A stretch of DNA of 64,000 nt from Qipengyuania flava (GTDB lineage: Bacteria; Pseudomonadota; Alphaproteobacteria; Sphingomonadales; Sphingomonadaceae), in contig NZ_CP080410.1 in NCBI RefSeq assembly GCF_019448255.1, positions 1,612,001-1,676,000 on the forward strand. The letters run 5' to 3'. The position numbers and the translations under genes are program-made. This document shows, piece after piece, positions 1 through 64,000 of the stretch (position 1 is the stretch's first letter; the number at the start of each line of letters is the position of its first letter). The notes beneath the pieces were generated by a model. It did no database searches. It was not told the DNA's origin and was given only the letters and a program-made list of their open reading frames with translations.

Positions 1-962
1 CCGCCCGGATGGGTGATCTCATAGGGGCTCATCGCGGCATCACCCACGAAGATCACCTTGTAGTCGTGCCCGTATTTGTGGAGCACGTCCCACGTCTTGG
101 TGCGTTCCTGCCAGCGGCGGCGGTTGTCCTTCCACACGCCTTCGTAGAGGCAGTTGTGGAAATAGAAGAACTCGAGGTTCTTGAACTCGGTCGTCGCGGC
201 GCTGAACAGCTCCTCGCACAGCTTGATGAAGGGGTCCATCGAACCGCCGACGTCGAGGAAGAGCAGCAGCTTCACCGCGTTGTGGCGTTCCGGGCGCATG
301 TGAATGTCGAGCCAGCCCTGCTTGGCCGTGCCATCGATCGTCGCGTCAAGATCAAGCTCGTCGGCCGCGCCTTCGCGGGCGAAGCGGCGCAGGCGTCGCA
401 GCGCCATCTTGATGTTGCGCGTGCCCAGTTCCTTGGTGTTGTCGAGGTTCTTGAACTCGCGCTTGTCCCACACCTTGAGCGCGCGCTTGTGCTTGCTTTC
501 GCCGCCAATGCGCACGCCTTCGGGGTTGTATCCTGAATTGCCGTAAGGCGAGGTGCCCCCGGTACCGATCCACTTGTTGCCACCCTGGTGGCGTTTTTCC
601 TGTTCCTCGAGCCGCTTTTTCAGCGTCTCCATGATCTCGTCCCAGGAACCGAGCTTTTCGATCTCGGCCATCTCCTCTTCGGTGAGGAACTTGTCGGCGA
701 CGGCTTTCAGCCAGTCTTCCGGAATGTCGACCGGGTTCTGGCCGTAGTCGGTGAGGATGCCCTTGAAGACCTTCTGGAAGACCTGGTCGAACCGGTCGAG
801 GAGGCCTTCGTCCTTCACGAAGGTCGCGCGCGAAAGGTAGTAAAACGCTTCGGGCGACTGTTCGATCACGTCGCGATCTAGCGCCTCGATCAGCGTAAGG
901 TGTTCCTTGAAGCTGGCGGGAATGCCCGCAGCGCGAAGCTCGTCGACGAAATTGAAGAACAT
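1..962 (-). CDS. VWA-domain protein, CoxE/CobT-like (partial, runs off left edge)
   Basis: The ATG at 962 opens a frame that stays open to base 1, about 320 codons, so the C-terminus lies outside the window. The N-terminal half is helical and charged. A short Gly/Asn-rich linker (about residues 128-145) leads into a von Willebrand A domain whose MIDAS motif D-x-G-x-S is visible as FLDVGGS near residue 237. Proteins of this type usually pair with a MoxR AAA+ ATPase and act as a metal-dependent adaptor in maturation or remodelling of a target complex. A MoxR gene lies on the same strand 2.8 kb upstream (3752-4606), with two unrelated genes between. No strong ribosome binding site is visible before the ATG. 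The family call is firm; the client protein is unknown. Confidence 0.85.
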   Translation of the reverse strand, partial: MFFNFVDELRAAGIPASFKEHLTLIEALDRDVIEQSPEAFYYLSRATFVKDEGLLDRFDQVFQKVFKGILTDYGQNPVDIPEDWLKAVADKFLTEEEMAEIEKLGSWDEIMETLKKRLEEQEKRHQGGNKWIGTGGTSPYGNSGYNPEGVRIGGESKHKRALKVWDKREFKNLDNTKELGTRNIKMALRRLRRFAREGAADELDLDATIDGTAKQGWLDIHMRPERHNAVKLLLFLDVGGSMDPFIKLCEELFSAATTEFKNLEFFYFHNCLYEGVWKDNRRRWQERTKTWDVLHKYGHDYKVIFVGDAAMSPYEITHPG

Positions 963-1032
963 GGGGCAGGCTCTAGCGCGTGTCTTGCGCCTGCACCAGT
1001 CTTCCTTTGCCACTCATTTTCGAATGATCGCC

Positions 1033-1048
1033 TTAACTGTCCGCTAAC
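1033..1048 (+). promoter_or_regulatory. possible CtrA-type site upstream of chemoreceptor
   Basis: TTAA, seven bases, then CTAAC: one mismatch from the alphaproteobacterial CtrA consensus TTAA-N7-TTAAC. It lies 53-68 bp before the chemoreceptor start. CtrA controls motility and chemotaxis genes in many alphaproteobacteria, so the position makes sense, but short sites like this also occur by chance. Confidence 0.35.
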
Positions 1049-1100
1049 CATCCTCATTTAGACGCGGCGATGAACGAGACCAAAAGGGGGTCATCCAACC

Positions 1101-2501
1101 ATGGAACTGAGCGCAATTGATGCACGCGGGGCATCGGCTCTCGACCAGATTCCGGAGGCTTGCGGCAAGGTAACCGTAGGCTGTTCGGATGTGGCCGGCA
1201 TTGTGCAGGGAGTCATCGATTCCTTCGGCCATCTTCGCAACGAATACGTCGAACTCCAGGGAACCGTAAGGGCGCTTGACGACGATCAGCGCAAGGTTCT
1301 CGAAGCGAGCGACGAAGCGCGTCTGCTGTCGGAACGCGCCATCGAGCGCCTGAACGATGGCTCGATGATGATCAGCAATTCGCTGAACGAGATCGGCAAC
1401 CTGCTGAACCTCGTCGAAACGCTGACCGAGCACGTCACCGGCTTTGCCGCGGCCATGGACCAGGTCCGCCGCTCGAGCCAGGAGATCGACCAGATCGCCG
1501 AAACCACCAATATCCTCGCCCTGAACGCGACCATCGAAGCGATGCGCGCCGGCGAGCAGGGCCGCACCTTTGCCGTGGTTGCCAACGAGGTGAAAACTCT
1601 CGCGAGCGAAACCCGCAAGGCGACCGAGGAAATCGGCCGCACGATCGACATGCTGGGCAACGAAGCCGAGCAGGTCATCGAAAAGATCGAGAGCGGCGCC
1701 GAGGCAAGCACCCAGGCCAAGAATTCGGTCGGGTCGATCGAAGACACCATGCGTTCGGTCACCGAACTGCTGATGGAGGTCGATGGCCAGCAGGACCAGA
1801 TCGCCCGCAACACCGCGACGATCTCGGACCATGTGCACCGCGTCCAGGACGTCCTCACCGATTTCGACACGGCTGTGACCAGCAACGAATCGAAGCTGGA
1901 GAACGCCCACGACCGCATCGAAGACCTCGAAATGACGGCGAGCGAAATGTTCGATCGTCTCGTGAAGGCCGGCCTGTCGCCGGATGACAGCCAGATGGTC
2001 GAAAAGGCTCGCCGCTACGCCGAGGAAGTCACCCGGATCGCGGAAGAGGCCCTGGCGAACGGCTCGCTCACGATGGAGCAGCTCTTCGATCAGAATTACG
2101 CTTATGTCCCGGGCACCAATCCGAAGCAGTACCGCACCTCGCTGTGCGACTGGGCGGATACGCATTGGCGCCCGGTCAACGACCGTGTGGTTGCCGAAGG
2201 CGGCGCCATCATGATGTGTTCGCAGGCGGACATGAAGGGCTTCCTGCCGACCCACATCACGGATCGCTGCCGCCAGCCCACCGGCGACATCACGCACGAC
2301 ACCACCTACTGCCGCAACGGCCGCATCATGCTCTACGCCATCGACAAGAAGGCGAAGGCGCAGAACGATGCCTACATGATGGCCGTCTACCGCCAGGAAG
2401 GCGACGGCAAGAACTACGTCGTTGTTCGCAACATCTACGTGCCGGTCGTGATCAACGGCCGCCGCTGGGGCGATTTCGAACTGGCCTACAGCTTCCGCTG
2501 A
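1101..2501 (+). CDS. cytoplasmic methyl-accepting chemotaxis protein with C-terminal sensor domain
   Basis: A 466-residue chemoreceptor with no membrane segment or signal peptide. Order: a short N-terminal region, a coiled-coil signalling domain with its hairpin tip around residues 137-170 ([11 protein letters not shown], then [14 protein letters not shown]), more coiled coil to about residue 330, then a Cache/PAS-like sensor region to the end, rich in Cys and aromatic residues (two CRxxx segments, a final [10 protein letters not shown]). The signalling part thus precedes the sensor part, the reverse of textbook receptors. It should couple to CheA/CheW; the ligand is unknown. The start has a GGGGG element 8 bp upstream. 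A CtrA-like site lies upstream and a strong terminator follows. It interrupts the usual MoxR-VWA pair. Confidence 0.9.
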
Positions 2502-2519
2502 TCGGTCGTTCCCGAAATG

Positions 2520-2559
2520 AAGGGGGCGGGATGGGCACAGCTCATCACGCCCCCTTTTT
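2520..2559 (+). terminator. rho-independent terminator after chemoreceptor gene
   Basis: AAGGGGGCG at 2520-2528 pairs with CGCCCCCTT at 2548-2556. A smaller GATG/CATC stem lies inside the loop, and a run of five T ends at 2559. It sits 18 bp past the chemoreceptor stop and just before the end of the convergent gene at 2573, so it may serve both strands, although the minus-strand T run is weak. Confidence 0.85.
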
Positions 2560-2572
2560 CGTGTGCCGAGGC

Positions 2573-3676
2573 CTAGTTGTCTTCGCCGCCACTTCCGGTC
2601 GTCACGGTCACCTCAGAACCCTCATCTCCAAGCGGGCGGGTTGCCGTGGCAAAGTAGCTATCGCCAAAGGCCGCCTCGTAGGCCTGCTGGGGCGAGGGGA
2701 GCCCATCGAAAGGCCCGCCGAGCTTGTGTTCGAGCGCACTGCTGAGGATCGCGGCGTATTCGGGATGCTGTCCGTCGTTGCCGCTGGACAGGCCTACGAT
2801 ATCGCCCACACGGGAAACGACTATCGCGACCCCAGCGTCGCGCCAAGCTACCAGATAAGCATCTTTCGTCCCGCGATCGCGGTAGAGGGAATAGGCCTCG
2901 CGGTTGTCACCCTGCCGGCAATAGCGGGCCTGTGAGCCGCCTTGCATCATTGCCGCGAGATCATCGCGCGTGGCCGCATTTATCCCACCCACCGCAGAAA
3001 GCTCCGATATCCGGTTCGGATCCGTGATGCGCTCTGCATTTGAGAATGTAATGTCATCCGCGCATTGCTCTATCGGATAGGCGGCGTTCTCACCTGAGCC
3101 AGCAGCGGTCATTCCCAGCTGGTTCAGGGCGGTCGTCATCGCGCCTTGCAGGGCCGTGGCATCCAGCCTGCGCGAGGACATGCGGATCTTCATCATCCAC
3201 TCCCCGCGCGTGAAGATTGCGACACCAGTCGAGCGGTAGGTTCCCCCGTCGCTCTGGCCTACGGTCATGATACCGCTTTTCGGTCCGCTGCCACCCGGTG
3301 CAAAATAGGTCGTCCGCCACGCGTCCGGATCGAAATCGGCATAGGCATCGCGAGACACGATCGCGTGGCGCGCCCGGTCATGCCAAACCGAAGCATCCCC
3401 CGCGCCGTGACGATAGAGATAGACCGACAGGAAGGTGTTGCCCTCGTCGCTGTACTGCGATCCGATGTTCGACTGGCGTTCCTGGAACGCCTTTATCGGT
3501 CCTCGTTTCAGGGCACCGATGCTGGCGGGCAGGGTGATGCCGGTCCATTCGTGGACAAAGTCCTGATCGGCAGGAAAGTCCATGTCCGGCACCTGCGCTG
3601 ACGCGGATTGCGGCACGGCAGCCGCCGCCAGCGCGCACGCGAGCGACAGCCCAAGAGTTCTTGTTATTCTTGTCAT
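2573..3676 (-). CDS. secreted protein of unknown function
   Basis: 367 residues. The start at 3676 is preferred over an upstream in-frame ATG at 3712 because GAGGGGG precedes it by a few bases and it begins directly with a signal peptide (MTRITRTLGLSLACALAAAA, cleavage near ASA-Q). The mature part shows no catalytic motif I recognise. It has a run of short aromatic/Gly strands, two Cys residues (about 215 and 265), and an acidic, Ser/Gly-rich tail. It is a single gene between the chemoreceptor (convergent) and MoxR (same strand, 75 bp apart). It is probably periplasmic. I cannot assign a function. Confidence 0.7.
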   Translation of the reverse strand: MTRITRTLGLSLACALAAAAVPQSASAQVPDMDFPADQDFVHEWTGITLPASIGALKRGPIKAFQERQSNIGSQYSDEGNTFLSVYLYRHGAGDASVWHDRARHAIVSRDAYADFDPDAWRTTYFAPGGSGPKSGIMTVGQSDGGTYRSTGVAIFTRGEWMMKIRMSSRRLDATALQGAMTTALNQLGMTAAGSGENAAYPIEQCADDITFSNAERITDPNRISELSAVGGINAATRDDLAAMMQGGSQARYCRQGDNREAYSLYRDRGTKDAYLVAWRDAGVAIVVSRVGDIVGLSSGNDGQHPEYAAILSSALEHKLGGPFDGLPSPQQAYEAAFGDSYFATATRPLGDEGSEVTVTTGSGGEDN

Positions 3677-3751
3677 ATTTCCCCCTCTTGGACCTGTGGC
3701 TACCCCACGCATGGGGGATAGCGCAACAGGCTCAAAGGGGGCGGAGGACGA

Positions 3752-4606
3752 TCAGCTCTGGCGGCGCGCCATGAAGGCGAGGCGTTCGAACATCATCACA
3801 TCCTGCTCATTCTTGAGCAGCGCGCCGTGGAGCGGCGGGATCGCGGCGTTGGGATTGGCGTCCTGGAGGACTTCGAGCGGCATGTCTTCGTTCAGAAGCA
3901 GCTTCAGCCAGTCGAGAAGCTCGCTGGTCGAGGGCTTCTTCTTGAGGCCCGGCACTTCGCGGATCTCGTAGAAGATTTCCATCGCCTTGGTGACGAGCGT
4001 CTTCTGGATGCCGGGGAAGTGCACCTCGATGATGTCGCGCATCGTGTCGGTGTCGGGGAACTTGATGTAGTGGAAGAAGCAGCGGCGCAGGAACGCGTCG
4101 GGCAATTCCTTCTCGTTGTTCGAGGTGATGACTACGATCGGACGCTCGGCCGCCTCGATCCGCTCATGCGTCTCGTAAACGTCGAAGCTCATGCGATCGA
4201 GTTCTTGCAAGAGGTCGTTCGGGAACTCGATATCGGCCTTGTCGATCTCGTCGATCAGCAGGACGGGGAGCTTTTCAGAGGTGAATGCTTCCCACAGCTT
4301 ACCCTTCTTGATGTAGTTCGAAATGTCGTGGACCCGCTCGTCGCCGAGCTGGCCGTCGCGCAGGCGGGCCACCGCATCGTATTCGTAGAGGCCCTGCTGC
4401 GCCTTGGTAGTCGACTTTACGTTCCACTCGATCAGCGGTGCGTCGAGAGCCTTCGAGATCTCGTGCGCAAGGACGGTCTTGCCCGTTCCCGGCTCGCCCT
4501 TCACCAGCAGCGGACGGCGCAGCGTCACGGCAGCGTTGACCGCCACTTTCAGGTCTTCGGTGGCGATGTAGGACTTGGTGCCTTCAAAACGGGTCTGTTC
4601 GGTCAT
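3752..4606 (-). CDS. MoxR-family AAA+ ATPase
   Basis: 284 residues from the ATG at 4606, which has AGGGA upstream and is a better start than the in-frame ATG at 4630. Walker A GEPGTGKT is at residues 37-44, Walker B LLIDE at 116-120, then sensor 1 (VVITSNNE) and a sensor-2/lid region. MoxR ATPases act as chaperone-like remodelling machines with VWA proteins, often for metal-cofactor insertion. The matching VWA gene lies downstream on the same strand at 1-962 but is separated by two genes. Length and motifs are typical of the small MoxR type. Confidence 0.92.
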   Translation of the reverse strand: MTEQTRFEGTKSYIATEDLKVAVNAAVTLRRPLLVKGEPGTGKTVLAHEISKALDAPLIEWNVKSTTKAQQGLYEYDAVARLRDGQLGDERVHDISNYIKKGKLWEAFTSEKLPVLLIDEIDKADIEFPNDLLQELDRMSFDVYETHERIEAAERPIVVITSNNEKELPDAFLRRCFFHYIKFPDTDTMRDIIEVHFPGIQKTLVTKAMEIFYEIREVPGLKKKPSTSELLDWLKLLLNEDMPLEVLQDANPNAAIPPLHGALLKNEQDVMMFERLAFMARRQS

Positions 4607-4709
4607 CGGTTTTCCCTTGCAACTTTTCATGGCTGCCTAAGGTGCGGGCACCGCTCGCGCAAGGGGGCGTTGTAACCTAGAGGCCCTACGGAACGGATGA
4701 GGAGGACCC

Positions 4710-5930
4710 ATGCCGACCGAAACCATCACCATCGCCACCGACGCGGGACACGACCTGTCTGGCTCGCTCGAACTTCCCACCGGCCTCGTGCGAGGCGCGG
4801 CGCTCTTCGCGCATTGCTTCACCTGCACCAAGCAGAGCAGGGCGGCGATCAGCATTGCCCGGGCGCTTGCACGCGAAGGTATCGCCTGTCTGCGGTTCGA
4901 CTTCACAGGCCTTGGCGGAAGCGAAGGCGAGTTTGGGCGCGCGGGCTTTGCTACCGATGTGGCGGACCTCGTCGCGGCGGCCGAGGAATTGCTCGATCGA
5001 TTCGCGCAGCCGCTGCTGCTCGTGGGGCACAGCCTGGGCGGGGCTGCCGTTCTTGCGGCGGCGGATGATCTGGGTTTCGACAAGGTTGCCGCCATCGCCA
5101 CCATCGGCGCGCCGAGCGATGTGCCGCATGTCCTCCAGCGCATCGATGGCGATATCGAGGCCATCCGCAAGGAAGGCGAGGGCGAGGTCACGATCGGCGG
5201 CCGGGATTTCTCTCTCAGCCGAGACTTCCTCGAGAAGGTCGAAAACATCGACCTGCTGGAAGAGGTCGGGCGCATCCGCCGTCCCCTCCTGTTCCTTCAC
5301 TCGCCGACTGATGACATCGTCGGGATCGAAAACGCCAGCGCGCTGTTCGGCGCGGCCAAGCATCCCAAGAGCTTCGTGAGCCTTGAGGGCGCCGACCACC
5401 TCCTGCTCAAGGATGCCGACGCCCAGTTTGCCGCCAGCGTGATTGCCGCCTGGGCAAGCCGCTATATTCCCATGCGCGACGACTGGCCGATGCCCGAAGA
5501 AGGCGTGGTGGTGAAGACCGGACACGGCAAGTTCGGCACCGAGGTCCACACGAAGACTCACCGCTTCATCGCCGACGAGCCGCGCAGCTACGGCGGGGAC
5601 GATACGGGTCCGACGCCCTACGACCTGCTCAACGCGGCGCTCGGTACCTGCACGGCGATGACGATGAAGATGTACGCCGACCGCAAGGGCTGGCCGCTCG
5701 AAGGCGTGACAGTCGAGGTCACGCATGAGCGCAACCACGCGAGCACCTGCGATCATGTGGAGGCCATGCAGGAGGGCAACCAGCTCCAGGCCCTTAACCG
5801 CAAGATCGAGCTGCATGGCGATGCGCTCGACGACGAGCAGCGCGAGAAGATCATCGAGATCGCCGACAAGTGCCCGGTGCACAGGACGCTCGAAGGCGAG
5901 CTGCATATCCATACGGAGGAGGGCGCATGA
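4710..5930 (+). CDS. bifunctional alpha/beta hydrolase / OsmC-family protein
   Basis: 406 residues, start at 4710 with a perfect GAGGAGG. Residues 1-255 form an alpha/beta hydrolase: nucleophile elbow GHSLGG with Ser108, and the probable His in GADHLLL. Residues 265-406 form an OsmC/Ohr-type peroxide-reducing domain with Cys in the STCDH and CPVH segments. OsmC proteins reduce organic hydroperoxides through paired cysteines. This fusion is a known domain arrangement; the hydrolase substrate is unknown. It overlaps the next gene by 4 bp (ATGA), so the two are probably co-transcribed, which fits an oxidative-stress role. Confidence 0.92.
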   Translation: MPTETITIATDAGHDLSGSLELPTGLVRGAALFAHCFTCTKQSRAAISIARALAREGIACLRFDFTGLGGSEGEFGRAGFATDVADLVAAAEELLDRFAQPLLLVGHSLGGAAVLAAADDLGFDKVAAIATIGAPSDVPHVLQRIDGDIEAIRKEGEGEVTIGGRDFSLSRDFLEKVENIDLLEEVGRIRRPLLFLHSPTDDIVGIENASALFGAAKHPKSFVSLEGADHLLLKDADAQFAASVIAAWASRYIPMRDDWPMPEEGVVVKTGHGKFGTEVHTKTHRFIADEPRSYGGDDTGPTPYDLLNAALGTCTAMTMKMYADRKGWPLEGVTVEVTHERNHASTCDHVEAMQEGNQLQALNRKIELHGDALDDEQREKIIEIADKCPVHRTLEGELHIHTEEGA

Positions 5931-6232
5931 TCATTGTGACCGGGTCCGTGCAGCTCACGCCCGAGGGCCGCGACGAAGGTTTCCGCCTCGGCACCGAACA
6001 TTCGCAGCGTTCACGGGCGGAGCCGGGATGCATTGCCCACAATTGCTATGAAGATTGCGAAACGCCAGGGCGCATGCACTTCTTCGAGAAATGGGCCGAC
6101 CTCGCCGCGTTGAAAGCCCACTTCGCCGTGCCGGAGTCCAGCGCCTTCGTGCAGCAAGTCGCCGCGCTGGCCGAGGCACCGCCGACCATTGAGATATTCA
6201 CCGCCGAAGCGGTCGAATTCCCTCCGCGTTAG
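5927..6232 (+). CDS. putative quinol monooxygenase (ABM domain)
   Basis: 101 residues forming one ferredoxin-like ABM (antibiotic biosynthesis monooxygenase) fold: an N-terminal strand (MIIVTGSVQL), a helix, a central Glu-rich strand ending FFEKWAD, a helix (LKAHF), and a C-terminal strand. Relatives include YgiN-type quinol monooxygenases that act without a cofactor. The start overlaps the upstream stop (ATGA), so it is translationally coupled to the hydrolase-OsmC gene. The stop overlaps the convergent parE end by 4 bp. The substrate cannot be told from sequence. Confidence 0.8.
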   Translation: MIIVTGSVQLTPEGRDEGFRLGTEHSQRSRAEPGCIAHNCYEDCETPGRMHFFEKWADLAALKAHFAVPESSAFVQQVAALAEAPPTIEIFTAEAVEFPPR

Positions 6233-8205
6233 GCGTCGATCATGTCGCGGTCGAATTCGCCCGCGTTGTTCTGGATGAAGTTGAACCGGTGCTCGGGGTT
6301 GCGGCCCATGAGCTGGTCGACGAGCTCCTTCACCACCGCGCGCTGTTCGAATTCGCCGGGCAGGGTGATGCGGATCAGGCTGCGCGTTTCCGGATCCATG
6401 GTGGTTTCGCGCAGCTGCGCCGGGTTCATTTCGCCGAGGCCCTTGAAGCGGCCCACATCGACCTTCTTGCCCTTGAAGACGGTTTCTTCCAGCTCCTTGC
6501 GGTGCGCATCGTCTCGGGCGTAGCGGCTCTCCTTGCCGGCGGTCAGCTTGTAGAGCGGCGGCTGCGCCAAATAGAGGCGGCCGTCGCGCACGATCTCTGC
6601 CATTTCCTGGAAGAAGAAAGTCATCAGCAGCGTCGCGATATGCGCGCCGTCGACATCGGCGTCGGTCATGATGATGATGCGGTCGTAACGCAGGTTTTCT
6701 GGATCGCAGTCCTTCCGTGTCCCGCAGCCCATGGCGAGCGTGAGGTCGGCGATTTCGCTGTTCGCGCGGATCTTGTCGGCGGTGGCGCTCGCAACGTTGA
6801 GGATCTTGCCGCGGATCGGCAGGATCGCCTGCGTCTTGCGGTTGCGCGCCTGCTTGGCGCTGCCGCCTGCCGAATCGCCCTCGACAATGAACAGTTCTGT
6901 CTCGCCGTCACCTTCGCCCGAACAGTCGGTGAGCTTGCCGGGAAGGCGCAGCTTCTTGGCGTTGGTAGCCGTCTTGCGCTTGATCTCGCGTTCCTGCTTC
7001 CTTCGCAGGCGTTCGTCCATGCGCTCCATCACCTGGCCGAGCAGCGCTTTGCCGCGGTCCATGTTGTCGGAGAGGAAATGGTCGAAATGGTCGCGCACCG
7101 CGTTCTCGACCAGGCGGGCGGCCTCGGGTGAGGTCAGGCGGTCCTTGGTCTGGCTTTGGAACTGCGGGTCGCGGATGAACACACTGAGCATGACCTCGCC
7201 GCCGGTCATCACGTCGTCAGCGGTGATGTCCTTGGCCTTCTTCACGCCGGTCAGTTCGCCAAAGGCGCGAAGGCCCTTGGTCAGCGCCGCGCGGAGGCCC
7301 TGTTCATGCGTGCCGCCATCGGGCGTCGGCACGGTGTTGCAGTACCAGCTCGTCGACCCGTCCGAATAAAGCGGCCAGGCAATGGCCCATTCGACCCTAC
7401 CGGCCTCATCGGGAAAATCCTGGTTGCCGGCAAAGGGCTCGGCGGTGACGCATTCGCGGCTGCCGAGCTGTTCGGCGAGGTGGTCGGCGAGACCGCCCGG
7501 GAACTTGAAGACGGCTTCGGCCGGCACCTCTTCGCTGGCGAGGCTCTCCGCGCAGCGCCAGCGAATCTCGACCCCGGCAAAGAGATAGGCCTTGGAGCGA
7601 GCCAGCTTGAACAGCCGTTTCGGGTTGAACTGACGGTCGCCGAAAATCTCGGTGTCGGGAACGAAGCTCACCGTCGTCCCGCGCCGGTTGGGCGTCGGGC
7701 CGAGCTGTTCGATGGGGCCAAGCGTCTGACCCTTGGAGAAGCTCTGCGCGAAGAGCTGCTTGTCGCGGGCGACCTCGACCCGCGTGTCGCTCGACAGCGC
7801 GTTCACGACCGATACGCCGACACCGTGCAGGCCGCCGCTGGTGGCGTAGGCCTTGCCGGAAAACTTGCCGCCTGAATGCAGGGTCGAAAGGATGACCTCG
7901 AGCGTCGACTTGCCCGGATACTTGGGATGTTCGTCGACCGGGATACCGCGGCCATTGTCCATCACGGTGACGCGGTTGCCTTCCTCAAGGCGCATCTCGA
8001 TGCGGGTCGCGTGGCCCGCAACCGCTTCGTCCATCGCGTTGTCGAGGACTTCGGCAACAAGGTGGTGCAGGGCGCGATCGTCTGTGCCGCCGATATACAT
8101 GCCCGGGCGGCGGCGCACCGGTTCGAGGCCTTCGAGGACCTCGATGGAGGAAGCGTCATAGTCGCCGGAAGAGGTCGGCGTGTTTTCGAACAGATCGTCG
8201 GACAT
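6229..8205 (-). CDS. parE: DNA topoisomerase IV subunit B
   Basis: 658 residues. GHKL ATPase domain (EVLDNAMDEA, then DNGRGIPVDEHPK), transducer domain, TOPRIM domain starting VEGDSAGGSAKQAR with PIRGKILNV, and the acidic DADVDGAHI metal-binding stretch. With ParC it decatenates daughter chromosomes. It is called ParE rather than GyrB because it lacks the long GyrB insertions and has ParE-type length. It is monocistronic, with a short gap to the lipoprotein gene behind it. Confidence 0.95.
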   Translation of the reverse strand: MSDDLFENTPTSSGDYDASSIEVLEGLEPVRRRPGMYIGGTDDRALHHLVAEVLDNAMDEAVAGHATRIEMRLEEGNRVTVMDNGRGIPVDEHPKYPGKSTLEVILSTLHSGGKFSGKAYATSGGLHGVGVSVVNALSSDTRVEVARDKQLFAQSFSKGQTLGPIEQLGPTPNRRGTTVSFVPDTEIFGDRQFNPKRLFKLARSKAYLFAGVEIRWRCAESLASEEVPAEAVFKFPGGLADHLAEQLGSRECVTAEPFAGNQDFPDEAGRVEWAIAWPLYSDGSTSWYCNTVPTPDGGTHEQGLRAALTKGLRAFGELTGVKKAKDITADDVMTGGEVMLSVFIRDPQFQSQTKDRLTSPEAARLVENAVRDHFDHFLSDNMDRGKALLGQVMERMDERLRRKQEREIKRKTATNAKKLRLPGKLTDCSGEGDGETELFIVEGDSAGGSAKQARNRKTQAILPIRGKILNVASATADKIRANSEIADLTLAMGCGTRKDCDPENLRYDRIIIMTDADVDGAHIATLLMTFFFQEMAEIVRDGRLYLAQPPLYKLTAGKESRYARDDAHRKELEETVFKGKKVDVGRFKGLGEMNPAQLRETTMDPETRSLIRITLPGEFEQRAVVKELVDQLMGRNPEHRFNFIQNNAGEFDRDMIDA

Positions 8206-8269
8206 GCACCCAGCTATATCGTGCAGCCTTCGCGCCGAACAAGCGCAAGGCGGCGGTTATCCGCCCCGA

Positions 8270-9430
8270 TCAGAAGCGGCTGGGCGCGTTCTCCACAACC
8301 GCGACCGAACCGTTGCGCACCTCACGCACCTCGAAGGCGCGTTCGACCAGCCCGCCGCGGCGGAAACGGAACGCCCCATCGAGCCCGATGAAGCCGTCTT
8401 CCCCGCGCAGGGCGTTCTCCGGGAAGGTCCTGCCGACACGCCAGTCACGCGCCACGCGCAGCGTCAGGAGAACGGAATCGTACCCCAGAGTGGCAATGCG
8501 ATACGGCTGGCTCCCGAAGCGCGCTTCGTAGCTATCGACAAACCGCCTGTACCGGTTGTCCGAGACGGCTGAAAACAGGGCGCCGGTTAGCGCGGAGGCG
8601 CGAGTAACCGAGCCTTCTCCGCTCCACAGCTCCACGCCCAGCAACTGAGCGCCGCCTTCACCGCCGGGCTTGAGCACACCGGCCGCCTGCGCAGCCAGGC
8701 GGGCGCCATCGGCGATCAGCACAGTGTCGTACCCGCCATGAGCTTTCAGTCGCTCAGCAGCGCTCACGATCGAGGTGTTTCCGCGCGCAAAGCGTTCGGT
8801 CCACACCACCGTGCCGCCATAAGTGGCCACAGCGCGGCGCATCGCTTCTTCCGCGCGCGTGCCGTATTCACCGTCGGGCGCGATGATCGCGAAGTTCTGC
8901 GAACCGCGACCGCGCACATACTGGATGGTGCGCATGATCGACTGTTCGGGAATGTGGCCCATGATGAAGACATCAGGACCGGCTGCATTGGTGTCGTTCG
9001 AGAAGGAGATAACCGGCACATTGGCCGGGCGCGCCTGACTGAGGACCGAGGGAATGTTCGAGCCGAGCAGCGGCCCGAGGATCAGTTTGTTGCCTTCCGC
9101 GACCGCACGGCGGGCGGCCGCTTCGGGACCGGTCGCGGTGTCGTAGGTCGTGATACGCAGGTTGCTCGCATTGGTGTCGAGCAGCGCCATGGTGGTGGCG
9201 TTGGCGATCGACTGGCCCACGGCGCCGTTCTGGCCCGACATCGGCACCAGCAGTGCCACGCGGTGACGGGTCTCGTCGGTCGGCAGCGCCTGTGTCGGCT
9301 GCGGGGTGGGGGTGGTGGCCACCGGCTCGGCGCGTTCGCCGCCGCGCGGCAGGATGGTCGAACAGCCTGCCAGCAGGGTCGCCAGACCCACGGTTACGAT
9401 TGTCCGACGGTTCAATCCCTTGCGCTTCAT
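8270..9430 (-). CDS. penicillin-binding protein activator, LpoA-like lipoprotein
   Basis: 386 residues from the ATG at 9430; an ATG at 9448 is also in frame but would lengthen the basic N-terminus. A lipoprotein signal ends at LLAGC with Cys23. A Thr/Pro-rich linker follows, then a type-1 periplasmic binding fold (VALLVPMSG..., LGPLLGSN, RRFVDSYEARFG). This is the family of YraM/LpoA, which activates PBP1A at the outer membrane. It is divergent from rsmI; lpoA (yraM) next to rsmI and yraN is a conserved arrangement (yraL-M-N in E. coli). The Leu/Ile/Val-binding-protein fold is clear; the activator role is by family and context. Confidence 0.85.
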   Translation of the reverse strand: MKRKGLNRRTIVTVGLATLLAGCSTILPRGGERAEPVATTPTPQPTQALPTDETRHRVALLVPMSGQNGAVGQSIANATTMALLDTNASNLRITTYDTATGPEAAARRAVAEGNKLILGPLLGSNIPSVLSQARPANVPVISFSNDTNAAGPDVFIMGHIPEQSIMRTIQYVRGRGSQNFAIIAPDGEYGTRAEEAMRRAVATYGGTVVWTERFARGNTSIVSAAERLKAHGGYDTVLIADGARLAAQAAGVLKPGGEGGAQLLGVELWSGEGSVTRASALTGALFSAVSDNRYRRFVDSYEARFGSQPYRIATLGYDSVLLTLRVARDWRVGRTFPENALRGEDGFIGLDGAFRFRRGGLVERAFEVREVRNGSVAVVENAPSRF

Positions 9431-9467
9431 ACTTGCCGCGTCCCTCATAGATGGTCATGGGAGACGA

Positions 9468-10319
9468 GTGAGCGAAACCACTCCTCCCGAAGACTGCCTT
9501 ACACCCGGGCTCTATATTGTCGCCACCCCAATCGGCAACCTTGGCGACATAACGGTGCGCGCGATCGATACGCTGCGCCGCTGCGATGGGGTCGCGTGCG
9601 AGGATACCCGCGTTACGGGCAAGCTGCTCAAGCACCTCGGCATTTCGAAGCCCTTGTGGCGCTATGATGACCACAGCGAGAGCCGCGACCGGACGCGCCT
9701 CGTGGAATCCATGCGCGACAAGGCGGTGGCGCTGGTCAGCGATGCGGGAACGCCGATGGTGTCGGATCCCGGCTATCGGCTGGTGAACGACTGCCGCGCC
9801 GAAGGCATTGCTGTGACCGCATTGCCCGGTGCCTGCGCAGCCGTGACGGGGCTTGCGCTGTCCGGCCTTCCCAACGACCGTTTCCTCTTCGCCGGCTTCC
9901 TGCCCGCCAAGGACAAGGCCCGCCGCGAGGTACTGGAAGAACTGGGCGCGGTCGATTCGACGCTTGTGTTCTACGAAACCGCGCCGCGGCTCGTGAAATC
10001 CCTGGGCGCGATTGAAGAGGTCCTGCCCAACCGTGAAGTGGCCGTCGCGCGCGAACTGACCAAGCTCCACGAGGACGTGAAGCGCGGGCTGCCTTCCGGG
10101 CTCAAGGCTTTCTACGATGCCAATCCGGCCAAGGGCGAGATCGTCCTGCTGGTCGGCCCACCGCCCGAACAGATTGCGAGCGCGGAGGACGCCGACGCCA
10201 TGTTGCAGGACGCGCTGCGCACCATGAAAGCCTCGCAGGCAGCCGCCCAGGTTGCCAAAGCCACCGGCCTCGACCGCAAGACGCTCTACGCGCGTGCGAT
10301 GGAGCTGCGCGGCCAGTGA
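9468..10319 (+). CDS. rsmI: 16S rRNA (cytidine(1402)-2'-O)-methyltransferase
   Basis: 283 residues from a GTG at 9468 with GGGAGA just upstream; the frame extends further 5' but into the divergent lipoprotein gene. It is a tetrapyrrole-methylase fold with N-terminal YIVATPIGNLGDIT, the central SDAGTP(M)VSDPG loop, and ALPGACA. It 2'-O-methylates C1402 in the ribosomal P site. It overlaps yraN by 4 bp (GTGA). The divergent neighbour is the LpoA-like lipoprotein. Confidence 0.94.
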   Translation: MSETTPPEDCLTPGLYIVATPIGNLGDITVRAIDTLRRCDGVACEDTRVTGKLLKHLGISKPLWRYDDHSESRDRTRLVESMRDKAVALVSDAGTPMVSDPGYRLVNDCRAEGIAVTALPGACAAVTGLALSGLPNDRFLFAGFLPAKDKARREVLEELGAVDSTLVFYETAPRLVKSLGAIEEVLPNREVAVARELTKLHEDVKRGLPSGLKAFYDANPAKGEIVLLVGPPPEQIASAEDADAMLQDALRTMKASQAAAQVAKATGLDRKTLYARAMELRGQ

Positions 10320-10666
10320 AGCGGAAGCTGGCCGAACAAAGCGGCCGCGATGGCGAGGCGCGGGCGGCGTTCTGGCTCAAGGCCAAGGGCTGGCAGATCC
10401 TCGACCAGCGCGTGAAAACACCTGCGGGCGAGATCGATCTTGTGGCCAAGCGCGGGAGCCTTGTTGCCTTTATCGAGGTCAAGTGGCGCAGGAAGAAGGC
10501 TGACCTCGATCACGCAATCGACGAATTCCGCCTTTCGCGGGTCGCGGCAGCCGCCGAAGCCGTCGCCCATCGCTACGCCGTAAATGGCGAAGACATTCGC
10601 ATCGACGTGATCCTGCTTGCACCCGGCAGCTTCCCTCGCCACATCCCCAACGCCTGGCAACCCTGA
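10316..10666 (+). CDS. YraN/UPF0102 family protein
   Basis: 116 residues from a GTG that overlaps the rsmI stop. It has the Holliday-junction-resolvase-like nuclease fold of UPF0102: GEIDLVAKRG, then IEVKWR gives the D-x(n)-E-x-K pattern. Biological role is not established in general. It lies 10 bp upstream of gshB, so the three genes rsmI-yraN-gshB look like one operon. Confidence 0.88.
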   Translation: MKRKLAEQSGRDGEARAAFWLKAKGWQILDQRVKTPAGEIDLVAKRGSLVAFIEVKWRRKKADLDHAIDEFRLSRVAAAAEAVAHRYAVNGEDIRIDVILLAPGSFPRHIPNAWQP

Positions 10667-10676
10667 AGGAAATCCC

Positions 10677-11645
10677 ATGCCGCTACGCGTCGCCGTCCAG
10701 ATGGACCCGCTCGAAAGCATCAATATCGCGGGCGACAGCTCGTTTGCCCTGATGCTGGCCGCGCAGATGCGCGGGCACGAGGTGTGGCATTACGACGTGG
10801 CGAGCCTCGCCTATGAAAGCGACGGCACTCCGCACGGCAAGATCACGGCTCACGCGTCCCCGGTCACGGTGCAGCGCGTGGAAGGGGATCACTACACGGC
10901 CGGCGAGCGGCGACGGATCGACCTTGCCCGGGATATCGACGTTGTCCTCATGCGGCAGGACCCGCCGTTTCACCTCGGCTACATCAGCTCGGCGCTCCTG
11001 CTCGACCGTCTGAAGGGCACTACTCTGGTCATCAACGACCCGCGCGAGGTGGTGAACGCGCCGGAGAAGATGTTCGTCCTCGACTACGCGCAATACATGC
11101 CGCCGACACTGGTCGCCCGGCACCTCGACGACCTGCGCGATTTCCAGCGCAAGCACGGAGCGGTGGTGGTGAAGCCGCTGCACGGGAATGGCGGGAAAGC
11201 GATCTTCCGGATCGACGCGGAAGGCACCAATCTGTCTGCCCTTTCCGAAGTGTTCGACCAGACCTGGCCCGAACCACACATGGTGCAGCCCTTCCTTCCA
11301 GAAGTGAGCGAAGGCGACAAGCGTATCGTCCTGGTCGACGGAGAATTTTCCGGTGCGATCAATCGCTTCCCGGGTGAAGGTGAGTTTCGCTCGAACCTCG
11401 CGCAGGGTGGTCACGCCGAGGCGACCACGCTGACTGAGCGCGAGGAAGAGATCTGCGCGGCGATGGGTCCGGAACTCAAGCGGCGCGGACTGGTCTTTGT
11501 TGGCATCGATGTGATCGGCGGCAAATGGCTGACCGAGATCAACGTGACATCGCCGACCGGGATCGTTGCCATCGATAAATTCAACGGCACCGATACCGGT
11601 GCCTTGATCTGGGATGCGATCGAACGCCGCCACGCGGCGATGTGA
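10677..11645 (+). CDS. gshB: glutathione synthase
   Basis: 322 residues from the ATG at 10677 with AAGGAAAT upstream. It begins MPLRVAVQMDPLESI, the typical prokaryotic GshB N-terminus, and carries the ATP-grasp elements VVKPLHGNGGK (glycine-rich loop), MVQPFLPEV, and the terminal EINVTSPTG with the magnesium ligands. It joins gamma-glutamylcysteine and glycine. Last gene of rsmI-yraN-gshB, converging on xerC with no gap. Confidence 0.96.
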   Translation: MPLRVAVQMDPLESINIAGDSSFALMLAAQMRGHEVWHYDVASLAYESDGTPHGKITAHASPVTVQRVEGDHYTAGERRRIDLARDIDVVLMRQDPPFHLGYISSALLLDRLKGTTLVINDPREVVNAPEKMFVLDYAQYMPPTLVARHLDDLRDFQRKHGAVVVKPLHGNGGKAIFRIDAEGTNLSALSEVFDQTWPEPHMVQPFLPEVSEGDKRIVLVDGEFSGAINRFPGEGEFRSNLAQGGHAEATTLTEREEEICAAMGPELKRRGLVFVGIDVIGGKWLTEINVTSPTGIVAIDKFNGTDTGALIWDAIERRHAAM

Positions 11646-12542
11646 TCAGTCCTTCTCGCGCGGATGGGCGCCGCGATAGGTTTCGAGCAGCGTCGCCGCA
11701 TCGACCTTGGTGTAGATCTGGGTCGAACCGAGGCTCGCATGGCCCAGCAGCTCCTGCAGGCTCCTGAGGTCCGCTCCAGCGCCCAGCAAATGCGTTGCAA
11801 AGCTGTGCCGCAAGGCGTGCGGAGTGGCGCTGTCCGGCAGGCCCAGCGCCTTGCGGGCGCGCGCCGTCGCTTTCTGCACCATCCCTTGCGAGAGCGGGCC
11901 GCCCTTGGCCCCGCGGAACAGCGGCTCGTCCTTGGCGAGCGGCCAGGGGCAGCGCGCGGCGTACTCCGCCACGGCATCCCGCACGATGGGCAGGATCGGG
12001 ACGACCCTTTGCTTCCCGCCCTTACCGGTAACGGTCAGCCGTTCCCCTAGCGGGAGGACGCCAGCAGTGAGCGAAAGCGCTTCGGCTATCCGCATTCCGG
12101 CCCCGTAGAGCAGCAAAAGCACCGCGCGGTCGCGCGCGCCGATCCAGTCGTCGCTCGCCAGCGCCTCGACCGTTTCGGCAAGGCCAAGCGCGTCATCGGG
12201 TGTCACCGGGCGGGGCAGGCCCTTCTTCAGGCGAGGGCCGCGAAGCCGCGGAGGTTCGGACACCGCATGTCCGGCCTGGGTGCGGGCAAAGGCAATGAAG
12301 CCCTTTAGCGCCGACAGCTCGCGCGCGGCCGACGCGTTCGAAAGACCGTCGGCGCGGCGTGACGCCAGATGCGTGCGCAGGCGTGTCGCCGTGACGTCGG
12401 CCACTTCTTCCCACTCGGACAGGCCAAGGCGGACCAGCAACCGCTGCGCCGCCTTGCTGTAGGCGCGCACCGTATGCGGGGAACGCCGCAATCCGAGAGC
12501 GAGGTGATCGTGCCAGGCGCCAAGCAGGTCGGCGCTGCTCAT
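11646..12542 (-). CDS. xerC: tyrosine recombinase XerC
   Basis: 298 residues. N-terminal SAM-like core-binding domain (about 1-95), then the catalytic domain with all expected residues: Arg in YGAGMRIAEAL, Lys in GKGGKQRVV, HALRH (His and Arg), LGHAS (His), and nucleophile Tyr in STQIYT. It resolves chromosome dimers at dif with XerD. XerC is preferred over XerD from overall resemblance; no XerD is in the window for comparison. It overlaps hemW by 4 bp and follows it. Confidence 0.88.
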   Translation of the reverse strand: MSSADLLGAWHDHLALGLRRSPHTVRAYSKAAQRLLVRLGLSEWEEVADVTATRLRTHLASRRADGLSNASAARELSALKGFIAFARTQAGHAVSEPPRLRGPRLKKGLPRPVTPDDALGLAETVEALASDDWIGARDRAVLLLLYGAGMRIAEALSLTAGVLPLGERLTVTGKGGKQRVVPILPIVRDAVAEYAARCPWPLAKDEPLFRGAKGGPLSQGMVQKATARARKALGLPDSATPHALRHSFATHLLGAGADLRSLQELLGHASLGSTQIYTKVDAATLLETYRGAHPREKD

Positions 12543-13693
12543 GACGTCACGAGGTCCGCCGAGACAAGCTCTCCGAGCAGCGCATCGAGCAGCGGCATGC
12601 CTTGCGGCGTGACACCCATCCGCTCATCCTGTGTCCAGACAAGGCCAAGGTCCCGGTACAAGGCCAGCTTGCCGTCATCGAGAAGTCCCGCAGGCGCGAC
12701 GCCAAAGCGGCCTGCCAGTGCGGACAGATCGATGCCTTCGTTCAGCCGCAAACCCATCAGCAGCGCTTCCGATGCCTGTTCTGGCCGCGCCAGTTCGCGC
12801 GCTTCTGCAATACCTTGCTGCTGTGCCGTCACGGCGGAGAGATAGTTCTCCGGCTTTTTGTGCCGCACCGTCGCGACGTCACAGCGCCTCCCGTGGGCGC
12901 CGGGGCCGATCCCGATGTAGTCCTGGTAGCGCCAGTAGGTGAGGTTGTGACGGCTTTCCTGCCCGGGCCGGGCATGATTACTGATCTCATAGGCAGGCAG
13001 ACCAGCTACCTCCGTCATAGAGCGTGTCAGCGCGAAAAGATCGGCAGCGTTGTCGTCGTCGAGCGGTTCAAACACGCCGCGCCGCACATCGGTGGCAAAG
13101 CGCGTCGCCGGCTCGATGGTGAGCTGGTAGAGCGAGAGGTGATCGGTGCCGAGGGCAAGTGCTTCGGCTAGCTCGGCGCTCCATTCCGCTTCGCTCTGAC
13201 CGGGTCGGGCATAGATCAGGTCGATCGATACGCGGCTGAAATGGCTTTGTGCGACCTCGACGGCTTCCAACGCCTCACCGGCGCCGTGCAGGCGGCCGAG
13301 GAACGTGAGCACATCATCCCGCAGGCTCTGCACACCCAGCGAGACCCGGTTGACCCCGGCGCTGGCGAGATCGGCAAAATTGGCCGCTTCGACTGAGCTT
13401 GGATTGGCCTCGAGCGTGATCTCGATAGCTGGGTCGAAACCCCACAACCGTTCCGCCTCACGGAGCAGGTCGGCCACAAGGGAAGGGGGCATCAGCGATG
13501 GAGTTCCCCCGCCAAAAAAGATACTTGTGAGGGCTTCCTGTGATCCTGCTTCACCATACTCAAAACGCATATCGTCCAGAAGGGCCGCCTTCCAGGAGCC
13601 CGTATCCGTTGTTTCCCGGACATGGCTGTTGAAGTCGCAATAAGGGCATTTTGCGAGGCAGAAGGGCCAGTGGATGTAGAGAGCGCGGGCCAA
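12539..13693 (-). CDS. hemW: radical SAM family heme chaperone HemW
   Basis: 384 residues. The N-terminus has the CxxxCxxC cluster motif plus the extra Cys-x-Phe typical of HemN/HemW (CLAKCPYCDFN, residues 12-22), then FFGGGTPSL, and a C-terminal HemN domain. It is HemW rather than coproporphyrinogen dehydrogenase because of its shorter length and YIHWPFC start. It inserts heme into target proteins. It is the first gene of a hemW-xerC pair and is divergent from the CAP gene with a 47 bp gap. Confidence 0.93.
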   Translation of the reverse strand: MARALYIHWPFCLAKCPYCDFNSHVRETTDTGSWKAALLDDMRFEYGEAGSQEALTSIFFGGGTPSLMPPSLVADLLREAERLWGFDPAIEITLEANPSSVEAANFADLASAGVNRVSLGVQSLRDDVLTFLGRLHGAGEALEAVEVAQSHFSRVSIDLIYARPGQSEAEWSAELAEALALGTDHLSLYQLTIEPATRFATDVRRGVFEPLDDDNAADLFALTRSMTEVAGLPAYEISNHARPGQESRHNLTYWRYQDYIGIGPGAHGRRCDVATVRHKKPENYLSAVTAQQQGIAEARELARPEQASEALLMGLRLNEGIDLSALAGRFGVAPAGLLDDGKLALYRDLGLVWTQDERMGVTPQGMPLLDALLGELVSADLVTS

Positions 13694-13740
13694 GTGTGTT
13701 TTCAGCGAATCTTAACTGTCGTGGCGGATTTTGGCCGCCC

Positions 13741-14340
13741 ATGAATGGATCGAAATCCCGAATTGCGCGCGTAGTCGGCGCCATGGCGTTGCTCTGTGCC
13801 ACGGGTAGCGCCGTGGCCGCAAGCGGTGCGTCGTCTTCGGCGGTGGGCGTGCGGTCCGAAATCCGCCCCGCATCGCGATCCTTTGATGTGGCTCCGCAAG
13901 ACCGGCATTTTGCCTCCCGCGTTCTTGGCACGCACAACGCGGAGCGCCGCCGCCTGGCGCTTGAGCCGCTCAAATGGAACGTGCATCTCGAACGCGAAGC
14001 GAAAGAATGGGCGCAGGTCCTTTCGCGCCGCGGCATTCTCGAGCACGCCGATCATGATACGCGCAACGGCACCGGCGAGAACCTCTGGATGGGCACCGCC
14101 GGCCATTGGTCGGTCGATGCCATGGTCGGGATGTTCATCGATGAGAAGCAGCACTACCGCCACGCGAGCTTCCCCAACATCTCGCACACCGGGAACTGGG
14201 CCGATGTCGGCCACTACACCCAGATCGTCTGGCGCGAGACAAAGGAAGTCGGCTGCGCGGTCGCAACGGCGCGCGGCAATGATGTGCTGGTGTGCCGCTA
14301 TTGGCCGGCTGGCAATGTCTGGGGCCAGAAAGCCTACTGA
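13741..14340 (+). CDS. secreted CAP (SCP-like) domain protein
   Basis: 199 residues from the ATG at 13741, chosen because it gives a clean signal peptide (basic start, hydrophobic stretch to about residue 27). The CAP fold has the two signatures HYTQIVWRETKEVGCA and VCRYWPAGNVWG, and the His/Glu cavity residues (LEHADH, GENLWM). Bacterial CAP proteins are secreted, and their biochemical role is mostly unknown. There is no obvious Shine-Dalgarno. It converges on rdgB with 3 bp between. Confidence 0.88.
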   Translation: MNGSKSRIARVVGAMALLCATGSAVAASGASSSAVGVRSEIRPASRSFDVAPQDRHFASRVLGTHNAERRRLALEPLKWNVHLEREAKEWAQVLSRRGILEHADHDTRNGTGENLWMGTAGHWSVDAMVGMFIDEKQHYRHASFPNISHTGNWADVGHYTQIVWRETKEVGCAVATARGNDVLVCRYWPAGNVWGQKAY

Positions 14341-14343
14341 ACC

Positions 14344-14970
14344 TTAGCCGAACTGCTCGGCGACCAGCTTTGCAAAGGCGTCGGCCCGGTGGCTGATGGC
14401 GTGTTTCTCTTCCGGCGCGATCTCGGCAAAGGTCTGTTCGCGGCCCTCGGGGACGAATACGGGATCGTAGCCAAAGCCCATTTCGCCGCGCGGGGGCCAG
14501 GTGAGGGTGCCTGGCGCAGTGCCTTCGTAGACGAGCTGTTCGCCATCGGGCCAGGCGAGGGCGAGGACGCAGTGGAAGGCGCAGGTGCGGTCGACCCCCG
14601 CGCCCTTTTCCTGCAACATCCCTTCGACCTTGCCCATGGCCATGTACCAGTCGCGCCCCGGCTCGCCTTCGAACCACTGGCGTTCGGCCCAGTCGGCGGT
14701 GTAGACGCCCGGACGGCCGCCCAGCGCCTCGACCGACAACCCGCTGTCGTCGGCGAGAGCCACCAGCCCTGAAGCCTCCGCCGCCGCGCGCGCCTTGAGC
14801 AGCGCGTTCTGCACGAAGGTGGTGCCGGTTTCCTCCGGCTCGGGCAGGCCGAGCGAACCGGCGGAGATGCATTTCACGCCGTAGGGTTCGAGCAGCGCGG
14901 AAATCTCCTTGAGCTTTCCCGCGTTATGCGTGGCAATGACCAACGTGCCCGAACCGATGCGGCGTGTCAT
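14344..14970 (-). CDS. rdgB: non-canonical purine NTP pyrophosphatase (RdgB/HAM1)
   Basis: 208 residues. N-terminal [11 protein letters not shown] substrate loop, [19 protein letters not shown] in the centre, and the C-terminal SHRADAFAK motif. It hydrolyses dITP, XTP and dUTP-type damaged nucleotides to keep them out of DNA. It overlaps rph by 4 bp and is downstream of it; rph-rdgB is a widespread pair. Confidence 0.96.
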
Positions 14971-15683
14971 TTGCGGGTTGCCTCGTCCTGCGCGCGGAAG
15001 ATGTCGGCGCAGCCCATCTGGGCGAGGCGCAGGAGGCGCAGGAAGGCTTCTTCATCATAGGGTGCGCCTTCGGCCGTTGCCTGAGCCTCGGCGATCTTGC
15101 CGCCTTCGATCAGCACGAAATTGGCGTCGGCATCGGCGTTGCTGTCCTCGGGGTAATCGAGGTCGAGCACGGGCGTGCCCTTGTAGACACCGCAGGAAAT
15201 CGCCGCGACCTTGGCAGTGATCGGGTCTTCGGTGATCGCGCCCGACTTCATCAGCCCGTCAACGGCAAGGCGCAGCGCCACCCAGGCGCCCGAGATGGAG
15301 GCCGTGCGCGTGCCGCCATCGGCCTGGATCACATCGCAATCGAGCGTGATTTGGCGCTCGCCAAGCTTCTTCATGTCGACAACGGCGCGCAGCGAGCGGC
15401 CAATGAGGCGCTGGATTTCCTGCGTACGGCCGCTCTGCTTGCCCTTGGCCGCTTCGCGCTGGCCGCGGGTGTGCGTGGCGCGCGGGAGCATCGAATATTC
15501 GCCAGTGACCCAGCCTTCACCCTTGCCGCGCAGCCACGGCGGGATCCGTTCTTCGACCGATGCGGTGCACAGCACGCGCGTTTCGCCGAAGCTGATCAGG
15601 CAGCTGCCCTCGGCGTGCTTGGTGTAGCCGGTCTCGATGGTGATGGCGCGCATTTCGTCGGGCGCACGGCCGGAAGGTCGCAT
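14967..15683 (-). CDS. rph: ribonuclease PH
   Basis: 238 residues from the ATG at 15683, which has GGAGAGA upstream; the frame stays open further 5' without a ribosome site and would run into hrcA. It begins [12 protein letters not shown], the typical RNase PH N-terminus, and shows [11 protein letters not shown]-type and [16 protein letters not shown] motifs. It trims tRNA 3' ends phosphorolytically. Upstream partner of rdgB; divergent from hrcA. Confidence 0.96.
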
Positions 15684-15733
15684 GGGTCTCTCCAATACAG
15701 GCGAATCTCGCAGCGGCGTTTGGCGCATGGGCC

Positions 15734-15761
15734 TTGATGCCGCAAGGGGAGTGGCTAGATA
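15734..15761 (+). promoter_or_regulatory. candidate promoter for hrcA-grpE
   Basis: TTGATG (15734-15739), 16 bp spacer, TAGATA (15756-15761). The match to a housekeeping promoter is good. The predicted transcription start falls within a few bases of the hrcA ATG at 15769, so a transcript from here would be nearly leaderless, which makes the call less certain. A heat-shock-type CTTG is also present at the -35. Confidence 0.35.
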
Positions 15762-15768
15762 GGGGGGT

Positions 15769-16812
15769 ATGAATTCCCCGCCGCTCACCGACCTGTCCGA
15801 CCGCGCTCGCGAGATCTTCCGTCTCGTAGTCGAAGGCTATCTCGACAGCGGCACGCCGGTTGGTTCCAAGGCTCTGGCGGGCGAGGGCGGAGTGAACTTG
15901 TCGCCCGCCTCGATCCGCTCGGTTCTTGCCGAACTGGAACAGCGCGGCCTGCTTGCCGCTCCGCACACCAGCGCGGGCCGGATGCCCACCGAAAGCGGGC
16001 TGCGCCTGTTCGTCGACGCGATGATGCAGGTTGCCGAACCGACCCGCGAGGAGCGCGCCGCGATCGAGCAGCGCCTCTCCGAACCCGGTCCGATCGAGCG
16101 CGCGCTTGAAGAAACCAGCGCGCTGCTCTCCGACCTTTCGGGCGCTGCTGGGATGGTGATGGTCCCCACGCGCGAACCAAGGCTGGCGCAGGTGTCGCTC
16201 ACCGCGCTCGACGCGAACCGGGTGCTGGCCGTTCTGGTCGGCGAAGACGGGCACATCGAAAACCGTATCGTGGCGCTTCCGGCCGAAGCACTTGGCACTT
16301 CGCTCGAACAGGCGAGCAATTACCTCACCGCGCGCACTTCGGGCCGCACGCTGGCCGAAGCGGCAAGCCTCGTCGAAAACGAAATCGCGAGCGGGAAGTC
16401 CGCGCTCGACGAAGCGAGCCGCGATCTCGTGCAACGCGGCCTTGCGACCTGGAGCGAGGACGCCTCGAGCCGCCCGGTCCTGATCGTGCGCGGGCAGGCC
16501 AACCTGCTCGACGAAGCCGCGCTCGGCGATATCGAGCGGGTGCGTTCCCTGCTCGACGACCTTGAAAGCAAGCAGTCGGTCGCCAGCCTGCTCGAACGCG
16601 CACGGCGGGCCGATGCCATGCGAATCTTCATCGGCAGCGAGAACCGCTTGTTCTCGCTTTCCGGCTCCTCGGTCATCGCCTCGCCCTATCGCGACCGCGA
16701 GGGCAAGGTGGTCGGCGTGCTCGGCGTTATCGGGCCGACTCGGTTGAATTACGCGCGGGTCGTCCCCATGGTGGATTTTACGGCCCGGTCCTTGGGCAAA
16801 AGAATAGGCTAA
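15769..16812 (+). CDS. hrcA: heat-inducible transcription repressor HrcA
   Basis: 347 residues. N-terminal winged helix ([16 protein letters not shown], then [23 protein letters not shown], and the TSAGRMPTE stretch), followed by the GAF-like ligand/dimer domain, ending in the conserved [18 protein letters not shown]. HrcA represses chaperone genes at CIRCE operators, with GroEL as co-regulator. I see no CIRCE sequence upstream of hrcA, grpE or dnaK here, so its targets (probably groESL) lie elsewhere. grpE follows after 12 bp. Confidence 0.96.
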
Positions 16813-16824
16813 CAGGGTTTTTCA

Positions 16825-17418
16825 GTGAACGACGAGAACAACAAAGAACCGCAGGACAAGGCGGTCGACGAAGAAGTGGCTCGCGAGATGGAAGGCGTTC
16901 CCGAACACCTGCGCGACGATGGCGCTGACGATGACGGCAACGGCCTCGAAGACGCGCTTGCCAATCTCAAGGGCGATCTCGACAAGGCGATGCAGGACGT
17001 CCTCTACGCCCGCGCCGAAACGCAGAACGTGCGCCGCCGCCTTGAAAAGGACGTGCAGGATGCGCGCAATTACGGCGCCACCAACTTCGCCCGCGATATT
17101 CTGAGCGTGGCGGACAATCTGTCGCGCGCGCTCGATCACGTCCCCGAAGAGCTGCGCGAGAGCGAGAAGGCAAAAAACTTCATCGCCGGCATCGAAGCAA
17201 CCCAGCGCGAGCTCGAAAAGGTGTTCGGCCAGAACGGCATCACGCGCATCGCCGCAAAGGGCATGCCGCTAGACCCGAACCAGCACCAGGCGATGATGGA
17301 AATCCCGACCGACGAGGCCGAACCCGGCACCATCGTGCAGGAAATGCAGGCCGGCTACATGATCAAGGACCGCCTGCTGCGCCCGGCCATGGTCGGGGTC
17401 GCGAAGAAGCCGGACTGA
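16825..17418 (+). CDS. grpE: nucleotide exchange factor GrpE
   Basis: 197 residues from a GTG at 16825. A disordered acidic N-terminus (DDGADDDGNG), a long coiled coil (about residues 45-120, with AETQNVRRRLEKDV), then the beta wing ending in GYMIKDRLLRPAMVGV, the GrpE signature. It releases ADP from DnaK. It is in an operon with hrcA but separated from dnaK by 4.3 kb. Confidence 0.96.
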   Translation: MNDENNKEPQDKAVDEEVAREMEGVPEHLRDDGADDDGNGLEDALANLKGDLDKAMQDVLYARAETQNVRRRLEKDVQDARNYGATNFARDILSVADNLSRALDHVPEELRESEKAKNFIAGIEATQRELEKVFGQNGITRIAAKGMPLDPNQHQAMMEIPTDEAEPGTIVQEMQAGYMIKDRLLRPAMVGVAKKPD

Positions 17419-17442
17419 TTGCGATACACAGGGGGAATTTCG

Positions 17443-19194
17443 ATGAAGACTGCCATTTTCGGAGCGGCGGTCTTCGTCGCCTCTGCGTTCGCAAGCCCAC
17501 TTGCCGCACAGGACAGCTCGGACGAACGGCTTTCGGCGCTGGCGGACGCCTATTACGATTACCAGCTTGAGCAATACCGCGTCACCGAGAGTCCCTCGGG
17601 CGGGATCGAGAGCGGGTTTGAGCTGACTTCGGTCACGCCCGAGACCCAGCAAGCGCGGGCGGCGCGGTATGCGGAATTTCTCGGCCAGCTCGAGGCAATC
17701 GACAACGCGGCCCTCAGCGCGGAGGCAAAGACCAACGCGCTGGTCCTTCGCACCCTGTTGCAGGGACACATTGGCGATGCGCAGTTCTCCGAGTGGGAGA
17801 TGCCGTTCGACAGCGACAGCAACTTCTGGTCCTACCTTGCAGGCCGTGGCGGCTTCAATTCGATCGAGGACTACGAGAAATACATCGGCCGGATCAGCGA
17901 TATCCCGCGCTATTTCGATGAGCAGATCGCCAATTCGCGCGCCGGGCTGGAGCGTGGTTTCTCGGTTCCCCGGGTAACGCTGGAAGGGCGCGATGTTTCG
18001 ATTGCCTCCTATGTTGTCGACAACCCCGAAGACAGCCCGTTCTGGCGTCCCTTCGCGGCCATTCCCGACCACTTCTCGCCGCAGGAACGCACGCTGATCG
18101 AGGATTCTGGCCGGGAAGCCATCGCCGAGTTCGTAACGCCGGCTTATGCGAAGCTGCTTGCCTTCTTCCGTGACGAGTATCTGCCGAATGCCCGCACTAC
18201 GCTGGGCGCGAGCGAATTTCCCGACGGCGCGGCTTATTACCAGCAGCAGATCCGGCAATACACGACCCTCGACCTGACCGCGGAGGAAATCCACCAGATC
18301 GGGCTCGACGAGGTCGCGCGCATCACCGCCGAAATGGAAAAGGCCAAGGCCGATGCGGGTTTCGACGGCACGCTCGCCGAATTCATCACCTTCCTGCGCA
18401 CCGATCCGCAGTTCGTGGCGGATACGCCCGACGAGCTGATGGGGGTCGCCGCCTATACGGCCAAGCGGGTGGACGACAAGCTGGACGACTTCTTCGGCTT
18501 TCTGCCGCGTTATCGCCATGGTCTGCGCCCGGTCGATCCGGCCATCGCGCCCTTCTACACCGCGGGTCGCGGCGGGCTGGAATACTGCCAGATCAACACG
18601 CACGACCTGCCTTCGCGCCCGGTCTACAACATCCCCGCTCTGACCATGCACGAATGCGCGCCGGGCCATTCCTTCCAGGCAGCCATCGCGCTGGAACGCG
18701 AGGATGCACCGCGCTTCCGGCGCCAGACCTACTTCTCCGGCTTTGGGGAGGGCTGGGGCCTCTACACCGAGTATCTCGGCAACGAGATGGGCATCTATCG
18801 CACGCCCTATGAGCGCTTCGGTCAGCTGTCCTACGAAATGTGGCGCGCAGCGCGCCTGGTTATCGACACGGGCCTCCACCACTATGGCTGGACCCGAGAA
18901 CAGGCGGTCGATTACCTCTCCAGCCACACGGCCCTGTCGGACCGCGAGGTGGGAACGGAGATCGATCGCTACATCAGCTGGCCGGGTCAGGCGCTGGCCT
19001 ACAAGCTGGGCGAGATGACGATGCGCCGCGTCCGCGCGAAAGCCGAAGAGGCGCTGGGCGCGGACTTCGACATCCGCAAGTTCCACGATGTGGTGCTGTC
19101 GCTCGGCTCGGTGCCCCTACCGGCGCTCGAGGCCCGCATCGACGCCTTCATCGCCGATGGTGGGCAGGGCTTGCCCGGAGTGACCTACGACTAG
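17443..19194 (+). CDS. secreted DUF885-family putative metallopeptidase
   Basis: 583 residues from the ATG at 17443 (CAGGGGGA upstream), starting with a signal peptide (MKTAIFGAAVFVASAFA, cut near LAA-QD). The all-helical DUF885 domain carries MHECAPGH, the family's HExxxGH zinc-type motif, and downstream GFGEGWGLYTEYLG with a likely third ligand Glu. Family members resemble M32/M3-type peptidases and are predicted periplasmic or lipoprotein peptidases; few are characterised. It is 24 bp behind grpE on the same strand, so it may share its transcript, though the functional link is unclear. Confidence 0.88.
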   Translation: MKTAIFGAAVFVASAFASPLAAQDSSDERLSALADAYYDYQLEQYRVTESPSGGIESGFELTSVTPETQQARAARYAEFLGQLEAIDNAALSAEAKTNALVLRTLLQGHIGDAQFSEWEMPFDSDSNFWSYLAGRGGFNSIEDYEKYIGRISDIPRYFDEQIANSRAGLERGFSVPRVTLEGRDVSIASYVVDNPEDSPFWRPFAAIPDHFSPQERTLIEDSGREAIAEFVTPAYAKLLAFFRDEYLPNARTTLGASEFPDGAAYYQQQIRQYTTLDLTAEEIHQIGLDEVARITAEMEKAKADAGFDGTLAEFITFLRTDPQFVADTPDELMGVAAYTAKRVDDKLDDFFGFLPRYRHGLRPVDPAIAPFYTAGRGGLEYCQINTHDLPSRPVYNIPALTMHECAPGHSFQAAIALEREDAPRFRRQTYFSGFGEGWGLYTEYLGNEMGIYRTPYERFGQLSYEMWRAARLVIDTGLHHYGWTREQAVDYLSSHTALSDREVGTEIDRYISWPGQALAYKLGEMTMRRVRAKAEEALGADFDIRKFHDVVLSLGSVPLPALEARIDAFIADGGQGLPGVTYD

Positions 19195-19215
19195 GCCACT
19201 CCGGACAGGCTGCGA

Positions 19216-20382
19216 TCAGGCGACGACCTGCTCACGGTTTTCGTCGCGATGCTTCTTCAGGTATTTCATGAAGGGCGTGCCGCCGGTCCCGACATCGGGA
19301 TCGTTGCCGGCAATCGAACCGGCCTGCTTGTTGATGTAGCTGGCCGCGTATTCGAGGTGCCGCGTGCGGAAGCGCGCGGACTGTTCGAGGCATGCGTTGA
19401 ACGCATCCTTGAGCGCCTGGTTGCTGCTCGCGCTGACGAAATCGCGCAGCGTCGAGTGCCTGGCAAGGTCCTCGATGAAGCGGCGGTGCTCGACCGGGCG
19501 GTAGTGGTGCAACTCGTCGAGGAAGCTCTTCAATGGATCGTCGCTGTGTCCGACCTGGAACAGCGCATCCATCGCAGGCACGATCGAACTTTGCGAACCC
19601 GTCTGGCCGCGGAACGCCTGCGGCGCGCCGCCGAACTTCTCGATACCTTCATAGACCAGCCCGCCATCCTTGAGTGCCGGATTGTTCGCCCAGCCATGGA
19701 TGTAGGGCCGCACGCGGTGGAAGTAGATGTACGGATCGCACTGTTCGGGCATGCGGGCGAAGTGGGCGTAAATGCGCTCCCACGCCTCGTCCATTTCCTT
19801 CAGCAGGCGGGTTGCTTCGTCCTCGTCGTTTTCTCTGGCGATCGTCACCAGCCTGGCCGCGTTGTCGAGCAGGACGCCGGCTTCCGCTTCGATGGCGACA
19901 TGGACCAGCACGAACCAGTTCTCGTCTGCGCCGCCGAGGAAGTTCTGATGCATGACGATGTTGTCGAGCGTGATCGGGCCCGACTTGTCGATCCGGTACC
20001 AGTTGTCGAGCACGTATCCCGAATAGGGAAGCAGCGGCGCCTGGCCGAGGCGATCGGCGAGCGCGCACATCGGGCGGGCGAGATTGGCCGGCAGGTGGGT
20101 CGGCGGCTCGGGCTCACCCCACACATAGGCCTGCACGAGGAAGGAGTAGTGCACCATGGCGGTGCGGACCTCTTCTTCGGGGGCGGCCTTGGCCCAGTCT
20201 TCGATGTCGGGATCGGGCAGGGCGTCCAGCCATTGGCGCACACGGCCCGATGTCAGCAATCCGGAGAGGACCCCCGCTGCTTCGACAATCGGTGCGAAGC
20301 GGTCGGGAAGGGTGATCTCATCGATTTCGTAGTGCGAAAGATAGCCGCGCTCGCGGCTCATACCGTAGTCTTTAAGCTCCAT
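19216..20382 (-). CDS. indoleamine 2,3-dioxygenase-like heme protein
   Basis: 388 residues. The family's landmarks are present in order: LPANLARPMCALADRLGQ followed by PYSGYVLDNWYRID (distal pocket), GQTGSQSS (substrate loop), a HHYRPVEHRRFI segment, and the proximal heme ligand expected at His342 in RFRTRHLEYAASYI, then GTGGTPFM near the end. IDO opens the indole ring of tryptophan to N-formylkynurenine. No other kynurenine-pathway gene is nearby, so the in vivo substrate is not certain. The start may instead be the ATG at 20361. Two inverted repeats lie just upstream (20398-20446). Confidence 0.82.
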   Translation of the reverse strand: MELKDYGMSRERGYLSHYEIDEITLPDRFAPIVEAAGVLSGLLTSGRVRQWLDALPDPDIEDWAKAAPEEEVRTAMVHYSFLVQAYVWGEPEPPTHLPANLARPMCALADRLGQAPLLPYSGYVLDNWYRIDKSGPITLDNIVMHQNFLGGADENWFVLVHVAIEAEAGVLLDNAARLVTIARENDEDEATRLLKEMDEAWERIYAHFARMPEQCDPYIYFHRVRPYIHGWANNPALKDGGLVYEGIEKFGGAPQAFRGQTGSQSSIVPAMDALFQVGHSDDPLKSFLDELHHYRPVEHRRFIEDLARHSTLRDFVSASSNQALKDAFNACLEQSARFRTRHLEYAASYINKQAGSIAGNDPDVGTGGTPFMKYLKKHRDENREQVVA

Positions 20383-20397
20383 TGTAGTGACTCATTG

Positions 20398-20421
20398 CCG
20401 GGCGCGGGTTGGGCCGCCCGG
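20398..20421 (-). terminator. GC-rich hairpin between Vgr-related gene and IDO-like gene
   Basis: CCGGGCG (20398-20404) pairs with CGCCCGG (20415-20421) around a 10-base loop. It has no T run, so it may be a weak terminator for the gene ending at 20498 or part of the leader of the dioxygenase gene. Confidence 0.4.
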
Positions 20422-20431
20422 TCAATGCGCG

Positions 20432-20446
20432 CATTCGTATCGAATG
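20432..20446. promoter_or_regulatory. 15-bp palindrome upstream of IDO-like gene
   Basis: CATTCG-TAT-CGAATG, a perfect 6-bp inverted repeat with a 3-bp centre, 50-64 bp before the dioxygenase start. Size and spacing are what one expects of an Lrp/AsnC-like dimeric operator. No regulator gene is adjacent. Confidence 0.4.
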
Positions 20447-20497
20447 AAACCGGATTGCTCAATCGAAGGCGGTGGATAACTCGCCGATGCCGTAACG

Positions 20498-20890
20498 TCA
20501 GGCGGTCGCCCCGGGAAAGCGAACGAGCATGTCGTAGGCCGATGCATCGGACACTCCGGCCACCCGGACCCCGTTCCTCAGCCAAAAGGCGTGTTTCACG
20601 ATTTCCGCCTGCTGTTCGATACCGTATTTCTCGAGCGGCCATCCGGGCTTGAGCGAATAATCGTATCGCGCCCAAGGCATGCGGCGGGTCACAAGGTACC
20701 AGTCGCCGCGCGTCTGGACCTGCCAGACATGGACCAGCTCGTGGATGAGCAATCCCTGACGCAATGTGTTCACCTGCGAAAAGTCATCGCAATAGGCATC
20801 GCCGCGAGGATGGAAATAAACATGACCGCGCGGGGCCATGGTGATGCGGCGCGGCTGGAACACAAACCACTTGCGCCGCCGGATGGTCAC
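20498..20890 (-). CDS. Vgr-related putative metalloprotein with HExxH (start disrupted?)
   Basis: 130 residues from the GTG at 20890. It contains HELVHVWQ (His50, Glu51, His54), a zincin-type HExxH, and is the kind of small protein labelled Vgr-related in sphingomonads. Coding continues upstream of the GTG in the same frame (residues ERALTSGEIALARSVFG and so on), but no ATG, GTG or TTG exists in that frame back to the stop near 21035. An ATG with GGAAAG upstream lies at 21000 but one base out of frame; a sixth A in the A5 run after it would restore a 167-residue protein. There is no signal peptide. The function is unknown; a peptidase role is only suggested by the motif. Confidence 0.65.
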   Translation of the reverse strand: MTIRRRKWFVFQPRRITMAPRGHVYFHPRGDAYCDDFSQVNTLRQGLLIHELVHVWQVQTRGDWYLVTRRMPWARYDYSLKPGWPLEKYGIEQQAEIVKHAFWLRNGVRVAGVSDASAYDMLVRFPGATA

Positions 20891-21033
20891 CCGGTCATAG
20901 TCGATCGCATTCCCGAAAACAGAGCGGGCCAGCGCAATCTCACCAGAAGTAAGCGCCCGCTCTCCACCGGCGGGGCAGGAGGGCGCAACAGCTTTTTCAT
21001 GGCTTTCCAGCCCGAGCGTGTCGCGCCCCTCGC

Positions 21034-21507
21034 TCAGCGTTCGTCACCCGCAGCGCGGATCTCGACCGGGAACGTCTTGGTCTTCCCGCCGACCACGGTC
21101 AGCGTCATGTCGGTCGTACCGCCGGCCTCGAGCGTGGGTTCGAGATCGAACACCATGACATGGAACCCGCCCGGCTCGAGGCTCTCGGTATCGCCTGCAT
21201 TGACCAGGATCTGGCCAACGCTGTCCATCATCATCTGGCCCTGCATCTCCATCGAGCCGTGCAGCTCCGCGCTGCTGGCACCGGCCACATCGGCGCGGCG
21301 GATGGCGTAGTTCTTCTCGCCCGTGTTCTTGACGTCGAAATAAATGGCTCCCGGATTACCCTCGACCGCAGGCAGCATCAGGCGCGCGTTCGAGACTTCC
21401 AGCGTGACATCGTCGACCACCGCTGCGGCCTCCGGTTCGCTCGAACAGGCTGCAACAGCAAGGCTGCCGATGGCCAGCGCCAGCGGCGCAAAACGCGTCA
21501 TTCTCAT
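21034..21507 (-). CDS. PCuAC-type periplasmic copper chaperone lipoprotein
   Basis: 157 residues with a lipoprotein signal ending AVAAC (Cys21). The copper motif is present: His83 followed by Met86/Met88, the Met cluster at 92-94, and His116-x-Met118 in PGGFHVM. PCuAC delivers Cu(I) to the CuA/CuB centres of cytochrome oxidase, often with Sco1. No Sco or oxidase gene is next to it; the gene downstream is the Vgr-related one. The start at 21507 has GAGGGGAAA upstream. Confidence 0.9.
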
Positions 21508-21550
21508 CGAATTTTCCCCTCTTCGTACTCGGCGAAAAAACTAGCGCCGC

Positions 21551-21584
21551 CACTCCCTTGTGCCAAGAGAAACCGCACCTATAT
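21551..21584 (+). promoter_or_regulatory. candidate sigma-32 heat-shock promoter for dnaK
   Basis: CACTCCCTTGTG (-35 region, CTTG at 21557-21560), 15 bp spacer, CCTATAT (21578-21584). This fits the heat-shock pattern CTTGAA-N13-15-CCCCATNT with the alphaproteobacterial CCTAT variant. It leaves an approximately 95-base leader before the dnaK ATG at 21687. Confidence 0.55.
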
Positions 21585-21686
21585 CACCCGTGTAACACAC
21601 CACCGGATAGAGCCGCCGACCGGTTCCGCCACTTCACGGGGAACCAGCTGAGCGGTGTCCAACGACTTGAAACAGATGGGGAAACC

Positions 21687-23618
<1,932 letters not shown>

Positions 23619-23635
23619 TCGCTGAATGAAAAGCC

Positions 23636-23671
23636 AATCGCCACCGGTGCCACCGCGCGCCGGTGGCGATT
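23636..23671 (+). terminator. 12-bp perfect hairpin in dnaK-dnaJ intergenic region
   Basis: AATCGCCACCGG (23636-23647) and CCGGTGGCGATT (23660-23671) pair perfectly around a 12-base loop. No T run follows, and the dnaJ ATG is only 16 bp downstream. It could be a partial terminator, or a 3' stabiliser that lowers dnaJ output relative to dnaK. Confidence 0.6.
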
Positions 23672-23686
23672 AGCCATTGGATTGCC

Positions 23687-24805
23687 ATGTCGACGACCGA
23701 AACCGATCTTTACGAGCTGCTGGGCGTAAGCCGCGATGCCGATGGGGCGACGATCAAGTCGGCCTATCGCAAGATGGCGATGAAGCACCATCCGGACCGC
23801 AACCCCGGCTGCACCGAAAGCGAGAACACCTTCAAGGCCGTGAGCGCAGCGTATGAAGTGCTCAAGGATCCGCAGAAACGCGCGGCCTACGACCGTTATG
23901 GCCACGCGGCCTTCCAGCAGGGCGGGCCCGGTTCCGGCCAGGGCGGGGCGGATTTCGGCGACCTCGGCGATATTTTCGAGACCATCTTCGGTAGCGCTTT
24001 CGGCGGCGGCGGGCGGGCCCGACCGCGCCGCGGCGCCGACCTGCGCTATGACATGCAGATCAATCTGGAAGAGGCCTTCCACGGCAAGTCGACCCAGATC
24101 GAGATCGAAGTCTCCCAGAACTGCGACACCTGCCACGGCTCGGGCGCCACGCCCGGCACCCGCGCGCGCACCTGCAACCTGTGCCATGGCCAGGGCAACG
24201 TGCGAGCCAAGCAGGGCTTCTTCGTGGTCGAACGGCCGTGCCCCAACTGCCATGGCAGCGGCGAAGTCATCACCTCGCCGTGCCGCGATTGCCGCGGGGA
24301 AGGGCGGATCGACAAGCCCCAGGCGCTCGAGGTCGATATTCCTCCCGGGGTCGACACCGGCACGCGCATCCGCCTGTCGGGCAAGGGCGAAGCGGGCCCG
24401 CGCGGCGCGCCTCCGGGCGATCTCTACATTTTCGTGCATGTGAAGCCGCACGAAATTTTCCAGCGTGAAGGCACAACGCTTGCCACGCGCGTGCCGATCA
24501 GCTTCACCACGGCCGCTCTCGGCGGCTCGATCGACATTCCCAATCTCGATGGTGAAGAAGTGACGCTCGAAATCCCGGCCGGGATCCAGTCGGGCAAGCA
24601 GCTGCGCCAGCGCGGCGCGGGCATGCCGGTACTGCAGGGCCGCGGACGCGGTGACCTGGTGGTCGAGATTGCCGTCGAGACGCCGACCAAGCTCAGCAAG
24701 GAACAGCGCGCCCTGCTCGAGGAGTTCCGCGAGCTGGAAACCGGCGACGAGTGTCCCGAAAGCCGCGGCTTCTTCGACAAGCTGAGGGATGCCTTCGGCG
24801 GGTGA
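23687..24805 (+). CDS. dnaJ: molecular chaperone DnaJ (Hsp40)
   Basis: 372 residues from the ATG at 23687. J domain with KHHPDRN (HPD), Gly/Phe-rich linker ([13 protein letters not shown]), four CxxCxGxG zinc repeats ([32 protein letters not shown]), and the C-terminal substrate domains. It is a full-length type-I DnaJ. No strong Shine-Dalgarno is visible, and the upstream hairpin may influence its translation. Confidence 0.97.
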
Positions 24806-24843
24806 TTGCCAAGCCGGGTGGAGGCCGCGATAAGCGCTCTTCC

Positions 24844-25467
24844 ATGCTGCCATCGCTTACCATCATCGACGATTTCCTGACCGACCCCTGGGCCGCCCGG
24901 CGCGCCGCGCTGGCGCTCGACTATGCGGCTCCTGGCAGCGGCGGGAATTACCCGGGCCGGGATTCCACAACCGCTCTGCCGATGGACGGCATCAACGCCG
25001 CGGTTTCGCGCCATGTCGGCACCAAGCTGGTCGGCGCACCGGGGACCGAGCACGGCCATTGCCGGCTTACGCGCAAGAGCGACAAGGGCCGCAGCGGCGT
25101 GCACGTCGACCCGGCCTTTTATTCCGGCATCCTGTATCTCTCGCGTCCCGAGGATTGCGCGCGTCCCGGCGCGGGCGGGACGGATTTTTTCCGCCACAAG
25201 CGGACAGGGCTCGAACGCGTGCCGCAGAACGGCGCAGAATTGGCCGCGACAGGGTACGACAATCTCGACGATCTTGTTGCGGACGTCGTCAACAAGGACA
25301 CGACGCAGCCCGCGAAGTGGGAACGCGTGATGCGCGTGCCGATGCGGTTTAACCGCCTCGTGCTCTTCTCGCCCTGGCAGTTTCACAACGCAGCGCCCGG
25401 CTTCGGAACAGATGACGACAGCGCGCGGCTTGTCATGCTTCTTTTCTTCGGCCGCGCCGAGAGCTAG
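24844..25467 (+). CDS. DUF6445-like protein, possibly 2OG-Fe(II) oxygenase fold
   Basis: 207 residues from the ATG at 24844. A GTG at 24802 that overlaps the dnaJ stop would add 14 residues and cannot be excluded. It begins LPSLTIIDDFLTDP, and has GVHVDPAFYSGILYLS followed later by WQFHNAAPGFG. The H-x-D ... H arrangement resembles the jelly-roll iron site of prolyl-hydroxylase-like oxygenases. I infer a metal-dependent oxygenase; the substrate is unknown. It converges with the patatin gene with a 4-bp overlap. Confidence 0.7.
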   Translation: MLPSLTIIDDFLTDPWAARRAALALDYAAPGSGGNYPGRDSTTALPMDGINAAVSRHVGTKLVGAPGTEHGHCRLTRKSDKGRSGVHVDPAFYSGILYLSRPEDCARPGAGGTDFFRHKRTGLERVPQNGAELAATGYDNLDDLVADVVNKDTTQPAKWERVMRVPMRFNRLVLFSPWQFHNAAPGFGTDDDSARLVMLLFFGRAES

Positions 25468-27779
25468 GGTAATCGCTCCACGACTTCGGACCGGATTTCG
25501 TCGATCAGCCGCTGGTTGCACCGCTCGGCCGACTGTTCCTCGTCCAGAACCGCATGGAATGCGTCGCGTTTGAAGGCACGCAGCGTTGCTTCGTCGAAAG
25601 GTGTCGCAAGGGTGGAACTGATCAGGTCGATCATGCGCTCCGCGCCGTGCAGGCGTCCCCAGAGGTAATCGTTCTCGCGGTAGTCCCGGCTGAAGAAAGC
25701 GCCAAAATTGTAGAACTCAATCCCTCGCAAGGTCGCCCGTGTCCCACCCTCGCGGAGACTACGCGCGTCGTCGGGGCTGATGCGATCGACCTTCACCGGG
25801 TCGAATTCGGTCAGCCCCTCATTGCGCAGGAGCGGCAGGGTCGCGACGTCGTAAAACGGGAAGCCCAGATAGGTCAGCAGGGAGCGGCGACGCAGGTTTT
25901 TGGGCATCCGCTCCATGGCTGCCGCGAGCATGATTTCAGCGCGGTCGTCTAGGTCGGGCAAGAGGCGCAAGGCCTCAATCCGGTCAAGCAGTGCGCCGGG
26001 GCTTGCCATCACATCCTCGGCATATGGCTGGAACCCGGAACCAAGAGCCCGCATGCCTTCTTTCTCGAAATAGAGAGCGAGAATTGCGTAGACCGCGTCG
26101 CGCGCCTCTTCGAGCGCATCGTCGGGTATCTCGGGATCCGCTTCCCAGTCCCGCGCAAGGCGCCGGGCGAGGAGGCGCAGGCGGCGGATGCGAAATCCGA
26201 TATCGTGTTCGCGGAAAAAGGCGATGGCCTGCGGCGATGCACCGCCCGAACTGCCGGCCAGCGTTCCGAGCCCGCGCCTGACAAGCTCTTCGCGCAAGCT
26301 CTCCTCGATCGGGGATGGATCGTCGAACCCAAGATGCGGCGCCGCTTCCAACGTCAGGCGCGAAAGGCGTGCGAGGATCCCGGTGAACTTTGCCTGCGCA
26401 TAAGCGTGAAACGCGTATCCCGCGCGCTCGGCTGCGGCCTGCTGGGCCTTCTGCCGCCAGGCCTTGAGACGGGCAGGCGTAGGGCGATCGAGAAACAGCG
26501 TCCGCCCGAACAGCTTGTCGACCGCGCCATCCACTTCCGGCCGGAGCGCGGCAACCATGCGCCCCAGGCGTTCGGCCTCGCGGCTCTGTTCTTCTAGCTG
26601 CTCGAGGTTGTCGCGGATCGGCTGTTCGCGCGGGAGCGTGGAAAGCGATCCGAAGATGGCGGAGAAGAAACCCACCGGCTCGCTCTTCGCTGCCCCGCGG
26701 TTGCTGAAGCGATCGGGGCGTGGATCGACATAGACGAAACGGCGGTCCACTTCGCGCTGCGCAGGGCGCCCTTCGAGTGCAGCAATCGCGCCTGCAAAGG
26801 GCTTGTTCACCAGCACCGATCCATCGATAAGCGACACGTTTTCAACGCTTTCCCGCGCAACATGAACCGACATGATGCGGTCGAGAAAATCCTCGCGTTC
26901 GGGCCAGGCGCGCTCGGTAAGGTCAGAAAGCGTGTCTATTTCCTCCAGCCTCAGCGGCGGGAACGCACCTGGGAAACTAGCCGTTGCGCGCGCAGCAAAG
27001 ACAAGCTCGAGCGGATTAGCGAGATCGGCCCCGCCCACGATCGGCGTGCGCGAGCGGAACGTGATCGGCATCCGGTGTTCGGTATCTTCGACAACCGGCG
27101 GGCTGTGAAGCCGCAGCTCTTCCAGATAGCCATGGAAATCGGTCGCCGTGACATAGAGGTCGAGCGGATGACCGGGTGGCAGCAGGGGCCCTTCCGCCTC
27201 GCTTTCGGCCATGGCGCTAAACGCCCGTTCGAGCAGCTTGGAAAAACCGAGTCCTGAAAACGGCGGTTCGAACCAGCGCCCGCGAATGAGGTGGGAGACC
27301 TTGCGCTCCACTTCCGCCTGGGTCTCCGGCGCAACCGTGTCTGAAAGGTCGCTGCCCGGCCGACTGAGCATCCAGTTGGCGAAGGGCTGCGCCCAGATCT
27401 TGGAAAAACGCCACTTCAGCCGTGCGGCCGGATCGACCAGTTCGTCGACATCGGCAACTTCCAGCCACAGGTCGGTAAGAGGTTCGAGCGACTGGCCCGA
27501 ATGGATCGCCTGGGCGAGGAACACCGCGTTGATCCCGCCCGCGCTCGCGCCGCTCATGATGTCGGGCAGGACGCGCAGCTTGAGGTCGCACTCATCGGCA
27601 ATGCGAGACAGCATGGCGCGGTAAACCGCGTCAACGCCGCCCCTTGGCGGAGTGCCGGAATGATAGTCCCTGCTCGCGCGCGCCAGCTGCCACAGCTCGC
27701 GCGTGACACCGTGCATATAGACCGCCAGGCTAACCCCGCCGTAGCAGACCAGTGCGATCCTCAATTCCTTCTGGCGCAT
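25464..27779 (-). CDS. patatin-like phospholipase with DUF3376-type C-terminus
   Basis: 771 residues. The N-terminal patatin domain has the oxyanion stretch CYGGVSLAVYMHG (residues 12-24), nucleophile GASAG (Ser79), and the catalytic Asp in IDGSVLVNKPF. The long C-terminal part is mostly helical, matching bacterial patatin-related proteins of this size. No signal peptide or membrane segment is evident, so it is probably cytoplasmic, acting on phospholipid acyl chains. It stands alone, divergent from radA. Confidence 0.85.
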   Translation of the reverse strand: MRQKELRIALVCYGGVSLAVYMHGVTRELWQLARASRDYHSGTPPRGGVDAVYRAMLSRIADECDLKLRVLPDIMSGASAGGINAVFLAQAIHSGQSLEPLTDLWLEVADVDELVDPAARLKWRFSKIWAQPFANWMLSRPGSDLSDTVAPETQAEVERKVSHLIRGRWFEPPFSGLGFSKLLERAFSAMAESEAEGPLLPPGHPLDLYVTATDFHGYLEELRLHSPPVVEDTEHRMPITFRSRTPIVGGADLANPLELVFAARATASFPGAFPPLRLEEIDTLSDLTERAWPEREDFLDRIMSVHVARESVENVSLIDGSVLVNKPFAGAIAALEGRPAQREVDRRFVYVDPRPDRFSNRGAAKSEPVGFFSAIFGSLSTLPREQPIRDNLEQLEEQSREAERLGRMVAALRPEVDGAVDKLFGRTLFLDRPTPARLKAWRQKAQQAAAERAGYAFHAYAQAKFTGILARLSRLTLEAAPHLGFDDPSPIEESLREELVRRGLGTLAGSSGGASPQAIAFFREHDIGFRIRRLRLLARRLARDWEADPEIPDDALEEARDAVYAILALYFEKEGMRALGSGFQPYAEDVMASPGALLDRIEALRLLPDLDDRAEIMLAAAMERMPKNLRRRSLLTYLGFPFYDVATLPLLRNEGLTEFDPVKVDRISPDDARSLREGGTRATLRGIEFYNFGAFFSRDYRENDYLWGRLHGAERMIDLISSTLATPFDEATLRAFKRDAFHAVLDEEQSAERCNQRLIDEIRSEVVERLP

Positions 27780-27820
27780 CGTTCATCGTCATGGCGGGAT
27801 AAATTGCGGAAGGCAATTGC

Positions 27821-27835
27821 GTTCCGCAAATGTTC
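27821..27835 (+). promoter_or_regulatory. LexA (SOS) box upstream of radA
   Basis: GTTC-CGCAAAT-GTTC, an exact match to the alphaproteobacterial LexA operator GTTC-N7-GTTC. It ends 16 bp before the radA ATG, where LexA would block transcription or early elongation. It overlaps an 8-bp perfect inverted repeat, TTGCGGAA (27804-27811) and TTCCGCAA (27822-27829). Confidence 0.7.
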
Positions 27836-27851
27836 CGCTTATCAAACAGCC

Positions 27852-29219
27852 ATGGCGAAACCCAAGAAACGCTATGTCTGCCAGGCCTGTGGCAGCGTCT
27901 CGCACCGCTGGCAGGGCCAGTGCGCCGACTGCGCAGAATGGAACACGCTGGTCGAAGATGCACCGGCAACAGTGTTCTCGATGAAGCACGACCTGTCGAG
28001 CGGCGGGCGCGCGGTGGAGTTCGTCGATCTCGACAAGCCGGGTGCCTTGCCGACCCGGCAACCTACGGGTCTTGCGGAGTTCGACCGCGCCCTCGGTGGC
28101 GGCCTCGTGCCCGGCTCGGCGATTCTTCTCGGCGGCGACCCGGGGATCGGGAAATCGACCCTCCTGCTGCAGGCCGCGGCGCGAATTGCGCGGGAAGGGC
28201 ACGGCGTAGTCTATGTCAGCGGCGAAGAAGCCTCTGCACAGGTGCGCATGCGGGCCGCGCGGCTTGGTCTGTCCGATGCGCCGGTAAAGCTCGCCGCGGC
28301 GACCGGTGTGCGCGATATCCTGACCACGCTGGGCACGATGGAAACGCCCAAGCTGATGGTGATCGACTCGATCCAGACGATGCATTCCGACACGATCGAA
28401 GGGGCGCCCGGAACGGTCAGCCAGGTGCGCGGCTGCGCGTTCGAATTGATCCGTTACGCCAAGGAAAATGGCGTCGCCCTGGTGCTGGTCGGCCATGTCA
28501 CCAAGGACGGGAACATCGCGGGTCCGCGCGTGCTCGAACACATGGTCGATGTGGTGATGAGCTTCGAAGGCGAACGCAGCCACCAGTACCGCATCCTGCG
28601 CGCGCTCAAGAACCGCTTCGGCGCGGTGGACGAGATCGGCGTGTTTTCCATGGCCAGCGAAGGACTGGAGGAAGTCGACAATCCCTCCATGCTGTTCCTC
28701 TCCGGTCGTGACGAGCCCATGGCTGGGAGCGCGGTCTATCCGGCAATCGAAGGAACCCGCCCGGTCCTGGTCGAAATCCAGGCGCTGATCGTGCGCCTGC
28801 AATCGGGCGCGACACCGCGCCGCGCGGTCGTGGGCTGGGACAGCGGGCGGCTCGCCATGCTGCTGGCCGTGCTGGAATCCCGGTGCGGGCTGAACTTCTC
28901 CTCTGCCGAGGTCTACCTGAACGTGGCAGGCGGATACCGCCTTTCGGACCCCGCCGCCGACCTTGCCGTCGCCGCTGCGCTGGTCAGCGCCATGGCGGAC
29001 CGGCCGCTCCCGGCACGCAGCGTGTGGCTCGGCGAAGTCTCGCTCGCAGGCGAGATACGCCCGGTGGCCCACGGCGGCCTGCGTCTGCGCGAAGCAGCAA
29101 AGCTCGGATTCGAGGCCGGCTTCGGCCCATCGGACGTAAAGGGCGCTTCGTCGGCACTGCGCTATGAGGGTTTGGGACAGCTCGCCAATCTCGTTGACCG
29201 GGTAATCGGGACTTCATAG
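27852..29219 (+). CDS. radA: DNA repair protein RadA
   Basis: 455 residues from the ATG at 27852. Zinc finger CQACGS...CADC at the N-terminus, Walker A GGDPGIGKST, the RadA-specific LKNRFG motif, and a C-terminal Lon-protease-like domain without a catalytic dyad. RadA is a RecA-related helicase that drives branch migration in recombination. A LexA box upstream suggests SOS induction. cvpA follows after 24 bp. Confidence 0.97.
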   Translation: MAKPKKRYVCQACGSVSHRWQGQCADCAEWNTLVEDAPATVFSMKHDLSSGGRAVEFVDLDKPGALPTRQPTGLAEFDRALGGGLVPGSAILLGGDPGIGKSTLLLQAAARIAREGHGVVYVSGEEASAQVRMRAARLGLSDAPVKLAAATGVRDILTTLGTMETPKLMVIDSIQTMHSDTIEGAPGTVSQVRGCAFELIRYAKENGVALVLVGHVTKDGNIAGPRVLEHMVDVVMSFEGERSHQYRILRALKNRFGAVDEIGVFSMASEGLEEVDNPSMLFLSGRDEPMAGSAVYPAIEGTRPVLVEIQALIVRLQSGATPRRAVVGWDSGRLAMLLAVLESRCGLNFSSAEVYLNVAGGYRLSDPAADLAVAAALVSAMADRPLPARSVWLGEVSLAGEIRPVAHGGLRLREAAKLGFEAGFGPSDVKGASSALRYEGLGQLANLVDRVIGTS

Positions 29220-29243
29220 ATCACGGGGGCTTAAGGGTAGCCC

Positions 29244-29765
29244 ATGACCGGTTTTGATTATCTCGTATTGCTTATCGTCGGCATCGCCGCTGTCGGCGGC
29301 TTCATGCGCGGCTTCGTGCAGGAAGTGTTTTCGCTCGCCGCGTGGATGCTGGCCGCTTTCGCCATCCGCTTCCTTCACGCTCCGCTGACGCTGGCGATGC
29401 AGGACTTCCTTGGTTCCGACATCACGACCTCTCTGCTCGCGTTTACATTGCTGCTGCTCATTCCCTACGCCGCGATGAAGGTGATCGCCAACAACGTGTC
29501 GGCAGCCTCGCAGGGCTCCGTCCTCGGACCGGTTGATCGGGTACTGGGATTCGGCTTCGGCGCGCTGAAGGGCATGGTCATAGTCGTCATCGCATTCTCG
29601 CTGCTGGTGCTGGGTTACGACCAGGTGTGGAGCTATAAAGGTCGTCCCAACTGGATTACCACGGCGCGCAGCTACGAATTGGTCGATTCCAGTTCGCGCG
29701 CACTGGTCGAGGTTCTGGCGGAGCGGCGCGCGCGACTCCGCTCAGACTCATCCGCAGCTCGATAA
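29244..29765 (+). CDS. CvpA family inner-membrane protein
   Basis: 173 residues with four hydrophobic segments (about 5-25, 30-48, 62-82, 100-122) and the family start FDYLVLLIV. The second half ends in a charged cytoplasmic tail. CvpA proteins are linked to colicin V production, purine-operon context and envelope stress; the mechanism is unclear. It sits between radA and the scaffold gene, overlapping the next start by 1 bp (TAATG). Confidence 0.85.
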   Translation: MTGFDYLVLLIVGIAAVGGFMRGFVQEVFSLAAWMLAAFAIRFLHAPLTLAMQDFLGSDITTSLLAFTLLLLIPYAAMKVIANNVSAASQGSVLGPVDRVLGFGFGALKGMVIVVIAFSLLVLGYDQVWSYKGRPNWITTARSYELVDSSSRALVEVLAERRARLRSDSSAAR

Positions 29766-30199
29766 TGGTCCGTAGCCGCGCCCCGGCGCTGTATTCTCCC
29801 GAACTTCTTGGCATGGCGATCGAGCTTGCCGATGTCCCTTTCGATGCCAACGCCGCTGCAACCGGCCATGCACGCTCACGAAGCTGCGGCAGCGTGATCG
29901 ATGTGTCGTCAAAGAGTGGCGAACGGCTTGATGGGATGGGCCTCAAGGTAGCGGCGTGTGCCGTGGGCCAGGCCTCCGCCGCCATCTTTGCCCACGAGGC
30001 AAGCGGCATGGATGAGGGCGACGTTTCGAAGGTCCTCGCTTCACTTACCGAATGGCTGGAGGGTTCAAGAGACAGCGCCTTCCTGGCGCGGCTTGAACGG
30101 CTTGAGCCGGCCCGGGCCCATGCCGGTCGGCATGAAGCAATCCTCCTGCCGTGGAGAGCCGCGCTCGACGCGCTTTCCAAGGGCACACGCGCTCGCTAG
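29765..30199 (+). CDS. IscU/NifU-N-like iron-sulfur scaffold protein
   Basis: 144 residues. Two of the three scaffold cysteines are present: Cys41 in SRSCGSVI and Cys65 in AACAVGQASAAIF. The third, normally near residue 105, is replaced in the ARAHAGRHEAILLPW stretch, where His residues occur. The family occurs in Sphingomonadales as a stand-alone NifU_N protein, not in an isc operon. It may bind or carry a cluster or metal; a full scaffold function is not shown. Start by TAATG coupling to cvpA. Confidence 0.75.
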   Translation: MVRSRAPALYSPELLGMAIELADVPFDANAAATGHARSRSCGSVIDVSSKSGERLDGMGLKVAACAVGQASAAIFAHEASGMDEGDVSKVLASLTEWLEGSRDSAFLARLERLEPARAHAGRHEAILLPWRAALDALSKGTRAR

Positions 30200-30243
30200 A
30201 CCCGCTCCCTGAAACAGAACATTCGCGAATGAGGGAGCGCGAC

Positions 30244-31878
30244 ATGCCCGAGGGCGCCGCCATCGAACAACGGGAACCGACCGAGAAGGAAATCCGCCTG
30301 GTCATCGCGGCCAGCAGCGCGGGCACCATCTTCGAGTGGTACGATTTCTTCATCTACGGCACGCTTGCCGGGCTGATTGGCGCGGCCTTTTTCCCAAGCG
30401 ATAACGAGACGCTGGAGATACTCCTCGTCTGGGCGGGTTTTGCGGTCGGGTTCGGTTTCCGGCCTCTTGGCGCCATCCTGTTCGGCTTTCTCGGCGACAG
30501 GCTTGGGCGCAAATACACCTTCCTCGTAACTGTCACCCTCATGGGCATAGCGACTGCCGGGGTCGGCCTGATTCCGAGCGCTGCCAGTATCGGCCTTGCC
30601 GCGCCGATCATCGTTATCTGCCTGCGCATCCTCCAGGGGCTGGCGCTCGGCGGCGAATACGGCGGCGCAGCGATCTATGTTGCCGAGCACGCCCCGCCCG
30701 AAAAGCGCGGTTTCTACACGAGCTTTATCCAGGCAAGCGTTGTCGGGGGCTTCGTCCTCTCGATCATCGTTGTGATCGCCTGCCGCGCGCTTTTCTCGCC
30801 CGAAGACTTCGCCGCATGGGGCTGGCGCGTGCCGTTCCTGCTGTCGATCATCCTGCTCTTCATCTCGCTTTGGATGCGCTTGAAGTTGTCCGAAAGCCCG
30901 GTCTTCCAGGCAATGAAAGCGGCCGGTGAAACCAGCGCCAATCCGTTCAAGGAAAGCCTGACCTATCCGGGCAACCCCAAGCGGATTTTCGTCGCCCTGT
31001 TCGGCATCACCGGCATCCTGACGACGATCTGGTACACGGCCTTCTTCTCCGGCCTTTCCTTCCTGCGCGGTCCGATGCGCGTGGATGAAAGCGTGGTCGA
31101 ATGGATGCTGCTTATCGCCGGCACGATCTCGATGAGCTTCTACCTCCTCGTCGGCAAATGGTCCGATACAGTCGGGCGCAAGAAGCCGATCATCATCGGC
31201 GCGCTGGCCTCGCTCGTGCTGCTCTTTCCGGTGTTCTGGGGGATCGGTGCGCTCGCCAATCCGGGCCTTGAAGAAAGCGCCAAAGCTGCCCCGATCACGG
31301 TCAGCGGCGAGCAGTGCGACTACGATCCGTTCGCCGAAGTCCAGGCCAGTGCCTGCGGGCGAGCGCTGCAGGACCTGACCGCCCTCGGCGTGCCCTATGC
31401 GATCAGCGAGGGCGGGGCTGCTGAAGTCGCCGTGGGCGCACAGGGGTACAGCTATGAAGGCCTGCCCGATGAAACCCGCCGCGCCATCATCCAGGGCTGG
31501 CTGGAAACCAACGGGTACAATTTCGACCGCCAGACGCCCCCGATGCTCAGCATCCTCGGGATCATCGGCCTGCTGCTCGTGCTCGGTTTCCTGTCGGCGT
31601 TGACCTATGGTTCGGTGGCCGCGCTCCTGTCGGAGATGTTCCCGGCCAAGATCCGCTACAGCTCGATGTCGATCCCCTACCATATCGGGGCCGGCTACCT
31701 CGGCGGGTTCCTTCCGCTGATCGCAGGGTACATCGTGGCCATGACCGGCGATGCCTTCTCAGGCCTCTGGTACACGATCGCCGTCGTAGCCTTCGGCCTT
31801 GTGGTCGCATGGTGGGGCCTGCCCGACGGACCGCCGCGCGATTTCGAGGACGCCGACATCTCGCCAACCGCTCCTTGA
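30244..31878 (+). CDS. MFS transporter, metabolite:H+ symporter family
   Basis: 544 residues from the ATG at 30244, preceded by AGGGAG. The MHS signatures are AASSAGTIFEWYDFFIYG in TM1 and the loop FGFLGDRLGRKY between TM2 and TM3. Twelve membrane segments are seen. An unusual hydrophilic stretch of about 95 residues, encoded at 31258-31539, separates two late segments and contains two Cys (QCDY, ACGR). ProP/ShiA-like substrates (betaine, dicarboxylates) are possible; the substrate is not predictable. Confidence 0.85.
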   Translation: MPEGAAIEQREPTEKEIRLVIAASSAGTIFEWYDFFIYGTLAGLIGAAFFPSDNETLEILLVWAGFAVGFGFRPLGAILFGFLGDRLGRKYTFLVTVTLMGIATAGVGLIPSAASIGLAAPIIVICLRILQGLALGGEYGGAAIYVAEHAPPEKRGFYTSFIQASVVGGFVLSIIVVIACRALFSPEDFAAWGWRVPFLLSIILLFISLWMRLKLSESPVFQAMKAAGETSANPFKESLTYPGNPKRIFVALFGITGILTTIWYTAFFSGLSFLRGPMRVDESVVEWMLLIAGTISMSFYLLVGKWSDTVGRKKPIIIGALASLVLLFPVFWGIGALANPGLEESAKAAPITVSGEQCDYDPFAEVQASACGRALQDLTALGVPYAISEGGAAEVAVGAQGYSYEGLPDETRRAIIQGWLETNGYNFDRQTPPMLSILGIIGLLLVLGFLSALTYGSVAALLSEMFPAKIRYSSMSIPYHIGAGYLGGFLPLIAGYIVAMTGDAFSGLWYTIAVVAFGLVVAWWGLPDGPPRDFEDADISPTAP

Positions 31879-31888
31879 TGAGGAGGGT

Positions 31889-32923
31889 ATGACCGACCTC
31901 CCGCCGCCCACGCTGCGGCTGCGCATCGACGCTTCCGCGCTGCAAGCAAACTGGCGCGCTCTCGACCGTCTGTCGGGGGGGGCAAGGGCGGGCGCAGCGG
32001 TCAAGGCCAACGCCTATGGCCTCGGCGTCGATCGCTGCGTGCCTGCACTTGCGGACGCGGGATGCCGCGACTTCTTCGTCGCTCACTGGAGTGAGGTGCC
32101 CGCGGTCCTGCGCCATGTCGCTCCCGAGCGCGTGTCGGTCCTCCACGGTCCCGGCTCGGCCGAGGAAGCCGCCTACGCCCGTGCGGCAGGTGTGCGGCCC
32201 GTGATCGACAGCCTGCACCAGGCGCAGATCTGGACCGGGAGCGGGGGCGGGGCCTGCCACCTGATGATCGACACCGGCATCAACCGCCTCGGCATTGCGC
32301 CCGAAGACGTGTCCGATTCCCTCATCCAGTCGCTCGAGGTCGAAGTTCTGATGAGCCACCTCGCCTGCGCCGACGAAGACAGCGCTATGAACGCGCAGCA
32401 AGTCGCGCGTTTTCGAGAGTGTCTCGGGTCGGTCGGCCACCAGGAAGCAAGCCTGGCCAACAGCGCCGGCATCGCGCTTGGCGACGACTACGCCTTCGAC
32501 CTGACCCGTCCGGGATTGTCGCTCTACGGCGGCGTCCCGCGCGATGAGCTCGATGGCGATATTGCGCAGGTCGCCTACCCGCAGGCGGCCCTGATCCAGA
32601 CACGCAGTATCGAAGCCGGAGAGAGCGTTGGCTACAACGCAACCTTTACCGCGACCGACGCCATGCGCGTGGGCGTGGTCTCGCTCGGCTATGCCGATGG
32701 GATCCTGCGCAGCTGGGCAGGAGCCCATTTCACCTCGCAGGGAAGGGCGCTCCCAATCCTCGGCAAGGTTTCGATGGACATGATCGTGATCGACCTCGCC
32801 AATGCGCCCGACCTGGCAGAAGGCGACTGGGTGGAGCTGCCCTATCACCTTCCCGATGCTGCGCAGCAAAGCACTCTTTCGCAATATGAATTGCTCACCG
32901 TGCTGGGCCGCCGCTTCGGTTGA
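31889..32923 (+). CDS. alr: alanine racemase
   Basis: 344 residues from the ATG at 31889, with a perfect AGGAGG; the open frame upstream belongs to the transporter region. PLP lysine Lys39 in AAVKANAYGLG, catalytic Tyr in SVGYNATF, and TMIV-like KVSMDMIVIDL. It makes D-alanine for peptidoglycan. It is 10 bp behind the MFS gene. Confidence 0.95.
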   Translation: MTDLPPPTLRLRIDASALQANWRALDRLSGGARAGAAVKANAYGLGVDRCVPALADAGCRDFFVAHWSEVPAVLRHVAPERVSVLHGPGSAEEAAYARAAGVRPVIDSLHQAQIWTGSGGGACHLMIDTGINRLGIAPEDVSDSLIQSLEVEVLMSHLACADEDSAMNAQQVARFRECLGSVGHQEASLANSAGIALGDDYAFDLTRPGLSLYGGVPRDELDGDIAQVAYPQAALIQTRSIEAGESVGYNATFTATDAMRVGVVSLGYADGILRSWAGAHFTSQGRALPILGKVSMDMIVIDLANAPDLAEGDWVELPYHLPDAAQQSTLSQYELLTVLGRRFG

Positions 32924-32936
32924 CCTTTGCGTCATG

Positions 32937-32975
32937 TTGCGCTGCACTTTGTGCGCGTGCTAAGCCTTTGCGCAA
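32937..32975. promoter_or_regulatory. clustered inverted repeats upstream of phaR
   Basis: Three nested elements lie 25-63 bp before phaR: TTGCGC (32937) and GCGCAA (32970), an inner GCAC-TTT-GTGC (32944-32954), and a TTGCGCAA palindrome (32968-32975). PhaR regulators bind TGC/GCA-rich inverted repeats and repress their own gene, so this is a plausible autoregulatory operator. Confidence 0.4.
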
Positions 32976-32999
32976 CGCACAAAACGGGAGCAGGATATC

Positions 33000-33554
33000 A
33001 TGGGTAAGCGGACCGCCGAAGGCGAACCGATCATCATCAAGAAGTACGCCAACCGGCGGCTCTACAACACCGATACCAGCAGCTACATCACCCTCGATGA
33101 CCTCGCGAAAATGGTCCGCGAAAACGTCGACTTCAACGTGCTCGACGCGAAGACCGGTGACGACATCACGCACACGATCCTGACGCAGATCATCGTCGAA
33201 GAGGAAAGCCATGGCACGCAGATGCTGCCGGTCAGCTTCCTGCGCGACCTGATCAGCATGTACGGCAATTCGATGCAGGCCATGATGCCGAGCTATCTCG
33301 AAGCTAGCATGGCGAACCTTCGCAAGAACCGTGAACAGCTCCAGGCCGCCTTCGCCAAGGGGATCGAGAGCAATCCGCTGGCCAAGATGGCCGAAGCGAA
33401 CTTCAAGATGATGCAGAACGCGGCCGAGGCGTTTATTCCAGGCAACCGCAAGGCGCCAACCAAGGATGCCGGCTCCGGCGCGTCCGACGAACTGGCCCAG
33501 ATGCGCAAGCAGATGGCCGAAATGCAGAAGAAGCTGGACGAGCTGAGCAAATAG
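33000..33554 (+). CDS. phaR: polyhydroxyalkanoate synthesis repressor PhaR
   Basis: 184 residues. The N-terminal DNA-binding domain is very conserved (IIKKYANRRLYNTDTSSYIT, then LDDLAKMV and FNVLDAKTG), followed by the PHB-accumulation domain and a C-terminal coiled coil (LAQMRKQMAEMQKKLDEL). PhaR senses polyhydroxybutyrate granules and represses phasin and pha genes. No phaC/phaP is in the window. It is preceded by likely operators. Confidence 0.94.
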   Translation: MGKRTAEGEPIIIKKYANRRLYNTDTSSYITLDDLAKMVRENVDFNVLDAKTGDDITHTILTQIIVEEESHGTQMLPVSFLRDLISMYGNSMQAMMPSYLEASMANLRKNREQLQAAFAKGIESNPLAKMAEANFKMMQNAAEAFIPGNRKAPTKDAGSGASDELAQMRKQMAEMQKKLDELSK

Positions 33555-33603
33555 CGGCATCGGGCCGCCCGCTCTCTAGACCTTTTACAAGCAGGAAATA
33601 CCC

Positions 33604-35145
33604 ATGGCCCAGATCCGCCATGCCTTGAACACCAAGCGCGAAGACGATTTCGCAGCCTGGTACCAGGATGTCATCAGCGCTGCCGAAATGGCCGAGGAAT
33701 CGGGCGTGCGCGGCTGCATGGTGATCCGCCCGTGGGGCTTCGGCATCTGGGAACGTATGCAGCGCCTGCTGGACGACCGGATCAAGGCGACCGGGCACGA
33801 GAACGCCTATTTCCCAATCTTCATCCCGCTCTCCAATTTCGCACGCGAGGCCGAGCATGTCGACGGTTTCGCCAAGGAAATGGCCGTGGTCACGCACCAC
33901 CGGTTGATCGCCGGCAAGGACGGCGGGCTGGTGCCCGATCCCGAAGCGAAACTGGAAGAACCGCTGGTCGTTCGGCCCACCTCGGAAACGATCATCGGTG
34001 ACGCGATGGCACGCTGGGTGCAGAGCTGGCGCGACCTGCCGCTCAAGCTCAACCAGTGGGCCAATGTCGTGCGCTGGGAAATGCGCACCCGCATGTTCCT
34101 GCGGACCAGCGAATTCCTCTGGCAGGAGGGCCATACCGCCCATGCCGACGAGACCGAGGCAAAGGATCACACGCTCACCATGCTCGAGGTCTACCGCGCC
34201 TTTGCGGACGAGGACCTCGCACTGGCGGTCATCCCTGGTGAAAAGCCCGAGAACGAGCGTTTCCCGGGCGCGGTCGAGACCTGGTCGATCGAAGCCATGA
34301 TGCAGGACGGCAAGGCCCTGCAGGCCGGCACCAGCCACTATCTCGGCACGAATTTCGCCAAGGCCAGCGGCATCAAATACCAGAACAAGGACGGCGGCGA
34401 GAGCCTCGCGCACACTACCAGCTGGGGGGTTTCGACCCGCATGGTTGGCGGTGTCATCATGACGCATGGCGATGATGATGGCCTGCGCCTGCCGCCCAAG
34501 ATTGCGCCGCAGCAAGTCGTTATCCTGCCGATGCTGCGCGACAAGCCCGAAGACGAGGCGCTGATCGACTATTGCGAGGCCCTTCGCGCAACGCTCGCCA
34601 GCCAGCACGTGCTGGGCGAACCGCTCCGCGTCCTCCTCGATACGCGCCCCGGCAAGGCCGCGCAGAAGCGCTGGGACTACGTCCGCAAGGGCGCGCCGAT
34701 TATCGTCGAGGTGGGTGGCCGCGACATGGACAATGGCGTCGTCTCAATGCTGCGCCGCGACCGTCTATGGGATGCCGAAACCGGCAAGCCCGCATTCCAG
34801 AATCCGACCCGCGAAGTCGCCGGGCAGACTATTCCCGACGTGCTCGCCGACATGCAGAACGCCCTGCTGATCGAAGCTGCCGAGCGCCGCGATGCCAACA
34901 TCACGCGCGGCGTGACCGAGTTTGCCGAGGTCGAGAAGCACTTCGCCGCCTCGCGCTATCCGGGCTGGGTCGAAGTTCAGTGGTCGAAGCCCACCGGCGA
35001 GGCGCTGGAAAAGGTCGTCGAGCGGCTGAAGGAACACAAGCTTACCATCCGCAACGTGCCGATGGACGCCGCACCGGTTGACGGCCCCTGCATCTTCACC
35101 GGCGAAAAGGCGGTGGAACGGATCCTGCTGGCGAAGGCATACTAG
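33604..35145 (+). CDS. proS: prolyl-tRNA synthetase, short (archaeal/eukaryotic-like) type
   Basis: 513 residues. Class II motifs are present: VIRPWGFGIWE (motif 1 region), RPTSETIIG, VVRWEMRTRMFLRTSEFLWQEGH (motif 2; written here by its landmarks), and GGVIMTHGD (motif 3). There is no editing insertion, so it belongs to the shorter type 3 ProS that many alphaproteobacteria carry. It charges tRNA-Pro. Start at 33604 after GGAAATACCC. Confidence 0.96.
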   Translation: MAQIRHALNTKREDDFAAWYQDVISAAEMAEESGVRGCMVIRPWGFGIWERMQRLLDDRIKATGHENAYFPIFIPLSNFAREAEHVDGFAKEMAVVTHHRLIAGKDGGLVPDPEAKLEEPLVVRPTSETIIGDAMARWVQSWRDLPLKLNQWANVVRWEMRTRMFLRTSEFLWQEGHTAHADETEAKDHTLTMLEVYRAFADEDLALAVIPGEKPENERFPGAVETWSIEAMMQDGKALQAGTSHYLGTNFAKASGIKYQNKDGGESLAHTTSWGVSTRMVGGVIMTHGDDDGLRLPPKIAPQQVVILPMLRDKPEDEALIDYCEALRATLASQHVLGEPLRVLLDTRPGKAAQKRWDYVRKGAPIIVEVGGRDMDNGVVSMLRRDRLWDAETGKPAFQNPTREVAGQTIPDVLADMQNALLIEAAERRDANITRGVTEFAEVEKHFAASRYPGWVEVQWSKPTGEALEKVVERLKEHKLTIRNVPMDAAPVDGPCIFTGEKAVERILLAKAY

Positions 35146-35191
35146 TCAGCCCGTGACATGGGGACCGCGCGTCCCCATATGGCGGGCATGA
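35146..35191 (+). promoter_or_regulatory. imperfect 20-bp hairpin spanning proS-rnr gap and rnr start
   Basis: ATGGGGAC (35158-35165) and GTCCCCAT (35171-35178) form a perfect 8-bp stem around CGCGC. The flanks extend it: GTCA-GCCCG at 35146 pairs with CGGGC-ATGAC at 35183-35192 with small bulges. The right arm contains the rnr start codon and its GGCGGGC ribosome site, so folding would hide them. Confidence 0.5.
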
Positions 35192-37509
35192 CAAAACAGA
35201 ACAAATTCCGGAAGCCGCAGGGGCTTCCGTCGAAAGAGAAAATACTCGAATTCATCCAGACCTCCGACACCCCCGCAGGAAAGCGCGAAATCGCCAAGGC
35301 GTTCGGGCTCAAGGGGCAGGAAAAAATCGCGCTGAAAAAGCGCCTCAAGGACATGGCCGAAGAAGGCCTGATCGACGGCAAGCGCACCGCCTATCACCGC
35401 ATGGGCGGCGTGCCCAAGGTGACCGTGCTCAAGATCGTCGCGATCGAGGACGGCGAGCCGGTTGCAGAGCCGGAGAACTGGTCGCCCGACAGCAAGGAAA
35501 AGCCACCTCGCCTGATAGTGAAGGAAAGCAAGAAGATGGCTGCGCTCAAGCGCGGCGATCGTATCCTTGCTCGCAACGAGGAAACCGAGCGCGGCTGGCG
35601 CGCGACCCCGATCAAGAAACTGCCCGCACGCACCGAAGGCCTGATGGGTGTCGTCGAGAAGGACGGCAGCGGCAATTACTGGCTCGCCCCCGTCGACAAG
35701 CGCGTGCGCGATAGTGCGCCCATCGGCGATGTCGGCGAGGCGCAGGAAGGCGAACTCGTCCTGGCCGAGCGCATGGGCAAATCCGCCCGCTCCAAGGTTA
35801 AGGTTGTCGAGGTCATCGGCGACCCGCTGGCGCCCAAGGCCTTCAGCCTTATCGCCATCGCCAAGCACGGCATCCCGCATGTCTTCCCCCAGGAAACGAT
35901 TGCCGAGGCCGAACGGGCGGTCGACCTGCCGCTATCGCCCGACCACCGCGAAGACCTGCGCGACGTGCCCATCGTCGCCATCGACCCTGCCGATGCGCGC
36001 GACCACGACGATGCGATCTGGGCCGAGCCTGATGGCAAGGGCGGTTACCGCGCGATTATCGCGATTGCCGACGTGAGCTATTATGTCCGCCCCGGCGGCG
36101 CGCTCGACCGTGAGGCGAGGAAGCGCGGCAATTCGGTCTATTTCCCCGACCGCGTTGTGCCGATGCTGCCCGAGGTGCTGAGCGCCGATGTCTGCAGCCT
36201 CAAGCAGGACGTCGACCGCGCGGCCATGGCCTGTCACATCCGCATCGACGCGGAAGGCAAGGTCAGCGACTGGCGCTTCACCCGCGCCATCGTCCGGCTG
36301 GCGAAGAACATCGCTTACGAGGACGCGCAGGCAGCCATCGATGCCGGCGATGCGCCCGAATACCTGCAGAACCTGTGGGGCGCGTGGAAGCTGCTCTTCA
36401 AGGCACGACAGGCGCGCGATCCGCTCGATCTCGAACTGCCCGAGCGGCAGGTGCGCCTCAACGACGAGGGCGTGATCGAGGAAATCGCCGTGCGCGAACG
36501 GCTCGATGCACACCGCGTAGTCGAGGATTTCATGATCGCCGCCAATGTCGCGGCGGCCAAGGCGCTCGAAGCCAAGGCCGCGCCGGTCGTCTACCGCATT
36601 CACGAGACGCCGAGCCGGGAAAAGCTGCTCGCTTTCAAGGAATACCTCGCCAGCCAGGGCAAGAAATTCGCCATGGGCCAGGTCATCACGCCGGGCCTGT
36701 TCAACCGCATGCTCAAGGACATTGCCGATCCGGCGGAAAAGGCGCTGATCATGGAGGCGGTTCTGCGCAGTCAGACGCAGGCCTATTACGGACCGGCCAA
36801 TGCGGGCCACTTCGGCCTCTCGCTAGGCTCCTATGCGCACTTCACCTCGCCGATCCGACGCTATGCCGACCTGCTGGTCCACCGCGCGCTGGTCGATGCC
36901 TACAAGCTCGAACAGCCCAACCCCAAGATCGACCTGCCGGAAGGCTCGGGCCTGTCCGACCGTGACAAGACCGCGCTCAGCCAGATCACCGATGCCATCA
37001 GCCAGACCGAGCGCCGTGCGATGGAAGCTGAACGCGACACGATCGACCGCTATGTCGCCGCATGGCTCTCGGGCCGCGTGGGCGAGACCTTCGACACGCG
37101 GATCACGGGCGTTCAGGGCTTCGGCTTTTTCGCCACCATCGAGAAGCTTGGCGGCGACGGGCTGGTCCCGGTCAGCACGCTGGGCCGCGAGTATTTCAGC
37201 TATGATGAGAAAGCGCAGAAGCTCGTCGGTGAGAGCAGCGGCACGGAATTCGCCGTGGGCGATCGCCTGAAGCTCAAGCTCGCCGAAGCCAACGCGCTTA
37301 CGGGGGCGCTCAAGTTCGAGGTGCCCGACAGCGATGGTTCGGGCATCGAGCCGCGCGGCAACCGCGCCGCGCCGAAGAAGCGCAGCCACCAGAAGCGCGG
37401 GCCGAAAAAGGGACCCAAGAAAGGGACCGGCGCACCGCGTCAGGCGCACGCCCAGGGCAAGCGCGGACGGCCGGGTAACATCCGCCACCAAGGGCGAAAG
37501 AAGAAGTAA
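35188..37509 (+). CDS. rnr: ribonuclease R
   Basis: 773 residues if the ATG at 35188 is used (ATG at 35179 is in frame as an alternative). A winged-helix N-terminus, cold-shock domains, the RNB catalytic domain with DPADARDHDDAIW carrying the metal-binding Asp residues, an S1 domain (VGETFDTRITGVQGFGFF), and a Lys/Arg-rich tail of about 60 residues (AAPKKRSHQKRGPKK). A 3'-5' exonuclease that degrades structured RNA. The tail is of the type that helps unwind or bind ribosomes. Confidence 0.95.
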   Translation: MTKQNKFRKPQGLPSKEKILEFIQTSDTPAGKREIAKAFGLKGQEKIALKKRLKDMAEEGLIDGKRTAYHRMGGVPKVTVLKIVAIEDGEPVAEPENWSPDSKEKPPRLIVKESKKMAALKRGDRILARNEETERGWRATPIKKLPARTEGLMGVVEKDGSGNYWLAPVDKRVRDSAPIGDVGEAQEGELVLAERMGKSARSKVKVVEVIGDPLAPKAFSLIAIAKHGIPHVFPQETIAEAERAVDLPLSPDHREDLRDVPIVAIDPADARDHDDAIWAEPDGKGGYRAIIAIADVSYYVRPGGALDREARKRGNSVYFPDRVVPMLPEVLSADVCSLKQDVDRAAMACHIRIDAEGKVSDWRFTRAIVRLAKNIAYEDAQAAIDAGDAPEYLQNLWGAWKLLFKARQARDPLDLELPERQVRLNDEGVIEEIAVRERLDAHRVVEDFMIAANVAAAKALEAKAAPVVYRIHETPSREKLLAFKEYLASQGKKFAMGQVITPGLFNRMLKDIADPAEKALIMEAVLRSQTQAYYGPANAGHFGLSLGSYAHFTSPIRRYADLLVHRALVDAYKLEQPNPKIDLPEGSGLSDRDKTALSQITDAISQTERRAMEAERDTIDRYVAAWLSGRVGETFDTRITGVQGFGFFATIEKLGGDGLVPVSTLGREYFSYDEKAQKLVGESSGTEFAVGDRLKLKLAEANALTGALKFEVPDSDGSGIEPRGNRAAPKKRSHQKRGPKKGPKKGTGAPRQAHAQGKRGRPGNIRHQGRKKK

Positions 37510-37556
37510 CGGAACGCAGGCGAGGCACCGGGCATTGGCTGGGTAAAGGAGAAACC

Positions 37557-38076
37557 ATGACCCAGCTCGTACCCGGCCAGCCCGTCCCAGACCTCGACCT
37601 TCCGCTCACCATCGATGCGCGCTTCGAATTGTCGAAGCAGTCGCCCGATGCCTTCACCATGCTGGTCTTCTATCGCGGCAAGCTGTCCGATCTGCAAGAA
37701 GTACCTCGAAGAGCTGTCGGGCAAACTCGGCAAGTTCACCGATAAGGGCATCAACGTCTTCGCCGTATCGATGGACAGCCCCGAGCGCGCGGCCGTAAGC
37801 CATGAGGAATGGGACACGGGCGATGTGCCTCTGGCCCACTCGATGAGCGAAGAGAAGGCCCGCGAATGGGGCCTCTACATCAGCCAGAAGCGCGACGGCA
37901 GCCAGGAGCCGGAAACCTTCTCCGAACCCGGCCTGTTCCTCGTGAAGCCCGACGGCACGCTACATTTCGCGGTTGTGCAGAACGCACCATTCACGCGGCC
38001 CGATCTCGACGATCTGCTAAGCGGGCTGACCTACACGCTCGAACACGACTACCCGACGCGCGGCACGCTGACCTGA
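37557..38076 (+). pseudogene. AhpC/TSA peroxiredoxin-like gene, frameshifted at the catalytic CPxC
   Basis: A strong start at 37557 (AAAGGAGAAACC) gives 42 correct codons ending FYRGK at 37682. The frame then breaks: one base (37683) is left over, and the next frame begins with CPICKKYLEELSGK at 37684, running to the stop at 38076. Family members normally have a residue such as His before the first Cys, so a 2-base deletion explains it exactly. Unshifted reading ends after 62 residues at 37745. The restored product would be about 173 residues with active-site Cys44 and Cys47. Either the gene is broken or the assembly has an error here. No slippery sequence is evident. Confidence 0.75.
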
Positions 38077-38080
38077 TCGG

Positions 38081-38533
38081 TCAGGCGAGCGCGTCGATCT
38101 GCTCGCGCCCCAGGCTGCCCGGCACCAGGTAGAGTGGGCAGGGCAGGCTGCTTGCGTTGCCCGCAAAATGGGTGACGAGCGGTCCGGAATTGCCTTCCGC
38201 GCTCGTCGCCAGCACCAGCGCGGCGATGTTGCCGTGTTCCTCGATGTACTTGCGGATCACGTCGGCCGGCGGACCGGGGCGTACGGCGATCGTGGGCATC
38301 TTGCCCATTTCGCCGAAAATATTGCCCGCTGCCGAATTGGCCATCACCTCGGCCCGCTCGCGCGCTTCCTGCTCGATCGTTGCCTGTACGCCGCCAAAGG
38401 CGTTGAAGGTCTGCTGCGGCACGAGCGCAAGGATATGCACCGATCCGCCGGTCTTGCTCGCCCGCAGCGAGGCGAAGCGCAGCGCCTGCTTGGCTTCGTC
38501 GGTCTCGTCCATGACGACAAGGTAAGTTCGCAT
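38081..38533 (-). CDS. universal stress protein (UspA family)
   Basis: 150 residues from the ATG at 38533, which has GGGGAG upstream. The long in-frame extension to 39349 is spurious because it is antisense to pdhC. Usp fold: N-terminal strand RTYLVVMDET, a central VRPGPPADVI, ALVLATSAEGNSG as a variant of the G-2x-G-9x-G(S/T) ATP loop, and a terminal CPLYLVPG. The ATP loop is imperfect, so nucleotide binding is uncertain. The stop is 4 bp from the frameshifted peroxiredoxin gene, convergent. Confidence 0.88.
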   Translation of the reverse strand: MRTYLVVMDETDEAKQALRFASLRASKTGGSVHILALVPQQTFNAFGGVQATIEQEARERAEVMANSAAGNIFGEMGKMPTIAVRPGPPADVIRKYIEEHGNIAALVLATSAEGNSGPLVTHFAGNASSLPCPLYLVPGSLGREQIDALA

Positions 38534-38666
38534 TGTGGCTCCCCGGCTCCCGTGCACGGGGACTATCCGGTAATTCGTATTCTGCGCAAGGACCTTGCGA
38601 GCCGCGCGCCTTTTCGCCAGAGGTGCGAGCGAACTCACTCCCCAGCGAGGACGTAACGTCACAGCC

Positions 38667-39953
38667 ATGCCCACGCCGATCAAGATGCCCGCCCTGTCGC
38701 CCACCATGGAGGAGGGCACGCTCGCCAAATGGCTGGTGAAGCCCGGGGACACGGTCAGCGCCGGCGACATCATGGCCGAGATCGAGACCGACAAGGCGAC
38801 GATGGAATTCGAAGCGGTCGACGAAGGCACGATTGCCTCGATCGCCGTCGAAGAGGGCACCGAAGGCGTGAAGGTCGGTACGGTCATTGCGATGCTCGCC
38901 GAAGAGGGCGAAGACCTCGACGAAGCCGCCGCAGCAGCTCCGGCTGGCGACACTCCGGCCGAAGCGCCCAAGGCGGAAGATGCCCCGGCGGCCGCTCCCG
39001 CACCGGTTCTGGCTCCCGCTCCGACGCCGGCCACTGCGCCCGCTTCTTCGGGCGACCGCATCATTGCCTCGCCGCTCGCCAAGCGGATTGCCGAACAGAA
39101 GGGTATCGATCTGTCCGGTGTGACGGGCAGCGGCCCCAACGGCCGTATCGTGAAGGCCGATGTAGAAAACGCACAGCCGGGTGCCGCGCCCGCCAAGGCC
39201 GAGGCAGCTGCACCCGCGCCGAGCGCTCCTGCCAAGCCGGCAACAATGGGCGGCGATCTGGACGCGCCGTACGAAGCGCAGAAGCTCAACAATGTCCGCA
39301 AGGTCATCGCGCGCCGCCTGACCGAAGCGAAGCAGACCATCCCGCACATCTACCTCACCGTGGACGTGCGCCTCGACGCGCTGCTCAAGCTGCGCAGCGA
39401 ACTCAACAAGAGCCTCGAGGCGGACGGCATCAAGCTGTCGGTCAACGACCTGCTGATCAAGGCGCAGGCCCGCGCGTTGCAGCGCGTGCCGCTGTGCAAT
39501 GTCAGCTTCCAGGGCGACGAGCTTTACCAGTACACGCGCGAGGATATCTCGGTCGCCGTGGCCGCGCCTTCGGGCCTGATCACGCCGATCATCCGCGATG
39601 CGGGCCGCAAGGGCCTCGCGCAGATCAGCACCGAGATGAAGGAGCTTGCAGGCAAGGCGCGCGACGGCAAGCTGCAGCCGCATGAATTTCAGGGCGGCAC
39701 CGCCTCTCTGTCCAACCTCGGCATGTTCGGCACCAAGCAGTTCGATGCGGTGATCAACCCGCCGCAGGCGATGATCCTCGCGGTCGGCGCGGGCGAGCAG
39801 CGTCCGCACGTAATCGACGGCGCACTGGGCATCGCCACCGTGATGAGCGCCACCGGCAGCTTCGACCACCGCGCCATCGACGGCGCGGACGGCGCGCAGT
39901 TCATGCAGGCCTTCCAGCAACTGGTGGAGAACCCGATGGGGCTGGTGGTTTAA
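38667..39953 (+). CDS. pdhC: pyruvate dehydrogenase E2, dihydrolipoamide acetyltransferase
   Basis: 428 residues from the ATG at 38667. Lipoyl domain with Lys43 in [10 protein letters not shown], an Ala/Pro-rich swinging linker (about 90-125), a peripheral subunit-binding domain ([16 protein letters not shown], then GSGPNGRI), a second Ala/Pro linker, and the catalytic acetyltransferase domain ending in [15 protein letters not shown] with the active His and Asp. It is the core of the pyruvate dehydrogenase complex; its E3 partner lpdA lies 1.2 kb downstream. E1 genes are outside the window. It overlaps the next gene by 1 bp (TAATG). Confidence 0.94.
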
Positions 39954-40402
39954 TGCCCGGCCGCATCAAGTATCCTCCATATGCGGCGCAGCCAGCGTCA
40001 CCGTTGTCTCCACACAACAATGAAATCGTAGATGGTGATGCAAAGCGCGACCAACTCTACGATCGTCAGTGGCGGATAAACAAAAACAACAGTGAACGCA
40101 GTCTCGCTGGGCGCGATGACCACGGTTGGGAGCGAACAATTTGGAATGCCCTAAACGGCTTCTTTCAGCCCGGCTCATGGCAACACACAGTGGATCGAGA
40201 GACTGGCTCTAGAGTATTTCGGCTTGTGGACGCTCCGATAAACGTGTTCTGTGAGACAGAGGTCCATGCTCAAATTCTCTGCTCGAGAATTGGCGAAGGT
40301 TTTACCATCAAAGTGTCGAAATCTCATAGTGACCGAAATTCATTAGGGATTTTGGAGGGGATAATCGGCGATTTACTTGTCCGACTGCGCAATGATGCCT
40401 GA
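39953..40402 (+). CDS. low-GC orphan protein of unknown function
   Basis: 149 residues, starting at the TAATG junction with pdhC. Base composition is clearly lower in GC (about half by eye) than the roughly two-thirds GC neighbours, and it uses codons that are rare here (TTA, AGA, AAA, CAA). It is rich in Asn, Asp, Arg and Ser. Hydrophobic strands appear in the second half (INVFCETEVHAQILC, FTIKVSK, LGILEGIIGDLLVRL). No signal peptide or membrane segment. I recognise no family. It ends 11 bp inside the thioesterase start. Transfer from another source is likely. Confidence 0.6.
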   Translation: MPGRIKYPPYAAQPASPLSPHNNEIVDGDAKRDQLYDRQWRINKNNSERSLAGRDDHGWERTIWNALNGFFQPGSWQHTVDRETGSRVFRLVDAPINVFCETEVHAQILCSRIGEGFTIKVSKSHSDRNSLGILEGIIGDLLVRLRNDA

Positions 40403-40778
40403 CCGCTCACCCCTTATCCGCGTGACCGCCATGCCGACCGACCTCAATCCCTATGGCGGGGTGTTCGGCGGATGGTTGATGAGCCAGATGGCGCTTGGCG
40501 CGGGGTCGCTTGCGAGCCGCGAGGGGAAGGGCAAGGCGGTGGTTGTCTCGGCGACCGACTTCGCCTTTCCCGGCGCGATGCAGGTGGGCGACGAACTCTC
40601 GGTCTATTGCGAGATCGCGGCGAGGGGCAACACCTCGCTCACCATCAGTGCCGAAGCCATTGCCCGCGAACGCAATGGCGAGGCCGAGACCAAGGTCGCG
40701 CAGGGCACGTTCAAATTCGTGCTGCTCGACGAAAACAACCGACCACGCGCCGTCGCCGCAGGGGCAGGCGCTGCATGA
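40392..40778 (+). CDS. acyl-CoA thioesterase, hotdog fold (4HBT)
   Basis: 128 residues from the ATG at 40392 (ATG at 40395 and a TTG at 40377 are also possible; no clear ribosome site is seen). A hotdog domain with LNPYGGVFGGWLMSQMALGA (the helix and catalytic-loop segment with Asn/Gly), then VSATDFAFPGAMQVGDE and TFKFVLLDE. It resembles YciA/PaaI-type thioesterases that hydrolyse acyl-CoA. It overlaps the orphan by 11 bp and the next gene by 4 bp. Confidence 0.8.
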   Translation: MMPDRSPLIRVTAMPTDLNPYGGVFGGWLMSQMALGAGSLASREGKGKAVVVSATDFAFPGAMQVGDELSVYCEIAARGNTSLTISAEAIARERNGEAETKVAQGTFKFVLLDENNRPRAVAAGAGAA

Positions 40779-41173
40779 TCGCCGCGCTGCTTCTTTCGCT
40801 CGGCACGGTCAGCGGTCCGCCCGCTCCCGAAACGCTCGAGTATCCCGCAGCGCGCGCGCCGATGATCGGTCTCGACGGGCCCAGCCTCGATGCCTGCGGC
40901 GGGCTTGGCCGGGTGGGCGGAATGTACCGCCAGCAGGTAATCCGCGACGCGCCGGACGAGGCCGCGCGCACCAGCGACACGCTCACAGAAAGCACGCTCG
41001 TGTGGCTCTGCGAGGCGGAAGGCGACTGGCAGGGCGTGGTCTATGCGAGCGGCGATTTCCAGGACAGCGGGGATTGCCGGGTGAGCAGTCCCATCGCCGA
41101 ACCGCGCGCATACGACGGACCGTGCCGCGCCGGCTGGGTGCTGGCGAAAGATGTAGAATTTCTCGCCGGGTAA
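40775..41173 (+). CDS. small secreted SH3-like protein, unknown function
   Basis: 132 residues starting by ATGA overlap with the thioesterase. A short hydrophobic N-terminus (MIAALLLSLGTVSG) looks like a signal peptide. Four Cys (in LDACGG, VWLCEA, GDCRVS, GPCRAGW) could form two disulfides. The end (CRAGWVLAKDVEFLAG) matches the closing strand of bacterial SH3 domains. No enzyme motif. It probably acts in the periplasm. It is 24 bp upstream of lpdA. Confidence 0.6.
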   Translation: MIAALLLSLGTVSGPPAPETLEYPAARAPMIGLDGPSLDACGGLGRVGGMYRQQVIRDAPDEAARTSDTLTESTLVWLCEAEGDWQGVVYASGDFQDSGDCRVSSPIAEPRAYDGPCRAGWVLAKDVEFLAG

Positions 41174-41197
41174 GCGGCGAACCATTTCGGAGTTATC

Positions 41198-42610
41198 ATG
41201 GCTGACAAGTACGACGTCATCGTTCTCGGTTCCGGTCCCGGCGGGTATGTCGCGGCGATCCGCTGCGCGCAGCTGGGGCTGAAGACCGCCATCGTCGAAC
41301 GCGAACTGCTCGGCGGTATCTGTTTGAACTGGGGCTGCATCCCGACCAAGGCGCTGCTGCGCTCGGCAGAGATCCTGCATTACGCCCAGCATGCGAGCGA
41401 TTACGGCCTGAAGATCGCGGGCAAGATCGAGGCGGACCTTGAAGCGGTGGTGAAGCGCAGCCGCGGCGTGGCGAAGCAATTGAATCAGGGCGTCACGCAC
41501 CTGATGAAGAAGAACAAGATCACGGTGCACATGGGCGAGGGCATGCTGACCGGCCCGACCAGCCTGACCGTGAAGGGCGATAAGGGCGAAGAGAAGCTCG
41601 AGGCCAAGCACGTGATCGTCGCCACCGGCGCACGCGCCCGCGACCTTCCGTTTGCTCCGGCTGACGGCAAGCGTGTCTGGACCTATCGCCACGCAATGAC
41701 CCCGCCGGAAATGCCGAAGAAGCTGCTCGTCATCGGCTCGGGCGCGATCGGCATCGAGTTCGCCAGCTTCTACAACGACATGGGCTGCGATGTGACCGTG
41801 GTCGAGATGCTCGACCGCATCGTGCCGGTGGAGGACAAGGACGTCTCCGCCTTCCTCGAAAAGAGTCTGACGAAGCAGGGCATGACCATCATGACCGGTG
41901 CGGGTGTGGAAGACCTCAAGGTCACGGGCAGCGGCGTGAAGGCCAAGATCAAGGACAGCAAAGGCAAGGTCTCCGAAACCGAGTTCACCCACTGCATCAC
42001 CGCCATCGGCATCGTGCCCAACACCGAGAATGTGGGCCTCGAAAAGCTGGTCGAAATGGACCGCGGCTTCATCCAGATCGACGATTATGGCCGCACCAAG
42101 TCCAAGGGCCTGTGGGCCATCGGCGACTGCACCCCCGGCCCCTGGCTGGCGCACAAGGCGAGCCACGAGGGCGTCACCACCGCCGAGGCCATCGCGCAGG
42201 AGCTTGGCGTAAAGGGCCTCCACCCGCACCCGCTCGACCGCAACAACATCCCGGGCTGCACCTACTGCCACCCGCAGATCGCCAGCGTCGGCATGACCGA
42301 AGCCAAGGCGAAGGAAGCGGGATACGAGGTGAAGGCCGGCACCTTCCCCTTCATCGGCAACGGCAAGGCGATCGCGCTGGGTGAAGCGGAAGGTTTCGTG
42401 AAGACCGTGTTCGACGCCAAGACCGGCGAACTGCTGGGCGCGCACATGGTCGGCGCGGAAGTGACCGAGATGATCCAGGGCTTCGTAGTGGGCAAGACGC
42501 TGGAGACCACGGAAGCCGAGCTCATGCAGACCGTCTTCCCGCACCCCACCATCAGCGAAAGCATGCACGAGAGCGTGCTTGCGAGTTACGGGCGGGCGCT
42601 GCATATCTGA
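41198..42610 (+). CDS. lpdA: dihydrolipoyl dehydrogenase (E3)
   Basis: 470 residues after GGAGTTATC. FAD-binding LGSGPGGYVAAIR, redox disulfide GGICLNWGCIPTK, NAD-binding VIGSGAIGIEFASFY, FAD motif LWAIGDCTPGPWLAHKA, and the dimer-interface HPHPTISE near the C-terminus with the catalytic His and Glu. It reoxidises the lipoyl groups of the E2 encoded upstream. In an operon with pdhC, thioesterase and the SH3-like gene. Confidence 0.96.
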   Translation: MADKYDVIVLGSGPGGYVAAIRCAQLGLKTAIVERELLGGICLNWGCIPTKALLRSAEILHYAQHASDYGLKIAGKIEADLEAVVKRSRGVAKQLNQGVTHLMKKNKITVHMGEGMLTGPTSLTVKGDKGEEKLEAKHVIVATGARARDLPFAPADGKRVWTYRHAMTPPEMPKKLLVIGSGAIGIEFASFYNDMGCDVTVVEMLDRIVPVEDKDVSAFLEKSLTKQGMTIMTGAGVEDLKVTGSGVKAKIKDSKGKVSETEFTHCITAIGIVPNTENVGLEKLVEMDRGFIQIDDYGRTKSKGLWAIGDCTPGPWLAHKASHEGVTTAEAIAQELGVKGLHPHPLDRNNIPGCTYCHPQIASVGMTEAKAKEAGYEVKAGTFPFIGNGKAIALGEAEGFVKTVFDAKTGELLGAHMVGAEVTEMIQGFVVGKTLETTEAELMQTVFPHPTISESMHESVLASYGRALHI

Positions 42611-42642
42611 TCGCAGAACACGAACGGGGAGGGGGAAGCGCA

Positions 42643-43248
42643 ATGACCGATGTGAGAGTGGCCTTCCCCGAACCTTGCGGCGAACAATGGGACCAGATGG
42701 CCCCGCGCGGATGCAACCGGCACTGCGCGGCCTGCGATACCGAGATCCATGACCTGGCCGCGCTCACTGCCGATGAGATCGAAGCGCTCGCCAACAGCGG
42801 CGAGAAAGTATGCGTGCGCGCCCATGTGGCCGAAGACGGCACGGTTGCGACCCGCAGCGCTTCGTCATCGGGCAAGCGCCGGGTGGTGGCGGCTGCGGTA
42901 GGCGCGTCGCTAAGCCTCGCAGCCTGCCAGACCGCAGGCGAACCGCGCGTGACGCCTCTCTACACCGTGTCGGGCAGTTTCGGCTGGGGAACCGGCGACC
43001 GCACTGTCACTCTCACGCGCTGGGACGGACAGAGCGAAACCAAGCGCGTGCAACCCCGCCGCGAGTTTCACTTCGGCAATCTCCACGAAGGATCCTACGT
43101 ACTGCGGCTGGAAAGCGGGTGCGCCGATCCGATCGTCCAGGAAATCGAAGTTGGCCCGGCGCATATCAATGTCGGCGAGGTCAACTTCGATAGCGAGTGC
43201 ATCATCGTGGGTGTCATGCAGCCCGCTGCACGCAGCTGGCGCGGGTAA
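42643..43248 (+). CDS. Cys-rich N-terminal domain protein with hydrophobic segment, unknown function
   Basis: 201 residues, start after GGGGAGGGGG. The N-terminus has a CxxxW...C...CxxC...C array (Cys12, Trp16, Cys24, Cys28, Cys31, Cys57) with DLAALTADEIEAL between, resembling a Cys-rich module I recall at the N-termini of many Bacteroidota proteins and likely to bind metal. A hydrophobic stretch with SLAAC (Cys95) follows, giving a membrane anchor or internal lipobox. The C-terminal 100 residues look like a carboxypeptidase-regulatory/beta-sandwich domain (FHFGNLHEGSYVLRLES). The Cys-rich part would be cytoplasmic and the sandwich periplasmic. Role unknown. Confidence 0.6.
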   Translation: MTDVRVAFPEPCGEQWDQMAPRGCNRHCAACDTEIHDLAALTADEIEALANSGEKVCVRAHVAEDGTVATRSASSSGKRRVVAAAVGASLSLAACQTAGEPRVTPLYTVSGSFGWGTGDRTVTLTRWDGQSETKRVQPRREFHFGNLHEGSYVLRLESGCADPIVQEIEVGPAHINVGEVNFDSECIIVGVMQPAARSWRG

Positions 43249-43254
43249 CGCTTC

Positions 43255-45114
43255 ATGACAAGCTTTCTGATCCTTGCCTTCCTTATTCTGATTGCCGGGG
43301 TGGTTGCGGTCCCGCTTGCGAGCCGCTTCGGCCTCGGCTCGGTGCTCGGCTACCTTCTCGCCGGCATGGCCATCAGCCCGCTGCTCGCGCGCTTCGATGT
43401 CGATGTCGAAGCGCTGCAGGTCTTTGCCGAGTTCGGCGTGGTGATGATGCTCTTCATCATTGGTCTCGAAATGGAGCCGAAGCGCCTGTGGGAGATGCGC
43501 GGCAAGCTCGCCGGGCTGGGCGGGGGGCAGGTCCTGCTCACCACCGCCATCATCACCGCCATTGCGCTGATCGATCAGCAACCCTGGCAGACGGCGCTGG
43601 CCATCGGCATGGTCCTGGCGCTCAGCTCTACTGCCATCATTGTCCAGACCCTCACCGAAAAAGGCCTGCTCAACACTGAAGGGGGCGAGGCGAGCTTTTC
43701 CGTCCTGCTGGTGCAGGATGTGGCGGTCATCCCGATCCTTGCCTTGCTGCCCCTGCTCGCCATGCCCGAACTGGCCAGCATGGCGGCCGGCCACGGCGGC
43801 GACGGGGCACACGGGGGAATCGACCTGACGTCCCACATGCCTGGATGGCTGGCCGGCCTCACCCGCATCGGGGCGGTAGCTGCCGTGATTGCTATCGGCA
43901 TCTACGCGATCCGTCCGTTGTTCCGTTACATCGCCGCAGCCAATCTTCGCGAGCTGTTCACTGCCGCCGCGCTGGCCGTGGTGATCGGCATAGCGCTGCT
44001 CATGTCGCTAGTGGGACTTTCCCCCGCGCTGGGCGCTTTCGTCGCGGGCGTGGTGCTCGCCACCAGCGAATACCGCCATGAGCTTGAAAGCGACATCAAC
44101 CCCTTCAAGGGGCTGCTGCTCGGCCTGTTTTTCATCACCGTTGGCGCAGGCATCGACTTTGCCCTCGCGTCCGAAATCTGGCCGCAAGTGGTCTTTTGGG
44201 CTGCGGTGACGATCTCGGCCAAGCTGGCAGTCCTGTTTGCGGTCGGCTGGTTCTACGGCCTGCGCCGCCAGGCCCTTTGGCTGTTCTGCCTTAGCCTGCC
44301 GCAAGCCGGCGAGTTCGCCTTCGTGCTGATTGCCTTTGCGGTTGCCAATGCGGTGTTCGACCCGGCCTTCGCGGACCTGCTGCTGCTGATCGTCGCGCTG
44401 ACCATGCTGGTCACGCCCCTGCTGTTCATTCTCTACGACAAGCTTATCGCCAAGGCCTATTGCACCGGTCAGGCGCCGGACGAGGCCGACACAATCGATG
44501 AGGAGAACCCGATCATCATCGCCGGGCGCGGCCGCGTCGGCGGGATCATCGACCGCATGCTCGACGCTGCCGGGCACCGCGCGACGGTGATCGACTACAA
44601 CAGCCAGCACCTCGCGAACCTGCAGAAATTCGGCATCAAGACCTACTATGGCGATGCGACCCGGCCCGATCTTCTCGCCAGCGCCGGGATCGACCGGGCG
44701 CGCATCCTGGTGGTGGCTCTCGACGAACGCGAACAGATCGACAAGCTGGTGAAATACGCCTGCGACACCTTCCCCAAGTTGCACGTGATCGCCCGCGCAA
44801 AGGACCGCGATCACGTCTACCACCTCTGGGCAATGGGCTGCCGCGACATCATCCGGGAAACCTACGATGGTGCGCTGAGAATGGGCCGCTCTGTCTACGA
44901 AGCGCTCGGCCACGACCGGCAGGCCGCGATCGCCATGGTCGATGCGTGGGAGGAAATGGACCGCACTTCGATGCGCGAGATTGCCGACGTCTACCGCCTC
45001 GACATGCCGGCCTACCAAAACGAGGACCTCCTCGCCAAGATCCGCGAGCTCAAGGCCGAGTGGGATCCCAAGCTGCGCGATGCGATGGACGAAATTGCCT
45101 CACGGGGAAAATAG
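43255..45114 (+). CDS. CPA2 monovalent cation:proton antiporter with RCK domain (KefB/KefC-like)
   Basis: 619 residues. The first ~400 form a Na+/H+-exchanger domain with about 12 membrane segments (AFLILIAGVVAVPLA onward, with LALSSTAIIVQTL and PALGAFVAGVVLA). Residues ~415-540 form a TrkA-N/RCK NAD-binding domain (IIAGRGRVGGIIDRMLDAAG, with the ATRPDLLASAGI segment). The layout matches KefB/KefC, glutathione-gated K+ efflux. A gshB gene exists elsewhere in the window, so glutathione is present; gating is inferred. 6 bp behind the Cys-rich protein gene. Confidence 0.9.
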   Translation: MTSFLILAFLILIAGVVAVPLASRFGLGSVLGYLLAGMAISPLLARFDVDVEALQVFAEFGVVMMLFIIGLEMEPKRLWEMRGKLAGLGGGQVLLTTAIITAIALIDQQPWQTALAIGMVLALSSTAIIVQTLTEKGLLNTEGGEASFSVLLVQDVAVIPILALLPLLAMPELASMAAGHGGDGAHGGIDLTSHMPGWLAGLTRIGAVAAVIAIGIYAIRPLFRYIAAANLRELFTAAALAVVIGIALLMSLVGLSPALGAFVAGVVLATSEYRHELESDINPFKGLLLGLFFITVGAGIDFALASEIWPQVVFWAAVTISAKLAVLFAVGWFYGLRRQALWLFCLSLPQAGEFAFVLIAFAVANAVFDPAFADLLLLIVALTMLVTPLLFILYDKLIAKAYCTGQAPDEADTIDEENPIIIAGRGRVGGIIDRMLDAAGHRATVIDYNSQHLANLQKFGIKTYYGDATRPDLLASAGIDRARILVVALDEREQIDKLVKYACDTFPKLHVIARAKDRDHVYHLWAMGCRDIIRETYDGALRMGRSVYEALGHDRQAAIAMVDAWEEMDRTSMREIADVYRLDMPAYQNEDLLAKIRELKAEWDPKLRDAMDEIASRGK

Positions 45115-45115
45115 C

Positions 45116-46042
45116 ATGGCTCAGGGTACGCATCTCTACGTTCCCGACGACCGCAACGCGTCGGTCATCATCGATATCAACGGCGAGCACTTCCCGCGGC
45201 CCGAAGCCATGATCAGCGTGTTCGACAGCGGCTTCATGCTGGGCGACGGGGTCTGGGAGGGCATCCGTCTTCACCATGGCCGCCTGGCCTTCCTTGATCG
45301 CCATCTCGACCGCCTGTGGCGCGGCGCCAAGGCGATCCACATGGATATCGGCATCACACGCGAAGAGCTCGAACGGCGGCTCTACGCCGTGCTCGATGCG
45401 AATGGCATGGATGGGGAGGGCGTGCACATCCGCCTGATGGTGACGCGCGGCATCCGCTCGACGCCCTATCAGGACCCGCGCGTGGTTGTGACGCCGGCAA
45501 CAATCGTCATCATTCCCGAATGGAAGGAACCGGCGCCCGAAACCGCCACGCGGATGCTTTCACTGGCAACAGTCCACGTGAGGCGCGGTTATCCCGACGT
45601 GCAGGACCCGATGTTGAACTCACACAGCAAGCTCAATTGCATCACCGCCTGCATCCAGGCGGCGCAGGCCGGTGCGGATGAGGGCCTCATGCTCGACCCG
45701 CATGGCTTTGTCGCGACCTGCAACTCGACCCATTTCTTTATCGCCCGCGATGGCGAGATCTGGACATCGAGCGGGGATTATTGCCTCGACGGCATAACGC
45801 GCGGAGCGGTGATCGAAGTGGCGCGTGAGGCGGGCATCCCGGTCCATGAGCGCAATTTTTCGCTGACCCATGTCTATGGCGCGGACGAAGCCTTTACCAC
45901 GGGCACCTTTGCCGGGGTTGCCCCGGTAGGTTCTGTCGACGGGCGCGTTCTCGGCACCGAACGCGGCCCGATGGTCGAACGCCTTCAGGACCTCTACCTC
46001 GACCTGCTTGCGCGCGATGTGAAGGGCAGGGGCCGGCCGTGA
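45116..46042 (+). CDS. aminotransferase class IV (BCAT / D-amino acid transaminase-like)
   Basis: 308 residues from the ATG at 45116, immediately after the antiporter stop. Fold-type IV PLP enzyme: SVFDSGFMLGDGVWEG near residue 35, PLP lysine in LNSHSKLNCI, and the cofactor-phosphate loop near LDGITRGAV, then TGTFAGVAPV. Close to branched-chain and 4-amino-4-deoxychorismate lyase-type enzymes. It overlaps the sulfotransferase-like gene by 4 bp; the two are a recurring pair. Confidence 0.85.
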   Translation: MAQGTHLYVPDDRNASVIIDINGEHFPRPEAMISVFDSGFMLGDGVWEGIRLHHGRLAFLDRHLDRLWRGAKAIHMDIGITREELERRLYAVLDANGMDGEGVHIRLMVTRGIRSTPYQDPRVVVTPATIVIIPEWKEPAPETATRMLSLATVHVRRGYPDVQDPMLNSHSKLNCITACIQAAQAGADEGLMLDPHGFVATCNSTHFFIARDGEIWTSSGDYCLDGITRGAVIEVAREAGIPVHERNFSLTHVYGADEAFTTGTFAGVAPVGSVDGRVLGTERGPMVERLQDLYLDLLARDVKGRGRP

Positions 46043-46761
46043 CGATCCGGATCGCCATGTGGTCGGGCCCGCGCAACATCTCGACCGCGATGATGCGCAG
46101 TTTCGGATCGCGGCCAGACTGCGCGGTTTCGGACGAGCCGTTCTATGGCGCCTTCCTCAAGGCCACTGGAGAGCCGCACCCTATGGCGGCCGAAACGATT
46201 GCCGACATGGAATGCGACTGGCACGCGGTCCTGGCGACGCAATCGGGCGAGCCTGGGGGCGGCGAGCCGATCTGGTACCAGAAACATATGCCCCACCACA
46301 TGGTCGGGCCGGTCTCGATCGAGGACATGCCCGAACACCGCCACGCCTTCCTGATCCGCGCACCCGAGCGCGTCGTGGCAAGCTACCAGAAGAAGAACGA
46401 ACTGCGCCGGGCCGAGATGCTCGGTTTTGCGCAGGTCCGCCGCTATTTCGAAGCGGAGGCGGAACGGCTTGGTTCAGTGCCCCCGGTGATCGATTCCGAC
46501 GCGGTCCTGGCCGATCCGGAAGGCGTGCTCTCGCGCCTATGCGCCGCACTCGGCATCGCCTGGGATCCGGCGATGCTGACCTGGACCAAAGGGCCGCAAA
46601 AGGAAGACGGCGTCTGGGGCGCGCACTGGTACGACAAGGTGAACGCATCGACCGGCTTCGGGCCGCCGCTTGGCGATCTGCCAACATTGGAGGGCGAGTA
46701 CGTCTCCGTCGCCGCTCAATGCCGCACGGACTATGAAGCCTTGGCGCAGCACGCCTTGTAG
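46039..46761 (+). CDS. P-loop sulfotransferase-like protein
   Basis: 240 residues from a GTG overlapping the aminotransferase stop (GTGA). N-terminal MWSGPRNISTAMMRSFGSR is the modified P-loop of PAPS-type sulfotransferases, followed by the LIRAPERVVASYQKKNEL segment with the Arg/Ser pair that binds the 3'-phosphate. Most members have no known substrate. The tight coupling to an aminotransferase suggests a shared pathway product. A perfect hairpin spans its stop codon. Confidence 0.75.
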   Translation: MTIRIAMWSGPRNISTAMMRSFGSRPDCAVSDEPFYGAFLKATGEPHPMAAETIADMECDWHAVLATQSGEPGGGEPIWYQKHMPHHMVGPVSIEDMPEHRHAFLIRAPERVVASYQKKNELRRAEMLGFAQVRRYFEAEAERLGSVPPVIDSDAVLADPEGVLSRLCAALGIAWDPAMLTWTKGPQKEDGVWGAHWYDKVNASTGFGPPLGDLPTLEGEYVSVAAQCRTDYEALAQHAL

Positions 46762-46774
46762 AAGCGTGCTGCGC
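46744..46774. terminator. 11-bp perfect hairpin between convergent genes
   Basis: GCGCAGCACGC (46744-46754) and GCGTGCTGCGC (46764-46774) pair perfectly around a 9-base loop that contains the sulfotransferase-like stop codon. It lies between two convergent genes, 12 bp before the sulfatase stop. There is no T run, so it is terminator-like but unproven. Confidence 0.5.
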
Positions 46775-46785
46775 GCGCAGCCAGC

Positions 46786-48384
46786 TTACTGCGTAAACTC
46801 TCCGAACTCGCCCGGCAGGGTGCGAACATAGCCGCGAACCTGGCTCTTCATCGAAGACAGGCGATCCGCGTAAGCAGGGTCAGCCGCGAGATTGCGCTGC
46901 TCGGTCCGGTCGCTCGGCAGGTGGTAGAGCTGATCAGCGTCGAAATAGTGGCGGTAGCGCTGAGCGTAGTCGCGTTCGAACCGATAACCGCCGCGATAGG
47001 GCGAGATATGGTAGAGCGGCGAACTAGCGTTCTTGTGCCACGCCGACAGCACATAGGGCGAATGCCGCAGGGCGATGTACTTCCACCCATCATCGCGCAG
47101 TACGCCGCGCGTGTAGCCGAGATTGAAGAAGATCTCGTCGCGGTTCTCCGCGGTCTTGTCCTCAAGCAGATTGGCCTGGCTGACCCCATCGAGAGCCGGA
47201 GGCGTTACTTCGGCCAGTTCGAGGATGGTGGGCATGAGATCGATGTTCGCCACAAGACTGTCGGAAAAGCCGCGGGCAAGGGAATCGCGCCAGATCATCG
47301 CCGATGTCCGGGTCCCGCCATCGTAGATCGTGCCTTTGCCTTCCTTGCCGTGGTCACTGATGATGATGACCGTCGTGTCCTTGCCCAAATTGGCATCTTT
47401 CACCTTGGTCATGATCGCGTCGATCACATCGTCCACCCACAGGAAATTCTCCTTGCCGAAGAAGCCACGCGTGTTGACTCGCTCGCCCAGGCTTTCACGC
47501 GACGGAAGGACATCGGGCGCGGTGTCGAGGTAGCCGAATGGCGTGGCCAAGGGATCGGCCTGCCATGACCCTGCTGGCTCGTACGGACCATGCGGGACGG
47601 TCAGTGCGACATAAAGGAAGAACTTCTCGTCGACGTTGCGATCGATGAAGTTGAGCGCACCCTGCGCCAGCCAGTCGAGATTGTGAACCCGCAGTTCCTT
47701 GACCGGCAATTCCGACGGGTTGGTCGGATAAACGCTTTCCACCTCGTCGAAACCGACGCCGCGGATGAAGGCCTCGATTTTCTCTTTGTTCGCAAGCAGC
47801 TGCTCGGCGACGCCCGCGTCATTGATCGAAGCACCTTGGGGGATGTCGACGAAGCCAAGCTTGTCGACGACATGGTCCTTGCCCACGAAGCCCGTCTTAT
47901 AGCCACTGGCCTGCAAGACCGATCCAATAGTCTGTTCGCGCGCCATGATGAACGTGTTGAATTCTGGCGTTGCCATCCCTTCGCGATTGAACCGTTCCAT
48001 GAACTTTTCGTTCTGGGCGCGGCTGGCGTGCTTGCCGGTCAGCAGGGAATAGCGGCTCGGCGTGCAGATCGGCGAAGTGGTGTGGAAATTGCGGAGCAAC
48101 AGCCCCTGACGCGCCATTTCGTCAAAGGCGGGCGTGTACACGTCCGAGTTCGCGAAATGGTAGAAATTGGTGTTCTCGATCGAGAGGTCATCGATCGATA
48201 TGATGATGAAATTCTCTCCCGCAGGCCGGGTTGGCGTCGGCGTCGGGGTTGGCGTCGGTGTAGGTGTTGGTGTGGGCGAGGGGGCTGGTCCCTGAACCGG
48301 CGGCGCGGAGGTGCCTCCTCCACTGTCACCACCACCGCAGCCTGCAAGAGCCACCGCGGCCACCGCACTTAACAAAAGACGCAT
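46786..48384 (-). CDS. sulfatase, outer-membrane or secreted lipoprotein
   Basis: 532 residues. Lipoprotein signal ending LAGC (Cys16), a Gly/Ser segment, then about nine Pro-Thr repeats (residues 37-52) as a stiff linker. The catalytic domain has IISIDDLS (calcium-binding Asp pair near residue 65) and the sulfatase signature CTPSRYSLLTG with Cys107, the residue converted to formylglycine, and later VIIISDHGKEGKG. Activation needs a formylglycine-generating enzyme; none is in the window. The substrate is unknown. Confidence 0.9.
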   Translation of the reverse strand: MRLLLSAVAAVALAGCGGGDSGGGTSAPPVQGPAPSPTPTPTPTPTPTPTPTRPAGENFIIISIDDLSIENTNFYHFANSDVYTPAFDEMARQGLLLRNFHTTSPICTPSRYSLLTGKHASRAQNEKFMERFNREGMATPEFNTFIMAREQTIGSVLQASGYKTGFVGKDHVVDKLGFVDIPQGASINDAGVAEQLLANKEKIEAFIRGVGFDEVESVYPTNPSELPVKELRVHNLDWLAQGALNFIDRNVDEKFFLYVALTVPHGPYEPAGSWQADPLATPFGYLDTAPDVLPSRESLGERVNTRGFFGKENFLWVDDVIDAIMTKVKDANLGKDTTVIIISDHGKEGKGTIYDGGTRTSAMIWRDSLARGFSDSLVANIDLMPTILELAEVTPPALDGVSQANLLEDKTAENRDEIFFNLGYTRGVLRDDGWKYIALRHSPYVLSAWHKNASSPLYHISPYRGGYRFERDYAQRYRHYFDADQLYHLPSDRTEQRNLAADPAYADRLSSMKSQVRGYVRTLPGEFGEFTQ

Positions 48385-48505
48385 TTTTTGATTGCCCTGA
48401 TTCGATCCTGTTCAACCTTTTAGGCAAAAACTGCGGCTCGTAACCAGTGATATCGCACTTTTACTTGGGCATAGTAGTGTCATATACCTGAAACATTGCG
48501 AAGAC

Positions 48506-48521
48506 CCGGCGAAAGCGCCGG
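48506..48521 (-). terminator. hairpin downstream of tRNA-Ser
   Basis: CCGGCG and CGCCGG pair around a 4-base loop (CTTT on the minus strand), 53 bp past the tRNA 3' end on the tRNA strand. A short T-rich stretch follows (GTCTTCG), too weak to call with confidence. The 48385-48573 gap otherwise shows nothing beyond the likely sulfatase promoter region. Confidence 0.35.
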
Positions 48522-48573
48522 CCGATACCAGTCCGCACTTTCGGGACAGAGCTAGAAATTGGTGGGGGTCCGC

Positions 48574-48663
48574 TGGCGGAGAGGGTGGGATTCGAACCCA
48601 CGAAGGGCTTGCACCCTTGCCGGTTTTCAAGACCGGTGCATTCAACCGCTCTGCCACCTCTCC
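48574..48663 (-). tRNA. tRNA-Ser (UGA anticodon)
   Basis: 90 bases including an encoded CCA (48574-48576). The acceptor stem is GGAGAGG pairing with CCTCTCC, the D loop has GCAGAGCGGTT, the anticodon arm CCGGT-CTTGAAA-ACCGG gives UGA, a long variable arm follows as expected for class II tRNA, and TTCGAATCC is the T loop. It reads UCA serine codons. It overlaps no gene. Confidence 0.97.
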
Positions 48664-48792
48664 GCACGAGCGCGGCGGCTAGCTACCGGCAACCGCAGGA
48701 TTTGTCACGCCCAAGCGCGTTCTCATGCAAATCCTTGCACGAAAACGGCGAATGACACTTGCTGTTCAGCTTGTCTCTGCGACAATTGGCGC

Positions 48793-49815
48793 ATGATCAA
48801 ACGCTCTCTTCTCGCCGCGCTTGCTGCGCTCTCCCTCTCCATTCCCGCTGTCCCGGCACAGGCTCAGGGGGAATTGAGCTTCGATGCCTACCTCCAGCTC
48901 CTCATCGCACGCGCCCGTGCCGAGGGGGTAAGCGAAAGCACGCTCAACCGGATGACCGCAGGGCTCACGCCGCACTACCGTGTGATCGAGCTGGACCGCC
49001 AGCAGCCCGGCACTCCCACCAGCTCGGGCTACCCGCCGCTTGCGCCCTACATCTCCCGCCATGTCGACAGTGCCCGCATCAGTGGCGGACAGCGCGCGTT
49101 CCGAAACTATTCCGGGACGATCCGGGCCGTGGAGCGCGAGTATGGTGTACCCGGTGAAATCATCGTCGCCATCTGGGGGCATGAAACCGCCTATGGCGCG
49201 GTGAAGGGCGGTTTCGATCTCTCGCGCGCCCTCGCAACGCTTGCCTGGGAAGGGCGCCGCCGCGACCTGTTTGCGGGCGAATGGGTCGCTCTCATGAAAG
49301 TGGCGGACAAGGGCTACTCGCGCGACGAACTGGTCGGTAGCTGGGCCGGCGCTTTCGGCAACCCGCAGTTCCTGCCTTCGGTCTACCTGCGCCTTGCAGC
49401 CGACGGGAATGGAGACGGCCGCGCCGATATCATGAACAGCGGCGCTGACGCTCTTGCGTCGATTGCCAACTATTTCCGCGATTCGGGCTGGCGCACCGGA
49501 CTGCCCTGGGGCGTGGGCGCCTATGTGCCTGCCGGCTTCGATGTCGACGCCTACAAGACCGAGATCATCCCGCCCTCGTGCCGCCGAGTCCACGAACGGC
49601 ACAGCGTCTACAAGACCGTGCGCGAATGGCGCGAGCTGGGTGTACAGCCGCAACGCGCGATAGACGAGGACACGCTGGTCACGCTGTTCCAGCCCGATGG
49701 GCCCGGCACATCGGCGTGGCTGTTAACGTCGAATTATCGGGTCATTCTCGAGTATAACTGCTCGAACTATTACGCGATGAGTGTGGGGCTGCTGGCGGAT
49801 GAAATTGCAAACTAA
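48793..49815 (+). CDS. lytic murein transglycosylase, MltB family
   Basis: 340 residues from the ATG at 48793, starting with a signal peptide (MIKRSLLAALAALSLS to PAQA). Catalytic Glu131 in IWGHETAYG, then GAFGNPQFLPS and the NGDGRADI segment typical of MltB/SLT_2 enzymes. It cuts the MurNAc-GlcNAc bond in peptidoglycan with 1,6-anhydro formation. It lacks a lipobox, so it is probably a soluble periplasmic enzyme. First gene of a long operon; overlaps rlpA by 17 bp. Confidence 0.92.
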   Translation: MIKRSLLAALAALSLSIPAVPAQAQGELSFDAYLQLLIARARAEGVSESTLNRMTAGLTPHYRVIELDRQQPGTPTSSGYPPLAPYISRHVDSARISGGQRAFRNYSGTIRAVEREYGVPGEIIVAIWGHETAYGAVKGGFDLSRALATLAWEGRRRDLFAGEWVALMKVADKGYSRDELVGSWAGAFGNPQFLPSVYLRLAADGNGDGRADIMNSGADALASIANYFRDSGWRTGLPWGVGAYVPAGFDVDAYKTEIIPPSCRRVHERHSVYKTVREWRELGVQPQRAIDEDTLVTLFQPDGPGTSAWLLTSNYRVILEYNCSNYYAMSVGLLADEIAN

Positions 49816-50830
49816 GGCGAAGATCGCGACCCTGACTGGTCTGGGCTCTCTGGCGCTCGGTGCGTGCGCCACCAGCGCGCAGACGCTTCCTGCACCGGCT
49901 GCCCGCTCCATCGAAAACGGTCCTGCCGCCGATTACCCGGTGGTTGTCGGAGATCCCTTCACGATCGACGGCGTGACGTACACGCCCCTCGACACGATGA
50001 ACTACGACCAGGTCGGCTATGCGACGCTCGATGTCGAAGGCGGCACGGGCGTGACCGGTGCGCACCGGACCTTGCCCTTGCCAAGCTATGTCGAAGTGAC
50101 TTCGCTGGATACTGGCCGGACCGTTCTTGTTCGTCTCGAACGCCGCGGGCCAATGACCAATGATCGCCTGATTGCACTGTCGCCCGGCGCTATCGCGCAG
50201 CTCGGTGTAATGCAGGGCGCGCCCATCCGAATGCGGCGGGTCAATCCACCCGAGGAAGATCGCGCGCGGCTTCGCGCAGGGCGCGAGGCGCCGGCCCGGA
50301 TGGACACGCCGGCCGGTTTGCTCGAAGTATTGAAGCGGCGCCTGCCCGAACGCGGTTCGGCTTCGCTGGCCGATCCCCGGCAGGCACAGGTAAGCGGCGC
50401 GGTACCCACAGAAGGCGCCATTGCAACACTCGATCCCAACGAGGAAGCCATGCTGCCAACGGAACCAGATGAGCCCGTTACGCCCGCAGTACCGCCGTCG
50501 GCACCGGAAGAGGTCGAATTGGAGCCGGTCGCAACCGACCGTCCGGTCCTGCGACCCGAGCTGCCCATGGCTGTCGAAGGCGGGCCTGAACGCGCCCCGC
50601 TTATGGTCCCGCAGGATACCGATGGAAGGTTCGCCGTCCAACTCGGGGCGTTTTCGGTCCGCGCGAACGCAGATCGCCTTGCCCGCGAAGTGCAGGGGAA
50701 CGTCGAAAACAGCGGGCGTCTGTGGCTGGTCAGGGTCGGCCCCTACGCAACCCGTGGACAGGCCGAGCAGGCGCTCGCAATGCTCCGCCAGCGTGGCTAT
50801 ACCGACGCGCTGATACGTACCATCGATTGA
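49799..50830 (+). CDS. rlpA: RlpA-like lipoprotein with SPOR domain, catalytic Asp lost
   Basis: 343 residues from the ATG at 49799. Lipoprotein signal with Cys23 (LGAC). The double-psi beta-barrel keeps HRTLPLPSYVEVTSL with His89, but the usual NDRG reads ERRG, so the catalytic Asp is replaced by Arg115, and the preceding segment with the family's Glu and SWYG motif is absent. A Pro/Glu-rich linker leads to a C-terminal SPOR domain (RFAVQLGAFSV to the end), which binds denuded septal peptidoglycan. It probably localises to the septum but may lack lytic activity. Confidence 0.85.
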   Translation: MKLQTKAKIATLTGLGSLALGACATSAQTLPAPAARSIENGPAADYPVVVGDPFTIDGVTYTPLDTMNYDQVGYATLDVEGGTGVTGAHRTLPLPSYVEVTSLDTGRTVLVRLERRGPMTNDRLIALSPGAIAQLGVMQGAPIRMRRVNPPEEDRARLRAGREAPARMDTPAGLLEVLKRRLPERGSASLADPRQAQVSGAVPTEGAIATLDPNEEAMLPTEPDEPVTPAVPPSAPEEVELEPVATDRPVLRPELPMAVEGGPERAPLMVPQDTDGRFAVQLGAFSVRANADRLAREVQGNVENSGRLWLVRVGPYATRGQAEQALAMLRQRGYTDALIRTID

Positions 50831-50866
50831 TACGCCGGGCCTTTCGTGCACGGCACGGGAGCCCAC

Positions 50867-52030
50867 TTGCGGACCATCCTTAAAACCCTGGCGATTGGCG
50901 CCGCGGCCCTGATCACCGCTCCCCTTGCAGCGCAGGGAGCGGACAAGCCGCGCGTCCCCACCGCTGAAGAGGCGCCGATTGCCTATCTCCTCGATGCCTC
51001 CAGCGGCCAGGTCCTCTTCGCGCGCGAGGCCGACCGGCGCTTCATGCCGGCCTCCATCACCAAGGTGATGACGACTTTCCTCGCTTTCGAATGGATGGAA
51101 GAGGGACGCCTCTTTCCAGAGCAGGTCTTCGGCGTCCGCCCCGCCACGTTCGCGGAATGGAATCGCAAGGGATCGACCATGTTCCTGCCTGCCGATGCAC
51201 GCGTGACCGTCGACGACCTGCTGCATGGGATCACCACCGTTTCGGCCAACGATGGCGCAATCGTTCTGGCTGAAGGGGCCGCCGGCTCGCTCGAAGACTG
51301 GCTCGCGGCCATGAACGCGAAGGCGCGCGAAATCGGGATGGGCAATTCGCACTTCGGGACGCCCAACGGCTGGATGGACGAAGGTCGCACCTTCACCACC
51401 GCGCATGACCTCGGGCTGCTTGGCCGCGCCCTGGTGACGCGCCATCCCAGCAAGTACCGCCATTTCGTGGGTGCGCGGGCCTTTGCCTACAACGGTATCG
51501 AGCAGCGCAACTACGATCCCATTTCCGGGGTCGTGCCCGGGGCCGATGGCATCAAGACGGGCTTCACGAACCAGGCCGGCTTCGGTTTCCTTGGTTCGGC
51601 AGCCCGCGATGGGCGACGTCTCGTCATGGTCGTCGCCGGAAGCCCGGGTCAGCGCGCGCGCGACCGCGCCTCACGCAGCCTGATCGAATGGGGATTTTCG
51701 GCGTTCGACAGCCTGACCCTGTTCCCCGCCGACACGCCGATCGGCACAGCGCGCATACAGGGCGGCGCGGACGCACGGGTCGCGCTCGTTGCGCCCCGGC
51801 CAGTGTCGATCGCCATACCCGCGGGAGATGCGCAGCCCGAGATTTCACTCGCCCTCCGCTATGAAGGCCCCTTGCGCGCGCCTGTCGCCCAAGGCGAGGA
51901 GGTTGCCGAACTGGTGGTCACCATCGAAGGTATGCCCGAACACAGGGTCCCCCTGCGCGCCGCCGAAGCGGTGGGCGAAGCGGGCGTTCTGCAACGTGTT
52001 GCCAACGCCTTCAGGAGCTGGGTCTCGTGA
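50867..52030 (+). CDS. D-alanyl-D-alanine carboxypeptidase (PBP5/6 family)
   Basis: 387 residues if the TTG at 50867 is used, because GGGAG lies 6 bases before it and it starts a signal peptide (RTILKTLAIGAAALI). A GTG at 50846 gives 7 more residues. Penicillin-binding motifs: SITK with Ser63, SAN at 126-128, KTG at 229-231; then a C-terminal beta-sandwich domain. It trims the terminal D-Ala of peptidoglycan stems. Third gene of the operon, overlapping tmk by 4 bp. Confidence 0.9.
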   Translation: MRTILKTLAIGAAALITAPLAAQGADKPRVPTAEEAPIAYLLDASSGQVLFAREADRRFMPASITKVMTTFLAFEWMEEGRLFPEQVFGVRPATFAEWNRKGSTMFLPADARVTVDDLLHGITTVSANDGAIVLAEGAAGSLEDWLAAMNAKAREIGMGNSHFGTPNGWMDEGRTFTTAHDLGLLGRALVTRHPSKYRHFVGARAFAYNGIEQRNYDPISGVVPGADGIKTGFTNQAGFGFLGSAARDGRRLVMVVAGSPGQRARDRASRSLIEWGFSAFDSLTLFPADTPIGTARIQGGADARVALVAPRPVSIAIPAGDAQPEISLALRYEGPLRAPVAQGEEVAELVVTIEGMPEHRVPLRAAEAVGEAGVLQRVANAFRSWVS

Positions 52031-52665
52031 GCCGCGGCGCGTTCATCGCCTTCGAGGGCGGGGAGGGCATGGGGAAATCGACCCAGGCGCGCCTGCTGGC
52101 CGAACGGCTCGAAGCCGAGGGGCTGCGGGTCGAACTGACGCGCGAACCTGGCGGCACTCCGGGCGCTGAGGCCATTCGCGAACTCCTGCTGGCGCCGCCG
52201 GGCGAGGGCTGGACGCTTGAGGCCGAGGCGCTCCTGTTTGCCGCGGCCCGCGCCGATCACGTCGCGCGCCGCATCGAACCCGCGCTTTCGTCAGGGGCAT
52301 GGGTCATTTGCGACCGTTTCCTCGATTCGAGCCGCGCCTATCAGGGCCTTGCCGGTGGTCTGGGCGACGAGCGGGTTCGCGCGCTCCACGATGTCGGAAG
52401 CGCCGGATTGCTGCCCGACCTCACCATCGTCATCGACGCGCCCGCGACCGATGTCGCCCAACGTCTAGCGGCGCGGGACGGCGATGCGAGCGATGCAATC
52501 GGCGGCCGTGCGGAAGACTATCACCAATCGGTCAACGCCGCCTTCCTGGAGTTTGCCAAGCAGGAGCCCGACAGGTTCCGCGTAATCGACGGGCTGGGGT
52601 CCATCGAAGAGGTGCACGCCCGGGTTCTCGAAGCGGTCGCTCCCTTGCTGGAAGGGCGGGTCTGA
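52027..52665 (+). CDS. tmk: thymidylate kinase
   Basis: 212 residues from a GTG that overlaps the upstream stop. P-loop FEGGEGMGKST, DRFLDSSRAYQG, and the LID segment around RDGDASDAIGGRAEDYH. It converts dTMP to dTDP. It is coupled to holB by TGATG (1-bp overlap), a widespread tmk-holB arrangement. Confidence 0.96.
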   Translation: MSRGAFIAFEGGEGMGKSTQARLLAERLEAEGLRVELTREPGGTPGAEAIRELLLAPPGEGWTLEAEALLFAAARADHVARRIEPALSSGAWVICDRFLDSSRAYQGLAGGLGDERVRALHDVGSAGLLPDLTIVIDAPATDVAQRLAARDGDASDAIGGRAEDYHQSVNAAFLEFAKQEPDRFRVIDGLGSIEEVHARVLEAVAPLLEGRV

Positions 52666-53615
52666 TGCTGCTGGGCCACGAGAACGCCTGGCGCGAATGG
52701 CGCACGGCGCTTGGCGGGGATCGAATGCATCACGCCTGGCTGCTGGCCGGGCGGCGCGGCGTGGGGAAGGGGAGCTTCGCCCTTGCTGCAGCCCGCGAGC
52801 TTGTCGGCGCCTCTCCCTCCGATGACAGCGAGCATCATCCGGACATCATCACGCTCACTTACGGTCCCAAGGACGACAAGGAGGAGCGCAAACGGGCGGA
52901 CGGTAAGCCCTTCGAGCTCGCCCGCAGCATCCGCATCGCCCAAATCCGCGCGATGCAGGCCCGGCTCAGCACGCGGCCGACGATGGGCGACAAGCGCGCA
53001 ATCATTATCGATCCGTCAGACGATCTGGAACGCAACGCCGCCAACGCGCTGCTCAAGAGCCTGGAGGAACCCCCGGCCGGGACTTACTTCCTGCTTGTAG
53101 CGCACAGCCCAGCGCGCCTCCTGCCGACCATCCGTTCGCGCTGCCGCGTGCTGCGCTTCCCGACAGTCACCGACGGGGAGATGGACCGGCTGCTGCGCGA
53201 ACTCTCGCCCAATGCCGACGACGCGACGCGCGCTGCCGCAATCGCGGCGGCCGCCGGCTCGCCGGGTGCCGCAGTGCAGTTTGTCGATATGGAGCTGGGC
53301 AAGGTATCGCAAGGAATGCGGGACATCCTCGAGCGCGGAGATCCCGACTTCCAGTTGCGCGGAACGCTGGCCGGGCTGATCGGTGCGCGGCCCGACCGCG
53401 AGCGTATCCGGGCGGTTCTGGAACTGGCCCGATCGGTCGTGGCCGAACGGCTCGACAGGGTCTCCGACCCGCGCCCGGTGATCGACGCGCACAGTGAGCT
53501 GGTCCGCCTCGCAGGCGAACAGCCCACCTACAACTTCGATGCCGGACTGCTCGCGATGGAAATAGGCACCTTGCTCGCCAACGCCGCTAAGGCTAGCGAG
53601 CGAGCCAATGTCTGA
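52665..53615 (+). CDS. holB: DNA polymerase III subunit delta prime
   Basis: 316 residues from the ATG at 52665. AAA+ clamp-loader fold with HHAWLLAGRRGVGKGSFA (Walker A-like), ANALLKSLEEPPAGTYFLLVAHSPARLL, and IRSRC with the SRC arginine motif. The zinc-binding cysteines of E. coli HolB are absent. Walker A is degenerate, as in most delta-prime proteins. It is part of the sliding-clamp loader. The metG start lies 8 bp inside its end. Confidence 0.93.
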   Translation: MLLGHENAWREWRTALGGDRMHHAWLLAGRRGVGKGSFALAAARELVGASPSDDSEHHPDIITLTYGPKDDKEERKRADGKPFELARSIRIAQIRAMQARLSTRPTMGDKRAIIIDPSDDLERNAANALLKSLEEPPAGTYFLLVAHSPARLLPTIRSRCRVLRFPTVTDGEMDRLLRELSPNADDATRAAAIAAAAGSPGAAVQFVDMELGKVSQGMRDILERGDPDFQLRGTLAGLIGARPDRERIRAVLELARSVVAERLDRVSDPRPVIDAHSELVRLAGEQPTYNFDAGLLAMEIGTLLANAAKASERANV

Positions 53616-55167
53616 TCCCTATTACCTGACCACCGCGATCCACTATCCCAACGGCAAGCCGCATATCGGCCATGCCTACGAGACGATCGCCGCCGATGTC
53701 ATCGCGCGCTTCCAACGCCTACGCGGGCGCGATGTGCGCTTCCAGACTGGCACCGACGAACACGGCCTCAAGATGGCGCAGAAAGCGCGCGACCTGGGCA
53801 AGACCCCGCGCGAGCTGGCCGATGAAATGTCGGGCTATTTCCGCGACCTCTTCGATGTCCTGAACATCTCCTACGACCGCTTCATCCGTACGACCGACGA
53901 AGACCACCACCGCGCGAGCCAGGCCATTTGGGAAGCCATGGCAGCCAAGGGCGATCTCTACCTCGATCGGTACGAGGGATGGTACTCGGTCCGCGACGAA
54001 GCCTATTACGACGAGAAAGAACTGGTCGAAGGTGAGGGGGGCGAAAAGCTCTCGCCGCAGGGCACGCCGGTGGAATGGACCGAGGAAGAAACCTGGTTCT
54101 TCCGCCTGTCGAAATACGCCGAACCGCTGCTCGAGCTGCTCAACACGCCCGGCTTCCTCGAACCGGCGAGCCGCCGCAACGAGATGGTCGCCTTCGTGGA
54201 ACGCGGCCTTCAGGACCTATCGGTCAGCCGCACGAGCTTTGACTGGGGCGTGAAGGTGCCCGGCAGCGACGGGCATGTCATGTATGTCTGGGTCGACGCG
54301 CTGACTAACTACATCACCGGCCTCGGCTATCCCGATGGCGGGGAGATGTGGGACAAGTTCTGGCCCGCCGACCTGCACCTCATCGGCAAGGATATCGTTC
54401 GCTTTCACACGATCTACTGGCCCGCCTTCCTGATGAGCGCGGACCTGCCGCTGCCCAAGAAGGTGTTCGGACACGGCTTCCTGCTCAACCGCGGGGTCAA
54501 GGAATCGAAGTCGCTCGGCAATGTGACCGATCCGATGGAACTGGCCGAGCGCTTCGGGGTCGATGCCCTGCGCTACTTCCTGCTCGCCGAAGTAACCTTC
54601 GGGCAGGACGGCAGCTATTCGGCAGAAGCTCTTGTAAATAAAGTGAATGCCGAGCTTGCAAACAGCTTCGGAAACCTTGCGCAGCGCACGCTTTCCATGA
54701 TCGCCAAGAACATGGATGGCGCGCTGGAGGACTTCGAACCGGCCGCCGACGACAAGGCGCTGCTCGCCACCGTGCACGAAGCCTGCGCCGATATACTCCC
54801 GCGCGAATTCGACAATCTAGCGTTCTCGGTCGGGATCGAAGCCTGGCTCAAGGCCGTTTATGCCTGCAATGCCTATGTCGACGAACAGGCGCCCTGGGCG
54901 CTCAAGAAAACCGATCCGGACCGCATGAAGGCCGTGCTGCAGACGCTCTTCATCGCCATTCGCGACCTTGCGATCGCAATCCAGCCCGTGGTGCCGGAGA
55001 AGGCTGCCTCGGTCCTCGATCAGCTTGGCGTACCGGCTGACAAGCGCGCCTATGCCGACCTGTCCGATACGGGCTGGTTCAAGGCGCTCGCCGCAGCCGG
55101 ACACACGATCGACAAGCCGACGCCGGTTTTCCCGCGCCTTGAGCTTCCTGAAGAAGAGGTAGCCTGA
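53608..55167 (+). CDS. metG: methionyl-tRNA synthetase
   Basis: 519 residues. HIGH motif in GKPHIGHAYE (residues 19-22), the KMSKS equivalent reads KESKS followed by LGNVTDP, and a WWxxD-like VWVDALTNYITGLG. No zinc-binding Cys knuckle is present between the halves of the catalytic domain, and there is no C-terminal tRNA-binding domain, so this is the short MetG type common in alphaproteobacteria. It is coupled to holB and tatD. Confidence 0.96.
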   Translation: MSDPYYLTTAIHYPNGKPHIGHAYETIAADVIARFQRLRGRDVRFQTGTDEHGLKMAQKARDLGKTPRELADEMSGYFRDLFDVLNISYDRFIRTTDEDHHRASQAIWEAMAAKGDLYLDRYEGWYSVRDEAYYDEKELVEGEGGEKLSPQGTPVEWTEEETWFFRLSKYAEPLLELLNTPGFLEPASRRNEMVAFVERGLQDLSVSRTSFDWGVKVPGSDGHVMYVWVDALTNYITGLGYPDGGEMWDKFWPADLHLIGKDIVRFHTIYWPAFLMSADLPLPKKVFGHGFLLNRGVKESKSLGNVTDPMELAERFGVDALRYFLLAEVTFGQDGSYSAEALVNKVNAELANSFGNLAQRTLSMIAKNMDGALEDFEPAADDKALLATVHEACADILPREFDNLAFSVGIEAWLKAVYACNAYVDEQAPWALKKTDPDRMKAVLQTLFIAIRDLAIAIQPVVPEKAASVLDQLGVPADKRAYADLSDTGWFKALAAAGHTIDKPTPVFPRLELPEEEVA

Positions 55168-55943
55168 TGCTCGTCGATAGCCATTGCCATCTTGAGTACG
55201 AAGGGCTCGTCGAAGATCAGGGCGAGGTGCTCGACCGTGCGCGCGGGGCAGGGGTGCAGGCCTTCCTCAACATCTCGACCAAGCGCGCCGAATGGGGCCA
55301 GGTCGTTGGCACCGCGCAAGCCAAGGCGGATGTCTTCGCCAGCGTCGGCATTCACCCGCACCACGCCGACCAGCACCAGGATCTGACGCGCGAGGAGCTG
55401 CTGGAGGCGACCCGCGATCCCAAGGTCATCGGGATCGGCGAAACGGGGCTCGACTACTATTACGATCACTCGGACCGCGAGGCGCAAAAGCGCCTGTTCC
55501 GCCTGCACATCGATGTGGCGCGCGAAGTCCAGCTGCCGGTCATTATCCATACGCGCGATGCGGAGGACGACACGCTGGCGATCCTTACCGAAGAGATGGA
55601 GAAGGGCGCATTTCCCGCGCTGATCCACTGCTTCACCGCCTCGGCTGAGTTTGGTCAACGGGTACTGGAACTGGGCCTTTCGGTCTCGATTTCGGGTATC
55701 GTCACTTTCAAGAACGCCAAGGAACTGCAGGAATTCGCTCGCGAAATTCCGCGTGAGCGCCTGCTGGTCGAAACCGACAGCCCATTCCTTGCACCCGTGC
55801 CGCACCGGGGCAAGACCTGCGAGCCGGGCTTCGTGCGCGACACCGCACAATTCCTCGCCGGTCTGCGCGGTGATGAGCTGGATACGCTCGCGGGCTACAC
55901 CACCGAAAACTTCTATCGCCTGTTCTCCAAGGCCGCCGCGTGA
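55167..55943 (+). CDS. TatD family metal-dependent hydrolase
   Basis: 258 residues. The TatD signature starts DSHCHLEY (metal-binding His pair), with IGETGLDYYYD (Glu), PVIIHTRDAEDD (His), IHCFTAS (His) and LLVETDSPFLAP (Asp). TIM-barrel DNase or deacylase family; some act on DNA or D-aminoacyl-tRNA-like substrates. It starts by TGATG overlap with metG and overlaps the next gene by 4 bp. Confidence 0.93.
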   Translation: MLVDSHCHLEYEGLVEDQGEVLDRARGAGVQAFLNISTKRAEWGQVVGTAQAKADVFASVGIHPHHADQHQDLTREELLEATRDPKVIGIGETGLDYYYDHSDREAQKRLFRLHIDVAREVQLPVIIHTRDAEDDTLAILTEEMEKGAFPALIHCFTASAEFGQRVLELGLSVSISGIVTFKNAKELQEFAREIPRERLLVETDSPFLAPVPHRGKTCEPGFVRDTAQFLAGLRGDELDTLAGYTTENFYRLFSKAAA

Positions 55944-56707
55944 AGCTGCTGATGCTCGGATCGGGCACCTCGACCGGGGTGCCGCGGATCGGCAACGACT
56001 GGGGCGAATGCGACCCGGCCGAGCCGCGCAACCGGCGCAGCCGCGTTTCGATCATTGTCGAGAACGACGCTGGCCAGCGGATCCTGGTCGACACTTCGAC
56101 CGATCTGCGAGCCCAGTTGCTGGCCAATGGCATCGCCAAGGTCGACGCGGTGTTCTGGACCCACGACCACGCCGACCATTGTCACGGGATCGATGACTTG
56201 CGCGTGATGCGGTACGATCGCAGCAATCCCCTGCCGGGCTTCGCCAACACGGTAACCTGCCAGAACCTGCGACGCCGGTTCGATTATATTTTCGAAGGTC
56301 AGCATGGCTATCCGACGCTCATGAACCTCAAAAATGTTTTGGATGTTCAGCTAGTTGCAGGATTCTCCTTCGAGTTCGTCGAGATGCCGCATGGCCCGGT
56401 GACCAGCACGGGTTTCCGTTTCGAGGCAGACGGGAAATCCATCGTCTACGCGACCGACTTCAGCGAGATCACGCCGAAGATGGTCAAATGCTTCGATCGG
56501 GCCGACATCCTGGTCGTGGATTGCCTGCGCCGCAAACCGCATCCCACACACGCCAATCTCGACTTGGCGCTTGAACTGTCGCGCAAGGCCAAGGTCAGGC
56601 ACACGGTCTTGACGCATATGGACAAGAGCATGGATTATCGCAGCCTGTGCAACGAAGTGCCGAAAGGCGTTACCGTGGGCTACGATGGGCTGGAGATGCG
56701 GGCATGA
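55940..56707 (+). CDS. MBL-fold hydrolase, PhnP/RNase Z-like
   Basis: 255 residues from a GTG (GTGA overlap). LGSGTSTGVPRIG at the N-terminus, the zinc motif THDHADHCHG (HxHxDH), TSTGFRF, YATDFSEI, and VLTHMDKSMDY near the end. It is the PhnP-type branch that hydrolyses cyclic phosphodiesters; the true substrate here is unknown. It follows tatD in the operon, a pairing seen in other alphaproteobacteria. Confidence 0.88.
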   Translation: MKLLMLGSGTSTGVPRIGNDWGECDPAEPRNRRSRVSIIVENDAGQRILVDTSTDLRAQLLANGIAKVDAVFWTHDHADHCHGIDDLRVMRYDRSNPLPGFANTVTCQNLRRRFDYIFEGQHGYPTLMNLKNVLDVQLVAGFSFEFVEMPHGPVTSTGFRFEADGKSIVYATDFSEITPKMVKCFDRADILVVDCLRRKPHPTHANLDLALELSRKAKVRHTVLTHMDKSMDYRSLCNEVPKGVTVGYDGLEMRA

Positions 56708-56871
56708 ACGAATACCAGATCGTCTCGCTGATCTCGCTGACCGGCTTCCTGATCATGATCGCCTTCGGTTTCCGTTCGCACAATGTGGGCTGGAAGAAGG
56801 GTCTCTACATGGCGGGAGCCTGGGCCGGGATCTTCGCGATTGTGATCCTTTTCATCGATCTGGTGCGCTGA
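56704..56871 (+). CDS. small two-helix membrane protein
   Basis: 55 residues, starting by ATGA overlap with the MBL gene. Two hydrophobic segments, about residues 5-22 (VSLISLTGFLIMIAFGF) and 33-53 (LYMAGAWAGIFAIVILFIDL), joined by a short basic loop (RSHNVGWKKG). No motif known to me. It is translationally coupled to the operon, so it is probably expressed. Function unknown. Confidence 0.7.
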   Translation: MNEYQIVSLISLTGFLIMIAFGFRSHNVGWKKGLYMAGAWAGIFAIVILFIDLVR

Positions 56872-56902
56872 TTGGCCCCTTCGGGATAACCCGTCATTTA
56901 AC

Positions 56903-56916
56903 ATAATATATATTAT
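56903..56916. promoter_or_regulatory. AT-only palindrome before mazG
   Basis: ATAATATATATTAT is a perfect 14-bp palindrome in otherwise GC-rich DNA, 76-89 bp before mazG. It stands out as an easily melted region, so a mazG promoter element or a binding site for a nucleoid protein is plausible. The rest of the 120-bp gap shows nothing else clear. Confidence 0.3.
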
Positions 56917-56991
56917 CATTCGCTATTCCCAGCGGGGATTGAGGGACCCGGCGCCTTTCCGACGACGCCCCTCTCGCGCTATTTAGTTGTC

Positions 56992-57756
56992 ATGACCCAA
57001 CAAACCGACCGGCTGCTCTCAATCATGGCGCGCTTGCGCGATCCCGAAACGGGTTGCGAATGGGATACCGCGCAAAGCTTCGCCACGATCGCTCCGTACA
57101 CGATCGAGGAAGCTTACGAGGTCGCGGACGCCATCGAACGTTCCGACATGAACGATCTGCGCGGCGAACTCGGCGATCTGCTGTTCCAGGTCGTGTTCCA
57201 CGCGCGAATGGCCGAGGAAGCCGGCGATTTCACCTATGAAGACGTCGCGCGCACGATCTCCGACAAGATGGAAGCGCGCCATCCGCACATATTCGGCGAC
57301 GAAGGCGGCGTGATGGAAGATGGCCGCTGGGAAGACCTCAAGGCCGCCGAACGCGCCGCTGGTGGTGCGACCAGCACGATGGACGGCGTCGCGGCAGCGC
57401 TCCCGGCCTTGCTACGCTCGGAGAAGCTGCAGAAACGTGCGGCCCGCGTGGGGTTCGAGTGGCACGACACCAAGGGCCCCCTGGAGAAACTGCGCGAGGA
57501 ACTCGGGGAACTGGAAGCCGCACAAACCGAGGAAGAACGCCTGATGGAGGCAGGCGATGTGCTGTTCGTCGCCGTCAACATCGTGCGGCGCTACGGTGTC
57601 GACGCAGAGCAGGCTCTCCGTGCATCCAACGCGAAATTCGAAACCCGTTTCCGCAAGATGGAAGAGCTCGCTTCGGCCGACGGAGAGGTGTTCTCCGAAC
57701 TCGATCTCAATCGGCAGGAAAGCTATTGGCAGCGCGCCAAACGCGCCACTTACTAG
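56992..57756 (+). CDS. mazG: nucleoside triphosphate pyrophosphohydrolase MazG
   Basis: 254 residues with two MazG-type segments. The N-terminal one has the ExxE and ExxD metal motifs (EEAYEVADAIE, then LRGELGDLLFQVV), the C-terminal one EELGELEAAQTEEERLMEAGDVLF. It hydrolyses NTPs and can lower ppGpp. It ends in a 4-bp overlap with the convergent hflX. Confidence 0.94.
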   Translation: MTQQTDRLLSIMARLRDPETGCEWDTAQSFATIAPYTIEEAYEVADAIERSDMNDLRGELGDLLFQVVFHARMAEEAGDFTYEDVARTISDKMEARHPHIFGDEGGVMEDGRWEDLKAAERAAGGATSTMDGVAAALPALLRSEKLQKRAARVGFEWHDTKGPLEKLREELGELEAAQTEEERLMEAGDVLFVAVNIVRRYGVDAEQALRASNAKFETRFRKMEELASADGEVFSELDLNRQESYWQRAKRATY

Positions 57757-59060
57757 GCCATCGCTTCGAACTGGCCGAGCTCTTTCGGGTTCAGCCGCAC
57801 GGTGATGGAACGCAGCGCCGGGTCGTCACCGGCCGGAACGTCCTCGATCACTTCGCCATGCGCGTGCAGCCAGGCAATCCGGCGCCCGTCGCTTACCGGG
57901 ACTTCGAACGTCTGTAGCGTCGCGTTGCGGGTCAGCATGTCGCCAAGCCGGTCGAGCAGGCTCGCCACGCCATCGCCGCTGATGGCAGACGTCGCCACGA
58001 TATCGTCGCTGCCCTCCACCAGCGGAGTAAGTTCTTCTGCCCGCTCGTGCGAAAGCTGGTCCCACTTGTTCCATACCTCGAGAATGGGGATCGACGAGAC
58101 CTCGGCCACCCCCTCCCCGTCGATCACGCCGAGATCGCGCAGCACCTCGAGCACCTGCGCCTTCTGCGCCCCGCTCGACGGGTTCGAGATATCGCGCACG
58201 TGGCAGATGACATCGGCCGAGGTCACTTCCTCCAACGTCGCCCGGAAAGCTGCGACGAGCTGGGTCGGAAGGTCCGAAATGAAGCCTACCGTATCCGAGA
58301 GGATCGCCTTTTCGACCCCAGGCAAGGCAATCGCTCGCATCGTGGGATCGAGCGTTGCGAACAGCAGGTCTTCCGCCATCACCCCTGCCCCCGTGAGGTG
58401 GTTGAACAGCGTCGACTTGCCCGCGTTGGTGTAGCCCACCAGGGCAACCACCGGCCAAGGCGCGCGTTCGCGCCGTTCGCGGTGCAGGCCGCGCGTCTTG
58501 CGGACCTGCTCGAGCTCCTTGCGGAGGCGGCCCATGCGCTGGCGGATCATCCGTCGGTCGGCCTCGATCTGGGTTTCCCCCGGCCCGCCGAGGAAACCGA
58601 AGCCGCCGCGCTGGCGTTCGAGGTGGGTCCAGCTGCGCACAAGGCGGCTTTGCTGGTAATCGAGATGCGCGAGTTCGACCTGCAGGCGGCCTTCGGCGGT
58701 CGCCGCGCGCTCTCCGAAAATCTCGAGGATCAGGCCGGTCCTGTCGATGACCTTGCGCGCCAGCTTCTCTTCCAGATTGCGCTGCTGGATCGGAGTGAGC
58801 GCGCCATCGACAACGACCAGCTCCGCTTCGTTCTGTTCGCAGGCAATGCGGATATTCTCGACCTGGCCGGCGCCGAACAGCAGATTCGGCCGCACATCAC
58901 GCACCGGGAGAACGAAGCTGTCCGCAATGACAATCCCGATTGCGAGCGCCAGGCCCTCGGCTTCCGCCAGGCGCGAGCCTGCGTCGAGGTCGTAGGCGAC
59001 CCCGCGAATGTCCGGGCACACGACAAGGGCCCGCGCACCGCGCGAGACCTCGCCCATCAA
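57753..59060 (-). CDS. hflX: ribosome-associated GTPase HflX
   Basis: 435 residues. N-terminal HflX domain with LLFGAGQVENIR and DRTGLILEIFGERA, a central coiled region (RRMIRQRMGRLRKELEQVRK), and the GTPase domain: G1 GYTNAGKSTLFN, G3 DTVGFISDLP, G4 NKWD. It splits stalled 70S ribosomes and is a stress factor. It lies 14 bp downstream of hfq, the usual hfq-hflX pair. Confidence 0.96.
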   Translation of the reverse strand: MMGEVSRGARALVVCPDIRGVAYDLDAGSRLAEAEGLALAIGIVIADSFVLPVRDVRPNLLFGAGQVENIRIACEQNEAELVVVDGALTPIQQRNLEEKLARKVIDRTGLILEIFGERAATAEGRLQVELAHLDYQQSRLVRSWTHLERQRGGFGFLGGPGETQIEADRRMIRQRMGRLRKELEQVRKTRGLHRERRERAPWPVVALVGYTNAGKSTLFNHLTGAGVMAEDLLFATLDPTMRAIALPGVEKAILSDTVGFISDLPTQLVAAFRATLEEVTSADVICHVRDISNPSSGAQKAQVLEVLRDLGVIDGEGVAEVSSIPILEVWNKWDQLSHERAEELTPLVEGSDDIVATSAISGDGVASLLDRLGDMLTRNATLQTFEVPVSDGRRIAWLHAHGEVIEDVPAGDDPALRSITVRLNPKELGQFEAMA

Positions 59061-59074
59061 ATCGTCATCGAAAC

Positions 59075-59614
59075 TCAGTTGTCGTCCTCGTCCCAGTCTT
59101 CGGTCAGGTCGACCGGAGTGGCAGGCTGGATGGTCGACACCGCGTGCTTGTAGGCGAGCTGGACGTAGCCGTCACGCTCAAGCAGCATGCAGAAGAGGTC
59201 GTAGGCGGCGATCTTGCCCTGCAGCATTACGCCGTTGACCAGGAACATGGTCACCTGCGCTTCGGCTTGGCGCACGCGGCTGAGGAAGACATCCTGCAGC
59301 AAGCGCTGCTTCGCGCCCGATCCCTGGCTTTCGAACTGGTCGGTGTCGATTGGCTGCGCGGGCATGATGGTGCTGATCGCGTGCTTGTAGACAAGCTGCG
59401 ACTGTCCATCGCGGCGCAGGAGGATCGAGAAATTGTCGAACCAGGTGACAATTCCCTGAAGTTTCACGCCCTTCACGAGAAACATGGTCACCGGCGCCTT
59501 GTTCTTGCGCAGGAGATTCAGGAAAGCGTCTTGAAGGTTGGGCGGACGGCTGCCTTGCCGGCCTTCGGGCGGCTTCGGACGTGGTCGCGCAGAGAGAGTA
59601 CGTTCGCCGGACAT
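59075..59614 (-). CDS. hfq: RNA chaperone Hfq with two tandem Sm domains
   Basis: 179 residues, about twice a normal Hfq. Domain 1 (about 26-88) is near canonical: [33 protein letters not shown], and the Sm2 VYKHAISTI. Domain 2 (about 104-168) is diverged: [29 protein letters not shown], and [10 protein letters not shown] basic Pro/Arg-rich N-terminal tail (1-25) precedes them, and an acidic tail (EDWDEDDN) closes the protein. A ring could form from three chains. Hfq matches small RNAs to mRNAs. GGGAAA precedes the start. Confidence 0.95.
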
Positions 59615-59731
59615 GTCATTTTCCCATTTTTTTGGCAGCCACGAGTGACCGCAATCTGGGCGCCCACCACGCCCGAGTGCATTCGCATCTTTGTGCTAGC
59701 GCTGGTAATCTGGAAGAAAATACCAAGAAGC

Positions 59732-59743
59732 GCAATGCATTGC
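59732..59743. promoter_or_regulatory. 12-bp palindrome between ntrX and hfq
   Basis: GCAATGCATTGC, a perfect 12-bp palindrome, lies in the 167-bp gap upstream of hfq and after ntrX. A run of seven A on the hfq strand (59627-59633) lies just before the hfq ribosome site. A dimeric operator is possible. The rest of the gap shows no clear terminator for ntrX. Confidence 0.3.
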
Positions 59744-59781
59744 TAGTTTCTCATCGAATTGCGTAACTTTTGCGACGAGCC

Positions 59782-61167
59782 CTAGTTCTTCTTTTCGCTA
59801 GACTTTCGCTCGACCATGCCCAAAAGTTTCAGCTTCCGGTGCAGGGCCGAACGCTCCATGCCGATGAAATTCGCCGTCTTCGAGATATTGCCCGAGAAGC
59901 GACGGATCTGGACCGTGAGATACTCGCGTTCGAAATTCTCGCGCGCCTCGCGCAAGGGTGCGCCCATCATGGCCCCAACCCCGCCGCTTCCCGCGTGCTT
60001 GCCGCCGAGCACCTCTTCGGGGAGCATGTCCACCTCGATCTGCTCAAGCTTCTCGCGCGGGGTCAGAATGATCGTGCGCTCCACGACATTGCGCAGCTGC
60101 CGCACGTTGCCCGGCCAGTCATAGGCCTGGAGCGCGGCCATGGCCTCTTCGCTGATGGTCGGGGGGCGCAGGCCCTGCTCGCTCGCATGGCGGGCGAAGA
60201 AACTGTCGGCCAGCGCCGGGATATCGTCGCGGCGTTCGGCCAGCGAGGGAACTTCCACGGGCACCACGTTCAGCCGGTAGAAGAGGTCTTCGCGGAAGCG
60301 CTTCTCCTCCATCTCCTTCGTGAGATCGCGCGAAGTCGAGGAGACGACGCGAACATCGACCCCGATCTGGCGCGTTCCGCCGACCCGGACGAAACTCTGC
60401 TCGGTCAGGACGCGCAGGATCCGCGCCTGGGTTGAAAGTGGCATGTCGGCCACTTCGTCGAGATAGAGCGTGCCGCCATCGGCTGTCTCCAGCAGGCCGG
60501 GCCGGACCAGCTTGCCGTCGGCCTCTTCACCGAACAGTTCTTCCTCGAATCGTTCCGGTGTGATGCGGGCGGAGTTGACGATAACGAAAGCCTTGTCGGA
60601 ACGCGGGCTCCAGCTGTGCAGCAGGCGCGCGGCGACTTCCTTGCCCGCCCCGGCCGGGCCCGTCACGAGGACGCGGCTGCCGGTGTTGGCGACGCGTTTG
60701 AGCGTGGCGCGGACGGCGTTGATCACGGCCGAATTGCCCGTGAACTCGTCGCCCTGGACCTGGTCTTCGCGCAGGCGCGAGTTCTCGCGGCGCAGGCGCT
60801 CGGTTTCCGTCGCTCGCTCGACCAGATGGAGCAGGCGTTCGGCCTCGAACGGCTTCTCGATGAAATCCACCGCCCCGCGGCTGACCGCGCTCACCGCAGT
60901 ATCGATGTTGCCGTGACCCGAGAAGATGATCACCGGCAGGTCCGGTTCACGAACCTTGATCGCATCGAGAACCTCAAGCCCGTCCATCGCACTGCCGTGC
61001 AGCCAGACATCGAGCAGAACGAGGCTCGGTCGCTTTTCATCGACCTGCGCCAGCGCGCTGTCGCTGTCGCCAGCGGTGCGGCATTCGTAGCCTTCATCGC
61101 TGAGCACGCCGGCTACCAGTTCGCGAATGTCCCGTTCGTCATCGACGATCAGAATGTCCAGGGCCAT
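59782..61167 (-). CDS. ntrX: response regulator NtrX (AAA+, sigma-54-type family)
   Basis: 461 residues. Receiver domain with phosphoacceptor Asp53 in LVLLDVWLHG; AAA+ domain with Walker A GPAGAGKE and Walker B LYLDEVAD; C-terminal Fis-type helix-turn-helix (GNISKTANFIGMERSALHRK). The sigma-54-contacting GAFTGA loop is absent: the position reads FGEEADGKLVRPGLLE. NtrX responds to its kinase NtrY in control of nitrogen, redox and envelope genes. It is 6 bp downstream of ntrY. Confidence 0.95.
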   Translation of the reverse strand: MALDILIVDDERDIRELVAGVLSDEGYECRTAGDSDSALAQVDEKRPSLVLLDVWLHGSAMDGLEVLDAIKVREPDLPVIIFSGHGNIDTAVSAVSRGAVDFIEKPFEAERLLHLVERATETERLRRENSRLREDQVQGDEFTGNSAVINAVRATLKRVANTGSRVLVTGPAGAGKEVAARLLHSWSPRSDKAFVIVNSARITPERFEEELFGEEADGKLVRPGLLETADGGTLYLDEVADMPLSTQARILRVLTEQSFVRVGGTRQIGVDVRVVSSTSRDLTKEMEEKRFREDLFYRLNVVPVEVPSLAERRDDIPALADSFFARHASEQGLRPPTISEEAMAALQAYDWPGNVRQLRNVVERTIILTPREKLEQIEVDMLPEEVLGGKHAGSGGVGAMMGAPLREARENFEREYLTVQIRRFSGNISKTANFIGMERSALHRKLKLLGMVERKSSEKKN

Positions 61168-61173
61168 GGGTAC

Positions 61174-63417
61174 TTATCCTTCTTGTGCCGTCTGCGACGG
61201 CGCTTCGGGCTTTGCTGCCAGGGGGTCGCGAGCAAAGCGCATCGTTACGCGAGTGCCCCCGGTTTCCACCGAGGTGAATGTCATCTCGCCGCCGTGTTCT
61301 TCGATGATCTTGTTCACGATCGCGAGGCCGAGGCCGGTGCCCTTCTCGCGCGTGGTGACATAGGGTTCGAGAATGGTTTCGCGGTCCTGCGGTAGGCCGA
61401 TACCGTTGTCCTGCACCGAGACCGTGATGGCTTCGTCGCCGGACTCGACCCGCACGAAGATCTTGCCGCGATAGTCGATATCCGATTTTTGCGCTTTTGC
61501 TTCAATCGCTTCGTACGCATTCTTGAGCGTGTTGGTAAGCGCCTGGCCGAGCTGGTGCCGGTCGCACTGGATGCGCAGAGGCCCCTGCTCGTCGGTTTCG
61601 AACCGGTAATCGATATCCGGGTGGGCGACTTCCTGGAGGAAGAGCGACTGGCGGATGAGGTCGATTGCATCTTCGGGCCGGAAGCTCGGCTTCGGAAGAC
61701 GCGCGAAACTCGAAAACTCGTCGACCATCTTGCGCAGGTCGCCGACCTGCCGGACGATCGTGCTGGTCAGCTCGTCGAACAGCTCGCCATCCTGTTCGAT
61801 CTGCTTGCGATAGCGCCGCTTGAGGCGCTCGGTCGCGAGCTGGATCGGCGTCAGCGGATTCTTGATCTCGTGCGCGATGCGGCGCGCCACATCGGACCAG
61901 GCCGCCTGCCGCTGGTCGAGGAGCTGGCGGGTGATATCCTCGAAGGTGATCACATGGCCGTCGCTTTCCCGGCCGATCTTGACGGCCAGCGTCAGCAACT
62001 CGCCGCCGCGATTGTGCGAAATCACGCCCTGGGCGAGACCTGCGCGAACCATGGCTCCGATCTGCGGCACAAGATCATCCAGCGTGGCCGGGAGCGCATC
62101 CGGTTCCGACGTACCCGTCAGCATGGCCTGCGCCGGGGCGTTCATCAGCAGGACGTTGAGGTCGCTATCGACCGAGATCACGCCGGCGCTCACCGATTCC
62201 AGCACAGCCTCGATAAAGCTGCGGCGCTCTTCCAGCTCGGTGTTGGCCGACAGCAGCGCATCGGTCTGTTTTTCGAGTTGGGCGGTCATGCGGTTGAAGG
62301 CGCGGTTGAGCAGGCCGATCTCGTCGGCCCCGGTGCGTCCTTCGACGCGCAGGCTGAAGTTGCCCGCCCCCACCTTGCGCGCGGCCGCCACGAGGTCCGT
62401 CAGCGGTTCGACTTGCCGATCGGCGAAACGCAGCGCGAACCAGACGGCGATCCCGACCAGCGCGAGCGAAACGAAGAACAGCGCCAGGTTGAAGCGCAAC
62501 TGAAGCGCGCGCGCCCGCTGGGTCAGTTCGTCATAGGCCGTTGAGATGGAGCGCGCCGATTGCCAGCTGCGGAAGGTCGCCGCCTCGGCGTTCCGGGCAG
62601 TATAGAGGTAAATGCCGGCGTCGCGATCGATCGGCGCCACCGCCTCAATCCGCTCCGGGCTGCCCTGCACGGCGACCTGCTCGCCGCCCAACAGCCCGGC
62701 GAGCGAATTCTGCGCAAAGGCGCGCGGGTCGCTCTCTTCGCTGAGGCCATAGACCACGGCCGTGCGCATCGTTCCATCCGGCATCGCCTGCAGGATCGCG
62801 CTTTCGATGACATCGCGCGGCTCTGCCTGGTACTGGTAAACGAGCGCGAAGTTCGGGTCGGTTACCTGAACCCGGCCAAGGATCGCGCGCATATCCATCG
62901 CCATGGAAATGGTCTCATTGGCGAGATCGAGCTGGTTCTCCTCGTAATAGCCCTCAGCAAGCTGATTCGCGTTCTCCATCAGCCCGCGCGAATTGTCGGA
63001 GAACCAGAAATCCACGCCGGACTGGAACAGGAAGGCAGCAAACCCGGCGACCAGCAGGGTCGGAACGGCCGCGATCATGGAGAAGAAAAACACGAGCCGG
63101 ACATGCAGCCGTGCCGTGCTGCCCGCTGCGCGCCGCAGGGCAATCCGACGGCCCGCGAGCACGAGAAGCGCCATGGCCGGGATCAAGGTTCCTATAAGCA
63201 GGCCGGCCACCTGGCGTGACGGCAGCAGGGCCCCATCGGGCGGTGCCGTCGTAAAGGTCGCCCAGGTCGTCACGACCATCACCAGGAAGGCAAGGGCGGC
63301 GGCAATCTCGATATAGGAAACGATGTTCTGCCGGCGCGACGTCACGACGAACCTGCGCCACCAGCGTGGGGGCTGCCGCTTCTGTCCTGCTGCACTCGTC
63401 GCCATCGTGGCGGGCAT
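61174..63417 (-). CDS. ntrY: sensor histidine kinase NtrY
   Basis: 747 residues. About four membrane segments in the N-terminal third (around residues 33-55, 65-88, 105-128 and 305-325) with a periplasmic sensor region between the last two, then HAMP, PAS, HisKA with the phospho-His in RRIAHEIKNPLTP, and HATPase_c with VQDNGIGLP and TGLGLAIV. The start may be the ATG at 63405. It phosphorylates NtrX. It sits 73 bp downstream of ntrC. Confidence 0.95.
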   Translation of the reverse strand: MPATMATSAAGQKRQPPRWWRRFVVTSRRQNIVSYIEIAAALAFLVMVVTTWATFTTAPPDGALLPSRQVAGLLIGTLIPAMALLVLAGRRIALRRAAGSTARLHVRLVFFFSMIAAVPTLLVAGFAAFLFQSGVDFWFSDNSRGLMENANQLAEGYYEENQLDLANETISMAMDMRAILGRVQVTDPNFALVYQYQAEPRDVIESAILQAMPDGTMRTAVVYGLSEESDPRAFAQNSLAGLLGGEQVAVQGSPERIEAVAPIDRDAGIYLYTARNAEAATFRSWQSARSISTAYDELTQRARALQLRFNLALFFVSLALVGIAVWFALRFADRQVEPLTDLVAAARKVGAGNFSLRVEGRTGADEIGLLNRAFNRMTAQLEKQTDALLSANTELEERRSFIEAVLESVSAGVISVDSDLNVLLMNAPAQAMLTGTSEPDALPATLDDLVPQIGAMVRAGLAQGVISHNRGGELLTLAVKIGRESDGHVITFEDITRQLLDQRQAAWSDVARRIAHEIKNPLTPIQLATERLKRRYRKQIEQDGELFDELTSTIVRQVGDLRKMVDEFSSFARLPKPSFRPEDAIDLIRQSLFLQEVAHPDIDYRFETDEQGPLRIQCDRHQLGQALTNTLKNAYEAIEAKAQKSDIDYRGKIFVRVESGDEAITVSVQDNGIGLPQDRETILEPYVTTREKGTGLGLAIVNKIIEEHGGEMTFTSVETGGTRVTMRFARDPLAAKPEAPSQTAQEG

Positions 63418-63490
63418 ACAACGCTACTGTTGCAGATATGCAAGTATAAATGCGACAAAGCGCACGATATCCCCGCCTTTACGGCACGGC

Positions 63491-64000
63491 CTATCTCCGG
63501 CGGGAGAACCGCTCGGGCGCGATGTCGAGCTCCGACAGGCGTTTGCGCAAAGTGTTGCGGTTGATCCCCAGCAAGCGCGAGGCGCGCAGCTGGTTGCCCT
63601 CGGTACGTTCCAGCACCAGCTCAAAAAGCGGCTTCTCGAACGCGGCAAGCGCGGCGTGATAAACCGTCCCGTCAGCGGGCCGCTCGGAATCCATCCACGA
63701 TTCAACGATCGCGTCGAACCCGTGCTTGCCTCCGGCTCCGTCTTCAGCCTTCCGCTCGGGCAAGACATCGACCACGGCCGAACGGTCGATGACATCGTCG
63801 CGCGCCATCAAGGCAAGGCGGAAGATGGCGTTGCGAAGCTCGCGCACATTGCCCGGCCAATCGCGCGCTTCGAGAGCCGCAATCGCCTCGGCGGTTGCCT
63901 GCCGGTTCGGAAGCCCCTCCCCTGCCGCCTGGCCCAGGAAATGCCGCACCAGCGCCCCGATGTCCTCTTTGCGTTCGCGCAGGGGCGGAAGATGGATCGG
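63491..64000 (-). CDS. ntrC: nitrogen regulation protein NR(I), NtrC (partial, runs off right edge)
   Basis: Only the C-terminal ~169 codons are present; the frame is open to base 64000. The end of the AAA+ domain is seen (IHLPPLRERKEDIGAL, then RDWPGNVRELRNAIFRL), followed by a linker and a Fis-type helix-turn-helix (GNQLRASRLLGINRNTLRKRLSEL). It activates sigma-54 promoters in nitrogen limitation. Gene order ntrC-ntrY-ntrX with hfq next is typical of alphaproteobacteria; ntrB is presumably just outside. Confidence 0.93.
   Translation of the reverse strand, partial: PIHLPPLRERKEDIGALVRHFLGQAAGEGLPNRQATAEAIAALEARDWPGNVRELRNAIFRLALMARDDVIDRSAVVDVLPERKAEDGAGGKHGFDAIVESWMDSERPADGTVYHAALAAFEKPLFELVLERTEGNQLRASRLLGINRNTLRKRLSELDIAPERFSRRR

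Follow-up and report, generated by a model that had tools for sequence, protein, structure and literature searches.

The closest described systems are the AhpC/TSA peroxiredoxins (Pfam PF00578) of the CPxC type, with which the intact relatives of the gene analysed here share the domain and an invariant RG-x-H-C-P-x-C. These relatives score 56-68 bits against the Pfam model (cut-off 26), and nearly the whole domain is covered. Their best NCBIfam match is the SelL-related redox protein (NF040769), at 35-46 bits, but this is far under the curated cut-off of 120 bits, and their active site carries a cysteine, not a selenocysteine. They are under the cut-off of every other NCBIfam model among the matches listed as well. 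The solved structure that they resemble best is 2cx3, a thiol peroxidase of the bacterioferritin-comigratory type (E 2.2e-07). The listed literature on SelL, selenocysteine and peroxiredoxin-like redoxins held nothing useful. A second point of reference is the bacterial frameshift pseudogene in general, with which the gene shares a single small indel in an otherwise conserved sequence, intact orthologues and a patchy presence in the genus. The gene described here differs from PF00578 peroxiredoxins in that it is split over two frames, of which the downstream part alone reaches the cut-off, and from frameshift pseudogenes in general in that its lesion is either very young or unconfirmed, and is not accompanied by secondary lesions.

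The gene lies in a window of 64,000 nucleotides (the whole stretch of DNA that was analysed), which corresponds to positions 1612001-1676000 of the single contig of 2.85 Mb that contains it. The near relatives of the source genome are Qipengyuania and Erythrobacter species. Coordinates of the features are given in Table 1. The ATG at 37557 is preceded, five bases upstream, by a sequence resembling a Shine-Dalgarno element, and the last in-frame codon before the break is AAG (37680-37682). Past the break, the start frame continues through 20 out-of-frame codons and then stops. The junction reads AAG-C-TGT, and there is no homopolymer at the lesion. The preliminary description of this DNA had placed a frame change at 37683, after a strong start and 42 codons, and was correct in both coordinates and content. 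It had also located the break on the active site. The break does fall directly before the first Cys of CPxC, but the Cys codon itself is unaffected, and it is the preceding His codon that is hit. The further idea that a loss of two bases would restore everything has the direction wrong: the window already lacks two bases compared with its relatives, and taking two more restores nothing.

Table 1. Features of the broken peroxiredoxin gene and its neighbours, in window coordinates.
Feature	Position	Strand	Basis
Shine-Dalgarno-like AAGGAG	37546..37551	+	direct sequence reading
N-terminal 42 codons of AhpC/TSA-type peroxiredoxin, start frame	37557..37682	+	sequence; tblastn with relatives
Frame-break site	37683..37683	+	2 bases short compared with relatives, in the codon of the invariant His preceding the first Cys of CPxC
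C-terminal remainder (AhpC-TSA), 130 codons, from CPICKK to the stop at 38074-38076, +1 frame	37684..38076	+	sequence, Pfam, relatives
Out-of-frame tail past the break, ending in TGA 37743-37745	37683..37745	+	start-frame reading
Upstream neighbour, ribonuclease R-like (rnr)	35158..37509	+	sequence; conserved in related loci
Convergent downstream neighbour, called usp	38081..38518	-	present in 60/60 genus genomes

Both parts of the gene are recognizable. The downstream part passes the cut-off of the Pfam AhpC-TSA model (E 1.8e-11; 44.5 bits, cut-off 26), and the 41-residue upstream part matches it weakly (E 0.27), under the cut-off. In relatives, the two parts lie in one frame and are 77-90% (upstream) and 90-92% (downstream) identical to the window, so that the conserved remainder in the other frame, which the preliminary description had noticed, is borne out. 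As judged from these alignments, the match of both parts to single-frame relatives is not due to chance.

We compared 66 loci, including the window's own, which represent 47 distinct gene sequences (46 besides the window's) and were drawn from two overlapping sets, namely 60 genus genomes and a collection of genome contigs (36 loci). All 31 full-length genus copies besides the window's are included, 29 of them as L002-L030 and the remaining two, from G014 and G050, as L052 and L054 (the contig coordinates agree). In all 65 other loci, YRG-x-H-C-P-x-C is read in one frame from an upstream start codon, and a single open frame thus extends from the strand ahead of the active site through the peroxidatic Cys; the window copy is the sole exception. 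All 15 aligned proteins share the His and the Cys found at the break. The window copy therefore combines a disruptive, non-triplet indel with intact orthologues, as expected of a frameshift pseudogene.

The lesion has left no trace of decay around it. The comparison with 23 relatives, chosen as the nearer ones among the 65 loci, covered 168 codons, of which 39 precede and 129 follow the break; the window copy has two private residues, and the relatives have between 0 and 11 each. In the 3′ part, dN/dS is 0.05-0.11 for ten pairs that include the window, within the range obtained when six relatives are paired with one another (0.015-0.12, fifteen pairs), and so is not raised; in the 5′ part, the values are noisier (0.04-0.23 for pairs with the window, 0-0.46 among relatives). 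Relaxed constraint is thus not seen in the window copy, although it is not required of a very recent pseudogene. These substitution patterns indicate that normal constraint acted on the gene until very recently, or still does. Since constraint is undiminished and every relative is intact, the lesion is very recent or an error, as the preliminary description had supposed. Absence of decay is expected equally of a very recent mutation and of an assembly error.

The genomic context bears on how easily such a gene is lost. Its neighbours are a gene that we take, from its sequence, to be rnr and, on the opposite strand, a putative usp. The downstream peroxiredoxin part is matched in 33 of the 60 genus genomes, the source genome included, and is without a match in 27; the match in one of them (G046) is a fragment of only 27 residues. 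Because usp is found in all 60, the absences are not due to missing sequence at that gene. We viewed the spot between rnr and usp in 15 loci: three have the gene (G008, G043 and the source genome), and the other 12 come from genomes in which no full match was found. The interval between rnr and usp measures five bases in four of these genomes (G021, G025, G055 and G056). In two others (G017, locus L102; G030, locus L120), the spot is taken up by another gene, which runs on the opposite strand and is presumably a helix-turn-helix regulator from its resemblance to such proteins. In a further two (G005, locus L094; G041, locus L096), the interval spans 467 and 902 bases, respectively; the two stretches begin alike and neither matches the peroxiredoxin. 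Two related species retain remnants of the gene at this spot. In G046 (locus L103, match at about 1946-2026), a start-like stretch is fused to the last 27 codons, so that a large internal deletion has removed the active site. In G027 (locus L100, about 1950-2015), only the last few peroxiredoxin codons and the stop appear to remain, and this remnant looks like a second, independent loss. The source genome itself has nine AhpC-TSA matches, that is, the broken gene and eight others, and seven of the nine are over the cut-off. On account of the absences, the remnants between rnr and usp and the other AhpC-TSA proteins in the source genome, loss of this peroxiredoxin is ordinary in the genus, and its distribution indicates that the gene is dispensable there.

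Taken together, we consider it probable that the locus is a recent, ordinary loss-of-function frameshift pseudogene of a dispensable AhpC/TSA-type peroxiredoxin, flanked by rnr and usp in a marine bacterium of the Qipengyuania/Erythrobacter type. The loss of two bases at the His codon before CPxC would throw the ribosome out of frame, and translation from the strong start would, as can be read off the codons, give a product of 62 residues without the catalytic cysteines. Starts within the gene in the other frame, at 37615 or 37648, would give a protein devoid of the native strand that leads into the active site, so that a working enzyme would not be expected from them. The expectation in the preliminary description that peroxidase activity would be abolished is sound. 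Other proteins of the genome with an AhpC-TSA domain probably cover the function.

The explanation that comes second to a real mutation, and that we regard as rather unlikely, is that the gene is intact in the strain and lost two bases in the consensus. Full constraint up to the stop and intact copies in all relatives would fit such an error, and the verdict rests on the consensus sequence of one genome of the species. On the other hand, the assembly, a single contig, is rated 100% complete, no homopolymer is present at the site, and a two-base change outside a homopolymer is not the usual type of long-read error. Furthermore, the surrounding chromosome is clean. An initial coarse scan of the window returned many frame-change candidates, and the five regions inspected were, by appearance, antisense ORFs, shadow ORFs or genes extended upstream of their true starts. 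We also scanned 264 kb (the window and 100 kb on each side) against two relatives, with 161 orthologues and 173,277 coding bases compared for G004 and 163 and 175,296 for G059, a scan that is blind to shifts very near gene ends and to genes without orthologues in these two. It gave four candidates per relative, of which one was in each case the peroxiredoxin gene, and no other was judged a genuine frame break. As for the others, alignment identified g5_1290 as an ORF that runs antisense across the point where two sense genes meet, and g5_1491 and g4_1429 as spurious matches of the upstream or shadow type. Judging by the starts in other relatives, g4_1151 and g4_629 are start extensions. The only basis for judging g5_871 spurious was its N-terminal piece of 27 residues, which is out of frame. 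With one genuine break in 264 kb, the assembly is not generally indel-ridden. A real mutation and an error are separated in part only, and the clean 264 kb and the repeated loss of the gene within the genus tip the balance towards the former.

The preliminary description had also entertained a recoding site, and a ribosomal frameshift of +1 or -2, whether programmed or tolerated, could in principle join the two frames into a working enzyme. Both parts of the gene are indeed under constraint, and the RNA after the break forms a mildly stable hairpin (z -1.35); however, 20 of 200 shuffled sequences fold at least as stably, so that the structure is not significant, and AAG-C-TGT offers neither a slippery run nor an adjacent stop. 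Moreover, no shift is needed in any of the 65 other loci (a split frame is found in none), and we therefore reject a conserved recoding site on comparative grounds as well as for its missing signals. A +1 shift would delete the invariant His and a -2 shift would replace it. Recoding specific to this species, which by a shift exactly at the active site would restore a peroxiredoxin whose residue ahead of the first CPxC Cys is changed, would be most improbable, and we give frameshifting as a whole hardly any credence. Among titles and abstract openings in the listed literature, we found no case of programmed ribosomal frameshifting in a bacterial peroxiredoxin, and the main text of a paper listed among work on complete Qipengyuania genomes (PMC9241875) contains neither 'peroxiredoxin' nor 'pseudogene'. 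A split enzyme, in which the short N-terminal product works together with a polypeptide begun internally at 37615 or 37648, is equally far-fetched, since, although no stop interrupts the downstream frame from 37615 onward and it has ATG codons, the internal product would carry out-of-frame residues at its start where the native strand TMLVFYRG should stand, and there is no precedent among the relatives examined.

The significance of the locus is small: it would be another dispensable stress gene broken in the recent past, or else a single assembly error, and most likely no new mechanism. If the two-base frameshift is a real mutation, the genus may hold a series of stages in the loss of this peroxiredoxin, from the intact gene through the frameshift in the window, the internal deletion in G046 and the last codons in G027 to rnr and usp lying five bases apart.
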